Shown: one piece after another, positions 1 through 64,000 of the stretch
Position numbering within the stretch: position 1 is the first letter of the stretch
Layout: every line of letters starts with the position of its first letter
Origin: Streptomyces griseus
GTDB lineage: Bacteria; Actinomycetota; Actinomycetes; Streptomycetales; Streptomycetaceae
Assembly (NCBI RefSeq): GCF_001715295.1
Contig: NZ_MDKB01000003.1
Location: forward strand, 1,195,954 to 1,259,953
Reading direction: 5' to 3'
DNA: 64,000 nucleotides
The notes under the pieces: generated by a model
What the model saw: the letters and a program-made list of their open reading frames with translations, nothing else
The model's database searches: none
Told to the model about the DNA's origin: nothing
Program-made: the position numbers and the translations under genes

Positions 1-618
1 CGGGCGACCGAACCCCCGGTGGCCCCCCGCGACACCCGCGCGGGCTCCCCGCTGCGGGCCCGGGGCATGCCCGCCCTGCTGACCGTCTTCCTCGCCACGG
101 GTGCCGTCTTCGGTGCCATGGAGGTGGTCTCGATCGCCCATGCCGGGGGCGCGATCCTCGCCCTCCAGGCGGGCGGCTCCTGCGTGGCCGGACTGCTCTA
201 CGGGTCGCTGCGTCCCGCCGCGAGCGTCGAGCGCCGGCTGGTCCTCTGCCTCACGGGCATGACCGCGCTGATGTCCCTCCCGCTGATCGCCGCGTCCACC
301 ACCGGCTCCCTGCCGGTACTGGCGGGCTGCCTCCTGCTGGCGGGCGCGGCCACGGCGCCCACCATGGTCACCGGCATGACACTGATCCAGCGACTCACCC
401 CGCAGGCACAACTCAACGAGGGCATGACACTCGCCGTCACCGCGCTCCTGGGCGGCATAGCGGCAGGCTCGGCGACCGGCGGCTGGCTGGTGGAACACGC
501 GGGTACGGCCACGGGTTACGCGGCACCGCTGTGCGCGGCGGCCCTGGCCCTGGTCATCGCGGCGGTCCCGTTCGCGGCGCCGCGCCGGCCCGCACCGGGC
601 GCCACGGACGGCGCATGA
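1..618 (+). CDS. MFS transporter, C-terminal half (partial)
   Basis: The reading frame is open from base 1, so the gene starts upstream of the window; 205 residues are visible. The sequence is strongly hydrophobic, with about six membrane-spanning segments separated by short basic loops, as expected for the C-terminal bundle of a major facilitator superfamily permease. A glycine/alanine-rich segment near residues 140-165 (LLGGIAAGSATGGWLVE) resembles the helix pair seen in drug-efflux MFS proteins. The tail is Pro/Ala-rich and cytoplasmic. Substrate cannot be judged from this half. The gene points toward the convergent ssrA gene and its terminator. Confidence 0.75.
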   Translation, partial: RATEPPVAPRDTRAGSPLRARGMPALLTVFLATGAVFGAMEVVSIAHAGGAILALQAGGSCVAGLLYGSLRPAASVERRLVLCLTGMTALMSLPLIAASTTGSLPVLAGCLLLAGAATAPTMVTGMTLIQRLTPQAQLNEGMTLAVTALLGGIAAGSATGGWLVEHAGTATGYAAPLCAAALALVIAAVPFAAPRRPAPGATDGA

Positions 619-739
619 ACGTCCTCGCGCCTTCGCACATTCCGCGCCGCGTTCCGCCCGCCCGCGGCCCCTCACCGAGACGCGGAGGTACCCGCGCCGG
701 CGGCCCGCCGTCCCCGAACCGGCCGGCCGGGACGTGAAA

Positions 740-779
740 AAGCCTCCGCCCCGCGAGTGAACTCGCGGGGCGGAGGCTT
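740..779 (-). terminator. Rho-independent terminator of ssrA
   Basis: A 19-bp perfect inverted repeat (740-758 and 761-779) lies just 3' of the tmRNA end. On the minus strand it is followed by a short T-run (741-737). It may also stop transcription coming from the convergent MFS gene. Confidence 0.85.
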
Positions 780-787
780 ACATGGGG

Positions 788-1175
788 TGGTGGAGATGGC
801 GGGAATCGAACCCGCGTCCAACGGTGCAGAACCAGGGCTTCTCCGAGTGCAGTTCGCTGCGCTTTTCTCGGCCCCGGAGGTCACGCGAACAAGCCTCCGA
901 CAGGCTCAGTCACTGTTTGATTTCCTTCTGGGCCCCGTGACCGGGCTCAGAAGTTTAGATCCCTGAATGATGCCAGGATCCGGGTCGGGATCACCCCCGG
1001 GCTGACACTCCGCAGAGTCTTCGCTTAGCTGCTAATTAGGCAGCGAGGGCGAAGGCGGAGGAATCGCGCTTGGAATTGGCGATTATTGGTTGCGACATAT
1101 GGTTTACGAGATCATTGCCGCTTCCTCGACTCGCTTCCCCTGCTTCGACATCCGCTGTCGAAACCGATCATCCCC
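788..1175 (-). ncRNA. ssrA: transfer-messenger RNA (tmRNA)
   Basis: About 388 nt. The 3' end is a tRNA-like acceptor/T-arm (GGTTCGATTCCCGCC) ending in an encoded CCA at 790-788. The 5' end begins GGGGATGATCGGTTTCGACA and pairs with the 3' end. The tag frame on the minus strand runs from the resume codon GCC at 1080-1078 to TAA at 1038-1036 and reads ANSKRDSSAFALAA, ending in the LAA-type degron typical of tmRNA tags. Together with SmpB it rescues stalled ribosomes and marks the nascent chain for proteolysis. smpB lies immediately upstream on the same strand, which is a common arrangement. Exact ends are inferred from the pairing pattern. Confidence 0.95.
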
Positions 1176-1304
1176 ATGTTGATTTTTCAAACGTGCACCT
1201 TCTGGGAGGCGCACGGCCCATCGTACGTGACCAACGCACACGGATGCCACCGTATTCCGGCGGCCCCGCGACCGAAGCCCCGGAGCGCGCCGTGCGGACC
1301 CCGG

Positions 1305-1793
1305 TCACGCGCTCCGCTGGCGCCGGCGGGCCGCCGAGATCGCGCGGTTCGTCTCCCGCGTGTCCTGCTTCTCGCGCAGCGTCTGCCGCTTGTCGTACTC
1401 CTTCTTGCCCTTCGCGAGCGCGATCTCGACCTTGACCCGGCCCTCCTTGAAGTACAGGGCCAGCGGCACGATGGTGTGGCCGCTCTCCTGCGACTTGGAC
1501 GCCAGCTTGTCGATCTCGGCCCGGTGCAGGAGCAGCTTGCGCTTCCGCTTGGCCGCGTGGTTGGTCCAGGTCCCCTGCACGTACTCGGGGACGTGGATGT
1601 TGTGCAGCCACGCCTCACCGTTGTCGATCTGGACGAAGCCGTCGACCAGCGACGCCCTGCCCATCCGCAGCGACTTGACCTCCGTGCCCATGAGCACGAG
1701 GCCGCACTCGTAGGTGTCGAGGATGTGGTAGTCGTGCCGCGCCTTCTTGTTCTGCGCGATCATCTTGCGCCCGGTGTCTTTTTCCTTGGCCAT
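1305..1793 (-). CDS. smpB: SsrA-binding protein SmpB
   Basis: 162 residues, the usual family length. SmpB binds the tRNA-like domain of tmRNA and carries it to stalled ribosomes in the cytoplasm. The N-terminal region ([20 protein letters not shown], then GTEVKSLR) and the HNIHVPEY segment are hallmark SmpB sequences of the oligonucleotide-binding barrel. The C-terminal tail is strongly basic (AARRRQRSA), as needed to occupy the decoding centre. The start is the ATG at 1793. No purine-rich ribosome-binding site precedes it; instead a small inverted repeat (AGTGCG...CGCACT, 1794-1813) fills the whole gap to the protease gene upstream. It is followed by ssrA, its partner. Confidence 0.97.
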
Positions 1794-1811
1794 AGTGCGG
1801 TCATTTTCGCA

Positions 1812-2999
1812 CTACGACCCACCCCCGAGGCCACTCAATACCGTCTCGGCCCGCTTCTGGGCCCCCCGGCCCGCCCCGACGTCCGGCGTGATGCCGTGCC
1901 CCTCGACGCTCCGGCCCGCCGGGGTGCGGTACTGCCCGACGGTCAGCTCGGCCACCGAGCCGTCCGGAAGCTCGCTGGGCATCTGCACGGCCCCCTTGCC
2001 GAAGGTGCGCGAGCCGACGGTCACGGCCCTCCCCCGGTCCTGCAGGGCGCCGGTGAGCAGTTCGGCGGCGCTCATCGTGCCACCGTCCACCAGGACGACC
2101 ACGGGCCGCTCGGTGTCCCCCCCGGGCTCGGCGTAGAGCGCCTGCTCCTCACCGTGCACGTCGTACGTGGCGACCAGGCCGCCGTCCAGGAAGGCCGAGG
2201 AGGCGGTGACGGCCTCGGTGACCAGGCCGCCGGAGTTGGCCCGGAGGTCCAGGAGGATGCCCGCCCGCTCGGGGGCCGCGTCCACGGCGTCGCGCACCGC
2301 CGTGCCCGCGCCCTTGGTGAAGGCGGCGACCTTGACCAGTACGGCGGATGACGGGTCACCGCCCAGCCGCCGGACGGTCACCGGCTCGGGCGTCAGCCTG
2401 GCACGCCGCAAGGACTCGGTCCAGACGTGCCTGCCGCGCCTCAGCCCCAGGACGACGGACGTGCCCTCGACCGCCTCCGTCCCGTCCCCGCGCAGCAGGG
2501 CGACCACCTCGGAGACGGGGCGCCCGCCCACCGGCCTGCCGTCGACCGTGCGCAGCTGGTCCCCGGGGCGTATCCCCGCCCGGTCCGCGGGACCACCGGG
2601 CTGGACGCCGCTGACGGTCACCGCTCCGTCCGCCGTGCGGCGCGCGGAGACCCCGACCCCCGTGTACGAGCCGTCGAGGGCCCGCTCGAACTCCTCGTAC
2701 TCCCGCTCGTCGTAGACCGCGCCCCAGCGGTCCCCGCTGCGGCTGACGACCTCCTCCGCGGCGTCTGCCCCGGACTTCCCGTCCGCCGCGGCCTCGGCGG
2801 CCGCGGCCACCATCTCCCGGCGGTCCACGGGACCCACGGTGGAGGAGACGGAACGGGCCTTCATCTCGGTGCCCGCGTCGTCCTCCTGGGGCAGGGACCC
2901 GGTCGCCGCGCCGGCGGCGAGCACGCTCGCGAAGACCAGTGTCAGCGCCGCCCCGCGGCCGACACCGCGGGGTACCAAGGAATGCATGAGGCCCGGCAT
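1812..2999 (-). CDS. S41-family C-terminal processing protease with PDZ domain
   Basis: About 395 residues from the ATG at 2999. A signal-peptide-like segment (positive residues then AALTLVFASVLAAGAA) suggests export or membrane anchoring. A PDZ domain sits around residues 105-185 (GVGVSARRT, then GGPADRAGIRPGDQL). The S41 catalytic core follows: ILLDLRANSGG, the nucleophile region GGTMSAAELL, and the lysine region SRTFGKGAVQ, giving the Ser/Lys dyad of tail-specific proteases. The frame is also open to a GTG at 3071 that overlaps the ftsX stop as GTGA, so translational coupling from ftsX with a longer N-terminus is possible; I chose 2999 because it puts the signal peptide at the N-terminus. 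Linkage to ftsEX suggests envelope protein processing. Confidence 0.88.
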   Translation of the reverse strand: MPGLMHSLVPRGVGRGAALTLVFASVLAAGAATGSLPQEDDAGTEMKARSVSSTVGPVDRREMVAAAAEAAADGKSGADAAEEVVSRSGDRWGAVYDEREYEEFERALDGSYTGVGVSARRTADGAVTVSGVQPGGPADRAGIRPGDQLRTVDGRPVGGRPVSEVVALLRGDGTEAVEGTSVVLGLRRGRHVWTESLRRARLTPEPVTVRRLGGDPSSAVLVKVAAFTKGAGTAVRDAVDAAPERAGILLDLRANSGGLVTEAVTASSAFLDGGLVATYDVHGEEQALYAEPGGDTERPVVVLVDGGTMSAAELLTGALQDRGRAVTVGSRTFGKGAVQMPSELPDGSVAELTVGQYRTPAGRSVEGHGITPDVGAGRGAQKRAETVLSGLGGGS

Positions 3000-3067
3000 G
3001 GCGCCGAGTCTAGGACAACGCCCCTGCCGCGCACGGCCCGTCGGCCGCACGCCGCACGGGGCGATCG

Positions 3068-3988
3068 TCACACCTTGAGGTACTTGCGCAAGGCGAAGAG
3101 AGCGGCAACGGCGGGCATCAGCAGCCCGATCGCGAGCACCAGCGGGAGCTTGGTGAGGACGGCGTCCCAGCCGATGAAGTCGATCAGGTTCAGCTTCTCC
3201 TGCAGCGCGAGTCCGCCGTCGATGAGGAAGTACCGGCCGGCGAGCAGGATCACGCAGGCGAGCAGTCCGCCGATGAGCCCGGCGAACGCCGCCTCCATGA
3301 TGAACGGCATCTGGATGTAGAAGCCGGAGGCCCCCACCAGCCGCATGATGCCGGTCTCCCGTCTGCGGCTGAACGCCGAGACGCGCACGGTGTTCACGAT
3401 GAGCATCAGCGCGATGATCAGCATCAGCGCCATCAGGAAGATCGCGGCGACGTTCATGCCGTTCATGAGCTCGAAGAGGTTGTCCAGGATGCTCCGCTGG
3501 TCCTGGACGGACTGCACCCCGTCACGGCCCGCGAAGGCCGTCGCGACGACCTTGTACTTCTGCGGGTCCTTGAGCTTGACCCGGAACGACTCCTGCATCT
3601 GGTCCGGCGTGATGCTGCCGGCCATCGGCGAGTCGCCGAACTCCTCCTGGTAGTGCTTGTACGCCTCGTCGACCGTCTCGAAGAGGACCGGCTTCTGCAC
3701 CGCGTCCATCTTCTCGAGGTCGGCCTTGATCTCCTTCTTCTGGTCCGCGGTGACGGCACCCTTGGCGCACTTGGGCACGTCCTTGGCGTCGTTCTTGTTG
3801 CAGAGGAAGATCGAGACGTTGACCTTGTCGTACCAGTAGGTCTTCATCGAGCCGACCTGCTCGCGCAGCAGCAGCGCGCCGCCGAACAGGGCGAGCGAGA
3901 GGGCGACGGAGACCACGACCGCGAAGGTCATCGTGAGGTTGCGGCGGAGACCGACGCCGATCTCCGACAGGACGAACTGGGCGCGCAT
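3068..3988 (-). CDS. ftsX: Cell-division ABC transporter permease FtsX
   Basis: 306 residues. FtsX is the membrane partner of FtsE; in other bacteria the pair transmits ATP-driven changes to extracytoplasmic cell-wall hydrolases or their activators at the septum. The start MRAQFVLSEIGVGLRRN is typical of actinobacterial FtsX. One membrane segment lies near residues 20-42, then an extracytoplasmic domain of about 130 residues containing two cysteines (FLCNKNDAKDVPKCAKG) that could form a disulfide, then three C-terminal membrane segments with the FtsX signature (SRRRETGIMRLVGASGFYI). The ATG at 3988 has GAAAGGA seven bases upstream. The stop overlaps a possible GTG of the protease gene. Confidence 0.96.
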   Translation of the reverse strand: MRAQFVLSEIGVGLRRNLTMTFAVVVSVALSLALFGGALLLREQVGSMKTYWYDKVNVSIFLCNKNDAKDVPKCAKGAVTADQKKEIKADLEKMDAVQKPVLFETVDEAYKHYQEEFGDSPMAGSITPDQMQESFRVKLKDPQKYKVVATAFAGRDGVQSVQDQRSILDNLFELMNGMNVAAIFLMALMLIIALMLIVNTVRVSAFSRRRETGIMRLVGASGFYIQMPFIMEAAFAGLIGGLLACVILLAGRYFLIDGGLALQEKLNLIDFIGWDAVLTKLPLVLAIGLLMPAVAALFALRKYLKV

Positions 3989-4045
3989 GGCGTCCTTTCA
4001 GTACTCGATGCTCGTGCAGGTGCGTGAAGGGGCGAAGCCTTTGCC

Positions 4046-4091
4046 GGGCGTGTTCCGGAGCCCGTGCGGGCGAGACCTGCGAAACACGCCC
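4046..4091. other. Inverted repeat in the ftsE-ftsX gap
   Basis: GGGCGTGTT at 4046-4054 pairs with AACACGCCC at 4083-4091 around a 28-nt loop. It lies in the 120-bp spacer between ftsE and ftsX. It has no T-run, so it is more likely an mRNA processing or attenuation structure than a strong terminator. This is inference only. Confidence 0.35.
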
Positions 4092-4108
4092 CAAGGGCGG
4101 GACGGCCC

Positions 4109-4798
4109 TCAGTGCTGGTAGCCGTAGACGCCGCGCGCCTGGTCGCGGACGAGACGGCCCTGCTCGAGCTCGATGACGCGCTTGCGCATCTGGTCGACGA
4201 TGTTCTGGTCGTGGGTCGCCATGATCACGGTGGTGCCGGTCCGGTTGATCCGGTCCAGCAGCTTCATGATGCCCACGGAGGTCTGCGGGTCGAGGTTGCC
4301 CGTCGGTTCGTCGGCGATCAGCAGCATCGGCCGGTTGACGAACGCCCTTGCGATGGCGACGCGTTGCTGCTCACCACCGGAGAGCTCGCCGGGCATGCGG
4401 TCCTCCTTGCCCCCGAGACCGACGAGGTCGAGGACCTGCGGCACGGCCTTGCGGATCTCGCCGCGGGGCTTGCCGATGACCTCCTGCGCGAAGGCCACGT
4501 TCTCGGCGACCGTCTTGTTGGGCAGGAGGCGGAAGTCCTGGAAGACCGTGCCCAGCTGGCGGCGCATCTGCGGCACCTTCCAGTTGGACAGGCGCGCGAG
4601 GTCCTTGCCCAGCACGTGGACCATGCCCTGGCTGGCGCGCTCCTCGCGAAGGATGAGCCTCATGAAGGTGGACTTGCCGGAGCCGGAGGAGCCCACCAGG
4701 AAGACGAACTCGCCCTTCTCGATGTCGAGTGAGACGTCCCGGAGAGCTGGACGGCTCTGCTTCGGGTAGGTCTTGGAGACGTTGTCGAATCGGATCAC
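4109..4798 (-). CDS. ftsE: Cell-division ATP-binding protein FtsE
   Basis: 229 residues from the GTG at 4798 ([11 protein letters not shown] follows), the normal FtsE length. The frame stays open upstream to 5059, but only the 4798 start matches the family N-terminus. Walker [10 protein letters not shown] lies at about 36-44, the signature LSGGEQQR at about 140-147 and Walker [13 protein letters not shown] at about 161-172, followed by an H-loop ATHD. It is the cytoplasmic ATPase of the FtsEX complex and first gene of the ftsE-ftsX-protease-smpB-ssrA run. The 260-bp gap upstream, shared with the small zinc-ribbon gene, should hold its promoter; no confident -10/-35 pair was seen. Confidence 0.97.
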
Positions 4799-5057
4799 GG
4801 ATGCACCACGGTCGGCCGGGAGTAGGTGTGCGTGACCATACGCGAACCGGGCTGACGCGTGCAGTCGGCGTCCCTCTATGAGGGTTTTATGACGGAACGC
4901 GGCAGGGAACGAAACGGGGCGTGCCGGACCCCGCCCTGCGGGCCGCGCCGAAACCGGCGCGAGCTGGCACAGTGGAAGGGGGAACGGTCGCGTTTCCCCG
5001 AGCGTTGTGCGGAGAGGACGTGAACGCGGCTCCGCCGCGCAGTGAGGAGGAATGCGC

Positions 5058-5246
5058 ATGACCTACGACCGACTGGTGTGCGCCAACTGCGCGGCACCCG
5101 TGAGCGAGGGACGCTGCCGCGTCTGCCGGGCGAGCCGGGAGCGGATGCAGGAGCAGGGCCCGTTCTCCGGGCTGAATCCGGCGATGCTGATCGCGCTGAT
5201 GGTGATCCTTGTGGCCGCGCTGGCACTGCTCGCGCACCAGGTCTGA
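5058..5246 (+). CDS. Small zinc-ribbon membrane protein of unknown function
   Basis: 62 residues. A CxxC...CxxC motif at residues 8-11 and 20-23 (CANC, CRVC) looks like a zinc ribbon, and residues about 41-60 are one hydrophobic membrane segment ([16 protein letters not shown]). The start is decided by the ribosome-binding site: AGGAGG at 5045-5050 is seven bases from the ATG at 5058 but only one base from the ATG at 5052. It is divergent from ftsE. Topology would place the zinc ribbon in the cytoplasm or outside depending on orientation; the weak positive charge before the helix slightly favours a cytoplasmic N-terminus. I do not recognise a characterised homologue. Confidence 0.8.
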
Positions 5247-5317
5247 GCAAGAGGCACCGCGCAGGCGCTCACGGCCGCAGGAGCGGTCCGGACGCCTGCG
5301 GGTACAGGCGGGCACAC

Positions 5318-5360
5318 GAAAGGGCCTGGGAGAGTCTCAGCGGCTCCCCCAGGCCCTTTC
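5318..5360. terminator. Bidirectional terminator between convergent genes
   Basis: GAAAGGGCCTGGG (5318-5330) pairs with CCCAGGCCCTTTC (5348-5360). It lies between the convergent small zinc-ribbon gene and the collagen-like gene, with A-runs and T-runs built into the stem ends on both strands. Confidence 0.75.
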
Positions 5361-5376
5361 ACCGTGCGCTCACGCT

Positions 5377-6291
5377 CTAGGCGACGGTACGACCGCCGCC
5401 CGCCAGACGCGGCAGGATGCGGAAGCCGATACCGCCGGCGATCATCGTCGCGGCGCCGACCAGCAGGAACGTGGTCTCGGCCGCACCGGTCTCGGCGAGC
5501 TCGTCCTTGCCCTTGCTCTGCTCGGCCGGCTGGTTGCCGACACTGTCGGTGTCGGTGTTGTCGGCGCACGCGGCGCCGTCCAGGTCGACGGTGCAGGTGC
5601 CGGCACCGGTCTCGCCGGTGGCGGATCCGGTGTCACCGCCGGTCACGGAGCCGGTGTCACCGCCGCCCGCGCCACCCTGGTCACCGGCACCACCCTGGTC
5701 GCCCGCACCACCCTGGTCGCCCGCACCACCCTGGTCACCGGCACCACCCTGGTCGCCCGCACCACCCTGGTCACCGGCACCACCCTGGTCGCCCGCACCA
5801 CCCTGGTCACCGGCACCACCCTGGTCACCCGCACCACCCTGGTCGCCCGCACCACCCTGGTCACCGGCACCACCCTGGTCACCCGCACCACCCTGGTCAC
5901 CCGCACCACCCTGGTCACCGGCACCACCCTGGTCACCCGCACCACCCTGGTCGCCCGCACCACCCTGGTCGCCCGCACCACCCTGGTCACCGGCACCACC
6001 CTGGTCGCCCGCACCACCCTGGTCGCCCGCACCACCCTGGTCACCCGCACCACCCTGGTCACCGGCACCACCCTGGTCGCCCGCACCACCCTCGGCGCCG
6101 GCGTCCACGCCACCGAGCAGACCGCCGATGACCTCGGGCTCGCCCTCGGTCATGGTGGTGTTGTCCGCGACGCTGTCTCCGGTGAGGTAACCGGCGGCCT
6201 GCGCCGCACCGGTGACAGTGAGCGAGGCGCCCGCGGCGATAACCGCACCAGCGGCTATCCGCGCAATGCGGACTCGCGTCTTCTTGGTCAT
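5377..6291 (-). CDS. Sortase-anchored collagen-like surface protein
   Basis: 304 residues. An N-terminal signal peptide (basic start, hydrophobic core, cleavage after about AQA at residue 32) is followed by a short spacer and 23 tandem GGAGDQ hexapeptides. Each hexapeptide is two Gly-X-Y triplets, so the repeat is a collagen-type polymer of roughly 49 triplets, unusual in having no proline. The C-terminal wall-sorting signal is LAETG at about 265-269, then a hydrophobic helix (FLLVGAATMIAGGIGF) and basic residues; LAxTG is the motif used by class E sortases of Streptomyces. It would be exported, then covalently attached to peptidoglycan. No sortase gene lies in this window. GGGGG precedes the ATG at 6291. 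Function (adhesin, spacer or matrix) is not known. Confidence 0.85.
   Translation of the reverse strand: MTKKTRVRIARIAAGAVIAAGASLTVTGAAQAAGYLTGDSVADNTTMTEGEPEVIGGLLGGVDAGAEGGAGDQGGAGDQGGAGDQGGAGDQGGAGDQGGAGDQGGAGDQGGAGDQGGAGDQGGAGDQGGAGDQGGAGDQGGAGDQGGAGDQGGAGDQGGAGDQGGAGDQGGAGDQGGAGDQGGAGDQGGAGDQGGAGDQGGAGDQGGAGGGDTGSVTGGDTGSATGETGAGTCTVDLDGAACADNTDTDSVGNQPAEQSKGKDELAETGAAETTFLLVGAATMIAGGIGFRILPRLAGGGRTVA
5672..6085 (-). repeat. 18-bp tandem repeat array (23 units)
   Basis: Twenty-three contiguous 18-bp units encode GGAGDQ. The CTGG core recurs exactly every 18 bases from 5678 to 6074. Only two codons vary, giving three unit types that differ at synonymous positions. Because 18 is a multiple of three and the units lack stops, all six frames stay open here, which produces spurious overlapping frames. 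Confidence 0.97.
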
Positions 6292-6594
6292 CTGTTGCTA
6301 CCCCCAGTAGCCGATCTCGTCAGTGGAGCAGCCCTATGCGGTCCACGGCCCTGCGGGGTCGCGGTCTCCGCGGGGCCCACGTCGTACCGTGGTCATCCCG
6401 CCCCGCCCCCCGTCACACCTGTCCCAGACATACGCGTGCTGCCCTAGCAGCCTGTCCAGAGTTAAGGACTACGTCAAGGTCGTTCCACGGCATAAGCGCC
6501 GCTATGGGGGTTCTTGACGGGCAATCGGAATCACGACTGTGACTCATTCGCCACACGACCCGCCCAACTTCCCGGTCACCGGCGGGAGAACGGT
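6292..6594. other. Gene-free leader region upstream of the collagen-like gene
   Basis: About 300 bases between the collagen-like gene start and the prfB terminator. It should carry the promoter of the collagen-like gene. On the minus strand a TTGACG occurs at about 6480-6475, but no good -10 lies at the right distance. The short open frames here on the plus strand lack ribosome-binding sites and coding bias. Confidence 0.5.
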
Positions 6595-6629
6595 CCGGGC
6601 CCGGGCAGGATTCCCCTGCCCGGGCCCGG
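6595..6629 (-). terminator. Terminator of prfB
   Basis: A 15-bp perfect inverted repeat (6595-6609 with 6615-6629, loop ATTCC) lies 17 bases past the prfB stop. Confidence 0.8.
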
Positions 6630-6646
6630 CCGCCGTACGCGTACGG

Positions 6647-7753
6647 CTACTTCTCGCTCTGCTTGCGCCAGCGGATGCCCGCCTCGATGAAGCCGTCGAT
6701 CTCGCCGTTGAAGACCGCTTCCGGGTTGCCCATCTCGAACTCCGTACGCAGGTCCTTGACCATCTGGTACGGGTGCAGGACGTACGAACGCATCTGGTTT
6801 CCCCAGGAGTTGCCGCCATCGCCCTTGAGAGCGTTCATCTTCGCCTGCTCCTCCTGGCGGCGGCGCTCGAGCAGCTTCGCCTGGAGGACGTTCATCGCGG
6901 ACGCCTTGTTCTGGATCTGCGAGCGCTCGTTCTGGCAGGAGACCACGATGCCCGTGGGCAGGTGGGTCAGACGCACCGCGGAGTCCGTGGTGTTGACGCC
7001 CTGGCCGCCCGGACCCGAGGAGCGGTACACGTCCACGCGCAGCTCGGACTCGTCGATCTCGATGTGGTCGGTCTGCTCGACCACCGGGAGGACCTCGACG
7101 CCCGCGAAGGACGTCTGGCGGCGGCCCTGGTTGTCGAAGGGGGAGATCCGGACGAGACGGTGGGTGCCCTGCTCGACGGAGAGGGTGCCGTAGGCGTACG
7201 GGACCTCGACGGCGAAGGTGGTCGACTTGATGCCGGCCTCCTCGGCGTACGCCGTCTCGTAGACCTCGGTCTTGTAGCCGTGCCTCTCGGCCCAGCGGAC
7301 GTACATGCGCTGCAGCTTCTCGGCGAAGTCCGCGGCGTCGACGCCGCCGGCCTCGGCGCGGATGGTGACCAGCGCCTCACGCGAGTCGTACTCGCCGGAG
7401 AGGAGGGTGCGGACCTCCATCTCGTCCAGCGCCTTCCTGACCGACTCGAGCTCGGCCTCCGCCTCGCCCAGCGCCTCGGCGTCACCCTCGTCCTCGGCGA
7501 GCTCGAACATGATGCCGAGGTCGTCGATGCGCCCGCGGAGGGCCTCGGTCTTGCGGACCTCGGCCTGGAGGTGCGAGAGCTTGCTGGTGATCTTCTGGGC
7601 CGCCTCCGGGTCGTCCCAGAGGGACGGCGCCGCCGCCTGCTCCTCGAGCGCGGCGATCTCGGCCCTCAGGGAGTCCAGGTCCAGGACGGCCTCGATCGAC
7701 CCCATGGTCGAGGAGAGGGACTTCAGCTCTTCGGAAATATCGACGACTGCCAC
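6647..7753 (-). CDS. prfB: Peptide chain release factor 2 (RF2)
   Basis: 368 residues from the GTG at 7753 ([12 protein letters not shown]). RF2 recognises UGA and UAA stop codons and triggers peptide release on the ribosome. The stop-recognition tripeptide SPF is present ([10 protein letters not shown]), as is the catalytic GGQ loop ([17 protein letters not shown]). The frame is uninterrupted through the N-terminal region, so the programmed +1 frameshift that autoregulates E. coli RF2 is absent here, as is usual in high-GC actinobacteria. The frame continues upstream to 7909 but that extension does not look like RF2. It lies downstream of a Ser/Thr kinase gene on the same strand. Confidence 0.96.
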
Positions 7754-7823
7754 GGGTCCAGCGTAACGGCTGGACGAGTGAACCTGTTCCTCCCCCGGGA
7801 CCCCGGCCCCCGCCGGGCGGCCC

Positions 7824-9062
7824 TCAGGGGGGCGGGGGAGCCGAATTCCCCGTGTCCTTCGGCTCCGGCCCCCCGTCGTCCCCGCTCGTGGCGAACCAGC
7901 CGCCGACACCGATCACCGCACACAGGGCCACCGCCGCCGCACCGAGGGTGATGCGGCGCTTGCGGACGGCGGCGGACCTGTTCCGGGCCGAGCCGGGCCG
8001 GGGGCGGCCCGGGGCGCGCGGGGCCCTCGCCGTACCGAGGGGGCCGCCCGCCAGTTCGTCGGGGGCGGGCACGCGCATGCTCGTGTGGGTGTCCCTGTTG
8101 GAGTCCGGGGCGGAGCCGGGGACCAGGGGAACGGCTCCGCGGCGGCGGGGCTGCTCCTGGGCGGGGACGTGATTCTGTTCGTCGTGCGCCTGCGCTTCGG
8201 ACTCGGTGTCCGGCTCATCGACGTCGAGCGGGGGTATCCCGGCCAGGAGCGGGAGCAGCTCGCGCAGCCGGGACGCCAGCTCGGAGGCGCGCAGCCGGGA
8301 CGCCGGGGCCTTGGCCAGGCACTGGACCAGCAGCTGCCACAGCTCCTCGGGAATGCCCGGGAGCGGGACGACCCTCTCGGTGACGTGGCGGCGCAGCACT
8401 GCCCCGGGGTGACCGCCCCCGAAGGGCGTGAAGCCGGCGAGGAGCTCGTAGAACACCGTCGCGAGGGCGTAGATGTCGACGGCGGCGCGCGGCGGGAGGC
8501 CCTCGACGATCTCGGGGGCCAGGTAGTCCGGCGTACCGATGATCTTGGTGGCCTTGGTGCGGCGCGGGGTGTCGATCAGCTTGGCGACGCCGAAGTCGGT
8601 GAGCAGGGCCGGGTGCGAGCCACCGGGTCCGAGGGGGCCCTCCATGTCGAGCAGGATGTTCTCCGGCTTGACGTCGCGGTGCACGACTCCGGCCCGGTGG
8701 GCGGCGGCGAGACCGTCGGCGACGTCCGCGACGATCGCGGCGGCCGCCTCGGGCGCGAGCCGGCGCTCCCGGTCGAGGCGGGTCCGCAGGTCGGTGCCCC
8801 GTACGAGGTCCATGACCAGTGCCAGGTCGTTGCCGTCCACCACGAGGTCGCGGACGGCGACGACGTGCGGATGATCGAGACCGAGCAGCGCGGTGCGCTC
8901 CTGTACGAAACGGCCCACGAGCTCCTGGTCGGACGCGAGGTCCTCGCGGAGCAGCTTGATGGCGACCGGGCCCTCGGGCCCTTCGCCGAGCCACACCGTG
9001 CCGGCGCTGCCGCGCCCCAGGATCTGGTGGGCGGTGTACCGGCTGCCGATATTCCGTGCCAA
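7824..9062 (-). CDS. Membrane-anchored Ser/Thr protein kinase
   Basis: 412 residues from a TTG at 9062, chosen because GAGGGAG lies five bases upstream; another TTG at 9104 has no ribosome-binding site. Kinase domain about residues 8-270: glycine loop [16 protein letters not shown] lysine, catalytic loop [16 protein letters not shown] motif (LTDFGVAKL) and APE (YLAPEIVEG). A proline/arginine-rich linker follows, then one membrane helix ([21 protein letters not shown]) and a short acidic outer tail of about 25 residues with no sensor domain such as PASTA. It is one of two adjacent Hanks-type kinases and is probably co-oriented with prfB. The S. coelicolor equivalents are, from memory, the pkaA/pkaB pair, so I leave the symbol blank. 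Confidence 0.9.
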
Positions 9063-9228
9063 GACTGCTCCCTCAGCGGCTGGCGTTGACCCCCCGGTCG
9101 ACAAAGTTACGCGGCGATCGGGGTGTTGCGTGCCGCGGACGGCTCCGACCTCGACTTCCGCGGGCGGATCCGGTCGGCGGAAGTCGACAAAGCCACAGAA
9201 AGGCCGTTGCCCCCGGGCACCCGGGAAC

Positions 9229-10845
9229 TCAGCTCGGGGTACTGCCGCCGAGCTCCTTGAACCAGCCGGTGACGGTGGAGATGCCGTCCCCGATGGCCTC
9301 CCAGTAGCCCTTGCCCTGGTCGACCCAGTCCTGGAGCGGGGTCAGCTCCCAGATGAGCCAGCCGGCGACGACGAGCAGCACGATCGTGAACAGGCACCCC
9401 TTGAGGCAGCCGAGGCCCGGGATGCGCATCGGGTTGGCGTTGCGCTGCCTCGGCTGACGCGGGGCCGGCTGCGGGGGCGCGGGCTGCTGCGGGGGCGCGG
9501 GCGCGTACTGCTGCCGCCGGGGCTGCTGCGGGGGCTGGTGGCGCTGGGGCTGCTGCTGCGCGTACTGCGGCGGCTGGGGCTGCGGCTGCTGCCGCTGCGG
9601 GGGCTGCTGGCTCTGCTGCGGGGGCTGCTGCCGCTGCGGGCGCCGGCGCAGCGGGTCCTGGCTGGGGTCGAGGTACTGGACCTGCGTCTGCTCGTTGCGG
9701 TCCCGCGCCGCCCGGAGCTGGGACTGCCAGGGGTGCGGCTCGTCGGGGCGCGGGGGGCCGTCGGGATGCGGGGGTACCGGGGGCATGACCGCCGTCGGGT
9801 CGGCGTGTCCGCCGTACCCGCCCGGGGTCTGCTGCAGGACGCTGGTGGGGGCCGCCGGGTCGTAGGACCCGGCGTTGCCCGGCAGCACCTGCGTCGCGTC
9901 GGCCGCGCCCGGGGTCTCCGGGACGGCGGCGGGGGCCGGGTCGGGGGCGAGCAGGGCCCCCACGCCCTCGGCCGCGGCGATCTGCGCCGAGTTCGCGTGC
10001 ACCCCGATGCCCGCTCCGACGGTGCGCAGGGCACGGGCGAGGTTCACGGCGCTGGGCCGCTGGCCGGGGTCCTTGCGCAGACAGCGCTCGATGACCGTCC
10101 ACAGGGGTTCGGGAACGGAGCCGGGGCGCCGGGGTTCCTCGCTGAGGTGCTGGTGCAGGACCTCGAGCGCGGTGGCCCCGGCGAACGGCGGACGGCCGGT
10201 GACCAGCTCGTACAGCAGGATGCCGGCGCCGTAGACGTCCACGGCGGAGGTCTGCGGTCGGCCCTCGGCGGACTCGGGCGCCACGTAGGCGGGCGTGCCG
10301 ACGAACTCGTGGGTCCGGGTCAGCCCCGGGGAGTCCGCGAGGCGCGCGATGCCGAAGTCGGTGAGCATCGGGTGCAGCTCGCCGTTGCGCTCGTCGAGCA
10401 GCACGTTGGCGGGCTTCAGGTCGCGGTGGACGACGCCGTCGGCGTGGCTGGCGGCGAGCGCGTCCGCGATCTGGGCGGTGAGCAGGCTCGCGGCGACCGG
10501 GGTGAACGGGCCGTTCTCGCGGAGGTGGCGGTGCAGGTCGGGGCCGTCGATCAGGTCCATGACCAGCGCCAGGAGGTCACCCTCGACGACCAGGTCCCGG
10601 GTGCGGACGATGTTGGCGTGGGTGAGCCGCAGCAGCACCGAGCGCTCGCGGAGGAAGCGCATCACGACGTCCGCGTCGTTGGCGAGCTCCTCCTTGAGCA
10701 CCTTGATCGCGACGGTCTCGCCGGGCTGCCCGGCGACGGCCGCCTCGGCGCCCGCGGTCTCCCGCTGGCGGGCTCGCCAGACGGTGCCCGTGGCGCCGCG
10801 TCCGAGCGGCTCCTCGAGCAGGTACTTGCTGCCGACTGGCCGCAC
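9229..10845 (-). CDS. Membrane-anchored Ser/Thr protein kinase
   Basis: 538 residues from the GTG at 10845 (RPVGSKYLLEEPLG), with GGGAG eight bases upstream. The frame is open far upstream but without kinase-like sequence. Motifs: glycine loop LGRGATGTVWRA, VAIKVLKEEL, catalytic loop VVHRDLKPANVLLDE, LTDFGIARL and AYVAPESAEG. The juxtamembrane region is long and Pro/Gln-rich (residues about 330-470), followed by a membrane helix (LFTIVLLVVAGWLIWEL) and a 40-residue tail. It sits next to a second kinase and divergent from an FHA-domain protein, whose FHA domain would recognise phosphothreonine; a kinase-FHA signalling pair is a reasonable inference. Confidence 0.9.
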   Translation of the reverse strand: MRPVGSKYLLEEPLGRGATGTVWRARQRETAGAEAAVAGQPGETVAIKVLKEELANDADVVMRFLRERSVLLRLTHANIVRTRDLVVEGDLLALVMDLIDGPDLHRHLRENGPFTPVAASLLTAQIADALAASHADGVVHRDLKPANVLLDERNGELHPMLTDFGIARLADSPGLTRTHEFVGTPAYVAPESAEGRPQTSAVDVYGAGILLYELVTGRPPFAGATALEVLHQHLSEEPRRPGSVPEPLWTVIERCLRKDPGQRPSAVNLARALRTVGAGIGVHANSAQIAAAEGVGALLAPDPAPAAVPETPGAADATQVLPGNAGSYDPAAPTSVLQQTPGGYGGHADPTAVMPPVPPHPDGPPRPDEPHPWQSQLRAARDRNEQTQVQYLDPSQDPLRRRPQRQQPPQQSQQPPQRQQPQPQPPQYAQQQPQRHQPPQQPRRQQYAPAPPQQPAPPQPAPRQPRQRNANPMRIPGLGCLKGCLFTIVLLVVAGWLIWELTPLQDWVDQGKGYWEAIGDGISTVTGWFKELGGSTPS

Positions 10846-11285
10846 GTCACGCGCTCCCTGCTGATCGATGTGCTGGCGGATCCCCGGGCCCCGCCCGGAT
10901 GTCCCGGCCCACTCTAACGACCTGCCCGCCGGCCGTGAGGCCGCCGGACGGAGCGCCTTCGGGGGACTTCCGGTCGCGTCACCACCATGTCCGGGGGAAG
11001 ACGCGGACAGCGAGGGGTTGGTTGCCGAACGAGTGTGCAGTACGCCCGCCGCAGGACCAAGCAGGCACTTTTGCGCCCACAGTCGGCCATCCAAGATCAC
11101 TAAGCGGTCACACCCGGGCGTGTTGTCAGTGGCAGGTGCGAGGATGCCTCCAGCACGGAACTGTGTGGCCGGGTGCCTCGCGCTCCGTGACGACCTGTAC
11201 CGGACGACGCGTCCGTGCCGGGTGGGGGGAATCACAGGGCTTCTCCCCTGCCGGGCGCCCCGCGCAGAAGGGACCGCTGACGGCG
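10846..11285. other. 440-bp divergent intergenic region
   Basis: This region separates the kinase gene (minus) from the FHA/FtsK-like gene (plus) and must hold both promoters. A near-palindrome ACACCCGGGCGTGT lies near 11111-11124. A TTGTCA occurs nearby on the plus strand but without a matching -10. I see no gene in it. Confidence 0.5.
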
Positions 11286-14200
11286 ATGCAGATCCGGCTG
11301 ACCGTCCTCGCGCCGCGCAGCGGCCAGACCCCGCCACGCGCGTGCGACGTGCTCGTCACCGCCCCCGCGGGGACGGCTCTCGCAGCCGTCGCCTCCGGCC
11401 TGGCCACGGCCGTGTCCGGCCCGGAGGCCTCGCCGGGCGGCGGCGCCGTGGTGCTGTACGCGGGGCGGGAGCGGCTCGACCCGCAGCGCTGCGCCCTCGG
11501 CGAGCCGCCCCTGGTGGACGGCACGGTCCTCTCCCTGCTGGTGCCCTGCGAGGACGAGGCGGCGGACGACTCCGTCCCCGCGCAGCTGCACGTGATCGCG
11601 GGCCCCGACGCCGGCGGCGTTCACCTGCTGCACGGCGGCCGCATCCGCATCGGACGCTCCGCCGAGGCGGACGTCCCGCTCGACGATCCCGACGTGTCCC
11701 GGCTGCACTGCGCCGTGACGGTCTCCGAGGACGGCGGGGTGTCGGTCGCCGACCTCGGCTCGACCAACGGCACCTCCCTGGACGGCACGGAGGTCCACGA
11801 CACCCCGGTCCGGCTGGCCCCGGGCGCGCTGCTGCGCCTCGGCGAGTCCGCGCTGCGCCTCACGCCGGGCGCGCCCGCGCCGGCCCTGACGACGACCCCG
11901 GACGGGGAGGGACATCTGCGGGTGGCCCGGCCGGACGGCGCGAAGCACGGCGCCGCAGCGGAGGGATACGGCGGCGGTGCGGGCGACGGCCACGGCCGCA
12001 GCACCGCGCCCGCCGGACACGGTGCCCCCGATCCGTACGACGGCGGGCCGGCGGGCCACGGCCGGTCCGGCGCACCGGCCGCCCACGCCACCCACGGGCG
12101 CGGCTCCGGCCTCGCGGACGGCGACGCGCCCCGGCGTGGCATAGGCGCCTGGGCGCGCCGCCTGGCGGGCGGCAAGGGCGAACAGGGCCAGGGCGACCCC
12201 GGCCGGGCCACGTCCGGGCCCCCGGACGGCCCCGCGCACACCGGCCCCGGCGGCACGCCCGCCGAGTCCGGTGACCTCGCCCCGTCCCGGCGGGGCCCCG
12301 CCGGGACCTGGCCCGACCCCGCGGCCGTCCTCCTCACGGCGCTCGGGCCCGGCCCCCGTCTGTGGGAGCGCGACCCCGCGCACCCGGAGGCGCTGGTCGT
12401 GCGGCTGGGGACGGCGGAGCGGGCCGGGCTGCCGGCCGTACCCGTCACCGTCGGCCTGCGGGAAGCCGGCTCGCTCGGGCTCGCGGGCCCCAGGGCCCGG
12501 CTGTCCGGGCTGGCCCGCTCGGCGGTGGCCCAGCTCGCGGCCCTGCACTCCCCGTTCGACCTGGAGATCGTGCTGATCAGCACGGACCGCACGCGGAGCG
12601 CGGAGGAGCGCCGGCGCGAGTGGTCCTGGCTCGGGTGGCTGCCCCATCTGCGCCCCATGCACGGCCAGGACTGCCGGCTGCTGCTGGCGTACGACCGTGA
12701 GCAGGCGGCCGCCCGGACGGCGGAGCTGGTGCGCCGTCTGGAGGAGGGGCCGCTGGGCCCGGCCTGGGCGAGCGCCGACCGGGCGGCCGTCACCGAGGCC
12801 GCCGGCCGCCACCCGGGGCCGTACACGGTGGTGATCGTGGACGGCGACCCGGGTTCCGCAGAGCTGCGCGAGACCACGGCAGGGCTCGCGGGCACCGGAG
12901 CCGCGGCAGGCATCCACCTGATCTGCCTCGCCGAGACCCCGGCCGCCTCACCCACCTCGCCGGTCACCGCGACGTACGACACCGCGTGCCGTGCCTCGCT
13001 CCCCTTCCGGGAGTGCGGGGCGGTCGCCCTGCTCAGCGGCGACGTGGCGACCGCGTTGCGCCTGCTGCGCACGGCGGGCGGCCGGACGGCGGGCCACGGC
13101 ACCGTCGCCACGGTGGACGCGGTGTCGCCGGCCTGGGCCGAGCGGTTCGCACGCGCCCTCGCTCCGCTGCGGGACGAGGGCGCGGCCGTACTGCCGGGCA
13201 GGCCCATGGCCGCGACGCTGCCCCCCTCCGCCCGCCTCCTGGACGAGCTGGGCCTGGCCAGGGCCACCCCGGCCTCCCTGATGGCCCGGTGGGCCTCCAC
13301 GGCGGAGCAGCAACCCGGCGCCACACCGCCCCCGGCGGCCCCCGCCGGGGCGGACCCGGACCCGACGGGTTCCGGCCGCACCCTGAGCACCGGGCCCCGG
13401 GTGGGCCCGCAGCGCGGGGCCACCGGCTCCGGCCACCCGTCGCCCACGACCGGAACCACCACGACGGCCGGGAGCGGCGGCAGCCCCCGGATCCTCGCCC
13501 AGCGGCGTGACGGCGGGCCTCTGCCCGGGCCGGGCGCCGGCACGACCGCCGGCAGTGCGGGTCGCCCGGTGATCGTGCTCGGCGCCGGACCCCGGGGCCC
13601 GCTCTCCGTCGATCTGGCCGACGAGGGACCGCACCTGCTGATCGAGGGACCGGCGGGCAGCGGCCGTACGGAACTGCTGCGGGCGGTCGCGGCCTCGCTG
13701 GCCTCCGCCGCCCGCCCCGACCGGCTCGGCATCCTGCTGATCGACGGTTCGGCCGGCGAGCACGGGGAGCGCGGCGAGGGACTGCGTCCCTGTACGGAAC
13801 TGCCGCACGTCGTCACCCACCTCGTCGCCTCGGACCCCGTACGGATGCGCGAGTTCGCCCAGGCGCTCGGGGGCGAGCTGAAACGCCGGGCGGAGCTGCT
13901 CGGCGGGCTCGGCTTCACCGAATGGCACGAACGGTACGCCCGCTCGCAGGCGCCCACCGCCGGGCGGCGCTCCTCCGCCGCCGAGCAGCGCGGCGACCTC
14001 GACTCCCCGGCCACCGGCACCCTGCGGCTGCGGCCCGCCACCCGCACGGCGGACCCGGGCCCGTCCCCGCTGCCCCGGCTCGTCGTCCTGGCCGACGACT
14101 TCGACGCCCTGGTCGCCCCGGCGCTGGGCAGCCCCGGCCGCCCGTCCGCCGGTTCCGTCGTCCGCGTGCTGGAAGCCGTGGCCAGGGACGGCGGGCTGCT

Positions 14201-14603
14201 CGGCGTCCACCTGGTCGCCACCTCCGGCCGCCCGGACCGCACCGAGGACACGGAGCTGGCGCGCGGGGCCCGGCTGCGCATCGTGCTCGACCCGCCCGTC
14301 GTACCGCCCTCCCCCGACGAGGCGGCGCCGGGCCGCGGCCGGCTCGGGCATCCGGACGGCCGGGTGACGCCGTTCCAGGGGGGCAGGGTCACCGGCCGCA
14401 TCCCGCGCACCGCGACCCTGCGCCCGACCGTCGTCCCCCTGGAGTGGGAGCGGATGGGCGATCCGCCGACCCGCCGGCCGCTGCGCGAACTGGGCAACGG
14501 CCCCACGGATCTGGCCCTGCTGGCCAGCGCCCTGGAGCGGGCGGCCCGCTCGGTGAACGCCGAGCGGCTTCCACCGCTGCTCCCGCCGCCTTCACCGTCC
14601 TGA
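11286..14603 (+). CDS. FHA-domain FtsK/SpoIIIE-like ATPase
   Basis: 1105 residues from the ATG at 11286 with AAGGGA upstream. Residues 1-95 resemble a ubiquitin-like/EccD-type fold. Residues about 100-200 are an FHA domain (GRIRIGRSAEADVPLDDPDVSRLHC and LGSTNGTSLDG), which binds phosphothreonine. A Gly/His/Pro-rich linker follows, then an FtsK/SpoIIIE-like region as in EccC proteins. The visible nucleotide-binding site at about residue 785-795 reads GPAGSGRTELL, with arginine where Walker A has lysine, and a Walker-B-like LVVLADDFDAL at about 930. The ATPase may therefore be weak or structural. Its place beside two kinases suggests phospho-dependent control. No ESX genes are adjacent. Confidence 0.82.
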   Translation: MQIRLTVLAPRSGQTPPRACDVLVTAPAGTALAAVASGLATAVSGPEASPGGGAVVLYAGRERLDPQRCALGEPPLVDGTVLSLLVPCEDEAADDSVPAQLHVIAGPDAGGVHLLHGGRIRIGRSAEADVPLDDPDVSRLHCAVTVSEDGGVSVADLGSTNGTSLDGTEVHDTPVRLAPGALLRLGESALRLTPGAPAPALTTTPDGEGHLRVARPDGAKHGAAAEGYGGGAGDGHGRSTAPAGHGAPDPYDGGPAGHGRSGAPAAHATHGRGSGLADGDAPRRGIGAWARRLAGGKGEQGQGDPGRATSGPPDGPAHTGPGGTPAESGDLAPSRRGPAGTWPDPAAVLLTALGPGPRLWERDPAHPEALVVRLGTAERAGLPAVPVTVGLREAGSLGLAGPRARLSGLARSAVAQLAALHSPFDLEIVLISTDRTRSAEERRREWSWLGWLPHLRPMHGQDCRLLLAYDREQAAARTAELVRRLEEGPLGPAWASADRAAVTEAAGRHPGPYTVVIVDGDPGSAELRETTAGLAGTGAAAGIHLICLAETPAASPTSPVTATYDTACRASLPFRECGAVALLSGDVATALRLLRTAGGRTAGHGTVATVDAVSPAWAERFARALAPLRDEGAAVLPGRPMAATLPPSARLLDELGLARATPASLMARWASTAEQQPGATPPPAAPAGADPDPTGSGRTLSTGPRVGPQRGATGSGHPSPTTGTTTTAGSGGSPRILAQRRDGGPLPGPGAGTTAGSAGRPVIVLGAGPRGPLSVDLADEGPHLLIEGPAGSGRTELLRAVAASLASAARPDRLGILLIDGSAGEHGERGEGLRPCTELPHVVTHLVASDPVRMREFAQALGGELKRRAELLGGLGFTEWHERYARSQAPTAGRRSSAAEQRGDLDSPATGTLRLRPATRTADPGPSPLPRLVVLADDFDALVAPALGSPGRPSAGSVVRVLEAVARDGGLLGVHLVATSGRPDRTEDTELARGARLRIVLDPPVVPPSPDEAAPGRGRLGHPDGRVTPFQGGRVTGRIPRTATLRPTVVPLEWERMGDPPTRRPLRELGNGPTDLALLASALERAARSVNAERLPPLLPPPSPS

Positions 14604-14826
14604 ACACAGCGCCCGGGCACCCGTGCGTTCCTGACGTCACGTCACGAGCCCATCACGATCAATTGACAGGAACCTGTAGCGGTATTGCGAGTCCGGAGTA
14701 CCGGGCATAGGACTGTGCGCACGAACGACGTGAGCCGCACGATGTGGAGGCGTGGGCGGCACCGCCGGGTCCCAACCGGTGGTGCCGCTCCGCCCGCATG
14801 CGCGTGCAGGAGAGACGGGGCAAGGG
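14604..14826. promoter_or_regulatory. Upstream region of the sugar ABC operon with palindromes
   Basis: It contains TGACGTCA (14632-14639) and ACAGG-AA-CCTGT (14666-14677), the latter overlapping a TTGACA at 14663-14668. The inverted repeats could be repressor sites. No -10 hexamer lies 16-19 bases from TTGACA, so the promoter assignment is weak. Confidence 0.3.
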
Positions 14827-16191
14827 ATGCGCAGAAGCGCTCGTATGCGTAGGGCCGCACTGGTATTCACCGCGATCGGGGCACTGGCACTCACCGGCTG
14901 CAGTGACGACGGTGGCAAGGAGAAGAAGGCGGGCGAGGGCTCCGGGGCGGGCAAGGAGAGCCCGTCGAGCGTCACCCTGCCGAAACTGGACGGCGAGAAG
15001 ATATCGGTCGCGGCGGTCTGGACGGGCCCGGAGCAGGCCAACTTCACCAAGGTCCTGAAGGAGTTCGAGAAGCGGACGGGCGCCACGGTGTCCTTCGTCC
15101 CGGCGCAGGACCCGATCGTGAACTTCCTCGGTACGAAGATCGCGGGTGGCCAGCCCCCGGACGTCGCGATGATCCCGCAGGTGGGAGCCATCCAGCAGGC
15201 GGTGGCCAAGAAGTGGGCCAAGCCGGTCGGCCCCGAGGCGCGGGCCCAGCTCGGCCAGAACTACGCGAAGGTCTGGCAGGACCTCGGCGCGGTGGACGGC
15301 ACCCAGTACGGTGTCTACTTCAAGGCCGCCAACAAGTCCCTGATCTGGTACAACGCCAAGGCGTTCGAGAACGCCGGCGCGAGCGAGCCGAAGACCTGGA
15401 AGGACTTCCTGGCCACCGCCGAGACGGTGTCCGCCTCCGGTGTCACTCCCGTGTCGGTCGGCGGCGCGGACGGCTGGACGCTCACCGACTGGTTCGAGAA
15501 CATCTACCTCTCCCAGGCGGGTCCGGAGAAGTACGACCAGTTGGCCAAGCACGAGATCAAGTGGACGGACCCGTCCGTCAAGGACGCGCTGACCACCCTG
15601 GCCGAGCTGTTCGGCAAGCCGAACCTCATCACGGGCGGCGCGGACGGGGCTCTGCAGACCGAGTTCCCGGCCTCCGTCACGCAGACGTTCACCGGGGGCG
15701 ACCAGCCCAAGGGTGCGATGGTGTTCGAGGGCGACTTCGTCGCCGTCAACATCGCCCAGACCGAGGCGAAGGTCGGTACGGACGCCAAGGTGTTCCCCTT
15801 CCCGGCGGTCGGCACGGACTCCCCCGTCGTGACCGGCGGCGACGCGGCGGTGGCGCTCAAGGACAGCAAGGGCGCCCAGGCTCTGCTGACCTGGCTCGCC
15901 TCCAAGGACGCGGCGAAGATCTGGGCCGAGGCGGGCGGGTTCATCTCGCCCAACAAGTCGCTGGACGCGGCCGCGTACCCGAACGACGTGCAGCGCACGA
16001 TGGCCGAGGCACTGATCGACGCCGGTGACGACGTCCGGTTCGACATGTCCGACCAGGCCCCGCAGTCGTTCGGCGGCACGCCCGGCAAGGGTGAGTGGAA
16101 GACCCTCCAGGACTTCCTGAAGAACCCGAAGGACATCGCGGGGACCCAGGCGAAGCTGGAGTCCGACGCGGCCAAGGCCTACACGAGCTGA
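14827..16191 (+). CDS. Sugar ABC transporter substrate-binding lipoprotein
   Basis: 454 residues. The N-terminus has basic residues, a hydrophobic stretch and the lipobox LTGC (lipidated Cys about residue 23), so it is tethered to the outer face of the membrane. The mature part matches extracellular solute-binding family 1 (maltose-type): VAAVWTGPEQANFTKVLKEFEKRTGATVSF, then PDVAMIPQVGAIQ and GDFVAVN. The ATG at 14827 is preceded by purine-rich GGGGCAAGGG. It is first in an operon with two permeases; no ATPase gene is present, so the complex probably uses a shared ATPase such as MsiK, as known for other Streptomyces sugar importers. The substrate is not evident. Confidence 0.9.
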   Translation: MRRSARMRRAALVFTAIGALALTGCSDDGGKEKKAGEGSGAGKESPSSVTLPKLDGEKISVAAVWTGPEQANFTKVLKEFEKRTGATVSFVPAQDPIVNFLGTKIAGGQPPDVAMIPQVGAIQQAVAKKWAKPVGPEARAQLGQNYAKVWQDLGAVDGTQYGVYFKAANKSLIWYNAKAFENAGASEPKTWKDFLATAETVSASGVTPVSVGGADGWTLTDWFENIYLSQAGPEKYDQLAKHEIKWTDPSVKDALTTLAELFGKPNLITGGADGALQTEFPASVTQTFTGGDQPKGAMVFEGDFVAVNIAQTEAKVGTDAKVFPFPAVGTDSPVVTGGDAAVALKDSKGAQALLTWLASKDAAKIWAEAGGFISPNKSLDAAAYPNDVQRTMAEALIDAGDDVRFDMSDQAPQSFGGTPGKGEWKTLQDFLKNPKDIAGTQAKLESDAAKAYTS

Positions 16192-16195
16192 CGGG

Positions 16196-17569
16196 ATGAC
16201 GACAGCGACCACGGGGGGCACCGCAGCGGTGCCCCCTGCCGAAAAGCCCCCCGGCGGCCCCGGACCCGGGCGTTCACGGCGGAGTGTAACCGGCACCCGT
16301 AGGGTCATCGCGGCGGCGTTCCTGCTGCCCGCCCTCGTACTGCTCGGCGCCCTCGTCGTCTACCCGATCGTGTACTCCGTCTACCGGTCGTTCTTCGACC
16401 AGGCGGGCACGGGCTTCGCCGGCCTCGACAACTACAAGGCGCTGTTCACCGACGACACCATCCTTACGGCGGTCAAGAACAACGCGGTATGGGTGGTGGT
16501 CGCACCGACCGTCTCCACCGTGCTGGGACTGATCTTCGCGGTGCTCACCGAGCGGATCCGCTGGGGAACGGCCTTCAAGCTGATCGTCTTCATGCCGATG
16601 GCGATCTCCATGCTGGCCGCGGGCATCATCTTCCGGCTGGTGTACGACCAGGCGCCGGAGCGCGGGGTCGCCAACGCCGTGGCGGTGGGCGTGCACGACA
16701 CGTTCGCCGCGTCGTCGGCGTTCCCGAAGGCGCACCCGCTGCCCGTGCACCCGCTCAAGGCGGGCGGTGGCGGCTCGTTCGTCACCGAGGAACCGGTGCG
16801 TGCCGGCCGGCCGGCGCTGCTGCCGCTGGTCGGGGTGGCGCCCGCGAAGATGCCGGACGACGCGGTGCCGGCGAAGGCCGCCTCCGCGTCGGGCGACGGC
16901 GTCACGGGCACCGCCTGGCTCGACTTCACCAAGGGCGGGGGCGGCAAGCCCAACAGCGTCGACCCCGCGGAACTCGGGCTGAAGGGCATCAAGGTCGAGG
17001 CCGTCAAGGACGGCAAGGTCGTCGCCTCGGCCACGGCCGGCGCCGACGGCGTCTTCACGCTGCCCGCGTCCGCGGACGGGGCGCACCTGCGCCTGCCCGC
17101 CGACAACTTCCGGGAGCCCTACAACGGCGTGGACTGGCTCGGCCCGTCCCTGGTGACCCCCGGGATCATCGGCAGCTACGTCTGGATGTGGGCGGGCTTC
17201 GCGATGGTCCTGATCGCGGCGGGCCTCGCGGGACTGCCCCGCGAACTCCTCGAAGCCGCCCGGGTGGACGGGGCGAACGAGTGGCAGGTGTTCCGCCGGA
17301 TCACGGTGCCGATGCTGGCGCCCGTCCTGGCGGTGGTGCTCGTCACCCTGATGATCAACGTCCTGAAGATTTTCGACCTGGTCTTCATCATCGCGCCGGG
17401 CTCCTCGCAGGACGACGCGAACGTCCTGGCGCTGCAGCTGTACCGGTCCTCGTTCGGCACGGACGCGGATCTCGGGGTCGGCAGCGCCATCGCCGTCCTC
17501 CTCCTGCTGCTGGTGATCCCGGTGATGCTGTTCAACATCCGCCGGATACGGAAGGAGGGGCGACGGTGA
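16196..17569 (+). CDS. Sugar ABC permease (MalF-like) with large extracytoplasmic insertion
   Basis: 457 residues, about 150 longer than usual. Residues 37-150 carry three membrane helices. Residues about 152-305 form a soluble segment between helices 3 and 4, interrupting the usual short loop (QAPERGVANAV ... YNGVDWLG). The segment contains Gly/Lys-rich linkers and a piece (GIKVEAVKDGKVVASATAG, ADGVFTLP) resembling carboxypeptidase-regulatory-like or Cna-B-type beta-sandwich domains. The C-terminal part has the EAA coupling loop (ELLEAARVDGANEWQVFRRITVP) and remaining helices. It starts five bases after the binding-protein stop. The last base triplet overlaps the next gene's GTG as GTGA. Confidence 0.9.
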   Translation: MTTATTGGTAAVPPAEKPPGGPGPGRSRRSVTGTRRVIAAAFLLPALVLLGALVVYPIVYSVYRSFFDQAGTGFAGLDNYKALFTDDTILTAVKNNAVWVVVAPTVSTVLGLIFAVLTERIRWGTAFKLIVFMPMAISMLAAGIIFRLVYDQAPERGVANAVAVGVHDTFAASSAFPKAHPLPVHPLKAGGGGSFVTEEPVRAGRPALLPLVGVAPAKMPDDAVPAKAASASGDGVTGTAWLDFTKGGGGKPNSVDPAELGLKGIKVEAVKDGKVVASATAGADGVFTLPASADGAHLRLPADNFREPYNGVDWLGPSLVTPGIIGSYVWMWAGFAMVLIAAGLAGLPRELLEAARVDGANEWQVFRRITVPMLAPVLAVVLVTLMINVLKIFDLVFIIAPGSSQDDANVLALQLYRSSFGTDADLGVGSAIAVLLLLLVIPVMLFNIRRIRKEGRR

Positions 17570-18498
17570 CCACGAACGAGGCCGCTCAGGCGGTACCCGC
17601 CCCGAAGGCGGCACAGACGGTGACCACGGCCGGCGCCCCGCCGCTCCGGCAGCCCCTGGGCTCCCGGCTCGCCGCACGGGCGGGCGGCGGGGTCATGCGG
17701 GTCTTCCTGGTGCTGGTGGCCCTCTTCTGGCTGATGCCTACCATCGGGCTGCTGCTCTCCTCGCTGCGCGGGGCCGACGACATCGCGGCGAGCGGCTGGT
17801 GGAAGGTCCTCACGGCCCCCACCGATCTCACCTTCGAGAACTACCAGCGCCTGCTGGACAACTCGGTCATCACCGATTCCCTCCTCAGCACGGTGATGAT
17901 CACGGTCCCGGCCACCTTCCTGGTGGTGGTGATCGGCTCGCTCGCCGGATACGCCTTCGCCTGGATGGAGTTCCCCGGCCGCGACTGGTGGTTCCTGCTG
18001 GTCGTGGGCCTGCTGGTCGTGCCCGTACAGGTCGCCCTGATCCCCGTCTCCAAGCTCTTCGGCACGATCGGGATCTTCGAGACGACCTTCGGCGTGATCG
18101 TGTTCCACACGGCGTTCGGCCTGCCGTTCGCCATCTTCCTGCTGCGGAACTTCTTCGCCGAGATCCCGCGCGAACTCCTGGAGGCCGCGCGGCTGGACGG
18201 GGCGGGCGAGATCCGGGTGTTCACCCGGGTGGTCATGCCGCTCGGCGGACCCGCGATCGCCTCGCTCGGCATCTTCCAGTTCCTCTGGGTGTGGAACGAC
18301 ATGCTGGTCGCGCTGATCTTCGCCGATTCGGAGTCCCCGCCCATCACGGTGGCCCTGCAGCAGCAGGTCCGCCAGTTCGGCAACAACATCGACGTCCTGG
18401 CGCCCGGCGCCTTCGTGTCGATGGTGATCCCGCTGGTGGTGTTCTTCGCCTTCCAGCGGCAGTTCGTCTCCGGCGTGATGGCGGGCGCGGTCAAGTAG
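17566..18498 (+). CDS. Sugar ABC permease (MalG-like)
   Basis: 310 residues from the GTG at 17566, which overlaps the upstream stop as GTGA and has GGAGGGG five bases before it, indicating translational coupling. Six membrane helices are visible, with the EAA loop ELLEAARLDGAGEIRVFTRVVMPLGGP near residues 205-230 that contacts the ATPase. The C-terminus (QRQFVSGVMAGAVK) is typical of MalG-family permeases. It pairs with the upstream MalF-like protein in sugar import. Confidence 0.94.
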   Translation: MTTNEAAQAVPAPKAAQTVTTAGAPPLRQPLGSRLAARAGGGVMRVFLVLVALFWLMPTIGLLLSSLRGADDIAASGWWKVLTAPTDLTFENYQRLLDNSVITDSLLSTVMITVPATFLVVVIGSLAGYAFAWMEFPGRDWWFLLVVGLLVVPVQVALIPVSKLFGTIGIFETTFGVIVFHTAFGLPFAIFLLRNFFAEIPRELLEAARLDGAGEIRVFTRVVMPLGGPAIASLGIFQFLWVWNDMLVALIFADSESPPITVALQQQVRQFGNNIDVLAPGAFVSMVIPLVVFFAFQRQFVSGVMAGAVK

Positions 18499-18549
18499 CA
18501 GGACTCCGACACCGGCGGACCGCAGACAGCACAGACGTTCGTCAACCCC

Positions 18550-18583
18550 AGGGCGGCCCGGTCACTCGTGACCGGGCCGCCCT
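18550..18583. terminator. Terminator of the sugar ABC operon
   Basis: A 16-bp perfect inverted repeat (18550-18565 with 18568-18583) lies about 50 bases past the last permease. It separates that operon from the following wall-polymer gene. Confidence 0.85.
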
Positions 18584-18682
18584 ACCTCGTACTTCCCCCG
18601 AATGCCACGTCCGGCGTAACCATGTCACTCCATCGGCCGTTTGCGGGCCACCTGCCCGCCCGCGAGCGCCTCTGGATGTGTT

Positions 18683-20917
18683 GTGCCCCGGTTCAGTGTC
18701 ATCGTGCCCGCGTACCGGGTCCAGGCGTACCTGCACGCGTGTCTCGACTCCGTGCTGGACCAGTCGTACAAGGACTACGAGATCATCGTGGTCGACGACT
18801 GTTCGCCCGACGCCTGCGGCCCGATCGCCGACGAGTACGCCGCCCGTGACCCCCGGGTCACCGCCGTGCACCTCCCGCACAACTCCGGTCTCGGCCCCGC
18901 CCGCAACGCCGGGGTCGCCCGGGCGAGCGGTGACTACCTCCTCTTCCTGGACGGTGACGACACCTTCACCCCCGAGGCGCTGCAGACCATCGCCGACCGC
19001 CTGGACGCCACCGGCGGACCCGACGTCCTGGTCTACGACTACGCCCGTACGTACTGGTCGGGCGAGGCCGTACGCAACACCTTCGCCGAGCACCTCGCGG
19101 AGACCGGCCCGGCCACCTTCCGGCTGGCCCAGCGCCCCGGACTGCTCAAGGTCCTCATGGTCGTCTGGAACAAGGCGTACCGCCGGGAGTTCATCGAGGC
19201 CGAGGGCTTCGCCTTCCCGCCCGGTTACTACGAGGACACGCCCTGGACCTACCCCGTGCTGATGGCCGCCGGATCGATCGCCGTCCTGGACGCGGTGTGC
19301 GTCGGATACCGTCAGCGGCGCCGGGGCAACATCCTCTCCACCACCACCCGCAGGCACTTCGACGTCTTCGACCAGTACGACCGCGTCTTCGCCTTCATCG
19401 ACTCCCGCCCCGGACTCGCGCCCTGGCGGCCGGTGATGTTCCGGCGGATGCTCGACCACTTCTCGACGCTGTTCACCTCCCGGGGCCGGCTCCCACGCGG
19501 CACGCGCGCCGAGTTCTTCCGCCGCGCCCGCGCCCACTGCCGCCGCTACCGCACCCCCGGGGCCCCCGTCCCGTTCCGCAGCCGCCTGCGGCACGCGCTG
19601 TTCCGGCTGGGCGCCCACCGCACGTACCGCGCCCTGTGGGCCGGGCAGCAGCTGCGCGGCCGGCTGGGCCGCCGCTCCACCGCCCTGCGCCGTGCGGTGC
19701 GCGCAGCGGCCCTCCAGCTGCACTACCGCGTCCAGCTGCGGCTGCCGGTCCGCCCGGCGGAGGCGGTGTTCGCCGCCTACTGGCACCGCGGCTACACCTG
19801 CAGCCCGGCGGCGCTGGAGGCCACCGCCCGGGCCCTGGTCCCCGGCCTGCGCACCTCCTGGATCTGCCGCCCCGGCGACGCGCACACCGTGCCGTCCGCC
19901 ACACGCGTGCTGCACCCGGGGACGTACGCGTACTGGACGGCCCTGGCCCGCTCCAAGTACCTCGTGAACAACGTCAACTTCGACCGCAGGCTGGTGAAGA
20001 GACGCGACCAGGTGTTCCTCCAGACCCATCACGGCACCCCCCTGAAGAGCATGGGCACCGACCTGGCGCACCGTCCGGCGGCCGCCGGTTCCATGGACTT
20101 CGAGCAGCTGCTGCGCAACGTCGACAAGTGGGACTTCTCGCTCTCCGCCAACCGGCACTCCACCCTCGTGTGGGAGCGCGCCTACCCCTCCGGGTACACC
20201 ACGCTGGAGTACGGCAACCCACGCAACGACGTCTACCACCGCACGCCCCCGGCCGAGATCGCACGGCTGCGCGAGCGCCTGGGCATCCCCACCGGCCGCA
20301 CCGCCCTGCTCCACGCGCCGACCCACCGCGACTACCGGCGCGACCCGTACCACCCCCTGGACCTGGAACGGCTGGTTCGCGTGCTGGGCCCGCACTACGT
20401 GATCCTGGCCCGCGCCCACTACCTCGACGCGGCCTCCCGCACCGGCGTCCCCCGTCCCTCCCACCCCCGGATCATCGACGTCACCGCCCACCCGTCCGTC
20501 GAGGAACTCTGCCTCGCCTCGGACGCGTTGATCACGGACTACTCGTCGCTGATGTTCGACTACGTCAACCTGGACCGGCCGGTCGTCCTGCACCTGTCGG
20601 ACCGGGAGGCCTACGAGGCGGCCCGGGGCACGTACTTCGACCTGGAGGCATTCCCGCCCGGTGCCGTGGCCCGCGACCAGGACGAGCTGCACGAGGTCTT
20701 CTCCACCGACCACTGGCGCGGCCCCCGCTCCGCGCAGCGCCGGGCCGCGTTCCGGGCCCGCTTCTGCCCGTACGACGACGGGCACGCGGCGGAGCGGGTG
20801 GTGCGCCGCGTCTTCCTGGGCGAGACCGCGGAACTGCCCCGGCCCGCGCCGTTCCCCGGCAGCGGGACCCCCGGGGTGCCCCGGCAGGTGCCCGTACGGG
20901 AGTACACCGGCGGGTGA
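18683..20917 (+). CDS. GT2 glycosyltransferase fused to TagF-like CDP-polyol phosphotransferase
   Basis: 744 residues from the GTG at 18683 (PRFSVIVPAYRVQAYL follows). N-terminal GT-A domain: VVDDCSPDACG and DxD-like FLDGDDTF, so the sugar-nucleotide site looks intact. The C-terminal half matches CDP-glycerol:poly(glycerophosphate) phosphotransferases: LVNNVNFD, QTHHGTPLKSMGTD, APTHRDYRR, ARAHYLD and ALITDYSSLMFDY. Such bifunctional proteins build glycosylated polyol-phosphate wall polymers at the inner face of the membrane. It is followed by convergent genes of the same pathway. The ribosome-binding site is weak. Confidence 0.9.
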   Translation: MPRFSVIVPAYRVQAYLHACLDSVLDQSYKDYEIIVVDDCSPDACGPIADEYAARDPRVTAVHLPHNSGLGPARNAGVARASGDYLLFLDGDDTFTPEALQTIADRLDATGGPDVLVYDYARTYWSGEAVRNTFAEHLAETGPATFRLAQRPGLLKVLMVVWNKAYRREFIEAEGFAFPPGYYEDTPWTYPVLMAAGSIAVLDAVCVGYRQRRRGNILSTTTRRHFDVFDQYDRVFAFIDSRPGLAPWRPVMFRRMLDHFSTLFTSRGRLPRGTRAEFFRRARAHCRRYRTPGAPVPFRSRLRHALFRLGAHRTYRALWAGQQLRGRLGRRSTALRRAVRAAALQLHYRVQLRLPVRPAEAVFAAYWHRGYTCSPAALEATARALVPGLRTSWICRPGDAHTVPSATRVLHPGTYAYWTALARSKYLVNNVNFDRRLVKRRDQVFLQTHHGTPLKSMGTDLAHRPAAAGSMDFEQLLRNVDKWDFSLSANRHSTLVWERAYPSGYTTLEYGNPRNDVYHRTPPAEIARLRERLGIPTGRTALLHAPTHRDYRRDPYHPLDLERLVRVLGPHYVILARAHYLDAASRTGVPRPSHPRIIDVTAHPSVEELCLASDALITDYSSLMFDYVNLDRPVVLHLSDREAYEAARGTYFDLEAFPPGAVARDQDELHEVFSTDHWRGPRSAQRRAAFRARFCPYDDGHAAERVVRRVFLGETAELPRPAPFPGSGTPGVPRQVPVREYTGG

Positions 20918-20929
20918 GCCCCGGGCGAC

Positions 20930-20963
20930 GGGTGCAGGGGTACGGAGACGGCCCCCGCACCCC
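20930..20963. terminator. Possible terminator between convergent glycosyltransferase genes
   Basis: GGGTGC-A-GGGG pairs with CCCC-C-GCACCC around an 11-nt loop, with one mismatch. It lies in the 113-bp gap between two convergent genes. Confidence 0.45.
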
Positions 20964-21030
20964 GTCGGCCGCGGCGCCGGCGGCCTTTGCCGCCCGGCGC
21001 CCGTGGCCCGCCGCCTCCCGCCCTTGCCGC

Positions 21031-22188
21031 TCAGCGCTCCAGGAACGCGAACAGGTCCTCCCAGCGGTCCATGATCTCCGCCTCGGAGAACCGCTGGACG
21101 GCGGTCCGCGCCCGGTCCCCCATCGCGTCCCGCATCCGCGGGTTGCCGGTGAGCCGCAGCAGCCGGTCCGCGAGCGCGACGATGTCCCCGGCGGGCGCGA
21201 GCAGCCCGTCCTCACCGTCGCGCACGATCTCCCGCACCCCCGGCGCGCAGTCGAAGGCCGCACACGGCACCCCGCTGGCCATGGCCTCCAGCAGCGCGAG
21301 CGGGAAGCCCTCGCCGCGCGAGGACTGGACGAAGACGGAGGAGGCCGCGAGCGCTCCGGGCACGTCGTCCGTGCGGCCCCTCCAGCGGACCGACCCGTCC
21401 AGACCCAGGTCCGTGCACCGGGCCCGGAGATCCGCCTCGTCCTCGCCGGCCCCGTACACGTCCAGGCGCCAGTCGGGGCGTTCGGGGGCGACCAGCGCCC
21501 ACGTGTCCAGGAGCATGTCGACACCCTTCTGGTCGGTGAGCCTGCCGATGCTCGCGACCGCCTTCTCCCGCCGGGGAGAGGGCACGTCGGGCAGGGCCGC
21601 CAGGGCGTTGGGCATGAAGCCGACGTTGTCCATCCCGTCGCCCGCCCACAGGTCGGCGTCCTCCTCGGTGAGGACGAGCCAGCGGTCGAGGTTCGCGTAG
21701 TGGTCCTTGATCCAGCGGTAGCGGTGGCTCGCCCGGGAGTAGTCGTAGGACTCGTGGCTCATCCCGATGACCCGCAGCCCGGACGTGTCCGCCTCGCCGA
21801 CCCATTCCATCGCCCAGACCTGACTGACGATCACCACACCACCGGTCCGCGCGGTGCGGAAGAGCTCCGAGAGCCGGGCGACGGCACGCCGTTTCTCCGC
21901 CACCCGGGCCGCCTCGCGGCGCCTGGCCGCGACACGGAGGCGGTCCCACGCCCCCTCGGGCGCCCAGGGCGTCGGCGGATGGGCCGGGTACAGCGCCGTG
22001 ACGGGGTGGCCGAGCGGCTCCGGCAGGGCCATCTTCAGTGCGGAGGCGTGGATCCCCACGACGTGCACCCGGTGGCCCCGCTCACTCAGCAGCCGGGCGG
22101 TGCGGTGCGTCCAGCCGGTCACCCCGCCGAGCTCGTCCGTGCTGTTGGAGACGATGAAGACGTCACGGACCTCACGGCTGCCGCTCAT
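21031..22188 (-). CDS. Family 4 glycosyltransferase
   Basis: 385 residues. GT-B fold, GT4 family: N-terminal VSNSTDELGGVTGWTHRTARLLSERGH, then ASIGRLTDQKGVDMLLDTW, and the donor-binding EX7E-type segment SRGEGFPLALLEAMASGVPCAAFD. It probably adds a sugar to the wall-polymer linkage unit or backbone from a nucleotide sugar in the cytoplasm. The ATG at 22188 overlaps the upstream stop as ATGA, with GGGGAGG upstream, so it is the third gene of a coupled run with the two large fusions. Confidence 0.92.
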   Translation of the reverse strand: MSGSREVRDVFIVSNSTDELGGVTGWTHRTARLLSERGHRVHVVGIHASALKMALPEPLGHPVTALYPAHPPTPWAPEGAWDRLRVAARRREAARVAEKRRAVARLSELFRTARTGGVVIVSQVWAMEWVGEADTSGLRVIGMSHESYDYSRASHRYRWIKDHYANLDRWLVLTEEDADLWAGDGMDNVGFMPNALAALPDVPSPRREKAVASIGRLTDQKGVDMLLDTWALVAPERPDWRLDVYGAGEDEADLRARCTDLGLDGSVRWRGRTDDVPGALAASSVFVQSSRGEGFPLALLEAMASGVPCAAFDCAPGVREIVRDGEDGLLAPAGDIVALADRLLRLTGNPRMRDAMGDRARTAVQRFSEAEIMDRWEDLFAFLER

Positions 22189-25037
22189 CGGCCCGCCTCC
22201 CCGGTACGGGCCCTGCGGGCCGGGACGATGTGCCGGGCGAACACGGTGTCCACGACCGCACGGGCGGCGTCCCCCCGGTCGTAGCCGCCGAACTCCTCGG
22301 CGAAGGCGGCGCGCCGTTCCCGGAAGCCGGCGTCCGCGGCCTTCGGCCGGTCCAGTACGGCGAAGAGCTCGTCCTCGGTCCCGACGACCGGCCCGGGGGC
22401 CTTCTCCCGCAGGTCGAAGTAACTGCCCCGCTCGGCGGCGTACGCGTCGAGGTCGGGTGCGAACAGGACGACCGGGCGGTCCAGGAGCGCGTAGTCGAAC
22501 ATGATCGACGAGTAGTCGGTGACGAGGATGTCGGCGAGCGCGAGCAGTTCGCTGACGTCGTGGTGGCCGGAGACGTCCACGACCGTGCCGGGCGGGCACA
22601 CGGGAAGGCTCGCCGCCTCCAGGTAGTGGGCCCGTACCAGCAGCGTGTACCGGTCGCCGAAACGTTCCGCGAAGCGGGCGGCGTCCAGCAGCAGCGGGCG
22701 GCGCCTGCGCCTGCCGCCCCCCGCGCGGAAGGTCGGCGCGTACAGCACGACCTCGCGGTGGTCGGGGAGCCCCAGTTCCGCCGCGAGCGACGGCCGCGGA
22801 AACCGCCCCTCCGCCTCGTCCCGGGCGCGGGCCGCGACCAGGGCGTCGTTGCGCGGATACCCCGTACGCAGCAGGGCCTCCTCCGGGAGACGGTAGGCAC
22901 GGGCCAGGGTGCGTACGTCGTGCTCGGAGCGGACGAGGAAGTGGTCGAAGCGGTGCACCGCCCGCTGGAGCCGCTCGCGCTGCGGGGCGTTCTGCATGCG
23001 CACGCGCGTCTCGTCGAAGCCCATCCGCTTGTACGCCGACCCGTGCCAGGTCTGGAGGTAGGTGGTGCCGGACGGCTTGCGCAGCTGCTGCGGGAAGCCC
23101 TGGTTGTCCACCCAGAACTCGGCCCGCGCGAGCGCCCACAGATACCGCCAGGACCACCGGCGGACAAGCCGGGCACCGGGCGGGAAGCCCGCCGGGGAAC
23201 TCTCGTACGACCAGACGCAGCGCAGGGGCAGCCCCCGGCGCCGCACCTCCTCGTACACGGCCCGGGGACTGTCGCCGTAGCACCTGCCCATGTGGCTCTC
23301 GAACACCACGGCCCCCTTGCGGACGGGCAGCCGGAGCAGCCAGGAGTCGTAGACGCGGGCCTTGAAGCCACGGGCGTGCAACCGGTCCCGGCGGGTGCGC
23401 AGGGCCCGCAGCAGGAGCCTCACCCTGCGGGCGGGGCGGAAGTGCGTGGCGTAGTGGACGAGCCGCCGGGCCGTACGCGCGGGGCGTCCGCGGGCGTCGA
23501 GCCGGAGCGCCAGGTGGTCCTTGAGTGTGACGTAGGGCTGCCAGATGTCCCCCGCCGTGCGGCCCAGCCGGGGCAGAGCGGGCGAGCGGTCCGCAGGACC
23601 GACCAGATCGTGGGCGGCGAACAGGTCGGTGACCGAGCGGGTACGGCCGTCCTCCAGCACCATCCTGGCGTCCCACACGGTGTCCCGGACGCCGAACGGG
23701 CGCAACCCGCGGGTCAGGTGGACCCGGGTGCGCCAGGCGACCCCGGTGGTGTCGCGCCGCAGCTCGTCGACGGGGAAGCGGAACGCGCGCGAGCCGTCCC
23801 GCACCCGGAACTCCAGGTGGGCGGTGAGCGGGGCGTCCGGCTCGGGGCCGGTGTGGCCGGGCAGGACGAGCCGGCCCGCGAGCAGGACCCTGCCGCCGTC
23901 GGCCTCGTAGCGGGTGACCCGGTTCATCAGGCGCAGCTCGCCGAACGTGCGGTGCTGGTGGCCGAGCGCGGTGACGTCCAGCACCGGGTCGTCCCCGCTG
24001 CCCCAGTACACCCGCCCGTCCCCGCCGAGGGTGAGCGGTGCCGCCACGGTGCCGCGCCTGCGCATCGCGTACGCCGCCGTGAGCACCCCGTCCGGATCGC
24101 CGCGCTCCAGCAGCCGTACGCCGACGCGTTCCACGGGCGGGAGGGTGAGCAGAGCGTCCTCGGTGACGCAGCCGGGCAGCACCCGGGCGGCCGTCGCGGT
24201 GATCCGGTCGCGCTCGGCGGCGGGCCGCAGCACGAACGAGCGCACCAACGGCACGAGGTGGTCCCTCAGAAACGCGCGGTCCCGCTCCTCGCACAGGCCG
24301 TCCGGACCCTGCGCGACCAGGACATGGCCGACCCGCCGGTGCGCCTCGACCAGTCCGGCGAGGTCCCGGCCGCCGTCGGGCAGGGCGCGCCGGGTGACGA
24401 TCCGGCGGCGGACGAGCGCGATCCGGCCCACCACCGCCGCGGCCAGGGCGCCGAAGAGGATCCCGCTGTGGGTGAGGTCCTCGTCGTAGCGCAGACCGTG
24501 CTGCTCCAGGGCCTCGCGTCGCAGGCAGAATCCGGTCACCAGGGCGTCGTGCACGGCGAGTCCGGGAGCCTGGGTGAACCGCTCGACGGCCCGGGAGCGG
24601 GCGAACAGGGCGTGCTGCCAGTGCGGCTCCTGCTCCTTGGCCCCGTCGCCGGTCAGCCGGCTCCAGCGCCCGGCGACGAGGTCCGCGCCGGTGCGCGTCC
24701 CGGCCTCCCACAGGTTGCGGCAGGCGTGGCGGCGGAGGAGTTCGCCGTCGTCGAGGACGAGGACGTACGTGCCCGCCGCCGCGTCCAGCCCGGTGTTGCG
24801 CAGGACGGCGACGGCACCCGCCGGCGCCTCGGCGGTGAGGACGCGGACCCGGCCGCCGGACCGTCCGGCGAGCGCGCCGGCCGCGGCGCGGAGGGCCGCG
24901 TCACCGTCGGCGGGCAGGACGACGAGTGCCTCGACGGCGCGCAGCGACTGGTCGAGCACGGACTCCACGGACTCCCGCAGGGCGGCCTCGCCGCCCGCGC
25001 CCGCGGTGATCACACAGCTGACGTCGGGAGTGCTCAC
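22185..25037 (-). CDS. GT2/TagF-like fusion protein with degenerate GT2 motif
   Basis: 950 residues from the GTG at 25037, which overlaps the upstream stop (GTGA). The N-terminal GT-A-like domain lacks the canonical VDDGS nucleotide-binding motif: that position reads VVLPADGDAAL; a later LDDGELLRR partly keeps the DxD region. A central beta-rich linker (about 330-500) is followed by a complete TagF-like domain: QTWHGSAYKRMGFDE, YAPTFRAGG, RAHYLEA and LVTDYSSIMFDY. Probable role: polymerising or priming a polyol-phosphate wall polymer, with the GT2 part possibly inactive. It is middle gene of a three-gene coupled operon. Confidence 0.88.
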   Translation of the reverse strand: MSTPDVSCVITAGAGGEAALRESVESVLDQSLRAVEALVVLPADGDAALRAAAGALAGRSGGRVRVLTAEAPAGAVAVLRNTGLDAAAGTYVLVLDDGELLRRHACRNLWEAGTRTGADLVAGRWSRLTGDGAKEQEPHWQHALFARSRAVERFTQAPGLAVHDALVTGFCLRREALEQHGLRYDEDLTHSGILFGALAAAVVGRIALVRRRIVTRRALPDGGRDLAGLVEAHRRVGHVLVAQGPDGLCEERDRAFLRDHLVPLVRSFVLRPAAERDRITATAARVLPGCVTEDALLTLPPVERVGVRLLERGDPDGVLTAAYAMRRRGTVAAPLTLGGDGRVYWGSGDDPVLDVTALGHQHRTFGELRLMNRVTRYEADGGRVLLAGRLVLPGHTGPEPDAPLTAHLEFRVRDGSRAFRFPVDELRRDTTGVAWRTRVHLTRGLRPFGVRDTVWDARMVLEDGRTRSVTDLFAAHDLVGPADRSPALPRLGRTAGDIWQPYVTLKDHLALRLDARGRPARTARRLVHYATHFRPARRVRLLLRALRTRRDRLHARGFKARVYDSWLLRLPVRKGAVVFESHMGRCYGDSPRAVYEEVRRRGLPLRCVWSYESSPAGFPPGARLVRRWSWRYLWALARAEFWVDNQGFPQQLRKPSGTTYLQTWHGSAYKRMGFDETRVRMQNAPQRERLQRAVHRFDHFLVRSEHDVRTLARAYRLPEEALLRTGYPRNDALVAARARDEAEGRFPRPSLAAELGLPDHREVVLYAPTFRAGGGRRRRRPLLLDAARFAERFGDRYTLLVRAHYLEAASLPVCPPGTVVDVSGHHDVSELLALADILVTDYSSIMFDYALLDRPVVLFAPDLDAYAAERGSYFDLREKAPGPVVGTEDELFAVLDRPKAADAGFRERRAAFAEEFGGYDRGDAARAVVDTVFARHIVPARRARTGEAGR

Positions 25038-28000
25038 GCCCCCGCCCCCTTCAGCATCCGGTCCACGACCCGCGCCGACGCGGTGCCGTCGTCGAGGTCG
25101 CAGAAGGCCTCGCGGAAGCGCGCGTACGCCTCGCGGTGGCCCGCGACCGCCGCCTCCGGGTCACGCAACGCCTCCACGACCTCCGCCGAGGTGGTGAGGA
25201 GGGGGCCCGGCGCACGGCTCTCGAAGTCGAAGCAGAAGCCGCGCAAGGTGTCGCGGTAGTGCTCCAGGTCGTAGGTGTGGAAGAGCATCGGGCGGCCGGT
25301 CTGGGCGAAGTCGAACATCAGGGACGAGTAGTCGGTGACCAGGGCGTCGCTGATCAGCATCAGCTCGGCGACGTCCGGGTAGCGCGACACGTCGCGCACG
25401 GAGTCGCTCTCCGGGACGCTGCCGCCGACCAGGTAGTGGCGGCGCACCAGCAGGACGTGGCCGTCCCCCAGCTCCTCGGCCGCCCGCTCCAGGTCGAGCT
25501 GGAGATCGAGACCGTACCGGCCGCTCCGCCTGGGCCGGTCCTCCCGCCAGGTGGGGGCGTACAGCACCACCCGCCTGTCGTCCGGGACGCCCAGGGCCTC
25601 CCGGACGGCGACGGCCGTCTTCGCGCGCTCGGGGGCGTACAGCAGGTCGTTGCGCGGGTAGCCGCACTCCAGTACCTCGCCCGTGTACCCGAAGGCACCT
25701 CGCAGGACGGGGGTGGAGAAGGTGTTCGGCGAGACGAGCACGCTCCACTGGGCGGCGCGTGCGGGCATGGACGCCATGTACGCGGCGTCGGCGCACGGGG
25801 TGCCCTCGAGGTCGCGGCCGATGCGCTTGAGCGGGGTGCCGTGCCAGGTCTGGACGACGAACTGGCCGTCCGTCCGCTCGAACCAGTCCGGCAGCTGGGT
25901 GTTGGTGACGATCCAGCGGCTGCGGGCCAGCGCCTCGTGCCACTCGGCGCTGTGCAGGGCCACGGCCCGCACCCCGGCGGGCACGGCGGCCTGCTGGTCG
26001 CGCACCACCCAGAGGTGCTCGACGCCGGTGTCGCGGCGCGCCAGTTCCTCGTGGACGGCCCGGGGCGAGTCGGAGTACTGGCGCCCGTCGAAGCTGGAGT
26101 AGAGCACGGCCTCGCGCAGCCCCCGGGTGCGTGCGGTGGCGTACTCCCGGCGCAGCCGGCCCTGGCCGTACGCCCCCCGGTCCCGCAGCGGCAGGGCGCT
26201 GCCGGACTCCAGGCTCAGCCGGTCGTGGAAACGCCGCTCCAGGGTGAAGCGGCGGCCGCCGGAGTCCCGGTGCACCGGCAGCGCGGCGTGGAGCTGGGGG
26301 ACCGCGCGCAGCGGCAGGTAGCGTTCCGGGTCCCGCTCGCCCCGCTCCCTCAGGAAGGGGTACCAGCGGCCCTCCGCGAGCGGCAGCGCGCCGCCGATCC
26401 CCTCGACGGCCGACGGCGTCGGCGCCGTACGGAACGCCGGCCCCTCGAACTCCACGGGGAAGGTCGTCTCCTCCTGGTGGCCGGCGTGGCGCAGGACGAG
26501 TTCGAGCGGCCGTCCGGGCATGCCGGGAAGGGTCCCTTCCAGGGCGAGGGCGCCGCCGTCCGGCCAGGACACGCGGGTGACGACGGGCTGCGCGTCCCGG
26601 TCGGTGAGGACGAGGTCCCCGGAGGGGTTGGCCGCCGCGTACAGCTCCCGGCCCCCGGCCAGCGGGTAGCGCCCGGCGTCGGTCTCGGGGCGGGCCGCGA
26701 CGGTCAGCCTGCGGCCCGCCCCCACGAGCTGGACGCCCCAGTCGCCGTCGGCCCCCAGGAACGTGTCGAGCGGCACGTCGGCGAGGAGGGTACGGCCGTC
26801 CGTTCCGTCGCCGGCCGCCAGCGGGAACTCCCGGGTCTCCTTCGTGCGCCACTCCTGGAGGCGCAGGGCCGTCAGGCCCGTCGGCGCGTCCGCGCCCACG
26901 ACCCGCACCGCGATCCGCACCGCGGGGCGGACGGCGTCACCCCTCCCGTCCCGGGCGGCGGCCGGCGCGTGCCCGGCGAGCACCGCGTCGATCCGCTCGG
27001 CGCGCAGTTCCAGCTTGTTGCCGCTGAGCACGGGGACGATCCGGGTGCGCTCGTCGGTGTACCGCACGGCGGGCGCGGCCGGGTTGCCCAGCAGCCGCAT
27101 CGGGCCCCGGCGCGGCCGGCCCGCGGCGACGACCACGGACTCCAGCTTCCAGACCGTCCGGGAGCCCCTGACGGCGAGCCTGCGGGGATCCACCACGGTC
27201 TCGAAGCCGGAGCGCTCGTAGCGGTGCACGGAGCGGCCCGTCCGGGCGGCGGCCTCGTCGGTCACCGTCGTACGCATCCGCAGCGGGAGCACCCGCCGGC
27301 CCGACCTGAGCCAGCCGGTCCCGGCCGACCTGGCCGGGGCGTTGCGGACGTACGCGTACCCCTTCAGGTGCAGCTTCCCGTCCCGCCACACCGCCTCGGT
27401 GAGGTGCGCGTGCACCGGGAGGTCCGCCGCGGACAGCGCGGTGACCCGGCGTGGGAGGGGGCCCTCGACACCCGGGTACTGGGCCCTCGGGCGGAGCAGA
27501 CCCCGGACGTGGAAGGTGTCCCGGTCCCCGGACTCGTGGGCCAGGAGCGCGAGCAGCTCAGCCGTCCTGCGCTCCCGGATGAGCTGCCATTTGACCCGCA
27601 GGTGCAGCGGCAGCCCGGTCAGGACGGCGGGTTCGACGGTGTCGGCGAAGGCGTTGGCGTGGGTGAGGAAGGCCTCGTGGAAGTCGGCGCCGCCGTCCGG
27701 GAGGGCCTCCATGAACAGCCACAGGTCGCCGGAGAGCACGTGTGCGTCGTAACGCCGCCGTGCCTCGGTCGTCCCCCGGTCCGCCAGGAACCGGCTGACG
27801 GTGGAGACCGCCGTGACGCGGTCGCGGATGCCGCGGGCCACCGCGCGCCGGGTGGTGATCGAGCCGTCCCGGTCCCGCCAGTGGTAGACGGGCTCCTCGA
27901 CGACGTCGACGCTCCGGGCGAGGAAGTGGGCGGGGAGGACGACGGCGATGTCCTCGTACAGGACCCCGGTCGGGAACGCGAAGGCGTGGCCGTCCCAGAA

Positions 28001-28507
28001 GGACCTGCGGAACACCTTGTTGCAGGCGATGCGGTCGCCGAGGAGGATCCAGTCCCGGGTGACGTGGGTGGCCCTGCGGTGGGTCTCCATCGGCCTGCGG
28101 AACATCGGGGACTGTTCGAGCGCGCCGCCGGCCCGGAGCCGCAGGACGTTGCCGGTCGCGAAGTCGGAGCCGGAGGAGTCGAGTTCGGCCAGCATCCGGG
28201 CGTAGGCGCCGGCCGGTACGACGTCGTCGCTGTCGACGAACGCCAGGTACCGCCCGCCGGGATGGGCCTGGGCGGCGCCCGCGTTGCGTGCGGCGCCGAG
28301 TCCGGCGTTCTCCTGCCTGATCAGCCGGAAGCGGGTGTCCCCGCGGGCGAACTCCATCGCCACGTCGGCGCTGTTGTCCGTCGAGCCGTCGTCGACCATG
28401 ACGACCTCCAGGTCGGCCATGGTCTGCGCGGCCAGCGACTCGAGGCAGGCCCCGAGGTACTCCTCGACGTTGTGGAGCGGGACGACGACGGTGAGACGGG
28501 GTGCCAT
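25034..28507 (-). CDS. Large GT2/TagF-like fusion protein
   Basis: 1157 residues from the ATG at 28507, where the GT2 N-terminus begins (PRLTVVVPLHNVEEYL). GT-A domain intact: VMVDDGSTDNS and AFVDSDDVVPAG. A long middle region (about 390-760) of predicted beta structure is followed by the TagF-like domain: QTWHGTPLKRIGRD, YAPTWREDRPRR, VRRHYLVGG and LVTDYSSLMFDF. The motif order and middle domain are shared with the divergent 1209-residue protein at 32522, so the two are paralogues. It is first gene of the run with the 950-residue fusion and the GT4 enzyme. The role is inferred as synthesis of a glycosylated polyol-phosphate chain. Confidence 0.9.
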   Translation of the reverse strand: MAPRLTVVVPLHNVEEYLGACLESLAAQTMADLEVVMVDDGSTDNSADVAMEFARGDTRFRLIRQENAGLGAARNAGAAQAHPGGRYLAFVDSDDVVPAGAYARMLAELDSSGSDFATGNVLRLRAGGALEQSPMFRRPMETHRRATHVTRDWILLGDRIACNKVFRRSFWDGHAFAFPTGVLYEDIAVVLPAHFLARSVDVVEEPVYHWRDRDGSITTRRAVARGIRDRVTAVSTVSRFLADRGTTEARRRYDAHVLSGDLWLFMEALPDGGADFHEAFLTHANAFADTVEPAVLTGLPLHLRVKWQLIRERRTAELLALLAHESGDRDTFHVRGLLRPRAQYPGVEGPLPRRVTALSAADLPVHAHLTEAVWRDGKLHLKGYAYVRNAPARSAGTGWLRSGRRVLPLRMRTTVTDEAAARTGRSVHRYERSGFETVVDPRRLAVRGSRTVWKLESVVVAAGRPRRGPMRLLGNPAAPAVRYTDERTRIVPVLSGNKLELRAERIDAVLAGHAPAAARDGRGDAVRPAVRIAVRVVGADAPTGLTALRLQEWRTKETREFPLAAGDGTDGRTLLADVPLDTFLGADGDWGVQLVGAGRRLTVAARPETDAGRYPLAGGRELYAAANPSGDLVLTDRDAQPVVTRVSWPDGGALALEGTLPGMPGRPLELVLRHAGHQEETTFPVEFEGPAFRTAPTPSAVEGIGGALPLAEGRWYPFLRERGERDPERYLPLRAVPQLHAALPVHRDSGGRRFTLERRFHDRLSLESGSALPLRDRGAYGQGRLRREYATARTRGLREAVLYSSFDGRQYSDSPRAVHEELARRDTGVEHLWVVRDQQAAVPAGVRAVALHSAEWHEALARSRWIVTNTQLPDWFERTDGQFVVQTWHGTPLKRIGRDLEGTPCADAAYMASMPARAAQWSVLVSPNTFSTPVLRGAFGYTGEVLECGYPRNDLLYAPERAKTAVAVREALGVPDDRRVVLYAPTWREDRPRRSGRYGLDLQLDLERAAEELGDGHVLLVRRHYLVGGSVPESDSVRDVSRYPDVAELMLISDALVTDYSSLMFDFAQTGRPMLFHTYDLEHYRDTLRGFCFDFESRAPGPLLTTSAEVVEALRDPEAAVAGHREAYARFREAFCDLDDGTASARVVDRMLKGAGA

Positions 28508-28566
28508 GCGCTGCGCACGATCCTTCCGGGGCGGACGGGGATCAACTGGTCTTCTGCATAACGAAC

Positions 28567-28595
28567 GAGCCCCGCGCCGGGGAGGCACGGGGCTC
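28567..28595 (-). terminator. Terminator after the methyltransferase pair
   Basis: GAGCCCCG (28567-28574) pairs with CGGGGCTC (28588-28595) around 13 nt, about 20 bases past the stop of the TylF-like gene. It separates two co-oriented transcription units of the locus. Confidence 0.55.
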
Positions 28596-28613
28596 ACGAC
28601 GCGTACCGGGTGG

Positions 28614-29501
28614 TCAGGGTTTGACCGCGATGCGGCCCTCGTCCATGCGCAGCAGCAGCAACCGCTCCCCGGTCTCCTCCAGGAACTCGTCCACCGCCTG
28701 GCGGGAGCCCTGCCAGTAGCCGTAGTCGTCGATGAGGAGAACCCCGCCGCGCACCAGGCGGGAGTACAGGTGCCGCAGTTCGTGCCTGGTCGAGGCGTAC
28801 CAGTCGGTGTCCAGCCGGAGGATCGAGATCTGCTCCGGGGCGAGGTCCGGGACGGTGTCCTCGACCTTGCCCCGTACGTAGTGGACGCGGTCCTTCGGGT
28901 AGGGCACCTGCTCGAAGCCGGCCTTGACGTCCTCCAGCGAGGCCACCGCCCAGATGGGCCGGTCCTTGCCCTGCGCGTCCAGCAGCTCCCGGGCGGGGCG
29001 GCCGTCGCGCCGCAGGTCCTCCGCGGTGGGCGGCGTCATGCCCTCGTACGTGTCGAAGAGGTACAGGTCGCGCCCGGTCTCGCCGAGCGAGAGCAGCGTC
29101 TTCGCGCAGGCCTGCATGGAACCGCCGCGCCACACACCGCATTCGACGACGGCGCCGGGGATGTCGTGCCGGACGATGTGCCGGGTCGCGAGGACGAAGG
29201 CGTTGAGCCGCTCCGGGGAGGTCATCGTGTACGGCTTGACCGCACGGATGATGTCCTTCGCCTCGTCGTCGTAGTCCGCGGGGAACTGCGGCTTCCTCGC
29301 CGCGGCGGGCTTCTTCGCCGGGGACGGTTCCGCGGGCCGCTGCACCGGAGGGGTGGGCTGCCCGGCCTTCGCCGCCGGGGCGGTACGCGGTGCGGGCACG
29401 GTCGCGCGCCTGAGCTGGTATCCGGTGAGTTGCTGTAGGACGCCGTTGACGGCGTTGCGCCAAGCCATGCCGCCGGACAGTACGCGCGCTTTGCGGCTCA
29501 T
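28614..29501 (-). CDS. TylF/MycF-like (macrocin O-methyltransferase family) methyltransferase
   Basis: 295 residues from the ATG at 29501, with GAAAGG upstream. After a Lys/Ala/Pro-rich N-terminal region, the SAM-binding core is visible: VVECGVWRGGSMQACAKTL, LFDTYEGMTPP, and metal-site-like LRLDTDWYASTRHEL and LLIDDYGYW. TylF/MycF enzymes are metal-dependent sugar O-methyltransferases, so it probably methylates a sugar of the wall polymer. It starts 11 bases after the previous methyltransferase's stop, so both are co-transcribed. The exact acceptor cannot be told. Confidence 0.9.
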   Translation of the reverse strand: MSRKARVLSGGMAWRNAVNGVLQQLTGYQLRRATVPAPRTAPAAKAGQPTPPVQRPAEPSPAKKPAAARKPQFPADYDDEAKDIIRAVKPYTMTSPERLNAFVLATRHIVRHDIPGAVVECGVWRGGSMQACAKTLLSLGETGRDLYLFDTYEGMTPPTAEDLRRDGRPARELLDAQGKDRPIWAVASLEDVKAGFEQVPYPKDRVHYVRGKVEDTVPDLAPEQISILRLDTDWYASTRHELRHLYSRLVRGGVLLIDDYGYWQGSRQAVDEFLEETGERLLLLRMDEGRIAVKP

Positions 29502-29512
29502 GTCACCTTTCG

Positions 29513-30223
29513 TCAACCTGTGGTTGATGCGGCCGCGGGGCTCTCCCGCCGCCCGCACCGGTCCCGGCCGTCCAGCGGGCGGGGCAGCGGGACCCGCTCC
29601 ACCCCGCCGACCCGGTTGGCCCACCAGACCGCCGTCTCCCGCACGGCGAGCATGGTCAGCCGGGGGTAGCGCTGCGGCTTGCGGAAGACGCCGACGGAGT
29701 CGCCCCAGTAGGCGGCCTTCGCGTCGATGGACCCGTAGTCGTGCCAGATGCCCCTGGCCGGCGGGAAGTCCGTGTACGCCTCGCGGAGTTCGAGGCGCGA
29801 GTGGGCCGCCAGCGCGCGGAAGCCGTCGGGGTAGTAGCGCCAGCAGTCCTGCGCGTCGTGGACGTGACCGCGCGAGGGGGCGGTGATGAAGGCGTGGCCG
29901 CCGGGCTTCAGCACCCGGGCGATCTCCAGCATCGTCACCCAGAAGAAGGGGATGTGCTCGAACGCCTGGCCGGACAGGACCACGTCGGCGGTGCCCGACC
30001 TGACGGGGATGCGGTAGGGCCGGGTCATCACCGCGTCCACGTTGGGCCCGTCGAGGACGTCGACCCCGACGTAGTCGACGTCGTGGTCCGCCAGCAGCCC
30101 CTTGTGGGTGCGGGTCTGCTTGCCGGAGATCCGTGAGCCGAGGTCCACGACGCGGTGCCTGCCGGACGGGGGCAGATACTCCCGGACACAGAGTTCCATC
30201 TGCTCGTAGGCGGACCGGTGCAT
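29513..30223 (-). CDS. Class I SAM-dependent methyltransferase
   Basis: 236 residues from the ATG at 30223, with GGGAGAA upstream. SAM-binding motif I VVDLGSRISGKQTR, acidic motif YVGVDVLDGPN and motif III-like VLSGQAFEHIPFFWVTMLEIARVLKPGG match the Methyltransf_11/25 type. The substrate is unknown; location in the glycopolymer cluster next to a TylF-like enzyme suggests a sugar or glycolipid intermediate. The tail is Arg/Gly-rich. The 91-bp gap to the upstream fusion gene is short enough for one transcript. Confidence 0.85.
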   Translation of the reverse strand: MHRSAYEQMELCVREYLPPSGRHRVVDLGSRISGKQTRTHKGLLADHDVDYVGVDVLDGPNVDAVMTRPYRIPVRSGTADVVLSGQAFEHIPFFWVTMLEIARVLKPGGHAFITAPSRGHVHDAQDCWRYYPDGFRALAAHSRLELREAYTDFPPARGIWHDYGSIDAKAAYWGDSVGVFRKPQRYPRLTMLAVRETAVWWANRVGGVERVPLPRPLDGRDRCGRRESPAAASTTG

Positions 30224-30314
30224 GGCGTTCTCCCAACGTTGCCGTGTACACGCGCTGTTGAGGACAACGACGGCGGGCCACGCAGGGGACGCCCCGTACG
30301 GGTGACGCCGGGCG

Positions 30315-32420
30315 TCAGGCGGGTCCGGCGGCGAAGACCCGCCGCACCACGCGTTCCGCCGCGCGCCCGTCGTCGTACGGGCAGAAGCGCCGGCGGAACG
30401 CGGCGCGCAGTTCGTCCGCCCCGGGGGAGCGCCAGGCCCCCGTCCGCAGCACCTCCCGCAGTCCGTCCTCCGTGGTGGCGACGGCCCCCGGGGTGTCACC
30501 GGGGCGGCCGGAGAGGAGATCGACGTAGGTGCCGCGCGCGGCCCGGTAGGCCTCCCAGTCCGGCGCGTAGGTGATGATCGGGCGGTCCAGGCAGGCGTAG
30601 TCGAACATCAGCGACGAGTAGTCGGTGATCAACGCGTCCGCGGCGAGGCAGAGTTCCTCGGTCCTCGGATACGCGGTCACGTCGACGACCCGGTCCCCCG
30701 CGAGCTGCCCGGCCGAGCGCCCGTAGAAGTAGTGGGCCCGCACCAGCACCACGAACTCCTCACCCAGTTCGCGGGTGAGCCGTTCCAGGTCCAGCCGGGG
30801 GAGGAAGCCCCGGCGGTAGTCGCGGTGGGTCGGCGCGTAGAGCAGCACGGTCCTGCCGGGCGCGATGCCGAGTGCGGCCCGGATCCGCTCGCTCCGCTCC
30901 GGTGTCGCGGTGAAGAAGACGTCGTTGCGCGGGTAGCCGAGGGGCAGGTGCTCGTAGGAGGAGGGGTAGACGCGGTCCCAGACCTCGGTGGTGTGCGGAT
31001 TGGCGGAGAGGCTGAAGTCCCACTGGTCGGTGTGGGCGACGATCCTCTCGAAGCTCACCCCGTTGGTGAGGGCGGGGTACGGGTGCTGGTCCAGGCCCAT
31101 CGTCTTGAGCGGGGTCCCGTGGTGGGTCTGCAGGTAGACCTGGCCCGGGCGCTTGGTGAAGCCGCCGGGAAAGCTGGAGTTGTTGACGAGGTAGGTGGCG
31201 GTGGCCATGGTCCGCCAGTAGGCGCGCGACCCCTCGATCACGTACGGCACGCCCGGTGGCATCCGGTCGCGGTGGCGGGAGGAGACGACCCACACGCCCC
31301 GGATGTGCGGGACCAGCTCACGGGCCTTCTCGTAGACCGCCGCGGGGTTGCAGGCGACGCCGCGGTTCCAGTAGGCCCCGTAGACCGCGAGGCACGGGTC
31401 GAGCGGCCGGTGCAGGTCGGCGCGGTAGGCGGCCCTCATGGCCCGGGCGCGCAGGGTCCTGCGGGCGGCGAGCAGCGCGGTTCGGGCCCGGGCGCGCCGC
31501 ACCCGGGCGGCCTCCTTCGCCCGGTGCGCGGCGTACCGGCCCGGGAGTCCGGCCTCCCGGAAGAAGGCCGCGCGGTCGCCGGGGGCGATCCGGCCCGGGT
31601 CGTCGAGCACGGCCCGCAGGTGGGCGGTGCGCGCGGGCAGGACCCGGGGGTCGCCGCCGGTCTCGGCGGCCAGCCGGTGGTAGGCGCCGATCACGGCGAA
31701 GTGCCGGCGCCCGGGTTCGGTCGCGAAGGTTCCGGTGCGCCGCAGACGGTGGCGCACGCAGACACGGTCCAGGGTGGCCAGGGTGCCGGCGTCCGAGGCG
31801 AGGAAGGCCGCGCGGTGGACGGGCACGACGTCGTCGTACGGGGCCTCGTCCTCGGTGAAGGCCAGACCGTGCGCGGCCCAGAAGGCGCGGCGGAACAGCT
31901 GGTTGCGGGCTGCGGGGAGGGCGTCCCCGGGCTCCGTACGGCCCCACCAGTCGACGCGGTCGTGGCCCAGACGGAGCACGTCGGGCGGTGCCGCGTGCGC
32001 ACGGGAGGGAGTCTCCGGCCGTTCCTCGGCGGGGGTCGTGGGGCCATCGGGCCGCTCCGGGGCCGGGCGCACGGGACTGCTCGGCCGCTGCGGGGACAGC
32101 CGCGCGGTGATCTCCCGGACCGCGCCCGGCAGCAGCAGGTCGTCGCCGTCGAGGAAGAGCAGGTACGCGCCCCGCGCCTCGGCCGCGCCGGCGTTGCGGG
32201 CCGCGGCCGGGCCGCGGGGGCTCCCCGCCCGTTCCGTGACCACCCGTACCCGGGGGTCACGCTCCGCGAACTCCCGCGCGACGGCCAGCCCCCCGTCGGG
32301 CGGGCCGGCGCCGACGGCGATCAGCTCCCAGCCCCCGTCGCACTGGCCGAGCACGGATTCGACGGCCGCCCTCAGGTATCCCTGGACGCGGTGGGCGGTC
32401 ATGACGACACTGACGAGCAT
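30315..32420 (-). CDS. GT2/TagF-like fusion protein with degenerate GT2 motif
   Basis: 701 residues from the ATG at 32420 (LVSVVMTAHRVQGYLRAAVESV). The usual VDDGS motif is replaced by VGAGPPDGG, while FLDGDDLLL (DxD region) is kept; a Pro/Arg-rich insertion follows (about 115-150). The C-terminal TagF-like domain is intact: LVNNSSFPGG, QTHHGTPLKTMGLD, YAPTHRDYRRG, RAHYFYGRS and LITDYSSLMFDY. It is closest in layout to the 744-residue fusion at 18683. An ATG at 32465 in frame is the alternative start; neither has a good ribosome-binding site. It is divergent from the 1209-residue fusion, sharing a 100-bp promoter region. Confidence 0.88.
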   Translation of the reverse strand: MLVSVVMTAHRVQGYLRAAVESVLGQCDGGWELIAVGAGPPDGGLAVAREFAERDPRVRVVTERAGSPRGPAAARNAGAAEARGAYLLFLDGDDLLLPGAVREITARLSPQRPSSPVRPAPERPDGPTTPAEERPETPSRAHAAPPDVLRLGHDRVDWWGRTEPGDALPAARNQLFRRAFWAAHGLAFTEDEAPYDDVVPVHRAAFLASDAGTLATLDRVCVRHRLRRTGTFATEPGRRHFAVIGAYHRLAAETGGDPRVLPARTAHLRAVLDDPGRIAPGDRAAFFREAGLPGRYAAHRAKEAARVRRARARTALLAARRTLRARAMRAAYRADLHRPLDPCLAVYGAYWNRGVACNPAAVYEKARELVPHIRGVWVVSSRHRDRMPPGVPYVIEGSRAYWRTMATATYLVNNSSFPGGFTKRPGQVYLQTHHGTPLKTMGLDQHPYPALTNGVSFERIVAHTDQWDFSLSANPHTTEVWDRVYPSSYEHLPLGYPRNDVFFTATPERSERIRAALGIAPGRTVLLYAPTHRDYRRGFLPRLDLERLTRELGEEFVVLVRAHYFYGRSAGQLAGDRVVDVTAYPRTEELCLAADALITDYSSLMFDYACLDRPIITYAPDWEAYRAARGTYVDLLSGRPGDTPGAVATTEDGLREVLRTGAWRSPGADELRAAFRRRFCPYDDGRAAERVVRRVFAAGPA

Positions 32421-32521
32421 GGCAGCGGAGCGTAGTGCGGGACACGCCTCCTCCGTGACGCACATTCATCCGTTCGGGTCAGCTCCGGTGACCCGGGCGG
32501 CTCCCCCGGGTTGATCCGTCC

Positions 32522-35500
32522 ATGAAGCCACTCCTCAGCGTCGTCGTCCCCGTGCACAACGTCGCGGAGTATCTGGAAGAGTGCCTGGCCTCCCTGGCCG
32601 GCCAGACCCTGGCCGCCATGGAGGTGGTGCTCGTCGACGACGGCTCGACGGACGGCAGCGGCAGGATCGCGGAGGAGTTCGCGGCCCGCGACGACCGCTT
32701 CCGCTGTGTGCGCCAGGCCAACGCGGGACTGAGCGCCGCGCGCAACGCGGGGGTGGCCCGCACCACGCCCGGCGTTCCCTACCTGGCGTTCGCGGACAGC
32801 GACGACGTGGTCGTCCAGGACGCCTACGCACGGATGGTCGCCTCCCTGGAGTCGACCGGCTCGGACCTGGCCACGGGAAACGTCCTGCGGCTCACCGGAC
32901 AGGGCGGGCAGCAGGCCTGGCAGTACCGCTGGCTGACGGCCGACCACCCCCGTACGCACATCACCCGCGACCCACGGCTGCTGGCCGACCGGGTGGCCTG
33001 GAACAAGGTGTTCCGGCGCGCCTTCTGGGACCGGCACGCCTTCACCTTCCCGGTGGGCAGGCTCTACGAGGACACCCCCGTGATGATCCCCGCGCACTAC
33101 CTCGCCACCTCGGTGGACGTGCTCCACGACCACGTCTACCACTGGCGCGTCAGGGAGGGCTCGATCACCCGGCGGCGCACGGACGTCCGGGGCGTACGCG
33201 ACCGTATCGCGGCCTGCGAGCAGGTCAGCGCCTTCCTGGCGGACCGCGACCCCGCGCAGCGACGGCTGTACGACGCGTCCTGCCTGCGCGACGACTTCGT
33301 GTACTTCCTGGAGGGCCTGCCGATGGGCGGGCCCTCCTACCGTGCCGCGTTCATGGCGGGCGCGGGCGCCTTCCTCGACCGGGCGGGCGGCGACGCCGCG
33401 GCCGGGCTGCCGGCCGAGGCGCGTCTCAGGTGGCAGCTCGTGCGGGAACGCAGGCTGGAGGAGCTGCTGGCCGTCCTCGCCTTCGAACGGGCCAACGGGA
33501 CGGGCACGTTCGCGGTCCAGGGGCTTCCCGGCCGGCGGCGGGCGGCGCATCCCACCGTCCCGGGCGGGCCGGGCGGTACCGGTGTACGGATCGGCCGGGG
33601 CGACCTGCCCGCCGTGGCACGGCTGGTGGAGGCGTCCTGGGGCGAGGACGGGAAGCTGAGGCTGCGCGGGTACGCGTACATCCGCAACCTCCCGGCCCGG
33701 GCGGCCGGCCACTCGCTCACGGTGGGGCTGGTGCGGGAGGCGGGGGGCAGGCGGCTGCGGCGCGTGCCGGTCCGCAGGGTCCTGATGCCGGCGGCGACCG
33801 CCGACTCGGGCCAGGAACTGCACTGTTACGACCACGCGGGCTTCGAGATGGTCCTGGACCCGGAACGGCTCGGTCCGGGCAGCTGGCAGGTGGGCGTGGT
33901 GGTGGCCGGGCGCGGTGCCGTCCGGCGGGCGGCCCTGCGCGCGGTGGAGGCCGCCGCCGCCCAGCCGCTGGTGCGCGAACTGGGCGGCGGAGGGCGGGCG
34001 GTGCTCGGCTACCGGGGCGGCCGGCTCGAACTGACCGTGGAACGGCTCCCGGCCCTGGCCGACGGCCACCGCGCCGGGCCGGACGGCACCCTGGAGCTGA
34101 CCGGCCGGCTGTACGGCGGCGCCCGGCCCACGGCCCTGGTCCTGACCCGCGCCGGATCGGCGGAGCGCAGCTGCCCGGTGCGGTACGGGGATTCCGGGGA
34201 GTCCCGGGAGTACGGGGGGCACGGGAGGCCCGCCGGGGCGGAGGACGGCGACGCGCACCGGGGTGGCGACGCGCAGGAGAGCGGCGAACCGCGCCAGGGC
34301 GACGGCGCGCACGGAGAGAGCGATCGGCAGGGGGACCGCAGGCGGTTCACCGTACGGATTCCGCTCGCGGATCTCGTGGATCCGGCGGCGGGCCCGGGTG
34401 CCGTACCTGCCGCAGCCGGGCGAGCCGGTGGTGCGGGTGAGGCCCGGGAGCCCGGTGCGGCAGGTGAGGCCGACTCCCGGTCGGGGACGCGGTGGCAGGC
34501 CTGGCTCCTGACCGGAGGTGCCCGCGTCCCCCTCGCCGCCGCCCCGGACCTGCCGCCGCCGGCCCTGGCGGACGCCTCGGGCAGGCTGGTGCTGGAGGTG
34601 TCCGGCCCTCCGCGCGCGGACCGGGCCGAACCGGGGGCGGAGGGCGGGCCGCGCATCGGGGGGACGCTCGGACGGGCCCGCCCGGACTCCGGCGACGGCC
34701 CGCCCGGCGCCCTGGTCCTGCGCCACACCACCCTGGGCGAGACCGTGAGCCTCCCCGTGGAACGGCAGGCGGGACGGTTCTCCGCGACCCTCGTCCCCCC
34801 GCCCCGCGAAGGCGAGTGGGAGGTGCTCCTGGACGGTCCGGCCGTGCGGGTGACGGCCGCCCTCGCCGCGCAGCTGCCGGTCCGCCCCGCCGGCGCCGCG
34901 TTCCGCGTCGACCGGCTCCACGACGACCGGCTGACCGTGCACGGCGAGCCGGTGCTCGGCGAGGCCGAGCGGGGCGCGTACCGGCAGCGCCTGCTGCGTA
35001 CGGCGCACCATCCGGCGCAGCGCCGGCTGCCGCTCCGTGAGGCCGTCCTCTACACGGGTCTGCACACCGGCCTGACCGCCGGCGGGGGCTCACGGGCCGT
35101 CCACGCCGAGCTCGTGCGCCGGAGCGCCGACGTCGAGCACCTCTGGGTCACCGACGGCTCGGCGGGCGCGGCCGCCCAGGTGCCGCCGACCGCCGTCCCC
35201 GTGGTGGCGCACAGCACCGGCTGGTACGAGGCACTGGCACGGGCCCGCCGCGTCGTCGCCGTCGGCATGCTGCCCGCGTGGTTCGAACGGCGCCCCGGCC
35301 AGACCGTCGTGCAGCTGTGGCACGGCTCCCCGCTCGGCCGCTTCGGGCTGGACCTCACCGACTCCCTGTACGCCGACCACCAGGATCTCTCCTCACTGGC
35401 GCACCGCTCGGCGCAGTGGTCGGTCCTGGTCTCCCCCAGCGGCTTCGCCACCCCTCATCTGCGCCGCGCCCTGGCCTACCGCGGGGAGGTGCTGGAGGCG

Positions 35501-36151
35501 GGCTCCCCCGCCGCCGACCTGCTCCTCGCTCCGGACCGGGACAAGGCGGCCGAGCGGGTACGACGGCGGCTGGGGGTCCCGGACGGGCACCGCGTGGTGC
35601 TGTACGCCCCGACGTACCGCGATCACCTGGCGCACGCGCCGGGCAGTGTGCCGGAGGGCTCACCCCCGCTGTACCGCTGGGAGCCCGCGCTCGACCTGGC
35701 CGCGCTGGCCCGCTCGCTCGACGGCCGCACCACCGTGCTGGTCCGCAGGCACCCCCTGGTGACGGGCGGCGTACCGCCGGTCCCGGGCCTGCGTGACGTG
35801 TCGGCGCACCCGGACGCCACCGAGCTGCTGCTGATCGCCGACGTCCTCGTCACCGACTATTCCGGCCTGGTCTTCGACTTCGCCCTCACCGGCCGGCCGA
35901 TGCTCTTCCACACCTACGACCTGGAGCACTACCGCGACACCGTGCGCGGCTTCTGCCTCGATTTCGAGGCCCGGGCCCCGGGGCCGCTGCTCGCCACCAC
36001 GGACGAGGTCGCCGGGGCCCTGCGGTCCCCCGGGGCGTGGGCGGACGCCCACCCGGACGCGTACGAGGGCTTCCGGCGGGAGTTCTGCGACCTCGACGAC
36101 GGTGGTGCGGCGCGGCGCGTCGCGGACCGGCTCCTCGCCGACCGCCCCTGA
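32522..36151 (+). CDS. Largest GT2/TagF-like fusion protein
   Basis: 1209 residues from the ATG at 32522. GT-A domain intact: SVVVPVHNVAEYLEECLASL, VLVDDGSTDGS, AFADSDDVV. A middle beta-rich region (about 350-760) holds a hydrophilic low-complexity insertion rich in Gly/Glu/Asp (about 560-600) not seen in the paralogue at 25034. TagF-like domain: QLWHGSPLGRFGLD, YAPTYRDHL, VRRHPLVTGG and LVTDYSGLVFDF. The closely similar ends (GRPMLFHTYDLEHYRDT in both) show duplication of the 1157-residue protein. No clear ribosome-binding site precedes the start. Confidence 0.9.
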   Translation: MKPLLSVVVPVHNVAEYLEECLASLAGQTLAAMEVVLVDDGSTDGSGRIAEEFAARDDRFRCVRQANAGLSAARNAGVARTTPGVPYLAFADSDDVVVQDAYARMVASLESTGSDLATGNVLRLTGQGGQQAWQYRWLTADHPRTHITRDPRLLADRVAWNKVFRRAFWDRHAFTFPVGRLYEDTPVMIPAHYLATSVDVLHDHVYHWRVREGSITRRRTDVRGVRDRIAACEQVSAFLADRDPAQRRLYDASCLRDDFVYFLEGLPMGGPSYRAAFMAGAGAFLDRAGGDAAAGLPAEARLRWQLVRERRLEELLAVLAFERANGTGTFAVQGLPGRRRAAHPTVPGGPGGTGVRIGRGDLPAVARLVEASWGEDGKLRLRGYAYIRNLPARAAGHSLTVGLVREAGGRRLRRVPVRRVLMPAATADSGQELHCYDHAGFEMVLDPERLGPGSWQVGVVVAGRGAVRRAALRAVEAAAAQPLVRELGGGGRAVLGYRGGRLELTVERLPALADGHRAGPDGTLELTGRLYGGARPTALVLTRAGSAERSCPVRYGDSGESREYGGHGRPAGAEDGDAHRGGDAQESGEPRQGDGAHGESDRQGDRRRFTVRIPLADLVDPAAGPGAVPAAAGRAGGAGEAREPGAAGEADSRSGTRWQAWLLTGGARVPLAAAPDLPPPALADASGRLVLEVSGPPRADRAEPGAEGGPRIGGTLGRARPDSGDGPPGALVLRHTTLGETVSLPVERQAGRFSATLVPPPREGEWEVLLDGPAVRVTAALAAQLPVRPAGAAFRVDRLHDDRLTVHGEPVLGEAERGAYRQRLLRTAHHPAQRRLPLREAVLYTGLHTGLTAGGGSRAVHAELVRRSADVEHLWVTDGSAGAAAQVPPTAVPVVAHSTGWYEALARARRVVAVGMLPAWFERRPGQTVVQLWHGSPLGRFGLDLTDSLYADHQDLSSLAHRSAQWSVLVSPSGFATPHLRRALAYRGEVLEAGSPAADLLLAPDRDKAAERVRRRLGVPDGHRVVLYAPTYRDHLAHAPGSVPEGSPPLYRWEPALDLAALARSLDGRTTVLVRRHPLVTGGVPPVPGLRDVSAHPDATELLLIADVLVTDYSGLVFDFALTGRPMLFHTYDLEHYRDTVRGFCLDFEARAPGPLLATTDEVAGALRSPGAWADAHPDAYEGFRREFCDLDDGGAARRVADRLLADRP

Positions 36152-36201
36152 GGCCGGGCCCGTGGGCGCCCGACGGCCGGGAGACGGGTCCCCGGCGGTT
36201 C

Positions 36202-36807
36202 TCAGCCCTTGAGCGCCCGGACCGCGGAGGCGGCCAGATCGTCCAGGTAGCCCGGGGGAAGCCCGCCGCGCACCACCACGAGGCGCCAGTAGAGCGGTCC
36301 GACGATCAGGTCGAGGGCCCGGTCCGGATCACTGTCCTCGGGCAGTTCGCCCCGGGCCACCGCCGCCCGTACGACCACGGCGGCCACCCCTTGCTGCTGG
36401 TCCAGCAGGGCGGCCTTGATGGCCCCGGAGATCTCCGGGTTGCGGGCCGCCTCGACCAGCAGGTCGGGGATGACCTGCGAGGCGACGGGGTGGCGCAGGG
36501 CGTACGCGGCCAGTTCGAGGACCGCGCGCACGTCTCCGTACAGCGAACCCGTGGCCGGAGCCGGTATGCCCTGGGACGCCATGGCCGTGACCAGGTCGAG
36601 GACGAGGGAGAGCTTGGACTTCCAGCGGCGGTAGACCGCCGTCTTGCCGACGCCGGCGCGCCGGGCGATGCCCTCGATCGACATCCGCGCGAAACCGACC
36701 GCGGCCAGCTCCTCGAACACGGCTGCGCGGATCGCGTCGGTGACGTCCTCGCGCAGCACGGCGGCACCCGCGGGGGTTCGGCGCCCGGTTCGTCGTTCGC
36801 TGGTCAT
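36202..36807 (-). CDS. TetR-family transcriptional regulator
   Basis: 201 residues. The N-terminal helix-turn-helix is canonical (FEELAAVGFARMSIEGIARRAGVGKTAVYRRWKSKLSLVLDLV), followed by an all-helical ligand-binding domain of TetR_C type. It is divergent from the Wzm/Wzt-like exporter genes, so it probably represses them and itself through sites in the 152-bp gap. A TATCAT hexamer at 36819-36814 ends six bases before the ATG, suggesting a leaderless mRNA. The inducer is unknown. Confidence 0.93.
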   Translation of the reverse strand: MTSERRTGRRTPAGAAVLREDVTDAIRAAVFEELAAVGFARMSIEGIARRAGVGKTAVYRRWKSKLSLVLDLVTAMASQGIPAPATGSLYGDVRAVLELAAYALRHPVASQVIPDLLVEAARNPEISGAIKAALLDQQQGVAAVVVRAAVARGELPEDSDPDRALDLIVGPLYWRLVVVRGGLPPGYLDDLAASAVRALKG

Positions 36808-36838
36808 CCCCGAATGATAGACCGTGACGACGGAACGG

Positions 36839-36868
36839 TTGCGTTGCGACGTACAAACGTCCTACTGT
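36839..36868 (+). promoter_or_regulatory. Candidate promoter of the exporter operon
   Basis: TTGCGT at 36839-36844 and TACTGT at 36863-36868 are 18 bases apart on the plus strand, a plausible sigma-HrdB-type pair, about 90 bases before the permease GTG. Confidence 0.4.
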
Positions 36869-36881
36869 CAGCGTTGCGACG
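36841..36881. promoter_or_regulatory. Candidate TetR operator: 11-bp direct repeat plus inverted repeat
   Basis: GCGTTGCGACG occurs at 36841-36851 and again at 36871-36881, exactly 30 bases apart (about three helical turns). Between them GACGT-ACAA-ACGTC (36848-36861) is an inverted repeat. The set overlaps the candidate promoter and is well placed for the divergent TetR protein. Confidence 0.5.
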
Positions 36882-36959
36882 ATACGGTGCCGTCCCATCC
36901 GCCCGTACGCGTCCGCACCGTTCGCCCCGTTCTTCACCCCCCCGTCGAAAGCGATCACG

Positions 36960-37898
36960 GTGAGCCAGACAGCAGCACCGCCGGCCCCGGTGGGCCCCGA
37001 TTCCCCCGCCCTCCTCCCGGTGTACGAACCCGGCGAGCTCGCCGCACTCGCCGCCCGCCACGGCCTGACCGTCAGCGGGGCCCGGCCCTCGCTCACCGAG
37101 TACGTACGGCAGCTGTGGGGCCGCCGGCACTTCATCACCGCGTTCGCCACCGCCAAACTGACCGCCCAGTACAGCCAGGCGAAGCTCGGCCAGATCTGGC
37201 AGATCATGACCCCGCTGCTCAACGCGACGGTCTACTACTTCATCTTCGGCGTCCTGATGAACACCAAGCACGGAGTCGCCGACTACGTGCCCTTCCTCGT
37301 CACCGGCGTCTTCATCTGGACCTTCACCGCCAGCTCCATCACGGCCGGCACCCGGGCCATCAGCGGCAACACCGGACTCGTCCGCGCCCTGCACTTCCCC
37401 CGCGCGTCCCTGCCGATCGCCCTGGCCCTGCAACAGCTCCAGCAGCTGATGTTCTCGCTGGGCGCGCTCCTGCTGATCCTGCTCGCCTTCGGCCAGTACC
37501 CGCAGCCGTCCTGGCTGCTCGCGGTCCCGGCCCTCACCCTGCAGGCGCTGTTCAACACCGGGGTGTCCATGGTCGTGGCGCGGCTGACCGCCAAGACCCC
37601 CGACATCGCCCAGCTGATGCCCTTCGTACTGCGTACGTGGATGTACGCGTCGGGCGTGATGTGGAGCCTCGACAACCTGCTCACGGGGGACAGGGTTCCG
37701 CGGCTGGTCCTGCTGGCACTGGAGTGCAACCCGGCCGCCGTCTACATCGACCTGATGCGGTACGCGCTGATCGACAGCTTCACCCGCGACCAGATGCCCC
37801 CGCACGTATGGGCCGTCGCGGCGGGCTGGGCGCTCGTCTGCGGCATCGGCGGTTTCGTGTACTTCTGGAAGGCCGAGGAGCGATACGGACGTGGCTGA
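36960..37898 (+). CDS. ABC transporter permease, Wzm/TagG-like
   Basis: 312 residues from the GTG at 36960. A cytoplasmic N-terminal segment ends in LTEYVRQLWGRRHFITAFATAKLTAQYSQAKLGQIWQ, the typical entry of ABC-2 polysaccharide/teichoic acid exporters, then six membrane helices. With the following ATPase it should flip the lipid-linked wall polymer across the membrane. The stop lies inside the next gene (8-bp overlap), so the two are translationally coupled. Expression is probably under the divergent TetR regulator. Confidence 0.93.
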   Translation: MSQTAAPPAPVGPDSPALLPVYEPGELAALAARHGLTVSGARPSLTEYVRQLWGRRHFITAFATAKLTAQYSQAKLGQIWQIMTPLLNATVYYFIFGVLMNTKHGVADYVPFLVTGVFIWTFTASSITAGTRAISGNTGLVRALHFPRASLPIALALQQLQQLMFSLGALLLILLAFGQYPQPSWLLAVPALTLQALFNTGVSMVVARLTAKTPDIAQLMPFVLRTWMYASGVMWSLDNLLTGDRVPRLVLLALECNPAAVYIDLMRYALIDSFTRDQMPPHVWAVAAGWALVCGIGGFVYFWKAEERYGRG

Positions 37899-38682
37899 GA
37901 CCCCTGACACCCGCGTACCCACCGTGGTCGTCGACGACGTCCACATCACCTACACGGTCAACGGCGCCCGCACCGGCAGGGGCAGCGCGACCTCCGCCCT
38001 CAACCGGATCGTCTCGCGCCGGCAGCCCCGCGGCGCCCGCACGGTGCACGCCGTCAAGGGCGTCAGCTTCGCCGCGTACAAGGGTGAGGCCATCGGCCTG
38101 ATCGGCTCCAACGGATCCGGGAAGTCCACGCTCCTCAAGGCCGTCGCCGGGCTGCTCCCCCCGTCGCAGGGCCGGATCCACACCCAGGGCCAGCCCTCGC
38201 TGCTGGGCGTGAACGCCGCGCTGATGAGCGACCTGACCGGGGAACGTAACGTCGTCCTCGGCGGCCTGGCCATGGGGATGACGCGCGAGCAGATCCGCGA
38301 GCGCTACCAGGACATCGTCGACTTCTCCGGCATCAACGAGAAGGGCGACTTCATCACGCTCCCGATGCGCACGTACTCCTCCGGCATGGGAGCCCGGCTC
38401 CGCTTCTCCATCGCGGCCGCCAAGAGCCACGACGTGCTACTCATCGACGAGGCCCTGTCCACCGGCGACGCGAAGTTCCAGCGGCGCAGCAAGGACCGGA
38501 TCATGGAGCTCCGCAAGGAGGCCGGAACGGTCTTCCTGGTCAGCCACAGCAACAGGTCCATCACCGAGACCTGCGACCGGGCGCTCTGGCTGGAGGCGGG
38601 CACCCTGCGGATGGACGGCCCGGCCGACGTGGTCGTGGCGGCCTACGAGAAGTTCACGGCACCCTCCAAGGCCGGCAAGTAA
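37891..38682 (+). CDS. ABC transporter ATP-binding protein, Wzt/TagH-like
   Basis: 263 residues from the GTG at 37891. Walker A GLIGSNGSGKST at about 68-79, signature-like YSSGMGARLRFSIA, Walker B VLLIDEALSTGD and an H-loop VSHSN. The MRTYSSGM signature and the long N-terminal stretch before VSFAAYKGE are typical of TagH/RfbB-type polysaccharide exporters. It lacks the C-terminal carbohydrate-binding domain of O-antigen Wzt, so substrate choice probably lies with the permease, as in teichoic acid export. Confidence 0.94.
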   Translation: MAETPDTRVPTVVVDDVHITYTVNGARTGRGSATSALNRIVSRRQPRGARTVHAVKGVSFAAYKGEAIGLIGSNGSGKSTLLKAVAGLLPPSQGRIHTQGQPSLLGVNAALMSDLTGERNVVLGGLAMGMTREQIRERYQDIVDFSGINEKGDFITLPMRTYSSGMGARLRFSIAAAKSHDVLLIDEALSTGDAKFQRRSKDRIMELRKEAGTVFLVSHSNRSITETCDRALWLEAGTLRMDGPADVVVAAYEKFTAPSKAGK

Positions 38683-38702
38683 CACGAACCGCACCGGCCA
38701 CA

Positions 38703-38751
38703 GGACGAGACCGCCGGACGGGCCCCATCGGCCCGTCCGGCGGTCTCGTCC
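38703..38751. terminator. Strong bidirectional terminator
   Basis: A 22-bp perfect inverted repeat (38703-38724 with 38730-38751, 5-nt loop) lies between the convergent exporter ATPase and glutamate dehydrogenase genes. Confidence 0.88.
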
Positions 38752-38777
38752 GTGAGCGGCCCCGGGGCCGCACCGGA

Positions 38778-41700
38778 TCACGCGTGGGTACGCAGCAGCG
38801 TCCGCATCGTCCTCATCGCCACCGACAGGTTGGCCAGGTCGAAGGCGTCCGAGCTCTGGATCTCCTCCAGGGTGGACCGCGACCGCGCCAGGATCGGCCC
38901 GTTCTTCTCCTCCCAGGCGGCGAACCGCTCCTCGGGGGCCGATGTCCCGTTGCCGACGGCGAGCACGTCCGAGGTCAACGCGGCGTGCGCCGCGTACAGG
39001 TCCTCGCGGATGGAGGCGCGGGCCATGGACTGCCAGCGGTCGGCCCGCGGCAGCTCGATGATCCGGTCCATCAGCTGAGCGATCCCCAGCCGGTCCCCGA
39101 GGTCGTAGTAGACCTCGGCGACGGCCAGCGGGTCCTTGCCCGTACGGTCCGCGATGGCCACGATGTCCAGCGCCGGGAAGGCCGAGGAGAACCCGGCGAC
39201 CCGCACCGCGAGCTCCTCGGGGACCCCGACCGAGGTGAGCTCGCCGAGGATCGACCGGTACCAGTCGAGGTCGGCGCCCTTGAGCAGCCGGGGCAGCTCG
39301 CCCCAGACCTTCTCGACCCCCTCACGGAAGAAGTCGACCGTCTCCGCGATCTCGACCGGCTGCGGCCTGTTGCCCAGCAGCCACCGCGAGCCGCGCTCCA
39401 CCAGCCTGCGCGAGTGCAGCCGGATCCGGGTCTGCACGTCGGCGGCCACCTGGTTGTCGAGCGCCTCCACGGCGTCCCACACCGCGGAGAGCCCGAAGAT
39501 CTCACGGGCCGCGTACTGCGCCCGCACGATCTCCTCGAGCGACGCGCCCGTCTCCTCCCGCAGCCGGTGCAGGAACGTCGAGCCGCCGCTGTTGACCGTG
39601 TCGTTGACCAGCACGGTCGTGATGATCTCGCGGCGCAGCGCGTGTCCGTCGACCGCCTCGGGGAACGCCGCGCTCAGCTGCTCCGGGAAGTAGGCGTGCA
39701 CCAGCTTCTGCAGGTGCGGGTCGTCCGGCAGGCTGGTGGAGATCAGCTCGTCGGCCGTCGTGATCTTGGTGTAGGCGATCAGTACGGCCAGTTCGGGCTG
39801 GCTGAGGCCCTTGCCGTGGTTGAGCAGCTCGCGGATCTGCCGGTCGTTCGGCAGGAACTCCAGCGCCCGGTCCAGGTGGCCGTCGCGGCCGAGCCTGCGC
39901 ATGAACCGCTGGTGGGCGTGGAGCAGCGACGGCGCCTGCGTGCAGGCGTTGGCGAGCGCCACGTTCTGCGCGTAGTTGTTGCGCAGCACGAGCCGTCCGA
40001 CCTCGTCGGTCATCTCCGCGAGGACCTTGTTGCGCTGCTTGACGGTCATGTCACCGTCGCGGACCAGTCCGTTGAGCAGGATCTTGATGTTCACCTCGTG
40101 GTCGGAGGTGTCCACGCCGGCGCTGTTGTCGATGGCGTCGGTGTTGATCCGGCCGCCGGACCGGGCGAACTCGATGCGGCCGAGCTGGGTCGCCCCGAGG
40201 TTCCCGCCCTCACCGACGACGCGGGCCCGCAGGTCCTCGCCGTTGACCCGGATCGCGTCGTTGGCCTTGTCGCCGACATCGGCGTTCGACTCGGCGGACG
40301 ACTTGATGTATGTGCCGATGCCGCCGTTCCACAGCAGGTCGACCGATGCCTTGAGGATGTTCTGCATCAGCTCGGCGGGGGTCATCTTGGTGACCTTGGA
40401 GTCGATGCCGAGCGCCTCCCGCATCTGGGCGTTGACCGGGATCGACTTGGCGGAGCGCGGGTGGACGCCACCGCCCGGGGAGAGCAGCTTCGGGTCGTAG
40501 TCCGCCCAGGAGCTGCGCGGCAGTTCGAACAGCCGGCGCCGCTCCGCGTACGAGGTGGCGGCGTCCGGGTCCGGGTCGATGAAGATGTGCCGGTGGTCGA
40601 AGGCGGCGACCAGCCGGATGTGCTCGGAGAGCAGCATGCCGTTGCCGAACACGTCACCGGACATGTCGCCCACACCGACGACGGTGAAGTCCTCGGTCTG
40701 GGTGTCACGCCCCAGCTCCCGGAAGTGCCGCTTGACGGACTCCCAGGCGCCGCGGGCGGTGATGCCCATGCCCTTGTGGTCGTACCCGGCGGAACCGCCG
40801 GAGGCGAAGGCGTCGCCGAGCCAGAAGCCGTACGACTCGGCCACCTCGTTGGCGATGTCGGAGAAGCTCGCGGTGCCCTTGTCCGCCGCGACGACGAGGT
40901 AGGTGTCGTCCTCGTCGTGACGGACGACGTCGGCCGGCGGCACGACCTCGCCCGTGACCATGTTGTCGGTGATGTCGAGCAGCGCCGAGATGAACGTCCG
41001 GTAGGACGCGATGCCCTCGGCCATCCAGGCGTCACGGTCGACGGCCGGGTCCGGGAGCTGCTTCGCGACGAAGCCGCCCTTGGCGCCGACGGGCACGATC
41101 ACGGTGTTCTTGACCATCTGCGCCTTGACCAGGCCGAGGATCTCCGTACGGAAGTCCTCCCGCCGGTCCGACCAGCGCAGACCACCGCGGGCGACCTTGC
41201 CGAAGCGCAGGTGGACGCCCTCGACGCGCGGGGAGTAGACCCAGATCTCGAACGCCGGACGGGGCGCGGGCAGGTCCGGGATGGCCTGCGGGTCGAACTT
41301 CATCGAGACGTAGGCGTGCGGGGTGCCGTCCGCGTCCGCGCTCTGGAAGAAGTTGGTCCGCAGCGTGGCCCTGATGACGGTGAGGAAGGACCGCAGGATC
41401 CGGTCCTCGTCGAGGGAGGCGACCTGGTCCAGGGCGCCGTCCAGCTCCTCGAGCAGCCCGTCGGTCAGCTCCGTGCCCGCCTTCTGCCGGCTCGGGGACA
41501 TCCGGGCCTCGAACAGGGAGACCAGCAGCCGGGTGGTGTGGACGTTGTTGCGGAGGGTGTCCTCCATGTAGTCCTGGCTGAACGTCGAACCGGCCTGCCG
41601 CAGGTACTTCGCGTACGCGCGCAGCACCATCGCCTGACGCCAGTCCAGCCCCGCGCCGAGCACGAGGGCGTTGAAGCCGTCGTTCTCCGCCCGGCCGGTC

Positions 41701-43793
41701 CAGACGGCGGCGAAGGCCTCCTGGAAACGCTCCCTGGCGTCGTCGGCGAGGTAGTCGCCGCTGCCGGCGACCGTCGGCATCCGCAGCCCGAAGTCGTAGA
41801 TCCAGGCATGCGTGCGGTCGGCGCAGCGCAGCTCGTACGGGCGCTCGTCGACGACCTCGACGCCGAGCCGCTGGAGCGCGGGCAGGACCGCGGAGAGGGA
41901 GACCTGCTCACCTGTCCGGTAGATCTTGAAGCGGCGCTCACCGGAACCGGCGTCGACGGGCTCGTACAGGCTGAGCGAGAAGTCCTTGCTGTCGCTCGTG
42001 AGCGCTTCGAGGTGGACCAGGTCGGCCACGGCGGCACGCGGCGAGTGGTCGGCCTTGTACCCCTCGGGGAACGAGTGGCCGTAGCGGCGCATCAGCTCGG
42101 CGGCCCGCTCCTCGCCCAGCTCGGCGTTGAGTGCCTCCTGGAAGCCGTCGGACCAGGACCGGGCGGCCTCGACGAGACGCGCCTCGATGCGGTCGGCGTC
42201 GGCGTCGGTGAGGTGCGGCAGCTCGGTGCCCGGGGGGACCCGGACGACGAAGTGCAGCCGGGAGAGGATCGACTCCGTGTTCCAGGCGGTGAAGTCGACG
42301 TTGGTGCCGCCCAGTTCGTCCTTGAGGATGTCGATCAGACGGAGCCGCACACCGGTGGTGTAGCGGTCGCGGGGCAGGTACACGAGTGCGGAGTAGTAAC
42401 GCCCGTACTCGTCCTGACGCAGGTAGAGCCGCAGCCGGCGGCGCTCCTGGAGGTACAGCACGGAGGTCACGATGGACCGCAGCTGGTCGACGGGCGTCTG
42501 GAAGAGCTCGTCGCGCGGGTACGTCTCCAGGATCTGCAGCAGGTCACGGCCGTCGTGGCTGTGGGGCGTGAAGCCCGCGCCCTCCAGCACCTCGGCGACC
42601 TTGCGGCGCACCACGGGCACCCGGCGTACGGATTCGGTGTAGGCCGCGGAGGAGAACAGCCCGAGGAAGCGCCGCTCACCGATGACGTTGCCGTCGGCGT
42701 CGAACTTCTTCACGCCGACGTAGTCGAGGTAGCTGGGGCGGTGCACGGTGGCCCGGCTGTTCGCCTTCGTCAGGACGAGCAGCTTGTGCTCACGGGCCTT
42801 CGCGCGGGCGTCGGCGGGCAGCCGCCCGAAGGAGGGGCTCACCGGGTGCGCCTCGTCCTCGCTGTGCCGCGGGTCGGAGCGCAGGATGCCGAGGCCGGTG
42901 CCGGGCACGGCCGTCAGCGCGTCGGACTCCCGGAGCTCGTACTCCCGGTAGCCGAGGAAGGTGAAGTGGTCGGCGGCGAGCCAGCGCAGCAGCTCACGGG
43001 CCTCCTCCACCTCGTCGTCCCCGAGGTCGTCGAGCGGCTCGACGGGGAGGTCGTCGGCGATCCGCAGGGCGGCGTCGCGCATCTTCTCCCAGTCCTCGAC
43101 GGTCTCCCGTACGTCGGACAGGACGCGCAGCAGATCGGCGGTGATCTGCTTGAGGTCGGCGCGGTCGGTCTCGCGGTCGATCTCGACGTGGATCCACGAC
43201 TCGACGAGCGCGTCGTGCGGCAGCTCGGCCCGGGTCTCCTCGGCGCCCTTGGTCCGCTTGACGCCGTTGCCCCCGGGCCGGTCGTCGGCGAGCACCTCGA
43301 TCAGCTTGCCGGTGACGTCGCGGCGGACGACGACCTGCGGGTGGATCACCAGATGGATGCCGCGGCCCTGTCGGGACAGCTCGTTGGTGACCGAGTCGAC
43401 CAGGAACGGCATGTCGTCGGTGACCACCTCGACGACGGAGTGGCTGCAGGTCCAGCCGTTCTCCTCGACGGTCGGGGTGTGGACGCGGACGTTCGCGGTG
43501 CCCTGGGGGCGGTTCTCGGCGAGACGGAAATGGGAGGAGGCCGCACCGAAGACGTCGACCGGATCGCGATCGGCGACGTCCTCCGGAGCGGTGTGCAGGT
43601 AGTAGCGCTGGAGATAGGCGAGCAGCGTCTCGTGGCCCGGCCGCTCGTCCCGGTCCGCCCCTGTGCCCGCCTGGGCGGTGAGCACCCGGGGGGTACCTCC
43701 CGGGCCACCGACACCACCGCCCGGACTGTTGTCAGCTACCCGGGCCGCCCGTTCGAGCAGCTCGGCCTTGGCTTCGTCCAGCTTGGTCTGCAT
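38778..43793 (-). CDS. NAD-dependent glutamate dehydrogenase, 180-kDa type
   Basis: 1671 residues, the expected size of the large (about 1,600-1,700 residue) NAD-GDH family first described in Streptomyces clavuligerus. It oxidatively deaminates glutamate to 2-oxoglutarate, linking amino-acid catabolism with nitrogen and the TCA cycle. The N-terminal half has ACT-like regulatory segments; the catalytic core includes GGLRWSDRREDFRTEILGL, the active-site lysine region VPVGAKGGFVAKQL and the Rossmann-type VGVGDMSGDVFGNGML. ATG at 43793 with AGGAG ten bases upstream. It is monocistronic between a strong terminator and a repeat-filled gap. The opposite strand is open for 1,680 codons, which is a GC-bias shadow. 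Confidence 0.96.
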   Translation of the reverse strand: MQTKLDEAKAELLERAARVADNSPGGGVGGPGGTPRVLTAQAGTGADRDERPGHETLLAYLQRYYLHTAPEDVADRDPVDVFGAASSHFRLAENRPQGTANVRVHTPTVEENGWTCSHSVVEVVTDDMPFLVDSVTNELSRQGRGIHLVIHPQVVVRRDVTGKLIEVLADDRPGGNGVKRTKGAEETRAELPHDALVESWIHVEIDRETDRADLKQITADLLRVLSDVRETVEDWEKMRDAALRIADDLPVEPLDDLGDDEVEEARELLRWLAADHFTFLGYREYELRESDALTAVPGTGLGILRSDPRHSEDEAHPVSPSFGRLPADARAKAREHKLLVLTKANSRATVHRPSYLDYVGVKKFDADGNVIGERRFLGLFSSAAYTESVRRVPVVRRKVAEVLEGAGFTPHSHDGRDLLQILETYPRDELFQTPVDQLRSIVTSVLYLQERRRLRLYLRQDEYGRYYSALVYLPRDRYTTGVRLRLIDILKDELGGTNVDFTAWNTESILSRLHFVVRVPPGTELPHLTDADADRIEARLVEAARSWSDGFQEALNAELGEERAAELMRRYGHSFPEGYKADHSPRAAVADLVHLEALTSDSKDFSLSLYEPVDAGSGERRFKIYRTGEQVSLSAVLPALQRLGVEVVDERPYELRCADRTHAWIYDFGLRMPTVAGSGDYLADDARERFQEAFAAVWTGRAENDGFNALVLGAGLDWRQAMVLRAYAKYLRQAGSTFSQDYMEDTLRNNVHTTRLLVSLFEARMSPSRQKAGTELTDGLLEELDGALDQVASLDEDRILRSFLTVIRATLRTNFFQSADADGTPHAYVSMKFDPQAIPDLPAPRPAFEIWVYSPRVEGVHLRFGKVARGGLRWSDRREDFRTEILGLVKAQMVKNTVIVPVGAKGGFVAKQLPDPAVDRDAWMAEGIASYRTFISALLDITDNMVTGEVVPPADVVRHDEDDTYLVVAADKGTASFSDIANEVAESYGFWLGDAFASGGSAGYDHKGMGITARGAWESVKRHFRELGRDTQTEDFTVVGVGDMSGDVFGNGMLLSEHIRLVAAFDHRHIFIDPDPDAATSYAERRRLFELPRSSWADYDPKLLSPGGGVHPRSAKSIPVNAQMREALGIDSKVTKMTPAELMQNILKASVDLLWNGGIGTYIKSSAESNADVGDKANDAIRVNGEDLRARVVGEGGNLGATQLGRIEFARSGGRINTDAIDNSAGVDTSDHEVNIKILLNGLVRDGDMTVKQRNKVLAEMTDEVGRLVLRNNYAQNVALANACTQAPSLLHAHQRFMRRLGRDGHLDRALEFLPNDRQIRELLNHGKGLSQPELAVLIAYTKITTADELISTSLPDDPHLQKLVHAYFPEQLSAAFPEAVDGHALRREIITTVLVNDTVNSGGSTFLHRLREETGASLEEIVRAQYAAREIFGLSAVWDAVEALDNQVAADVQTRIRLHSRRLVERGSRWLLGNRPQPVEIAETVDFFREGVEKVWGELPRLLKGADLDWYRSILGELTSVGVPEELAVRVAGFSSAFPALDIVAIADRTGKDPLAVAEVYYDLGDRLGIAQLMDRIIELPRADRWQSMARASIREDLYAAHAALTSDVLAVGNGTSAPEERFAAWEEKNGPILARSRSTLEEIQSSDAFDLANLSVAMRTMRTLLRTHA

Positions 43794-44195
43794 GTCCTCT
43801 GGCTCCTGTCGCGCGCCGTTGCGTGACGTAGGTGTAAAAGACGACGTACCGCCACGACACGGGGTTTCCGGTCTCGGTCGACGCTATGCCGCCGTGGGAG
43901 ATACCCGGGGCCATATCGGCCATTTTCGGCAGACGGCCCGGGGTGCGGAGATCGCGGATCGCCCGGGTGCGGTGGCACTCCGGGCGCAGGCCGGGGGCTT
44001 CGCTGCCCCCGAGGCGTATCGCGCTGATCACGGACCCAGGCTATCTCTCCCGTACCCACCACCGTCATGGGCCGCATGTGTACAAAAGATGACCCCGAAC
44101 TTTGACACTCTGGACATCGCGCCGGGCCGTCCCGGCGCGTATCGGGACCCGTGTGCAGCCGCCGCCTCCAGGACGGGCACGTCGGCCCGTCGGCA
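43794..44195. other. Upstream region of the glutamate dehydrogenase gene
   Basis: About 400 bases without a gene. A comparatively AT-rich patch (about 44077-44115) is the best place for the dehydrogenase promoter. TTGACA at 44102-44107 on the plus strand has no matching -10. Confidence 0.45.
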
Positions 44196-44960
44196 CCCTT
44201 GGGCCGGGCGGTCGGCTTCGCCGGGCGCCCCGGCCGGGTGTTCACCGCGTACGTCGGCCGGGTGTTCACGGGAGCCTTCGCGAAACGCCTCGGCCGGGTG
44301 TTCGCGGGAGCCCTCGCGGGGCGCCTCGGCCGGATGTCCGCCAGGGTCGCGTCCTCAGGTGCTCACCGACTGCCTCGGCAGGGTGTTCGCCGGGTGCCCC
44401 GGCAGAGGCGCATCCACAGACGCTCACCCTATGCCCCCGCCAGGTCTTCGCCCGGTCCATCGGCAGAAGTACGTCCACAGGCGCCCTTCAGCTGCCTCGC
44501 CCGGATGTTCGCCCGACACGTGGGCAGAACCGCGTCCGCAGGCGCTCACCAGCTACCTCGCCAGGGTGTTCGCCGGGTCCATCGACAGAGGTACGCCCAC
44601 CGGATGCCTCAGCCGGATGGTCGCCCGACATGTCGGCAGAATCGCGTCCGCAGGCGCTCGCCAACTGCCTCGCCAGGGTGTTCGCCCGGTCCATCGACAG
44701 AGGTACGCCCGCCGACGCCCACCGGATGCCCCGGCGGATTGGTCGCCCGACATGTCGGCAGAATCACGTCCGCAGGCGCTCGCCAACTGCCTCGCCAGGG
44801 CGTTCGCCCGGTCCATCGACAGAGGTACGCCCGCCGACGCCCACCGGATGCCCCGGCCGGATGTTCGCCCGGTCCATCGGCAGGCGCGCTCACCCCAGGG
44901 TTCACCCGGAGGTTCGCCGGGTGCTTCGCCGTACGCCCTCGGCTCTCCCGTTCTCCGGAC
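44196..44960. repeat. Array of degenerate tandem repeats, probably non-coding
   Basis: Best-preserved units run 44459-44580 (122 bp), 44581-44692 (112 bp), 44693-44814 (122 bp) and 44815-44875 (61 bp, truncated), with a shorter unit before (44397-44458). Units 2 and 3 are nearly identical apart from a 10-bp indel. Each full unit has a palindromic core: CCGACATGTCGG at 44625-44636 and 44747-44758, changed to CCGACACGTGGG in the first. Upstream, about 44230-44345, shorter GGCCGGGTGTTC-type repeats occur. Unit lengths of 112 and 122 are not multiples of three, so repeats fall in different frames, which argues against coding. Frames on both strands lack ribosome-binding sites. Confidence 0.8.
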
Positions 44961-45090
44961 ACCGTCGGCTGAGCGCGCCGTCGCCCCTGCCGACACGCTC
45001 GCGGACGAGCTCACCCGGGCCCACACCCAGCGAGCCGGGAGCCCGCCGGCCCGCCGAGGGAACGCCCCCGGCCGTCCCCGGCATGCGCCG

Positions 45091-45780
45091 TCAGTCCGCC
45101 ATCCGCTCCGCCAGCGCGACGGCCTCGGCGAGGGTGTCCACGACGGGTACCCCCGCCGCCTCCAGGCTGGCGCGGCTGTGGGAACCGCCGGTGTAGAGAA
45201 CGGCTCGCGCCCCCACGTGCGCCGCCGCCACGGCGTCGTCCACCGCGTCCCCGATGACGACCGCGTGCTCGGGGGCGGCCCGGGCCGCCCCCTCCAGGCC
45301 CGCCAGCACCTCGAAGTGGCGTTCCATGTGCTGCGCCTTGCTGCCGCCGGAAGGACCCGTGCGCCCGTCGACGCGTACGAAGTGACGCTCGATGCCGTAC
45401 CCCCGGACCACGGGGACCAGGTGCTCGTGGCCGTACATGCTGAGCAGCGACTGGCTCCGGCCGGCCCGGGACCACCGCGCCAGCAGTTCCTCGACCCCCT
45501 CCGTCAGCGCACAGGCGGCCCGCCGCTCGGTGTAGTGGCGGTGGAAGATGCCGTCCATCCGCTCCCACTCGGCCTGCGTGGGCGCTCTGCCGAGCAGCCG
45601 CTCGTAGAACCTCGGTATCGGGACGCAGTACGTCTCGCGGTACTGCTCCAGCGTGATCGGCGCCAGGCCGACCTCCGCGAAGGCGGCGTTCGTCGCCCCG
45701 AGGACCGCGTGGACGTCGTCCAGCAGGGTGCCGTTCCAGTCCCAGACCAGATGGGTGGGGTGCTTCCCGGGTGTCGCCAT
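45091..45780 (-). CDS. HAD-superfamily hydrolase
   Basis: 229 residues from the ATG at 45780. HAD motif I DWNGTLLDD (the first Asp of DxD is followed by W-N-G), a helical cap domain, motif II SLLSMYG, the lysine motif around SKAQHME and motif IV VIGDAVDDAVAA. It is a phosphatase-type enzyme similar to phosphoglycolate phosphatase-like members; its substrate is not known. TATTTT at 45792-45787 ends six bases before the ATG and there is no ribosome-binding site, so the mRNA may be leaderless. The frame extends to 45885 but motif I fits the chosen start. Confidence 0.88.
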   Translation of the reverse strand: MATPGKHPTHLVWDWNGTLLDDVHAVLGATNAAFAEVGLAPITLEQYRETYCVPIPRFYERLLGRAPTQAEWERMDGIFHRHYTERRAACALTEGVEELLARWSRAGRSQSLLSMYGHEHLVPVVRGYGIERHFVRVDGRTGPSGGSKAQHMERHFEVLAGLEGAARAAPEHAVVIGDAVDDAVAAAHVGARAVLYTGGSHSRASLEAAGVPVVDTLAEAVALAERMAD

Positions 45781-45845
45781 ACAGAGAAAATACCCGCCGG
45801 GTACGACAGTGCCTCTCCCCCGGCCGCCGCCCGGCGGCCCGGCGC

Positions 45846-46352
45846 TCAGCCGATCAGGCCGGGGATCTCCTGCACGCCGAACCACAGCAGCTCGTGGTCC
45901 TCGGCGCCGTCCACGGTGAACTGCGCGTCGTCGTCGCCGAGATCGGCCGCGCCCAGCGCGGCCGCTGCCGCCGCTACGTCCTTCTCGGCGTCGTCGGAGT
46001 CCACGTGCACGGCGGCGGCCTTCGCCAGCGTCACCGCCTCGGCGACGCGCACCTCACCGAGTGACGAGGCGTCCAGGACGTGGTCCGGATCGGCGACCGC
46101 AGCCCCGTCCGGCACGTCCACGGCCACGACGACCCGGCGCCTGGGCTCGTCGGGCCTCGCGGCGATCAGGCGCAGGGAGGCCGAGGCGGCCCGGCTGAGC
46201 GCCGCGTACTCCAGCTCCTCGATGTCGTCGGAGACGTACCACTCGCGCAGTCCGGGCGTCACGGCGTAGGCGGTCAGCGGACCCGGGCCGAGCAGGCCCG
46301 CGCTGTGCGCCTCGGCAAGACCGGAGAGCGTCAGGGGGACGTACACACGCAT
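45846..46352 (-). CDS. DUF6912-like conserved actinobacterial protein
   Basis: 168 residues starting MRVYVPLTLSGLAEAHSAG. Acidic, soluble, alpha/beta-looking protein with a conserved LREWYVSDDIEELEYAAL segment and a tail DHELLWFGVQEIPGLIG. The N-terminus and the WYVSDDIEELEYAA stretch are recognisable in many actinomycete hypothetical proteins. No catalytic motif is evident. It may be co-transcribed with the downstream HAD gene (65-bp gap). Confidence 0.8.
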   Translation of the reverse strand: MRVYVPLTLSGLAEAHSAGLLGPGPLTAYAVTPGLREWYVSDDIEELEYAALSRAASASLRLIAARPDEPRRRVVVAVDVPDGAAVADPDHVLDASSLGEVRVAEAVTLAKAAAVHVDSDDAEKDVAAAAAALGAADLGDDDAQFTVDGAEDHELLWFGVQEIPGLIG

Positions 46353-46391
46353 GGATGACCGCTTTCGTAGTCGATGACGTCCACAGGATAC

Positions 46392-46405
46392 GGGGGACGT
46401 CCCCC
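46392..46405. promoter_or_regulatory. Perfect 14-bp palindrome
   Basis: GGGGGACGTCCCCC lies 40 bases upstream of the DUF6912-like gene, in its likely promoter. A zero-loop palindrome suits a dimeric regulator better than a terminator. Confidence 0.35.
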
Positions 46406-46630
46406 ATCGGGGTCGGCGAGCCGTGCCCGGCTGTCCACCCGGCGACGGCCGTCACCCCCTCCGGACCTGTGCGGCGTCCGGCCCGCCACCCGGATAGGTG
46501 AACTCCGCGCGGGTCCCGTTCGGCCGGTCCCCGGCTTGCGGTGTCCGCGACCGGGCCCGTAGAAGATCCCCAGCAGAAAGTTACCGCCCGGTACTCGACG
46601 GGCGCCGGACAGCAGCCACGGGGGCTACGC

Positions 46631-47059
46631 ATGAGCACAGACAGGACGAGGCCGGCCGGACGACGCGATCGCGGCAGGCCGGGCACCGTACCGCCGCAGC
46701 GCACGCCGCAGCGGCCCCGGCATGCCCCGCGCCCGCACCAGTGGTTCGCGGAACGCCTGCTCGCGGTCCTCAGCGGCCAGCGCCCCGTGCACTGGATGCT
46801 CGGCCACACCATCGGGGAGGCCTACGACCAGCTCGCCGAACTCGCCCCGACCGCCCCGCTCGGTGCGGGGTACCGGCGCCCCGTCGTACGCGCCTGCCAC
46901 GGCGTCCAGCCCGCCACCGGTGTCGTCGAGGCCTTCGCCAGCATCGCGACCGGCGGCCAGATCCGCGCCCTCGCCTTCCGCCTCGAACAGGGGCCCGACC
47001 TCCGCTGGCGCTGCGCCGCGGTCGACCTGGGCGGCGAACGTCTGCCGGCGGTGAGATGA
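46631..47059 (+). CDS. Rv3235-family protein
   Basis: 142 residues from the ATG at 46631 with GGGGG upstream. The basic N-terminus is followed by a compact domain (HQWFAERLLAVLSGQRPVHWMLGHTIGEAYDQLAEL ... VEAFASIATGGQIRALAFRLE ... WRCAAVDLG) seen in Rv3235-like proteins of actinobacteria. Rv3235 lies close to secA1 in mycobacteria and here the gene is convergent with secA. Function unknown; the fold looks like a small NTF2-like accessory domain, which is inference. Confidence 0.78.
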   Translation: MSTDRTRPAGRRDRGRPGTVPPQRTPQRPRHAPRPHQWFAERLLAVLSGQRPVHWMLGHTIGEAYDQLAELAPTAPLGAGYRRPVVRACHGVQPATGVVEAFASIATGGQIRALAFRLEQGPDLRWRCAAVDLGGERLPAVR

Positions 47060-47180
47060 AAGGCCCCACGTGCCCGACGGCCCGGCGCACCCTCTGTGCC
47101 CGATCCCACCCGGAGGTCCTCCGCCGGGACGGCCCCGAAGCCCCTCAGCCGCCCCTCGGCGCTCCCCGGGGCCCACGGGA

Positions 47181-47224
47181 ACGGCCTGGGCCGGGGCACC
47201 CTGCGGTGCCCCGGCCCAGGCCGT
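47181..47224. terminator. Terminator of secA and the convergent gene
   Basis: A 20-bp perfect inverted repeat (47181-47200 with 47205-47224, loop CTGC) lies about 40 bases past the secA stop. A second hairpin, 8 bp with a TTC loop, sits nearer the stop at 47226-47244. Confidence 0.88.
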
Positions 47225-47265
47225 CCGGAGCGCTTCGCGCTCCGTCCTCCCTCTGCTTCTTCGCG

Positions 47266-50085
<2,820 letters not shown>

Positions 50086-50325
50086 TGAGGCTGGTCTCCT
50101 TGCCGGTCGGGCCTGGCACTGGGTCGTGTGATGGACTCTGGCGCGGGCACGGCAGGTGGGCCCCACCGCAACGGCCATCGTAAGCGAGGACCCCACCGCG
50201 CCGGGAGGGATGCTGCCGCGTTGCTCCCGCCGCACCCTCCCAGGACAACGGCCGGAGGGTGCGGAAGGTGCCGGGATGCCGGTAAAGAGGTCGCGTCACG
50301 GGTGCCGGATCACCACAATCTCCGC

Positions 50326-50916
50326 ATGGAGCCGATCACCCTCACCACCGAGCGCCTGCTTCTGCGGCCCTTCGAACCCCGGGACGCCGACGAGGTCCAC
50401 GCCGCCTGCCAGGCGCCCGACATCCAACGCTGGACGATCATCCCCTCCCCGTACTCCCGCGCCGACGCGGAACTCTTCGTAGGGGAGCTGTCCCCCCAGG
50501 GCTGGCGTGACGACACCATGTTCAGCTTCGCCGTGACGGCCCGGGACGGCGGGCCGGTCACCGGCGCCCTCGGTATCAACCGCCACAGCCTGCCGGGCAC
50601 CTACGAGGTGGGCTATTGGACGGCCCCGGACCACCGTGGCCGCGGCTTCACCACGGAGGCGGTGCTCGCAGCCGCCCGGTGGACGTTCACCGCCCTCGCG
50701 GCGGACCGGCTCGAGTGGCGGACCGAAGTCGGCAACACGGCGTCGCGGGCCGTCGCGCTACGTGCCGGTTTCCGTATGGAGGGGGAGCAGCGGTCGGCCC
50801 TGCTGAACAAGGGGACACGGCGCGACACCTGGAACGGGGCGCTCCTCCCCGCCGACCTCGGACTGCCCGGCACCCACCCGTATCTGCCGGCGCCCGATGT
50901 CAGTGGCGCCCTCTAG
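50326..50916 (+). CDS. GNAT-family N-acetyltransferase (RimJ/RimL-like)
   Basis: 196 residues from the ATG at 50326. Begins ITLTTERLLLRPFEPRDADEV, then GALGINRHSLPGTYEVGYWTAPDHRGRGFTTEA, which contains the acetyl-CoA-binding RGRGF motif, and NTASRAVALRAGFRMEGEQR. It transfers an acetyl group from acetyl-CoA, probably to a protein N-terminus or small amine; the substrate is unknown. It is divergent from secA with a 240-bp gap and ends just before a co-oriented gene. Confidence 0.9.
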   Translation: MEPITLTTERLLLRPFEPRDADEVHAACQAPDIQRWTIIPSPYSRADAELFVGELSPQGWRDDTMFSFAVTARDGGPVTGALGINRHSLPGTYEVGYWTAPDHRGRGFTTEAVLAAARWTFTALAADRLEWRTEVGNTASRAVALRAGFRMEGEQRSALLNKGTRRDTWNGALLPADLGLPGTHPYLPAPDVSGAL

Positions 50917-50926
50917 GGTTCCGTCC

Positions 50927-52102
50927 ATGACGCCTGTGCCGCAGCCCGTTCTGGAACTCTCCGCCGATCAGGCCCGCCGGATGGCCCTGCGGGCCCAGGG
51001 CTTCCTGGGCGCGCCGGACCGCCGGGGCGGGGTGCCCGGGGTCCTGCGCCACCTGGGGGCCGTCCAGCTCGACACGATCTCGGTCCTCGCCCGGTCGCAC
51101 GAACTCGTCCCCTACGCCCGGCTCGGTGGCGTGGGCCGCCGCGCGGTCGACGAGGCCTACTGGTCGGGGGGCCGGTCGTTCGAGTACTGGTCGCACGCCG
51201 CGTGCGTGCTGCCGGTCGAGGAGTGGCCGCACTTCGCGTTCCGCCGCCGCGCCTACCGGTCCCGCCCGCACTGGCACCACGACCTCCCCGCAGGCGCGTA
51301 CGAAACGGTGATCGCGCAGCTGCGCGCCGAGGGCCCGCTGACGGCCACGGAGCTCGGCGGCGCGAAGAACGGCGGGGAGTGGTGGGACTGGTCCGCGTCG
51401 AAGGTCGCCGTCGAACGGGCCCTGATGTACGGCGAGGTCGTGTGCACCGAGCGGCGCGGCTGGAAGCGTGTGTACGACCTGGCCGAGCGCGCGATCCCGG
51501 ACCCCCTCCTCCACGACGACCTGGACGACACGGAGTGCACACGCCGTCTGGTCGCGCTGGCGGGCCGGTCGCTGGGAGTCGGGACGCGCGCCGACATCGC
51601 GGACTACCACCGGCTGAGGGCCGAGCAGTTCGACGCCGTCGTGGCGGACTCCGGCCTGGTTCCCGTTTCGGTCGAGGGCTGGGCCAGACCGGCGTGGGCG
51701 CACCCCGAGGCGCTGGCCTCGGAACCACGCGGCCGGCACCGGACGACGCTGCTGTCGCCGTTCGACTCGCTGATCTGGGAGCGGGCACGCACGGAGCGGA
51801 TCTTCGCCTTCACCCACCGCCTGGAGGCGTACGTGCCCCGGCCCAAGCGTGTGCACGGCTACTTCGCCATGCCGCTGCTCGCGGGCGGCAGGCTCCAGGG
51901 CCGCGTCGACCCGGCGCGTGACGGCACGACGCTGGTCGCCCGCCAGGTCTCTCTGGACGGGCGGAAATCCGTGACGCCGATGGCGCAGGCCCTGGCGGAA
52001 GCGGCTTCCTGGGTCGGCTGCACCGACGTCCGGCTGGAGCGGGTCGACGCCCCGGAGCTGCGCGACCCCCTGCGCGCGGAGATCGCCCGCGTCCTGGGAT
52101 AG
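50927..52102 (+). CDS. AlkZ/YcaQ-family (HTH_42) winged-helix DNA glycosylase-like protein
   Basis: 391 residues from the ATG at 50927, ten bases past the GNAT stop; a start at 50897 would overlap that gene. The family is made of tandem winged helices and includes DNA glycosylases that repair bulky alkylation adducts or interstrand crosslinks. The segment VQLDTISVLARSHELVPYARLG holds a QLD triplet at the place of the catalytic Q-x-Q or Q-x-D motif, resembling the YcaQ/AlkX branch. FAFTHRLEAYVPRPKRVHGYFAMPLL is the conserved C-terminal part. No antibiotic cluster is adjacent, so a general repair role is more likely than self-resistance. Confidence 0.85.
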   Translation: MTPVPQPVLELSADQARRMALRAQGFLGAPDRRGGVPGVLRHLGAVQLDTISVLARSHELVPYARLGGVGRRAVDEAYWSGGRSFEYWSHAACVLPVEEWPHFAFRRRAYRSRPHWHHDLPAGAYETVIAQLRAEGPLTATELGGAKNGGEWWDWSASKVAVERALMYGEVVCTERRGWKRVYDLAERAIPDPLLHDDLDDTECTRRLVALAGRSLGVGTRADIADYHRLRAEQFDAVVADSGLVPVSVEGWARPAWAHPEALASEPRGRHRTTLLSPFDSLIWERARTERIFAFTHRLEAYVPRPKRVHGYFAMPLLAGGRLQGRVDPARDGTTLVARQVSLDGRKSVTPMAQALAEAASWVGCTDVRLERVDAPELRDPLRAEIARVLG

Positions 52103-52122
52103 GAGCCGGCCGCTGTGCCGCG

Positions 52123-52875
52123 CTATCTGATCTCGAGGATCTTCTCCCGCATCGCATAGACCACGGCCTCCATGCGGGAGTGCAGCTGCAGCTTCTCCAG
52201 GATGTTGCGGACGTGGTTCTTCACCGTGTTCTCGGAAATGAACAGTTCCTTGGCGATGTCGCGGTTGTTCATTCCCGTGGCGACCAACTTGAGCACCTCC
52301 AGTTCCCGCTCGGTGAGCCGGGGAGCGGGAACGAGGCGGCGTTCGTCGGTGCGCTGGATCATCGACTTGAACTCGGTCAGGAGTTTCGAGGCCATCGAGG
52401 GGCTGATCTGGGACTGGCCGTCCGCGACCGCGCGAATGGCCGTGGCCACCTCGTCGGTGGAGATCTCCTTGAGGAGATAGCCGGTCGCACCCGCCTTGAT
52501 CGCCTCGTACAGGTCGGCCTCCTCGTCGCTGATCGTCAGCATGATGATCTTCGCGCTCGGAGCCACCTCCTTGATGGAGGTGCAGGCCTCGATGCCGCCT
52601 CGTCTGGGCATCCGGACGTCCATCAGAACGATGTCGGGGAGCAGATCCGCCGCCTTGTCGACCGCCTCGGCACCGTCCCCCGCCTCGCCGACGACCTGGA
52701 TGTCCTCCTCCTGTGCGAGGACGATCTCCAGACCTCTGCGGAAGAGGGCGTGGTCGTCGACCACGAGTACCCGGATCGGCTCCTTGCCGAACCCGGCACC
52801 GCCCGTACCGGAATCCGGGCCCGAGACGTCGTCGGCGGCGTTGGTCCTGCGTACGGGCCCGAAGGTGTCCGCCAT
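52123..52875 (-). CDS. NarL/FixJ-type response regulator
   Basis: 250 residues from the ATG at 52875 with a perfect ribosome-binding site (GGGGGAGGAA). Receiver domain about 35-155 with the acidic pair [12 protein letters not shown], phosphoacceptor Asp in [12 protein letters not shown] and the conserved lysine in GYLLKEIS. The LuxR-type helix-turn-helix at the C-terminus is [43 protein letters not shown]. No histidine kinase lies next to it, so it looks orphan. Upstream it is separated from the HPF gene by a terminator. Confidence 0.95.
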
Positions 52876-53003
52876 CGTTCCTCCCCCTGAAGGCCACGGC
52901 CTGAGGTCACAGACCGTCCGCCAACGGCAGTTCTCAGTAGGCCGGTTGGCTTGGGCCGCCATGATTCCATGCTCCGGCGCCCCACCGGTGACCACAGGAC
53001 CTC

Positions 53004-53051
53004 ACCCGAGTGCCCCTGGGGGCGCACAGACGCATCCAGGGGCACTCGGGT
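53004..53051 (-). terminator. Terminator of the HPF gene
   Basis: A 16-bp inverted repeat (53004-53019 with 53036-53051, 16-nt loop) lies 19 bases after the HPF stop. Confidence 0.75.
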
Positions 53052-53069
53052 ACGGCCTGCGGCTGTCGG

Positions 53070-53762
53070 TCAGCCGCCGAGCGCACCGCCCGCGCCGCCC
53101 GCCCCGTCGGAGGCCAGCGGGTCGGTCCTCAGGTGGATGACACCGTAGTCGTAGGCGTGCCGGCGGTAGACGACGCTGGGCTCCTTGGTCTCGGAGTCGA
53201 CGAAGAGATAGAAGTCGTGACCGATCAGCTCCATCTCGTAGAGCGCCTGGTCCAGGGTCATCGGTGCTGCGACGTGCGTCTTCTCCCGCACCACGAGCGG
53301 TCCCTCGCCCTGCACCTCGAGCGGACCGATCTTCTTGGTGGGCACGGGCGGGGTCGTCCCCTCACGGGCCAGCTCGCCGTTCTCACCGTTGAACGACGCG
53401 GCCCCCGGCACGACCTCCGCCACCTCGGCGGCGGACAGACGGCCGTTACCCCGTCGGCTGTAGCGCTTGTCGTGCTCCTTGCGAAGCCGCGCGTCCAGCT
53501 TGTCCGTGGCCAGGTCCAGGGCTGCGTACGGGTCGCCTGCCGCTGCTTCCGCCCGGATGACCGGTCCCCGCGAGCGAAGCGTGATCTCCACCCGGGCCGC
53601 GCGGTCGGCCTGACGGGGATTCGGCTCCTTGGACACCTCGACGTCCAGGCTCATCACCTTGCCGTCGAACTTCTGGATCTTCTCCAGCTTCAGCTTCTCG
53701 GCCACGTGCTTGCGGAACCGCTCGGGCACCTCGGTCTTGCGGCCCTTGACGACGATGTCCAC
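53070..53762 (-). CDS. hpf: Ribosome hibernation promoting factor, long form
   Basis: 230 residues from the GTG at 53762 (DIVVKGRKTEVPERFRKHVAEKL), with ACGGAG six bases upstream. N-terminal S30AE/HPF domain up to about 105, a linker, then the C-terminal dimerisation domain (REKTHVAAPMTLDQALYEMELIGHDFYLFVDSETKEPSVVYRRHAYDYGVIHL). Long HPF dimerises 70S ribosomes into inactive 100S particles in stationary phase. It follows the comF-like gene with a 327-bp gap containing structured leader sequence. Confidence 0.93.
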   Translation of the reverse strand: MDIVVKGRKTEVPERFRKHVAEKLKLEKIQKFDGKVMSLDVEVSKEPNPRQADRAARVEITLRSRGPVIRAEAAAGDPYAALDLATDKLDARLRKEHDKRYSRRGNGRLSAAEVAEVVPGAASFNGENGELAREGTTPPVPTKKIGPLEVQGEGPLVVREKTHVAAPMTLDQALYEMELIGHDFYLFVDSETKEPSVVYRRHAYDYGVIHLRTDPLASDGAGGAGGALGG

Positions 53763-54089
53763 GCAGAACTCCGTTCCCGGATCGCTCCGCTCGAACGGCG
53801 GAGCGTCTCCCTTTCGCACCAGACTCCGGTGATCGCCGGAGCTTCGGACTCGGTGACTTTCACCTCCTCCTCCCCCTTCGGCAGGGCCTCCACCCCACCG
53901 ACTTCCATGCTTCCGGCCTCGGTGGATCACCTGCCCGAAACGCGGTGGTGCATTCTTCGAGATTCGGTGTTCACCGGCCCTCACAACCGAACATAGCCTG
54001 CCCGGGACCGTGACGGCACCCGCTACTCACGCGTACCTCCGATCAGGTCGCTTTACCCACGCACCACCTGCAACGATGCAAAAATTCTG
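53763..54089 (-). promoter_or_regulatory. Structured leader region of the HPF gene
   Basis: This gap holds two hairpins on the minus-strand transcript: an 8-bp stem with a 7-nt loop at 53783-53805, 20 bases from the start codon, and CTCCGG/CCGGAG at 53824-53841. A purine-rich GGGGGAGGAGGAGG stretch lies near 53860-53875 without a start behind it. The promoter is probably near 53950-54000. A growth-phase control in the leader is possible. Confidence 0.4.
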
Positions 54090-54866
54090 TCAGTTCCGGT
54101 TTATTTCGAAAGCAGTCGGAGAAGCTGCGACTACCGCGGCCCGCAGGGAAGCCAGGGCGCCTCGGCCCGCGGACCCCCCGGGACCGGCGGACCCGCCGGT
54201 CCGCCGTGCGCCCACGGCCCCTCGGACCGCCCGGGCCGCGCGCACCGCACGCGCCGCTTCCGTCAGCGACGCCCCCGTCGTCAGCAGGTCGTCGACCAGC
54301 CACACCCTGCCCCCGTCGAGCAGGTGCCGACCCCCCGGCACCACTTCGAGCGCCCCCGCAAGATTCGCCCGTCGCTCCCGGGCACCCAGCCCGGCCTGGT
54401 CGGCCACCACCCGCCGCTGCCTCAGCAGAGCCGGCACGTGGGCCGGCGTGCCGCTCCGCCGCAGCACCGCCGCGGCGGCCAGTGCGATCCTGCGCGTCGG
54501 GTCGTGCCCGCGCGCGGCTGTCGCGCGCCGCGCGGACGGTACGGGTACCAACAGCAGCGGCCCCGCGCCTCCCTCCTCCCCCGCCCCGGCCCGCACCGCG
54601 GCCGCCAGCGCCCCACCGAGCGGCGCGGCCAGCCCCAGGGCACCCCGCTCCTTGTGGGCCAGCAGCATCGCGCGTACCGCGTCCTCGTACGGTGCGACCG
54701 CGTGCACCACCGGAAGCCCCGCGGGCTCGGGTGCGGGCCTCACCCGGCACGGCCGCGCGTCGAGCACCGCGGCGCACACATCGCACAGCTCCGTCCGCGG
54801 CCGGCCGCAACCGCCACAGGCCACGGGCAAGACCAGCGCGGTGATCTCCCGCCACCATGCCTTCAC
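54090..54866 (-). CDS. ComF-family phosphoribosyltransferase
   Basis: 258 residues. Starts with a zinc-ribbon CGGCGRPRTELCDVC (residues about 18-32), then a type I phosphoribosyltransferase domain with the PRPP-binding loop VWLVDDLLTTGASLTEA at about 188-204. A VPVPSARRATAARGHDPTRRIA segment is typical of the ComF family. Role in DNA uptake is proven only for some competent species; in actinomycetes it may be nucleotide salvage. Two tandem DnaA boxes lie 40-60 bases upstream of the ATG. Confidence 0.92.
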   Translation of the reverse strand: MKAWWREITALVLPVACGGCGRPRTELCDVCAAVLDARPCRVRPAPEPAGLPVVHAVAPYEDAVRAMLLAHKERGALGLAAPLGGALAAAVRAGAGEEGGAGPLLLVPVPSARRATAARGHDPTRRIALAAAAVLRRSGTPAHVPALLRQRRVVADQAGLGARERRANLAGALEVVPGGRHLLDGGRVWLVDDLLTTGASLTEAARAVRAARAVRGAVGARRTGGSAGPGGSAGRGALASLRAAVVAASPTAFEINRN

Positions 54867-54905
54867 TACTCCACTGTGCCCGGGTCACGAGAACCGCGCC
54901 GACCC

Positions 54906-54927
54906 TGTGGACAACACCTGTGGACAA
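54906..54927 (-). promoter_or_regulatory. Two tandem perfect DnaA boxes
   Basis: On the minus strand TTGTCCACA, the Streptomyces DnaA-box consensus, occurs at 54914-54906 and 54927-54919. Each lies in an identical 13-bp unit repeated head-to-tail (54905-54917 and 54918-54930). They occupy the lpqB-comF gap. Confidence 0.75.
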
Positions 54928-54983
54928 CACCCGGGCCCGTGGGTGTCCGACGGCTCGTCCACGCGGCAGGCAGGGCGGCGCCC

Positions 54984-56849
54984 TCAGCCCGGGTAGACCA
55001 GCGACGAGCCGTCCTTGAGCACCGTCTGCCAGTTGTCCCCCGGCGACAGCTTCACTATCCCGTCGCCCTCGGTGTCCGCCATCAACGGCAACTGCTCGTC
55101 GTCCGCCGCGGCGACCGCCGTCACCTGGTTCACCCCCGGCAGGACCCCGGAGGAGGACGTGGAACCGTCGGCCTGGACATAGCGCACCTGCTGCACACCG
55201 CCCTCCTCCTTGCCGACCACCACGAGACGGCTCCGGCCCGACCAGGAGACCGCGGTCACCTCCGCCAGCTGGGGCGCGGCCTGGCGCAGGTCCTCCACGG
55301 AAGCCCGCTCGGACGGTCCCGCGCCATGGCGCTCGACCCGGCCGATCTTCAGCGTCGTGTGCCCGTCCTTCGACACCATCAGAGCGATCCGCACCCCGTC
55401 CGCCGACATGCGCAGGGCCTCGATGCGCCCGCCGTCCAGGCCGGGCACCTCGACCTCCTGCGGCTTGCCCTGGCCGTCCACCAGTCGCAGCAGCCTCGGA
55501 CCGGACGGATCACGGTCGGCGACCCACAGATCACCCGTGCCGTCCCAGCTCGGCGCCGACAGCCGGTCCCCGGGCTTCACGGCATGGCTGGTGACGACCG
55601 GCGCGGCCAGCTCGGTCTCCGAGGCCAGCGAGGACACGTAGAGGTACCTCTGGTCCGCCGAGACCGCGGCGGCCAGCTGTTCGTCCCTGGCCACCCCCAC
55701 GGCGCTCATCGCCACCTGCCCGGAACCGAACGGCCCGACCACCGGCTCCGGCTCACCGCTTCCCTTGCTGCTCCCCGGGATCCTCTGGACGCGCCCCTTG
55801 TCGTCGACGAAGTACTGGCTGTCCGGCGCGTCCGAACCGCTGTCCGGCGCGAACTCCTCGGCCTCGTCGGCACCCAGGGAGCACAGCGGGCCGCGCTCGC
55901 CCTGCAGTTCCACCTGGCCCACCCGGGCCGAGGTCAGGTCCCGCAGGGTGAAGAGCACCTGGGCCGCCATCATGCGGCAGGCGCCCGGCCCGGCCTTGTC
56001 GGCCTTCTTGTTGAGCTGCACCTTCAGGATGTTCTGGTCGTCGGGCGCCAGAGCGGTCACATCGCTGCGCAGCGCCGTACCGGCCGGGAAGCGGGAATCG
56101 ACCACCGGCCGCAGCCAGTCCGAAGGCCCCTTCAGCAGCGACCGGACCGTCTGCGTGGCCGTGTCCATCCGCGTGACGGGATCCGTACGGTTGCGGACGT
56201 AGACCGGATCGGCGACCATCGCGGCACCGCCGTCCGCCCTCCCGGCGGCGAAGTAGTACTTGTTCACCGACCGGTACAGCCGCTTGAAGTCGGACTGCCC
56301 CAGCACGAGACCGTCCGGCACGACGTCGATGCGCCACTCCTGCTTGCCGTCCGGCCCCTTCTGCCGCACCAGGTGCAGCGTCTGGGAGTAGTCGGTCGGC
56401 GCGAGAGGCCGGTAGGAACTCTGCGCGTCCACCGCGGCCACCTGCTCGCCCGTCAGCGTGTACGTCGTGTCGGTGGCCTCGCGCTCGTCGTCGCGGAACG
56501 TCGGTCCGTTGCGGTTGGGGGCCTGTGCCAGCACCGTCGTGCCCTCGCTCGGCTTCCAGGTCCTGGCGGCTTCCGTCGTCAGGTACGTGCGCGTCGTCCT
56601 GAAGCCGGGGTCGTCGCTCGTCATCGACTCGAGGAACCCGTCGACGATCTCGATGGGCGCGGCGTCCTCCCTCGGCGGCACGGCGTACACCTGCACCTGG
56701 GAATCACCGGGCTGCGAGGCGCCGACGCCCTTGACGTCACCGGTCACCGGCATCGCGCCGCATCCCGCGAGCACCACGGCGCCGCAGCCGAGCAGCGCGG
56801 ACATCCGCACCGCCCGCCGACGGCCGCCCCGACGGGGATCAGTGTCCAC
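54984..56849 (-). CDS. lpqB: Lipoprotein LpqB
   Basis: 621 residues from the GTG at 56849, with AGGAGG nine bases upstream and an 11-bp overlap with mtrB. Signal peptide with lipobox LAGC (Cys about residue 29), a GerMN-like region and a C-terminal beta-propeller-like part (VEDLRQAAPQLAEVTAVSWSGRSRLVVVG). In actinobacteria LpqB interacts with the sensor kinase MtrB and modulates MtrAB signalling. It is the last gene of a tight mtrA-mtrB-lpqB run. Confidence 0.94.
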   Translation of the reverse strand: MDTDPRRGGRRRAVRMSALLGCGAVVLAGCGAMPVTGDVKGVGASQPGDSQVQVYAVPPREDAAPIEIVDGFLESMTSDDPGFRTTRTYLTTEAARTWKPSEGTTVLAQAPNRNGPTFRDDEREATDTTYTLTGEQVAAVDAQSSYRPLAPTDYSQTLHLVRQKGPDGKQEWRIDVVPDGLVLGQSDFKRLYRSVNKYYFAAGRADGGAAMVADPVYVRNRTDPVTRMDTATQTVRSLLKGPSDWLRPVVDSRFPAGTALRSDVTALAPDDQNILKVQLNKKADKAGPGACRMMAAQVLFTLRDLTSARVGQVELQGERGPLCSLGADEAEEFAPDSGSDAPDSQYFVDDKGRVQRIPGSSKGSGEPEPVVGPFGSGQVAMSAVGVARDEQLAAAVSADQRYLYVSSLASETELAAPVVTSHAVKPGDRLSAPSWDGTGDLWVADRDPSGPRLLRLVDGQGKPQEVEVPGLDGGRIEALRMSADGVRIALMVSKDGHTTLKIGRVERHGAGPSERASVEDLRQAAPQLAEVTAVSWSGRSRLVVVGKEEGGVQQVRYVQADGSTSSSGVLPGVNQVTAVAAADDEQLPLMADTEGDGIVKLSPGDNWQTVLKDGSSLVYPG

Positions 56850-58860
56850 GAGTCGTGTCCTCCTGCTCCGGATCATGTGTCTCCGGGGCGGCGCCCGGGC
56901 GCCGCCGCTCCCCCACCGGACGCGCGACGACACGGGCGCCGTTGCCGGGAAGGGCCGCCGGGTCGACGGAGGTCTGCGGCCCGGCGCCCTGTGCCGGAAC
57001 CGGGAGCTGCGAGCGCGCTGCCGAACCGCTCTGGGTCGGCACGGACAGCAGCCGGTGGTCGGCCGGCGCCGGGGCCGCCTCCGCACGCTCACGGTCCTCC
57101 CGGTTGCGCCGCGAATCCTCCGGCTCCAGGGGTATCGGTGACCCGCGCAGCGGCTCGTCGGCGGTACGCGGCAGGGTCAGCCGGAACTGGGAGCCGCCAC
57201 CGGGCTCGCCCCAGGCCTGCAGCCAGCCGCCGTGCAGCCGGGCGTCCTCGACAGCGATCGACAGCCCCAGCCCGGTGCCCCCGGTGGTACGGGCGCGGGC
57301 CGGGTCGGCCCGCCAGAAGCGGTTGAAGACCCGCGTGGCCTCGCCCGGCTTGAGCCCCACACCGTAGTCCCGGACCGCCACGGCCACCGCCCCCTGGGCC
57401 ACGCCCATACGGACGACGACGTCCCGGCCCTCCCCGTGCTCGACGGCGTTGACGACGAGGTTGCGCAGGACCCGCTCGACCCGGCGCGCGTCGGCTTCCG
57501 CGATCACGGGCTGCTCGTCACCCACCACCCGGATCAGGGTGCCCTTGCGCTCCGCCAGCGGCTCGGCCCCACCGATGACCCGCCGCACGACCGTGCGCAG
57601 GTCTATCGGCTCGGCCTCGAGGGCAGCGGCGCCGGCGTCGAACCGGCTGATCTCCAGCAGGTCCGACAGCAGCGACTCGAACCGGTCCAGCTGGTCTCCG
57701 AGGAGTTCCGCGGAACGCGCGGTGACCGGGTCGAAGTCGACGCGCGCCTCGTGGATGACATCCGCCGCCATCCGCACCGTGGTCAGCGGGGTGCGCAGCT
57801 CGTGGCTGACGTCCGAGACGAAGCGCCGCTGCATCCGGGAGAGCTCCTCCAGCTGCTGGATCTTCAGCTGGAGGTTCTGCGCCATCTTGTTGAACGCCTC
57901 GCCGAGACGGGCGATGTCGTCCTCGCCGGTGACCTTCATACGCTCCTGGAGCCGGCCTGCCGACAGCCGCTCGGCGATACCCGCCGCCATCCGTACCGGC
58001 GTGACCACCTGGCGCACCACGAACCACGCGATGGCGCCGAGCAGCACGACGACGAACAGCCCCGCCGTCGCCAGTGTCGTCGTGACCAGGGTCAGCGACT
58101 TCTCCTCCTGCGTCAGCGGGAAGAGGTAGTACAGCTCGTACGGATTGTGGTCGATGTCGTAGAGCCGCTTGCCCACGACGAGACCCGGCTGCGGATCCTT
58201 CCCGTAGGAGTAGCGGATCAGGGAGTACGTCTGGAACGCCCCGGGCCCCTGGCCCACCGCCTCCCGCAGGCGCTGCGGGACGCTGGAGGCCTCCACACTG
58301 CCCGAGCCGCGGGGTGCGCGGCTGGTGGCGCTCTGCCCCACGGAGTCGGCGCTGAGGGCCACCACGTTGAACGCGTTCGTGCCGCCGCTGGCGAGCTGGT
58401 CGACCAGCTCGGTGCGCCAGGAGGTGCTGGCCATGCCGTCGGCGCCCTCCTCGCCCTGGTCACCCGGGGTCAGCGGCGCGTTGGCGTTCGCCTGAGCGGC
58501 CGCGAAGCCACCGGCCGCCTGCATCTGGGCCGCCCTGCCCTTCGCGTCGAGCAGGCCGTTCCTGACCTGCCCGATCACGACGAAGCCCAGCAGCAGTACC
58601 ACGCCGATCGACATCAGGAGAGTGCCGGCCACGACGCGCAGCTGGAGGTTGCGGCGCCACAGCCGAGCAGCGGGCAGCAGCGGGCGGCGGATCCACCGCA
58701 TCAGCAGCCGGGGCACAGGACCGCCGGGCGACCCGTTGCCGAACAACCGGCCGCCCGTCAGCCACCGGCGGAGCCTGGAGGCCCTCCGTGCCGGGCCGGC
58801 AGCCCGCTCCGTACGGACTCCCGGCCCCCCGGGTTTCGGAGCAGCGCTGCCCAGGGTCAT
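56839..58860 (-). CDS. mtrB: Sensor histidine kinase MtrB
   Basis: 673 residues from the ATG at 58860, two bases after the mtrA stop; an in-frame GTG at 58890 inside mtrA is the alternative. Two membrane helices flank an extracytoplasmic sensor domain of about 200 residues; HAMP follows, then HisKA with the phosphorylated His in VSDVSHELRTPLTTV and HATPase_c motifs (VVNAVEHGEG, GGTGLGLSI). The N-terminal region before the first helix is long and basic. The C-terminal tail past the kinase domain is Pro/Arg-rich and about 90 residues long. It phosphorylates MtrA. Confidence 0.95.
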   Translation of the reverse strand: MTLGSAAPKPGGPGVRTERAAGPARRASRLRRWLTGGRLFGNGSPGGPVPRLLMRWIRRPLLPAARLWRRNLQLRVVAGTLLMSIGVVLLLGFVVIGQVRNGLLDAKGRAAQMQAAGGFAAAQANANAPLTPGDQGEEGADGMASTSWRTELVDQLASGGTNAFNVVALSADSVGQSATSRAPRGSGSVEASSVPQRLREAVGQGPGAFQTYSLIRYSYGKDPQPGLVVGKRLYDIDHNPYELYYLFPLTQEEKSLTLVTTTLATAGLFVVVLLGAIAWFVVRQVVTPVRMAAGIAERLSAGRLQERMKVTGEDDIARLGEAFNKMAQNLQLKIQQLEELSRMQRRFVSDVSHELRTPLTTVRMAADVIHEARVDFDPVTARSAELLGDQLDRFESLLSDLLEISRFDAGAAALEAEPIDLRTVVRRVIGGAEPLAERKGTLIRVVGDEQPVIAEADARRVERVLRNLVVNAVEHGEGRDVVVRMGVAQGAVAVAVRDYGVGLKPGEATRVFNRFWRADPARARTTGGTGLGLSIAVEDARLHGGWLQAWGEPGGGSQFRLTLPRTADEPLRGSPIPLEPEDSRRNREDRERAEAAPAPADHRLLSVPTQSGSAARSQLPVPAQGAGPQTSVDPAALPGNGARVVARPVGERRRPGAAPETHDPEQEDTTRGH

Positions 58861-58861
58861 G

Positions 58862-59551
58862 TCAGCTCGGCCCGGCCTTGTAACCGACACCGCGGACCGT
58901 CACGACGATCTCCGGCCGCTCCGGGTCCTTCTCGACCTTGGAGCGGAGCCGCTGGACGTGCACGTTCACCAGACGGGTGTCAGCGGCGTGACGGTACCCC
59001 CACACCTGCTCGAGCAGGACCTCACGGGTGAAGACCTGCCACGGCTTACGGGCGAGCGCGACCAGAAGGTCGAACTCCAGGGGGGTGAGGGCGATGGACT
59101 GCCCCTCCCGCTTCACCGAGTGACCGGCAACGTCGATGACCAGGTCACCGATCGTCAACTGCTCCGGCGCGGGCTCCTCGGACCTCCGCAGACGCGCCCT
59201 GATCCGCGCGACCAACTCCTTCGGTTTGAACGGCTTGACGATGTAGTCGTCGGCCCCGGATTCCAGGCCCACCACCACGTCGACCGTGTCGCTCTTGGCA
59301 GTGAGCATGACGATCGGCACACCCGACTCGGCCCTGATCAGCCTGCAGACCTCGATGCCGTCCCGTCCGGGCAGCATGAGATCCAGCAGCACCAGGTCCG
59401 GCTTGGCCTCACGAAATGCAGCCAGTGCCTTGTCGCCGTCCGCTACGAACGACGGCTCGAAACCTTCTCCACGCAGCACAATCCCGAGCATCTCGGCGAG
59501 TGCGGTGTCGTCGTCGACGACAAGGACGCGTCCCTTCATAAACGACATCAT
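58862..59551 (-). CDS. mtrA: Two-component response regulator MtrA
   Basis: 229 residues. OmpR-family: receiver with VVDDDTALAEML, phosphoacceptor Asp in LLDLMLPGRDG and Lys in YIVKPFKPKEL; C-terminal winged helix (LTPLEFDLLVALARKPWQVFTREVLLEQVWGY...VNVHVQRLRSKVE). MtrA is a global regulator of development, cell wall and DNA replication genes in actinobacteria. It begins four bases after the mtnA stop, so mtnA-mtrA-mtrB-lpqB form one co-oriented run. The ATGs at 59551, 59548 and 59539 are all possible starts; no strong ribosome-binding site distinguishes them. Confidence 0.97.
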   Translation of the reverse strand: MMSFMKGRVLVVDDDTALAEMLGIVLRGEGFEPSFVADGDKALAAFREAKPDLVLLDLMLPGRDGIEVCRLIRAESGVPIVMLTAKSDTVDVVVGLESGADDYIVKPFKPKELVARIRARLRRSEEPAPEQLTIGDLVIDVAGHSVKREGQSIALTPLEFDLLVALARKPWQVFTREVLLEQVWGYRHAADTRLVNVHVQRLRSKVEKDPERPEIVVTVRGVGYKAGPS

Positions 59552-59555
59552 CCCA

Positions 59556-60713
59556 TTAGCTAATCGTTACCTGCGATGACCTGGCACACAGCTCTGCCAG
59601 TCCGACCCCCGTGACCGGGGAAATGACACCCTCCTCCGTGACGATCGCCGTGACCAGTTCGGGCGGCGTGATGTCGAATGCGGGGTTGTACGCCGGGGCT
59701 CCCGCGGGTGCCACGGCGTGCCCGCCCTCGGGAACACCGTCGTTCCCGTCCGGGGCCACCGGCAGCGATGTGAACTGCGTCACTTCGCTCGCGGAGCGCT
59801 GCTCGACCACGACCGAGGCACCGTCCGGCGTGCCCGGATCGATCGTCGTGGTCGGGGCGACGACGACGAACGGCACGTGGTGGTACTTCGCGAGCACCGC
59901 CAACGGGTAACTCCCCACCTTGTTGGCCACCGAGCCGTCCGCGGCGATGCGGTCCGCCCCGATGAGTACGGCATCCACCTCCCCCGCGGCAAACAGCGAG
60001 CCCGCCGCACTGTCCGTGAGGACGGTGTACGCCATGCCGTTCCGCGCGGCTTCGTAGGCCGTCAGCCGGGCACCCTGGAGGAGCGGACGTGTCTCGTCCA
60101 CCCACAGTCGCCTCAGCCTCCCCTCCCGGTGCGCGCCGAGCGCCACCGCGAACGCCGTGCCCTCGCCGCCGGACACGAGCGCCCCGGTGTTGCAGTGGGT
60201 GAGCAGCTTATGGCCGCCTGCCGGCAGCAGTTCCGCCAGCAGCCGCAGACCGTACCGCGCCATGCGGCCGCTCGCCGCCGCGTCCTCCCGGTGCAGCGCC
60301 CGCGCCTCGGCCAGCGCGGCCGCGGCGGCCTGCGCCCGGCCGGCCCCCTGCGACACGGCCGCCGCGTACACGCCCGCCACCCGCCGAGCTCCCCAGCCGA
60401 GGTTCACCGCGGTGGGCCGCGCCTGCTCCAGCGCCCGCGCCGCCCCGGCCACGTCCTCATCCCGGGCGGCCGCCAACGCCACTCCGTAGCCCCCGGCTAT
60501 TCCCAGCAGAGGCGCCCCGCGCACCGCCAGTGTCCTGATCGCGCGCACCAGCGACGACACATCGGCACACACCAGTTCGACCTCCGCGAACGGCAGCCGC
60601 CTCTGGTCGAGAAGGACCACCGCGGGACCTTGGGGGGGCTCCTCCCAGCGGAGTACGGAAAGGGGGGCCGGAGACTCGATGTCCGCCGGCGTTCGCGCGT
60701 CCTGATCAGCCAT
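59556..60713 (-). CDS. mtnA: S-methyl-5-thioribose-1-phosphate isomerase
   Basis: 385 residues from the ATG at 60713. Methionine-salvage enzyme that isomerises methylthioribose-1-phosphate to the ribulose form. Family motifs: AIRTLAVRGAPLLGIAGGYG, LLTHCNTGALVSGG with the active-site Cys, VLIGADRIAADGSVANKVGSYPLAVLA with the catalytic Asp, and YNPAFDITPPELVTAIVTEEG. It is directly upstream of mtrA, an arrangement found across streptomycetes. The frame runs to 60746 but the ATG at 60713 is the best start. Confidence 0.95.
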   Translation of the reverse strand: MADQDARTPADIESPAPLSVLRWEEPPQGPAVVLLDQRRLPFAEVELVCADVSSLVRAIRTLAVRGAPLLGIAGGYGVALAAARDEDVAGAARALEQARPTAVNLGWGARRVAGVYAAAVSQGAGRAQAAAAALAEARALHREDAAASGRMARYGLRLLAELLPAGGHKLLTHCNTGALVSGGEGTAFAVALGAHREGRLRRLWVDETRPLLQGARLTAYEAARNGMAYTVLTDSAAGSLFAAGEVDAVLIGADRIAADGSVANKVGSYPLAVLAKYHHVPFVVVAPTTTIDPGTPDGASVVVEQRSASEVTQFTSLPVAPDGNDGVPEGGHAVAPAGAPAYNPAFDITPPELVTAIVTEEGVISPVTGVGLAELCARSSQVTIS

Positions 60714-60853
60714 CTGCCCAGTCTGCCCGCTGCACCGCACGGGCACGAAGGCGACAACGGGATACGGCGCCCGGTCCGCCCCGGAGCAACGCGTGGCACG
60801 ATGGCTGACAACCTGCCGCCCCGATGAGCGGGCAGGACCGTGAAGGAGCGACG

Positions 60854-62062
60854 ATGAACGACTCTCCGGGCTGGGCTTCGCCCGGATCCGCCCCCTCCGA
60901 CGGCCAGGAGACAGGCATCCCCAGGCCCTCCTCCCCCGTCGACGGAAGCGGCCCCGTTGGACAGTGGTCTCCTGAGCAGCCTCCTCCCGGGCAGTGGTCG
61001 CCGCCGAGCGCGCCCGGGGGCGGGCCCGGCGCGCCCCCGCCCCCTCCGCACCGGGGTGGTGGCATGCCTCCCGGGGCGGGGTGGGGCGGGCCGCCCATGG
61101 CGGCGAAGCCGGGGGTCATCCCGCTCCGGCCGCTCGGTGTCGGCGAGATCCTCGACGGCGCGGTCTCCACGATGCGCAGGCACTGGCGCACCGTGCTGGG
61201 CGTCAGCCTCACGGTCTCCGTGATCACCGAGATCGTGGTCCTGCTCGTCCAGCGCTACCTCCTGCCCGAGCCCGCGTCGATCGACCCCGACGCCGTCGGT
61301 GCCGAGGCCCTGCGTCAGGCCGGGGACTCGATGCGGTCCCAGCTGATCTCCGACGCCCCCGCCACGCTCCTCGCGATGATCGCCACGCTGTTCACCACGT
61401 CGGTCCTCACCGTGGTCATCAGCCGATCCGTACTCGGCCGCGGGGTGACCCTCTCCGAGGCCTTCTCCGAGGCCCGCCCCCGGCTCCTCCCGCTTCTCGG
61501 ACTGACACTGCTGCTGAGCCTGATGAGCGCCGCGATCATGGCGGCCGGCCTGCTGCCCGGCATGCTCCTGGGCGGCGCAGCGGGACTGGCGCTGACCCTG
61601 GCCGGCTTCCTCCCCGCTCTGGTCGTCACTCTCTGGCTGATGGTCCGCTTCACTCTCGCCGCACCGGCACTGATGCTGGAACGGCAGCCGATCCTCACCG
61701 CGCTGCGCCGGTCCGCCAAACTGGTCAAGGGCAGCTGGTGGCGCACCTTCGGCATCCTGGCACTCACCTACCTGCTGGTCATCGTCCTGACGTTGATCAT
61801 CGCCGTCCCCTTGGGCATCATCGCCCTGAGCGTGGACAGCGAGGGCCTGAGCGAATTCCTCAACAGCAGCCAACCGGACTTGGGCTGGCCCTTCCTCATC
61901 ATCACCGGGGTGGGCGAGGTCATCATCTCGACGCTGACCTATCCCTTCACCGCGGGAGTCATGGCCCTGCTCTACATCGACCAGCGCATCCGCCGCGAGG
62001 CACTCGACCTCGAGCTGGCCAGGGCCGCGGGCGTGCCCGGCTACGACGCACCCAGAAGCTGA
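60854..62062 (+). CDS. Membrane protein, GDPD-membrane-domain-like
   Basis: 402 residues from the ATG at 60854 with GAAGGAG upstream. The N-terminal 100 residues are Pro/Gly-rich and probably cytoplasmic; then RPLGVGEILDGAVSTMRRHWRT leads into about six membrane helices. This N-terminal LGVGEILDGA motif and helix layout match the glycerophosphoryl diester phosphodiesterase membrane-domain family of actinobacteria, without the catalytic domain. It heads an operon with DUF4129- and DUF4350-like genes. Function unknown. Confidence 0.85.
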   Translation: MNDSPGWASPGSAPSDGQETGIPRPSSPVDGSGPVGQWSPEQPPPGQWSPPSAPGGGPGAPPPPPHRGGGMPPGAGWGGPPMAAKPGVIPLRPLGVGEILDGAVSTMRRHWRTVLGVSLTVSVITEIVVLLVQRYLLPEPASIDPDAVGAEALRQAGDSMRSQLISDAPATLLAMIATLFTTSVLTVVISRSVLGRGVTLSEAFSEARPRLLPLLGLTLLLSLMSAAIMAAGLLPGMLLGGAAGLALTLAGFLPALVVTLWLMVRFTLAAPALMLERQPILTALRRSAKLVKGSWWRTFGILALTYLLVIVLTLIIAVPLGIIALSVDSEGLSEFLNSSQPDLGWPFLIITGVGEVIISTLTYPFTAGVMALLYIDQRIRREALDLELARAAGVPGYDAPRS

Positions 62063-62066
62063 TGCG

Positions 62067-62756
62067 GTGACGGGGGTGGGGGGCACCACGACAGAGCGGT
62101 CGATCCGCGCAGGCGAGGACATACCCGTGGAGATCCCACGTGTCCCCGCCCGCGAAGCGGCACAGGACGAACTGTCCGACCCGATGTACCACGAGCACGG
62201 TCCGAACCTCCTCCAGCGCGGTCTCGGCCGTTTCTGGGACTGGGTCGGCGGTCTCTTCGACGGCCTCGCCGGCTCCGCCCCCGGCGGGCCGCTGGGACTC
62301 GTCGTCGTCGCTCTGGCCGTCATCGGCCTGACCGCCGCCCTCTGGTGGCGGCTCGGAACACCGCAGCGCACCGTGCGCGCGGCGGAGAGCCTGTTCGGCG
62401 GCAGCGCGCGGAGCACCGAGGAGCACCGCGCCGCCGCCGACGCGCACGCCGCCGCCCATCGCTGGACCCAAGCCGTCCAGGAGCGCGTGCGCGCCCTCGT
62501 ACGCTCCCTGGAGGAGCGGGCGGTACTCGACCCCCGCCCCGGCCGCACAGCGGACGAGGCCGCCACCGAAGCAGGCCGGCTCCTCCCCGCACACGCGGTA
62601 CGCCTGGGCGCCGCCGCCCGGATCTTCGACGACGTCACGTACGGGGGCCGCGCCGCCGACGAGGCCGCGTACACGAAGGTGCGCGCACTCGACCTGGACC
62701 TCGAGACCGCGAAGCCCCTGCTGCCCGCGGGCCCGCTCACGGGGGCCGCCGGATGA
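62067..62756 (+). CDS. DUF4129-like membrane protein
   Basis: 229 residues from the GTG at 62067, four bases past the previous stop. One membrane helix (LGLVVVALAVIGLTAALWW) with a helical cytoplasmic C-terminal domain (AADAHAAAHRWTQAVQERVRALVRSLEERAVLDPRPGRTADEAATEAG), which is the DUF4129 pattern often found in transglutaminase-like or MoxR operons. The stop overlaps the next start as ATGA. Confidence 0.85.
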   Translation: MTGVGGTTTERSIRAGEDIPVEIPRVPAREAAQDELSDPMYHEHGPNLLQRGLGRFWDWVGGLFDGLAGSAPGGPLGLVVVALAVIGLTAALWWRLGTPQRTVRAAESLFGGSARSTEEHRAAADAHAAAHRWTQAVQERVRALVRSLEERAVLDPRPGRTADEAATEAGRLLPAHAVRLGAAARIFDDVTYGGRAADEAAYTKVRALDLDLETAKPLLPAGPLTGAAG

Positions 62757-64000
62757 CCGCGACGGCCCCTGCTTCCACCCGCACCTCGACGGACCGAACC
62801 CCTCAGCAGCTCTGGCGAGGCGTCCGGGGACTGCTGGCAGCCCTGCTCATCCTCCTCCTCGCCGGCGTCGCCTTCGCCGCGGTCCGCTCCGGAGGCCAGC
62901 ACGGCCGGCTCGACCCCCGCTCCGCCGAGCCTCACGGCAGCCGGGCCGTGGCCGAACTCCTCAAAGCCCGCGGCGCCTCGGTGGACGTCGTGACGACCCT
63001 CGACGAGGCAACCGGCGCGACGGGGCCGGAGACCACCCTCCTCGTCGCCGCACCCGATGTCCTCACCCCGTACCAACAGCGGGTCCTCCGTGCGGCCACC
63101 GTCGCCTCCACGGGCCGCACCGTGCTCGTCGCTCCCGGCCGTCCGTCCGTGACCGCCCTCGCCCCCGGCGTAGGCGCCCGGCGTACCGGGCCGGTGACCG
63201 CGCGGCCCCCACGGTGCGACCTCCCCGCCGCACGCACCGCCGGACCGGCCGACATCGGCGGAATCCACTACCTGACGGACGTTCGGGACGCGACCGCCTG
63301 TTACCCCGAGAACGGCCTCCCCGCCCTCCTGCTCCTCCCTGAGTCCGCAGCCGGTGACACGGTCCTGCTGGGCTCCCCCGACATCCTGTACAACGACCGT
63401 CTCGACCAGCAGGGCAACGCCTCGCTGGCCCTGCAACTTCTCGGTTCCCGCCCCCATGTGGTCTGGTACCTCCCCTCGATCGACGATCCCTCCGCCTCCA
63501 CAGGCGACCCCCGAGGCGAAGACCACAGCCCCGGCGGCCACAGCGACGGCAGGGACGGCGAAGGCACAGACGGGGAGAGCGGATTCCTCGACCTCATCCC
63601 GTCGGGCTGGCTCTGGGGCACCCTCCAACTGGCCTTCGCAGCCGTCCTCGCCGCTGTCTGGCGAGCCCGACGCCTCGGCCCCCTGGTCACCGAACGGCTT
63701 CCGGTGGCCGTCCGCGCCTCGGAGTCCACCGAGGGCCGGGCCAGGCTGTACCGCAAGGCCGACGCCCGCGACCGCGCGGCCGCATCACTGCGCTCCGCCA
63801 CCCGCACCCGGATCGCACCCCTCCTCGGTGTGGCCGCCCATGACAGCCAGTCCCCCGCCGTCCTCCTGCCCGCCCTCACCGCGCGCCTCGGCAGCCCGGA
63901 CGGCGACCTCCACGCCCTGCTCTTCGGCCCGGATCCGGCCGACGACGCCGCACTCGTACGCCTGACCGACCAACTCGACGCCCTCGAAAGAGAGGTACGC
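62753..64000 (+). CDS. DUF4350-like membrane protein (partial, runs off the end)
   Basis: The frame is open for 416 codons from the ATG at 62753 to the window end without a stop. Residues about 25-45 form a membrane helix (GLLAALLILLLAGVAFAAV). The extracytoplasmic region has RLDPRSAEPHGSRAVAELLKARGASVDVV, the DUF4350 signature, followed by VLLGSPDILYNDRL and a Gly/Asp/His-rich linker. A second helix (LWGTLQLAFAAVLAAVW) near residue 290 leads into a basic cytoplasmic tail. In streptomycetes such genes are followed by MoxR ATPase and DUF58 genes, so a MoxR-type complex is likely beyond the edge. Function unknown. Confidence 0.85.
   Translation, partial: MTATAPASTRTSTDRTPQQLWRGVRGLLAALLILLLAGVAFAAVRSGGQHGRLDPRSAEPHGSRAVAELLKARGASVDVVTTLDEATGATGPETTLLVAAPDVLTPYQQRVLRAATVASTGRTVLVAPGRPSVTALAPGVGARRTGPVTARPPRCDLPAARTAGPADIGGIHYLTDVRDATACYPENGLPALLLLPESAAGDTVLLGSPDILYNDRLDQQGNASLALQLLGSRPHVVWYLPSIDDPSASTGDPRGEDHSPGGHSDGRDGEGTDGESGFLDLIPSGWLWGTLQLAFAAVLAAVWRARRLGPLVTERLPVAVRASESTEGRARLYRKADARDRAAASLRSATRTRIAPLLGVAAHDSQSPAVLLPALTARLGSPDGDLHALLFGPDPADDAALVRLTDQLDALEREVR

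Follow-up and report, generated by a model that had tools for sequence, protein, structure and literature searches.

A conserved DnaA box at a fixed distance from the predicted -10 element of comF in Streptomyces

The stretch of DNA analysed here (the window, 64,000 bases) carries comF and lpqB on its minus strand, and the gap between the two genes holds a tandem 13-bp repeat with two DnaA boxes. The features of the locus are as follows.

54090..54866, minus strand: comF; GTG start, ComF family, with zinc-finger cysteines and a phosphoribosyltransferase domain

54873..54878, minus strand: -10-like CACAGT, with 6 nt between it and the comF start codon; the start is predicted to be leaderless

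54897..54902, minus strand: -35 region, degenerate TCGGCG here; the consensus of relatives is GTGGYC (NTGACC-like), columns -24 to -19

54906..54914, minus strand: comF-proximal DnaA box TTGTCCACA, at -48 to -40 relative to the comF start codon; this is the conserved element of the promoter

54919..54927, minus strand: distal DnaA box TTGTCCACA, a lineage-specific addition placed 13 bp upstream of the proximal box

54984..57092, minus strand: lpqB open frame (PF10647 and PF10646), whose stop bounds the gap; its true start is uncertain and lies within the frame

The comF product matches the profiles TIGR00201 (E 2.9e-12) and PF00156 (E 0.00047), in each case below the curated cut-off. On the plus strand, the 13-mer CTGTGGACAACAC is found twice as identical units, 54905-54917 and 54918-54930, within a period-13 run covering 54904-54931, and on the minus strand TTGTCCACA is read twice in the same direction with the same period. 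In minus-strand order, the gap reads TTGTCCACA-GGTG-TTGTCCACA-GGGT, then, some way downstream, CACAGT, 6 nt, and the GTG of comF. The original prediction had described two identical 13-bp units, each with a co-directional perfect box, in the lpqB-comF gap; both the units and their placement are confirmed, the comF start lying 39 nt past the proximal box and lpqB ending at 54984. Its statement that the 64 kb contain no further perfect box also holds: these two copies are the only ones, against 0.12 expected from shuffles of the window. Because two or more copies arise in 2 of 100 shuffles, the window statistics by themselves are suggestive only, and relatives have to decide. One-mismatch forms of TTGTCCACA number five in the window against 5.05 expected, that is, no excess over chance. 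A chance repeat was ruled out by the conservation in relatives described below, and an RNA element was dropped as a candidate, Rfam giving no match up to E 1 within 54700-55100.

The predicted promoter can be compared with motifs of S. coelicolor, namely TANNNT for -10 and NTGACC for -35; a 5'-UTR shorter than 9 nt is counted there as leaderless, which applies to 21.0% of primary starts (PMC4895711). CACAGT keeps the A and the final T of TANNNT, and GTGGYC, which in relatives begins 3 nt downstream of the box and 18 nt upstream of the -10-like hexamer, is a partial match to NTGACC. In the window, the proximal box start is 36 nt from CACAGT, the same as in relatives. The best reading of the comF promoter is a predicted leaderless promoter of sigma-70 type. 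At 54897-54902, the window is the sole row of 51 with C for an otherwise fixed -35 T, and this promoter has two perfect boxes.

Conservation was followed in 55 named Streptomyces loci, picked by LpqB similarity independently of the box, and the window was added to give 56. The box and the -10-like hexamer can be aligned in 55 of these 56 loci, L034 being the exception. The box begins 36 nt ahead of the hexamer in 51 of the 55 rows and 37 nt ahead of it in the other four, so the position of the box relative to the predicted promoter elements is fixed. The hexamer itself reads CACAGT in 48 rows, CACTGT in three, GACAGT in two and CAGAGT in two, and it is followed by the start codon after 6 nt in 53 rows and 7 nt in two. 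These columns are conditioned by the alignment, which required a box-like word and then a -10-like word 36-38 nt from its start. In a scan with free distance (at least 20 nt), 49 of the 56 rows match, every one at 36; the unmatched loci (L030, L034, L054, L064, L067, L078 and L079) include the four 37-nt loci. Upstream of the box, where the columns are unconditioned, the 55 rows show no conservation, and the lpqB stop is separated from the box by as little as 9 nt (L049, L050) and as much as 292 nt (L061). Outside the comF promoter, the 55 named loci yield a single perfect TTNTCCACA in 457,786 bases, both strands counted.

Within the box, the 3' CACA is fixed and variation is tolerated at the third base, which is T in 32, G in 22 and A in one of the 55 rows (one T-to-C change is present in three rows), whereas the tabulated Streptomyces box has G at this position. 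In another set of 57, all four letters are found there (G 29, T 13, A 13, C 2). GGGGTGG downstream of the box is conserved about equally to the box, and part of it is the -35 region.

The arrangement extends through the genus. The composite TCCACAGG-NN-TGG-N19..22-CANAGT is present in 121 of 199 Streptomyces genomes, with one listed place in each, while the control matches 6 genomes; the genome of the window is absent from the 121 because its -35 region differs. Among 30 composite loci that were read, 29 lead to a ComF zinc-finger start, with CxxC...CxxC, and for the remaining one, L121, reading had begun at an early GTG; TCCACAGG is preceded by TTN in 29 loci and by CTT in one. Seventy-seven composite-negative genomes were searched with ComF, of which 74 match, and 70 upstream regions were read. 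These contain a perfect TTNTCCACA in 57 cases, a one-mismatch form in four and none in nine, the nine including L201, whose comF start was not located, and L181, with a two-mismatch form. With L201 set aside, 8 of the 199 genomes have lost the box or keep a degenerate form (L164, L165, L167, L171, L172, L175, L176 and L181), and no statement is made for eight (seven unread and L201). Several of the eight box-less genomes retain the -10-like sequence, and the eight can serve as natural controls for box function. Six of them are smaller than 7 Mb. In the 69 regions that remain without L201, 86 boxes with at most one mismatch lie on the coding strand versus none on the opposite strand.

The second box behaves differently. 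Within 40 nt, 42 of the 55 aligned promoters have one box and 13 have two or more. In an lpqB tree, 10 of the 13 multi-box loci fall in one clade of 11 that includes the window (support 99/97), and the other three are isolated outside it; the tree needs five changes for the second box, and the starred branches force at least three. The tandem character is, judged from this tree, a lineage-specific addition. Second boxes in the 69 regions (at most one mismatch) are co-oriented with comF, and neighbouring boxes are spaced by 13 bp in one case, 14 bp in eight, 17 bp in two and 18 bp in eight, with single cases of 19, 20, 23, 24, 34 and 42 bp. Conservation in the genus thus applies to the proximal box and its distance to the -10 element, and not to the second box; loss in close relatives, which the original prediction named as speaking against it, is seen for the upstream box and, in 8 of the 199 sampled Streptomyces, for the proximal one. 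The exact pair of perfect boxes with a 13-bp period is found in 10 of 392 genus genomes (reversed control, none), at comF in three (L001, which is the window, L086 and L090) and elsewhere in seven. In three other Streptomyces, L085, L091 and L092, such a pair lies just upstream of a gene for a RecD2-type helicase, assigned by family search in L085 and by similar protein sequence in L091 and L092.

As to the identity of the box, TTGTCCACA is tabulated as a high-affinity DnaA box of S. coelicolor and M. tuberculosis, and TTATCCACA as that of E. coli and others (PMC4285127). Both comF boxes are exact matches to the tabulated TTGTCCACA/TTNTCCACA type. The boxes of Streptomyces oriC belong to the same 9-mer family, with TTGTCCACA as the tabulated high-affinity form (PMC4285127), but oriC is an array of 19 boxes (PMC3411110), compared with one or two in the comF promoter. 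In the 6.87-Mb genome of the window, perfect TTGTCCACA occurs 27 times versus 17 for the reversed control pattern, and the wider pattern TTNTCCACAGGNNTGG with one mismatch occurs in 10 places versus two for its control, the comF boxes being two of the 10. TTNTCCACAG is found 41 times versus nine for the reversed control, and 17 of the 41 lie inside 170 kb around oriC, where 1.0 is expected. The origin itself is located between dnaA and dnaN on contig C9, near 1.689 Mb. Away from oriC's contig, at G000:C8:98177-98198 (L347, L348), there is an inverted TTATCCACAG pair, 12 bp apart. In another locus (L356), TTGTCCACAG lies a few bases from the open-frame start of a glycerol-3-phosphate dehydrogenase-like gene; glpD of E. 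coli is DnaA-responsive.

Three-box clusters of TTNTCCACAG are found at G000:C9:1608626-1608920, 1653300-1653388 and 1734940-1735130 (L381, L382 and L370-L372), within about 81 kb of oriC. They adjoin pheA-serS, dnaB and crgA, and presumably correspond to D78, H24 and H69 of S. coelicolor. Such clusters resemble the comF element in being intergenic and in offering good boxes outside oriC. However, they are near oriC and their counterparts here have mixed orientations, whereas the comF element stands at a set distance from a -10 sequence and usually consists of a single box. The comparison bears on the suggestion, made by the original prediction, that the comF boxes titrate DnaA, in other words that they form a store which lowers free DnaA and delays initiation, like the clusters near oriC in S. 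coelicolor. It is true that the window offers two perfect boxes, the genome's sole same-direction perfect TTGTCCACA pair with a gap of 0-60 bp, and that the dnaA-dnaN stretch, with a dozen one-mismatch boxes, has no perfect TTGTCCACA. Several clustered boxes kept in relatives, as for D78, are nevertheless not what is found, since two or more boxes are present in 13 of the 55 promoters; a single box is the rule, its orientation is that of comF in all 69 regions scanned, and the comF boxes lie on contig C10, not on that of oriC and of the serS, dnaB and crgA clusters. A storage site would, moreover, need no fixed distance from the comF -10 element. The suggestion is therefore not supported; a storage role is very improbable as the explanation of the element, and titration is secondary at most.

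The main rival to DnaA as the binding protein is the response regulator MtrA, which is encoded next to the comF locus; the element would then be an MtrA site controlling comF, and its likeness to a DnaA box incidental. According to PMC13189361, the MtrA half-site is 7 bp long with T1 and C4 alone fixed, usually repeated with 5-6 nt between the copies, binding to one half-site alone is possible in SPR, and in several promoters the sites lie between -34 and -55. TNTCCAC within the box fits T1 and C4, and the 13-bp period of the window, being 7+6, fits the repeat. Under a loose rule, a T1/C4 partner is present 12 or 13 bp away on either side in 31 of the 55 promoters. On the other hand, it is missing in the remaining 24, and the commonest partner (26 of 55), 12 bp downstream, overlaps the -35 region; at its obligatory C4, C and T are of similar frequency. 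Outside the window's lineage, second boxes most often have a period of 14 or 18 bp. Moreover, conservation covers the whole TTNTCCACAG, much more than a T..C motif and a far longer word than in the MtrA sites described, and this sequence does not have the A of the GTnAcC-type EMSA consensus (PMC13189361). The main text of two MtrA papers does not mention comF. What was claimed for mtrAB survives as adjacency in the window, to which the tie through MtrA to replication also amounts, and the half-site fit keeps MtrA under consideration. Since MtrA leaves the conservation of the whole TTNTCCACAG unexplained, we regard this alternative as unlikely.

The box is not restricted to Streptomyces. Among 118 genomes of the class, ComF was found in 114, eight of them Streptomyces, and for 98 of the 106 others 320 bp upstream of comF were read. 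Coding-strand TTNTCCACA with at most one mismatch is present in 44 of the 98 loci, compared with a mean of 4.7 and a maximum of 10 in 200 shuffles; 54 loci are without it. The opposite strand gives 9 of 98 (shuffle mean 3.9, maximum 10), and permuted patterns on the coding strand give 3-12 of 98. These 54 speak against universality, and so do other families of the same order, where one of 13 loci has the box (L243) and 12 do not. That the class-wide box is a generic property of gaps was ruled out by two controls. Upstream of the next gene, hpf, the box is found in none of 22 non-Streptomyces loci and in one of eight Streptomyces, these being the best 30 of 107 loci (107 of 118 genomes matched), with a stretch that partly overlaps the comF end. 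In 23 class loci with flanks, 16 one-mismatch boxes lie in 7.6 kb upstream of comF versus eight in about 76 kb elsewhere.

These data also touch a further alternative, that the block is an operator for another regulator of comF which by coincidence reads TTNTCCACAGGGGTGG. GGGGTGG after the box, about as conserved as the box, could belong to the site of such a protein. Against it, TCCACAG recurs in other families, in 42 of 98 loci on the coding strand versus five on the other strand, the same 10-mer is concentrated around oriC, and the variation of the box (any of the four letters in third position, T or C at the first two) is the pattern of DnaA boxes. A coincidence of this kind seems quite implausible.

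DnaA as the binding protein is supported by this variation together with the concentration of TTNTCCACAG around oriC. From the position and conservation of the sequence, we consider it probable that the proximal box is a DnaA site in the comF core promoter through which DnaA exerts direct control of comF, more likely as an activator, in support of the original prediction that DnaA regulates comF. DnaA would bind the proximal box at -48 to -40, 3 nt from a poor -35 region, and would contact RNA polymerase; polymerase-contacting activators often bind at such positions near -35. Activation is favoured over repression because the spacing is rigid and the -35 region is poor; repression by occlusion is possible but less likely. 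Set against the DnaA reading are the box-less loci of the genus, the order and the class, the T that outnumbers G at the third base, the conserved GGGGTGG, the absence of perfect boxes near comEC and dprA, the degenerate -35 region of the window and the fit of the loose MtrA motif. Second boxes upstream, as in the window, may strengthen DnaA binding or make it cooperative, and the amount of ComF would track free DnaA and, with it, how far replication initiation has come. DnaA acts on some promoters: those of nrdAB, glpD, dnaA and mioC in E. coli are similar in having a DnaA box beside a sigma-70-type promoter. The present case differs in its target, comF, in an arrangement preserved throughout a genus and in a co-oriented box that recurs across a class. 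Among the papers listed by the literature searches (titles and abstract openings), neither a link between DnaA and Streptomyces comF nor a DnaA-controlled promoter conserved like this in Actinomycetes was found; SCO3010 in a passage on ABC transporters (PMC3123327) looks like a slip for SCO3110.

A motif common to competence genes was considered and rejected on comEC and dprA of the window's genome: within 1.5 kb of their family matches, neither gene has a perfect box. The nearest perfect TTNTCCACAG is about 13.5 kb from comEC and about 3.4 kb from dprA, and one-mismatch scans of these loci gave one match in L383 and none in L384; the scans covered 1.5 kb on each side of the family match, and an operon promoter possibly lies outside.

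To our knowledge, natural competence is not established in Streptomyces, and we know of no role described for ComF in this genus. In H. pylori, ComFC associates with the membrane, shows affinity for single-stranded DNA and depends on both its zinc finger and its phosphoribosyltransferase domain (PMC9005727). By analogy, Streptomyces ComF may handle single-stranded DNA as ComFC does. We tentatively put forward, as a possibility that may well turn out otherwise, that ComF is an ancestral member of the DnaA regulon in the class Actinomycetes, whose promoter responds to how much DnaA is present or to its ATP state. The fixed geometry makes control of comF testable by one promoter mutation. If the idea is true, production of a likely single-stranded-DNA protein would be coupled to replication initiation or to stress on it. 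An initiator site as the most conserved feature of the promoter suggests that ComF serves the cell's own DNA, in replication or repair, instead of, or besides, DNA uptake.
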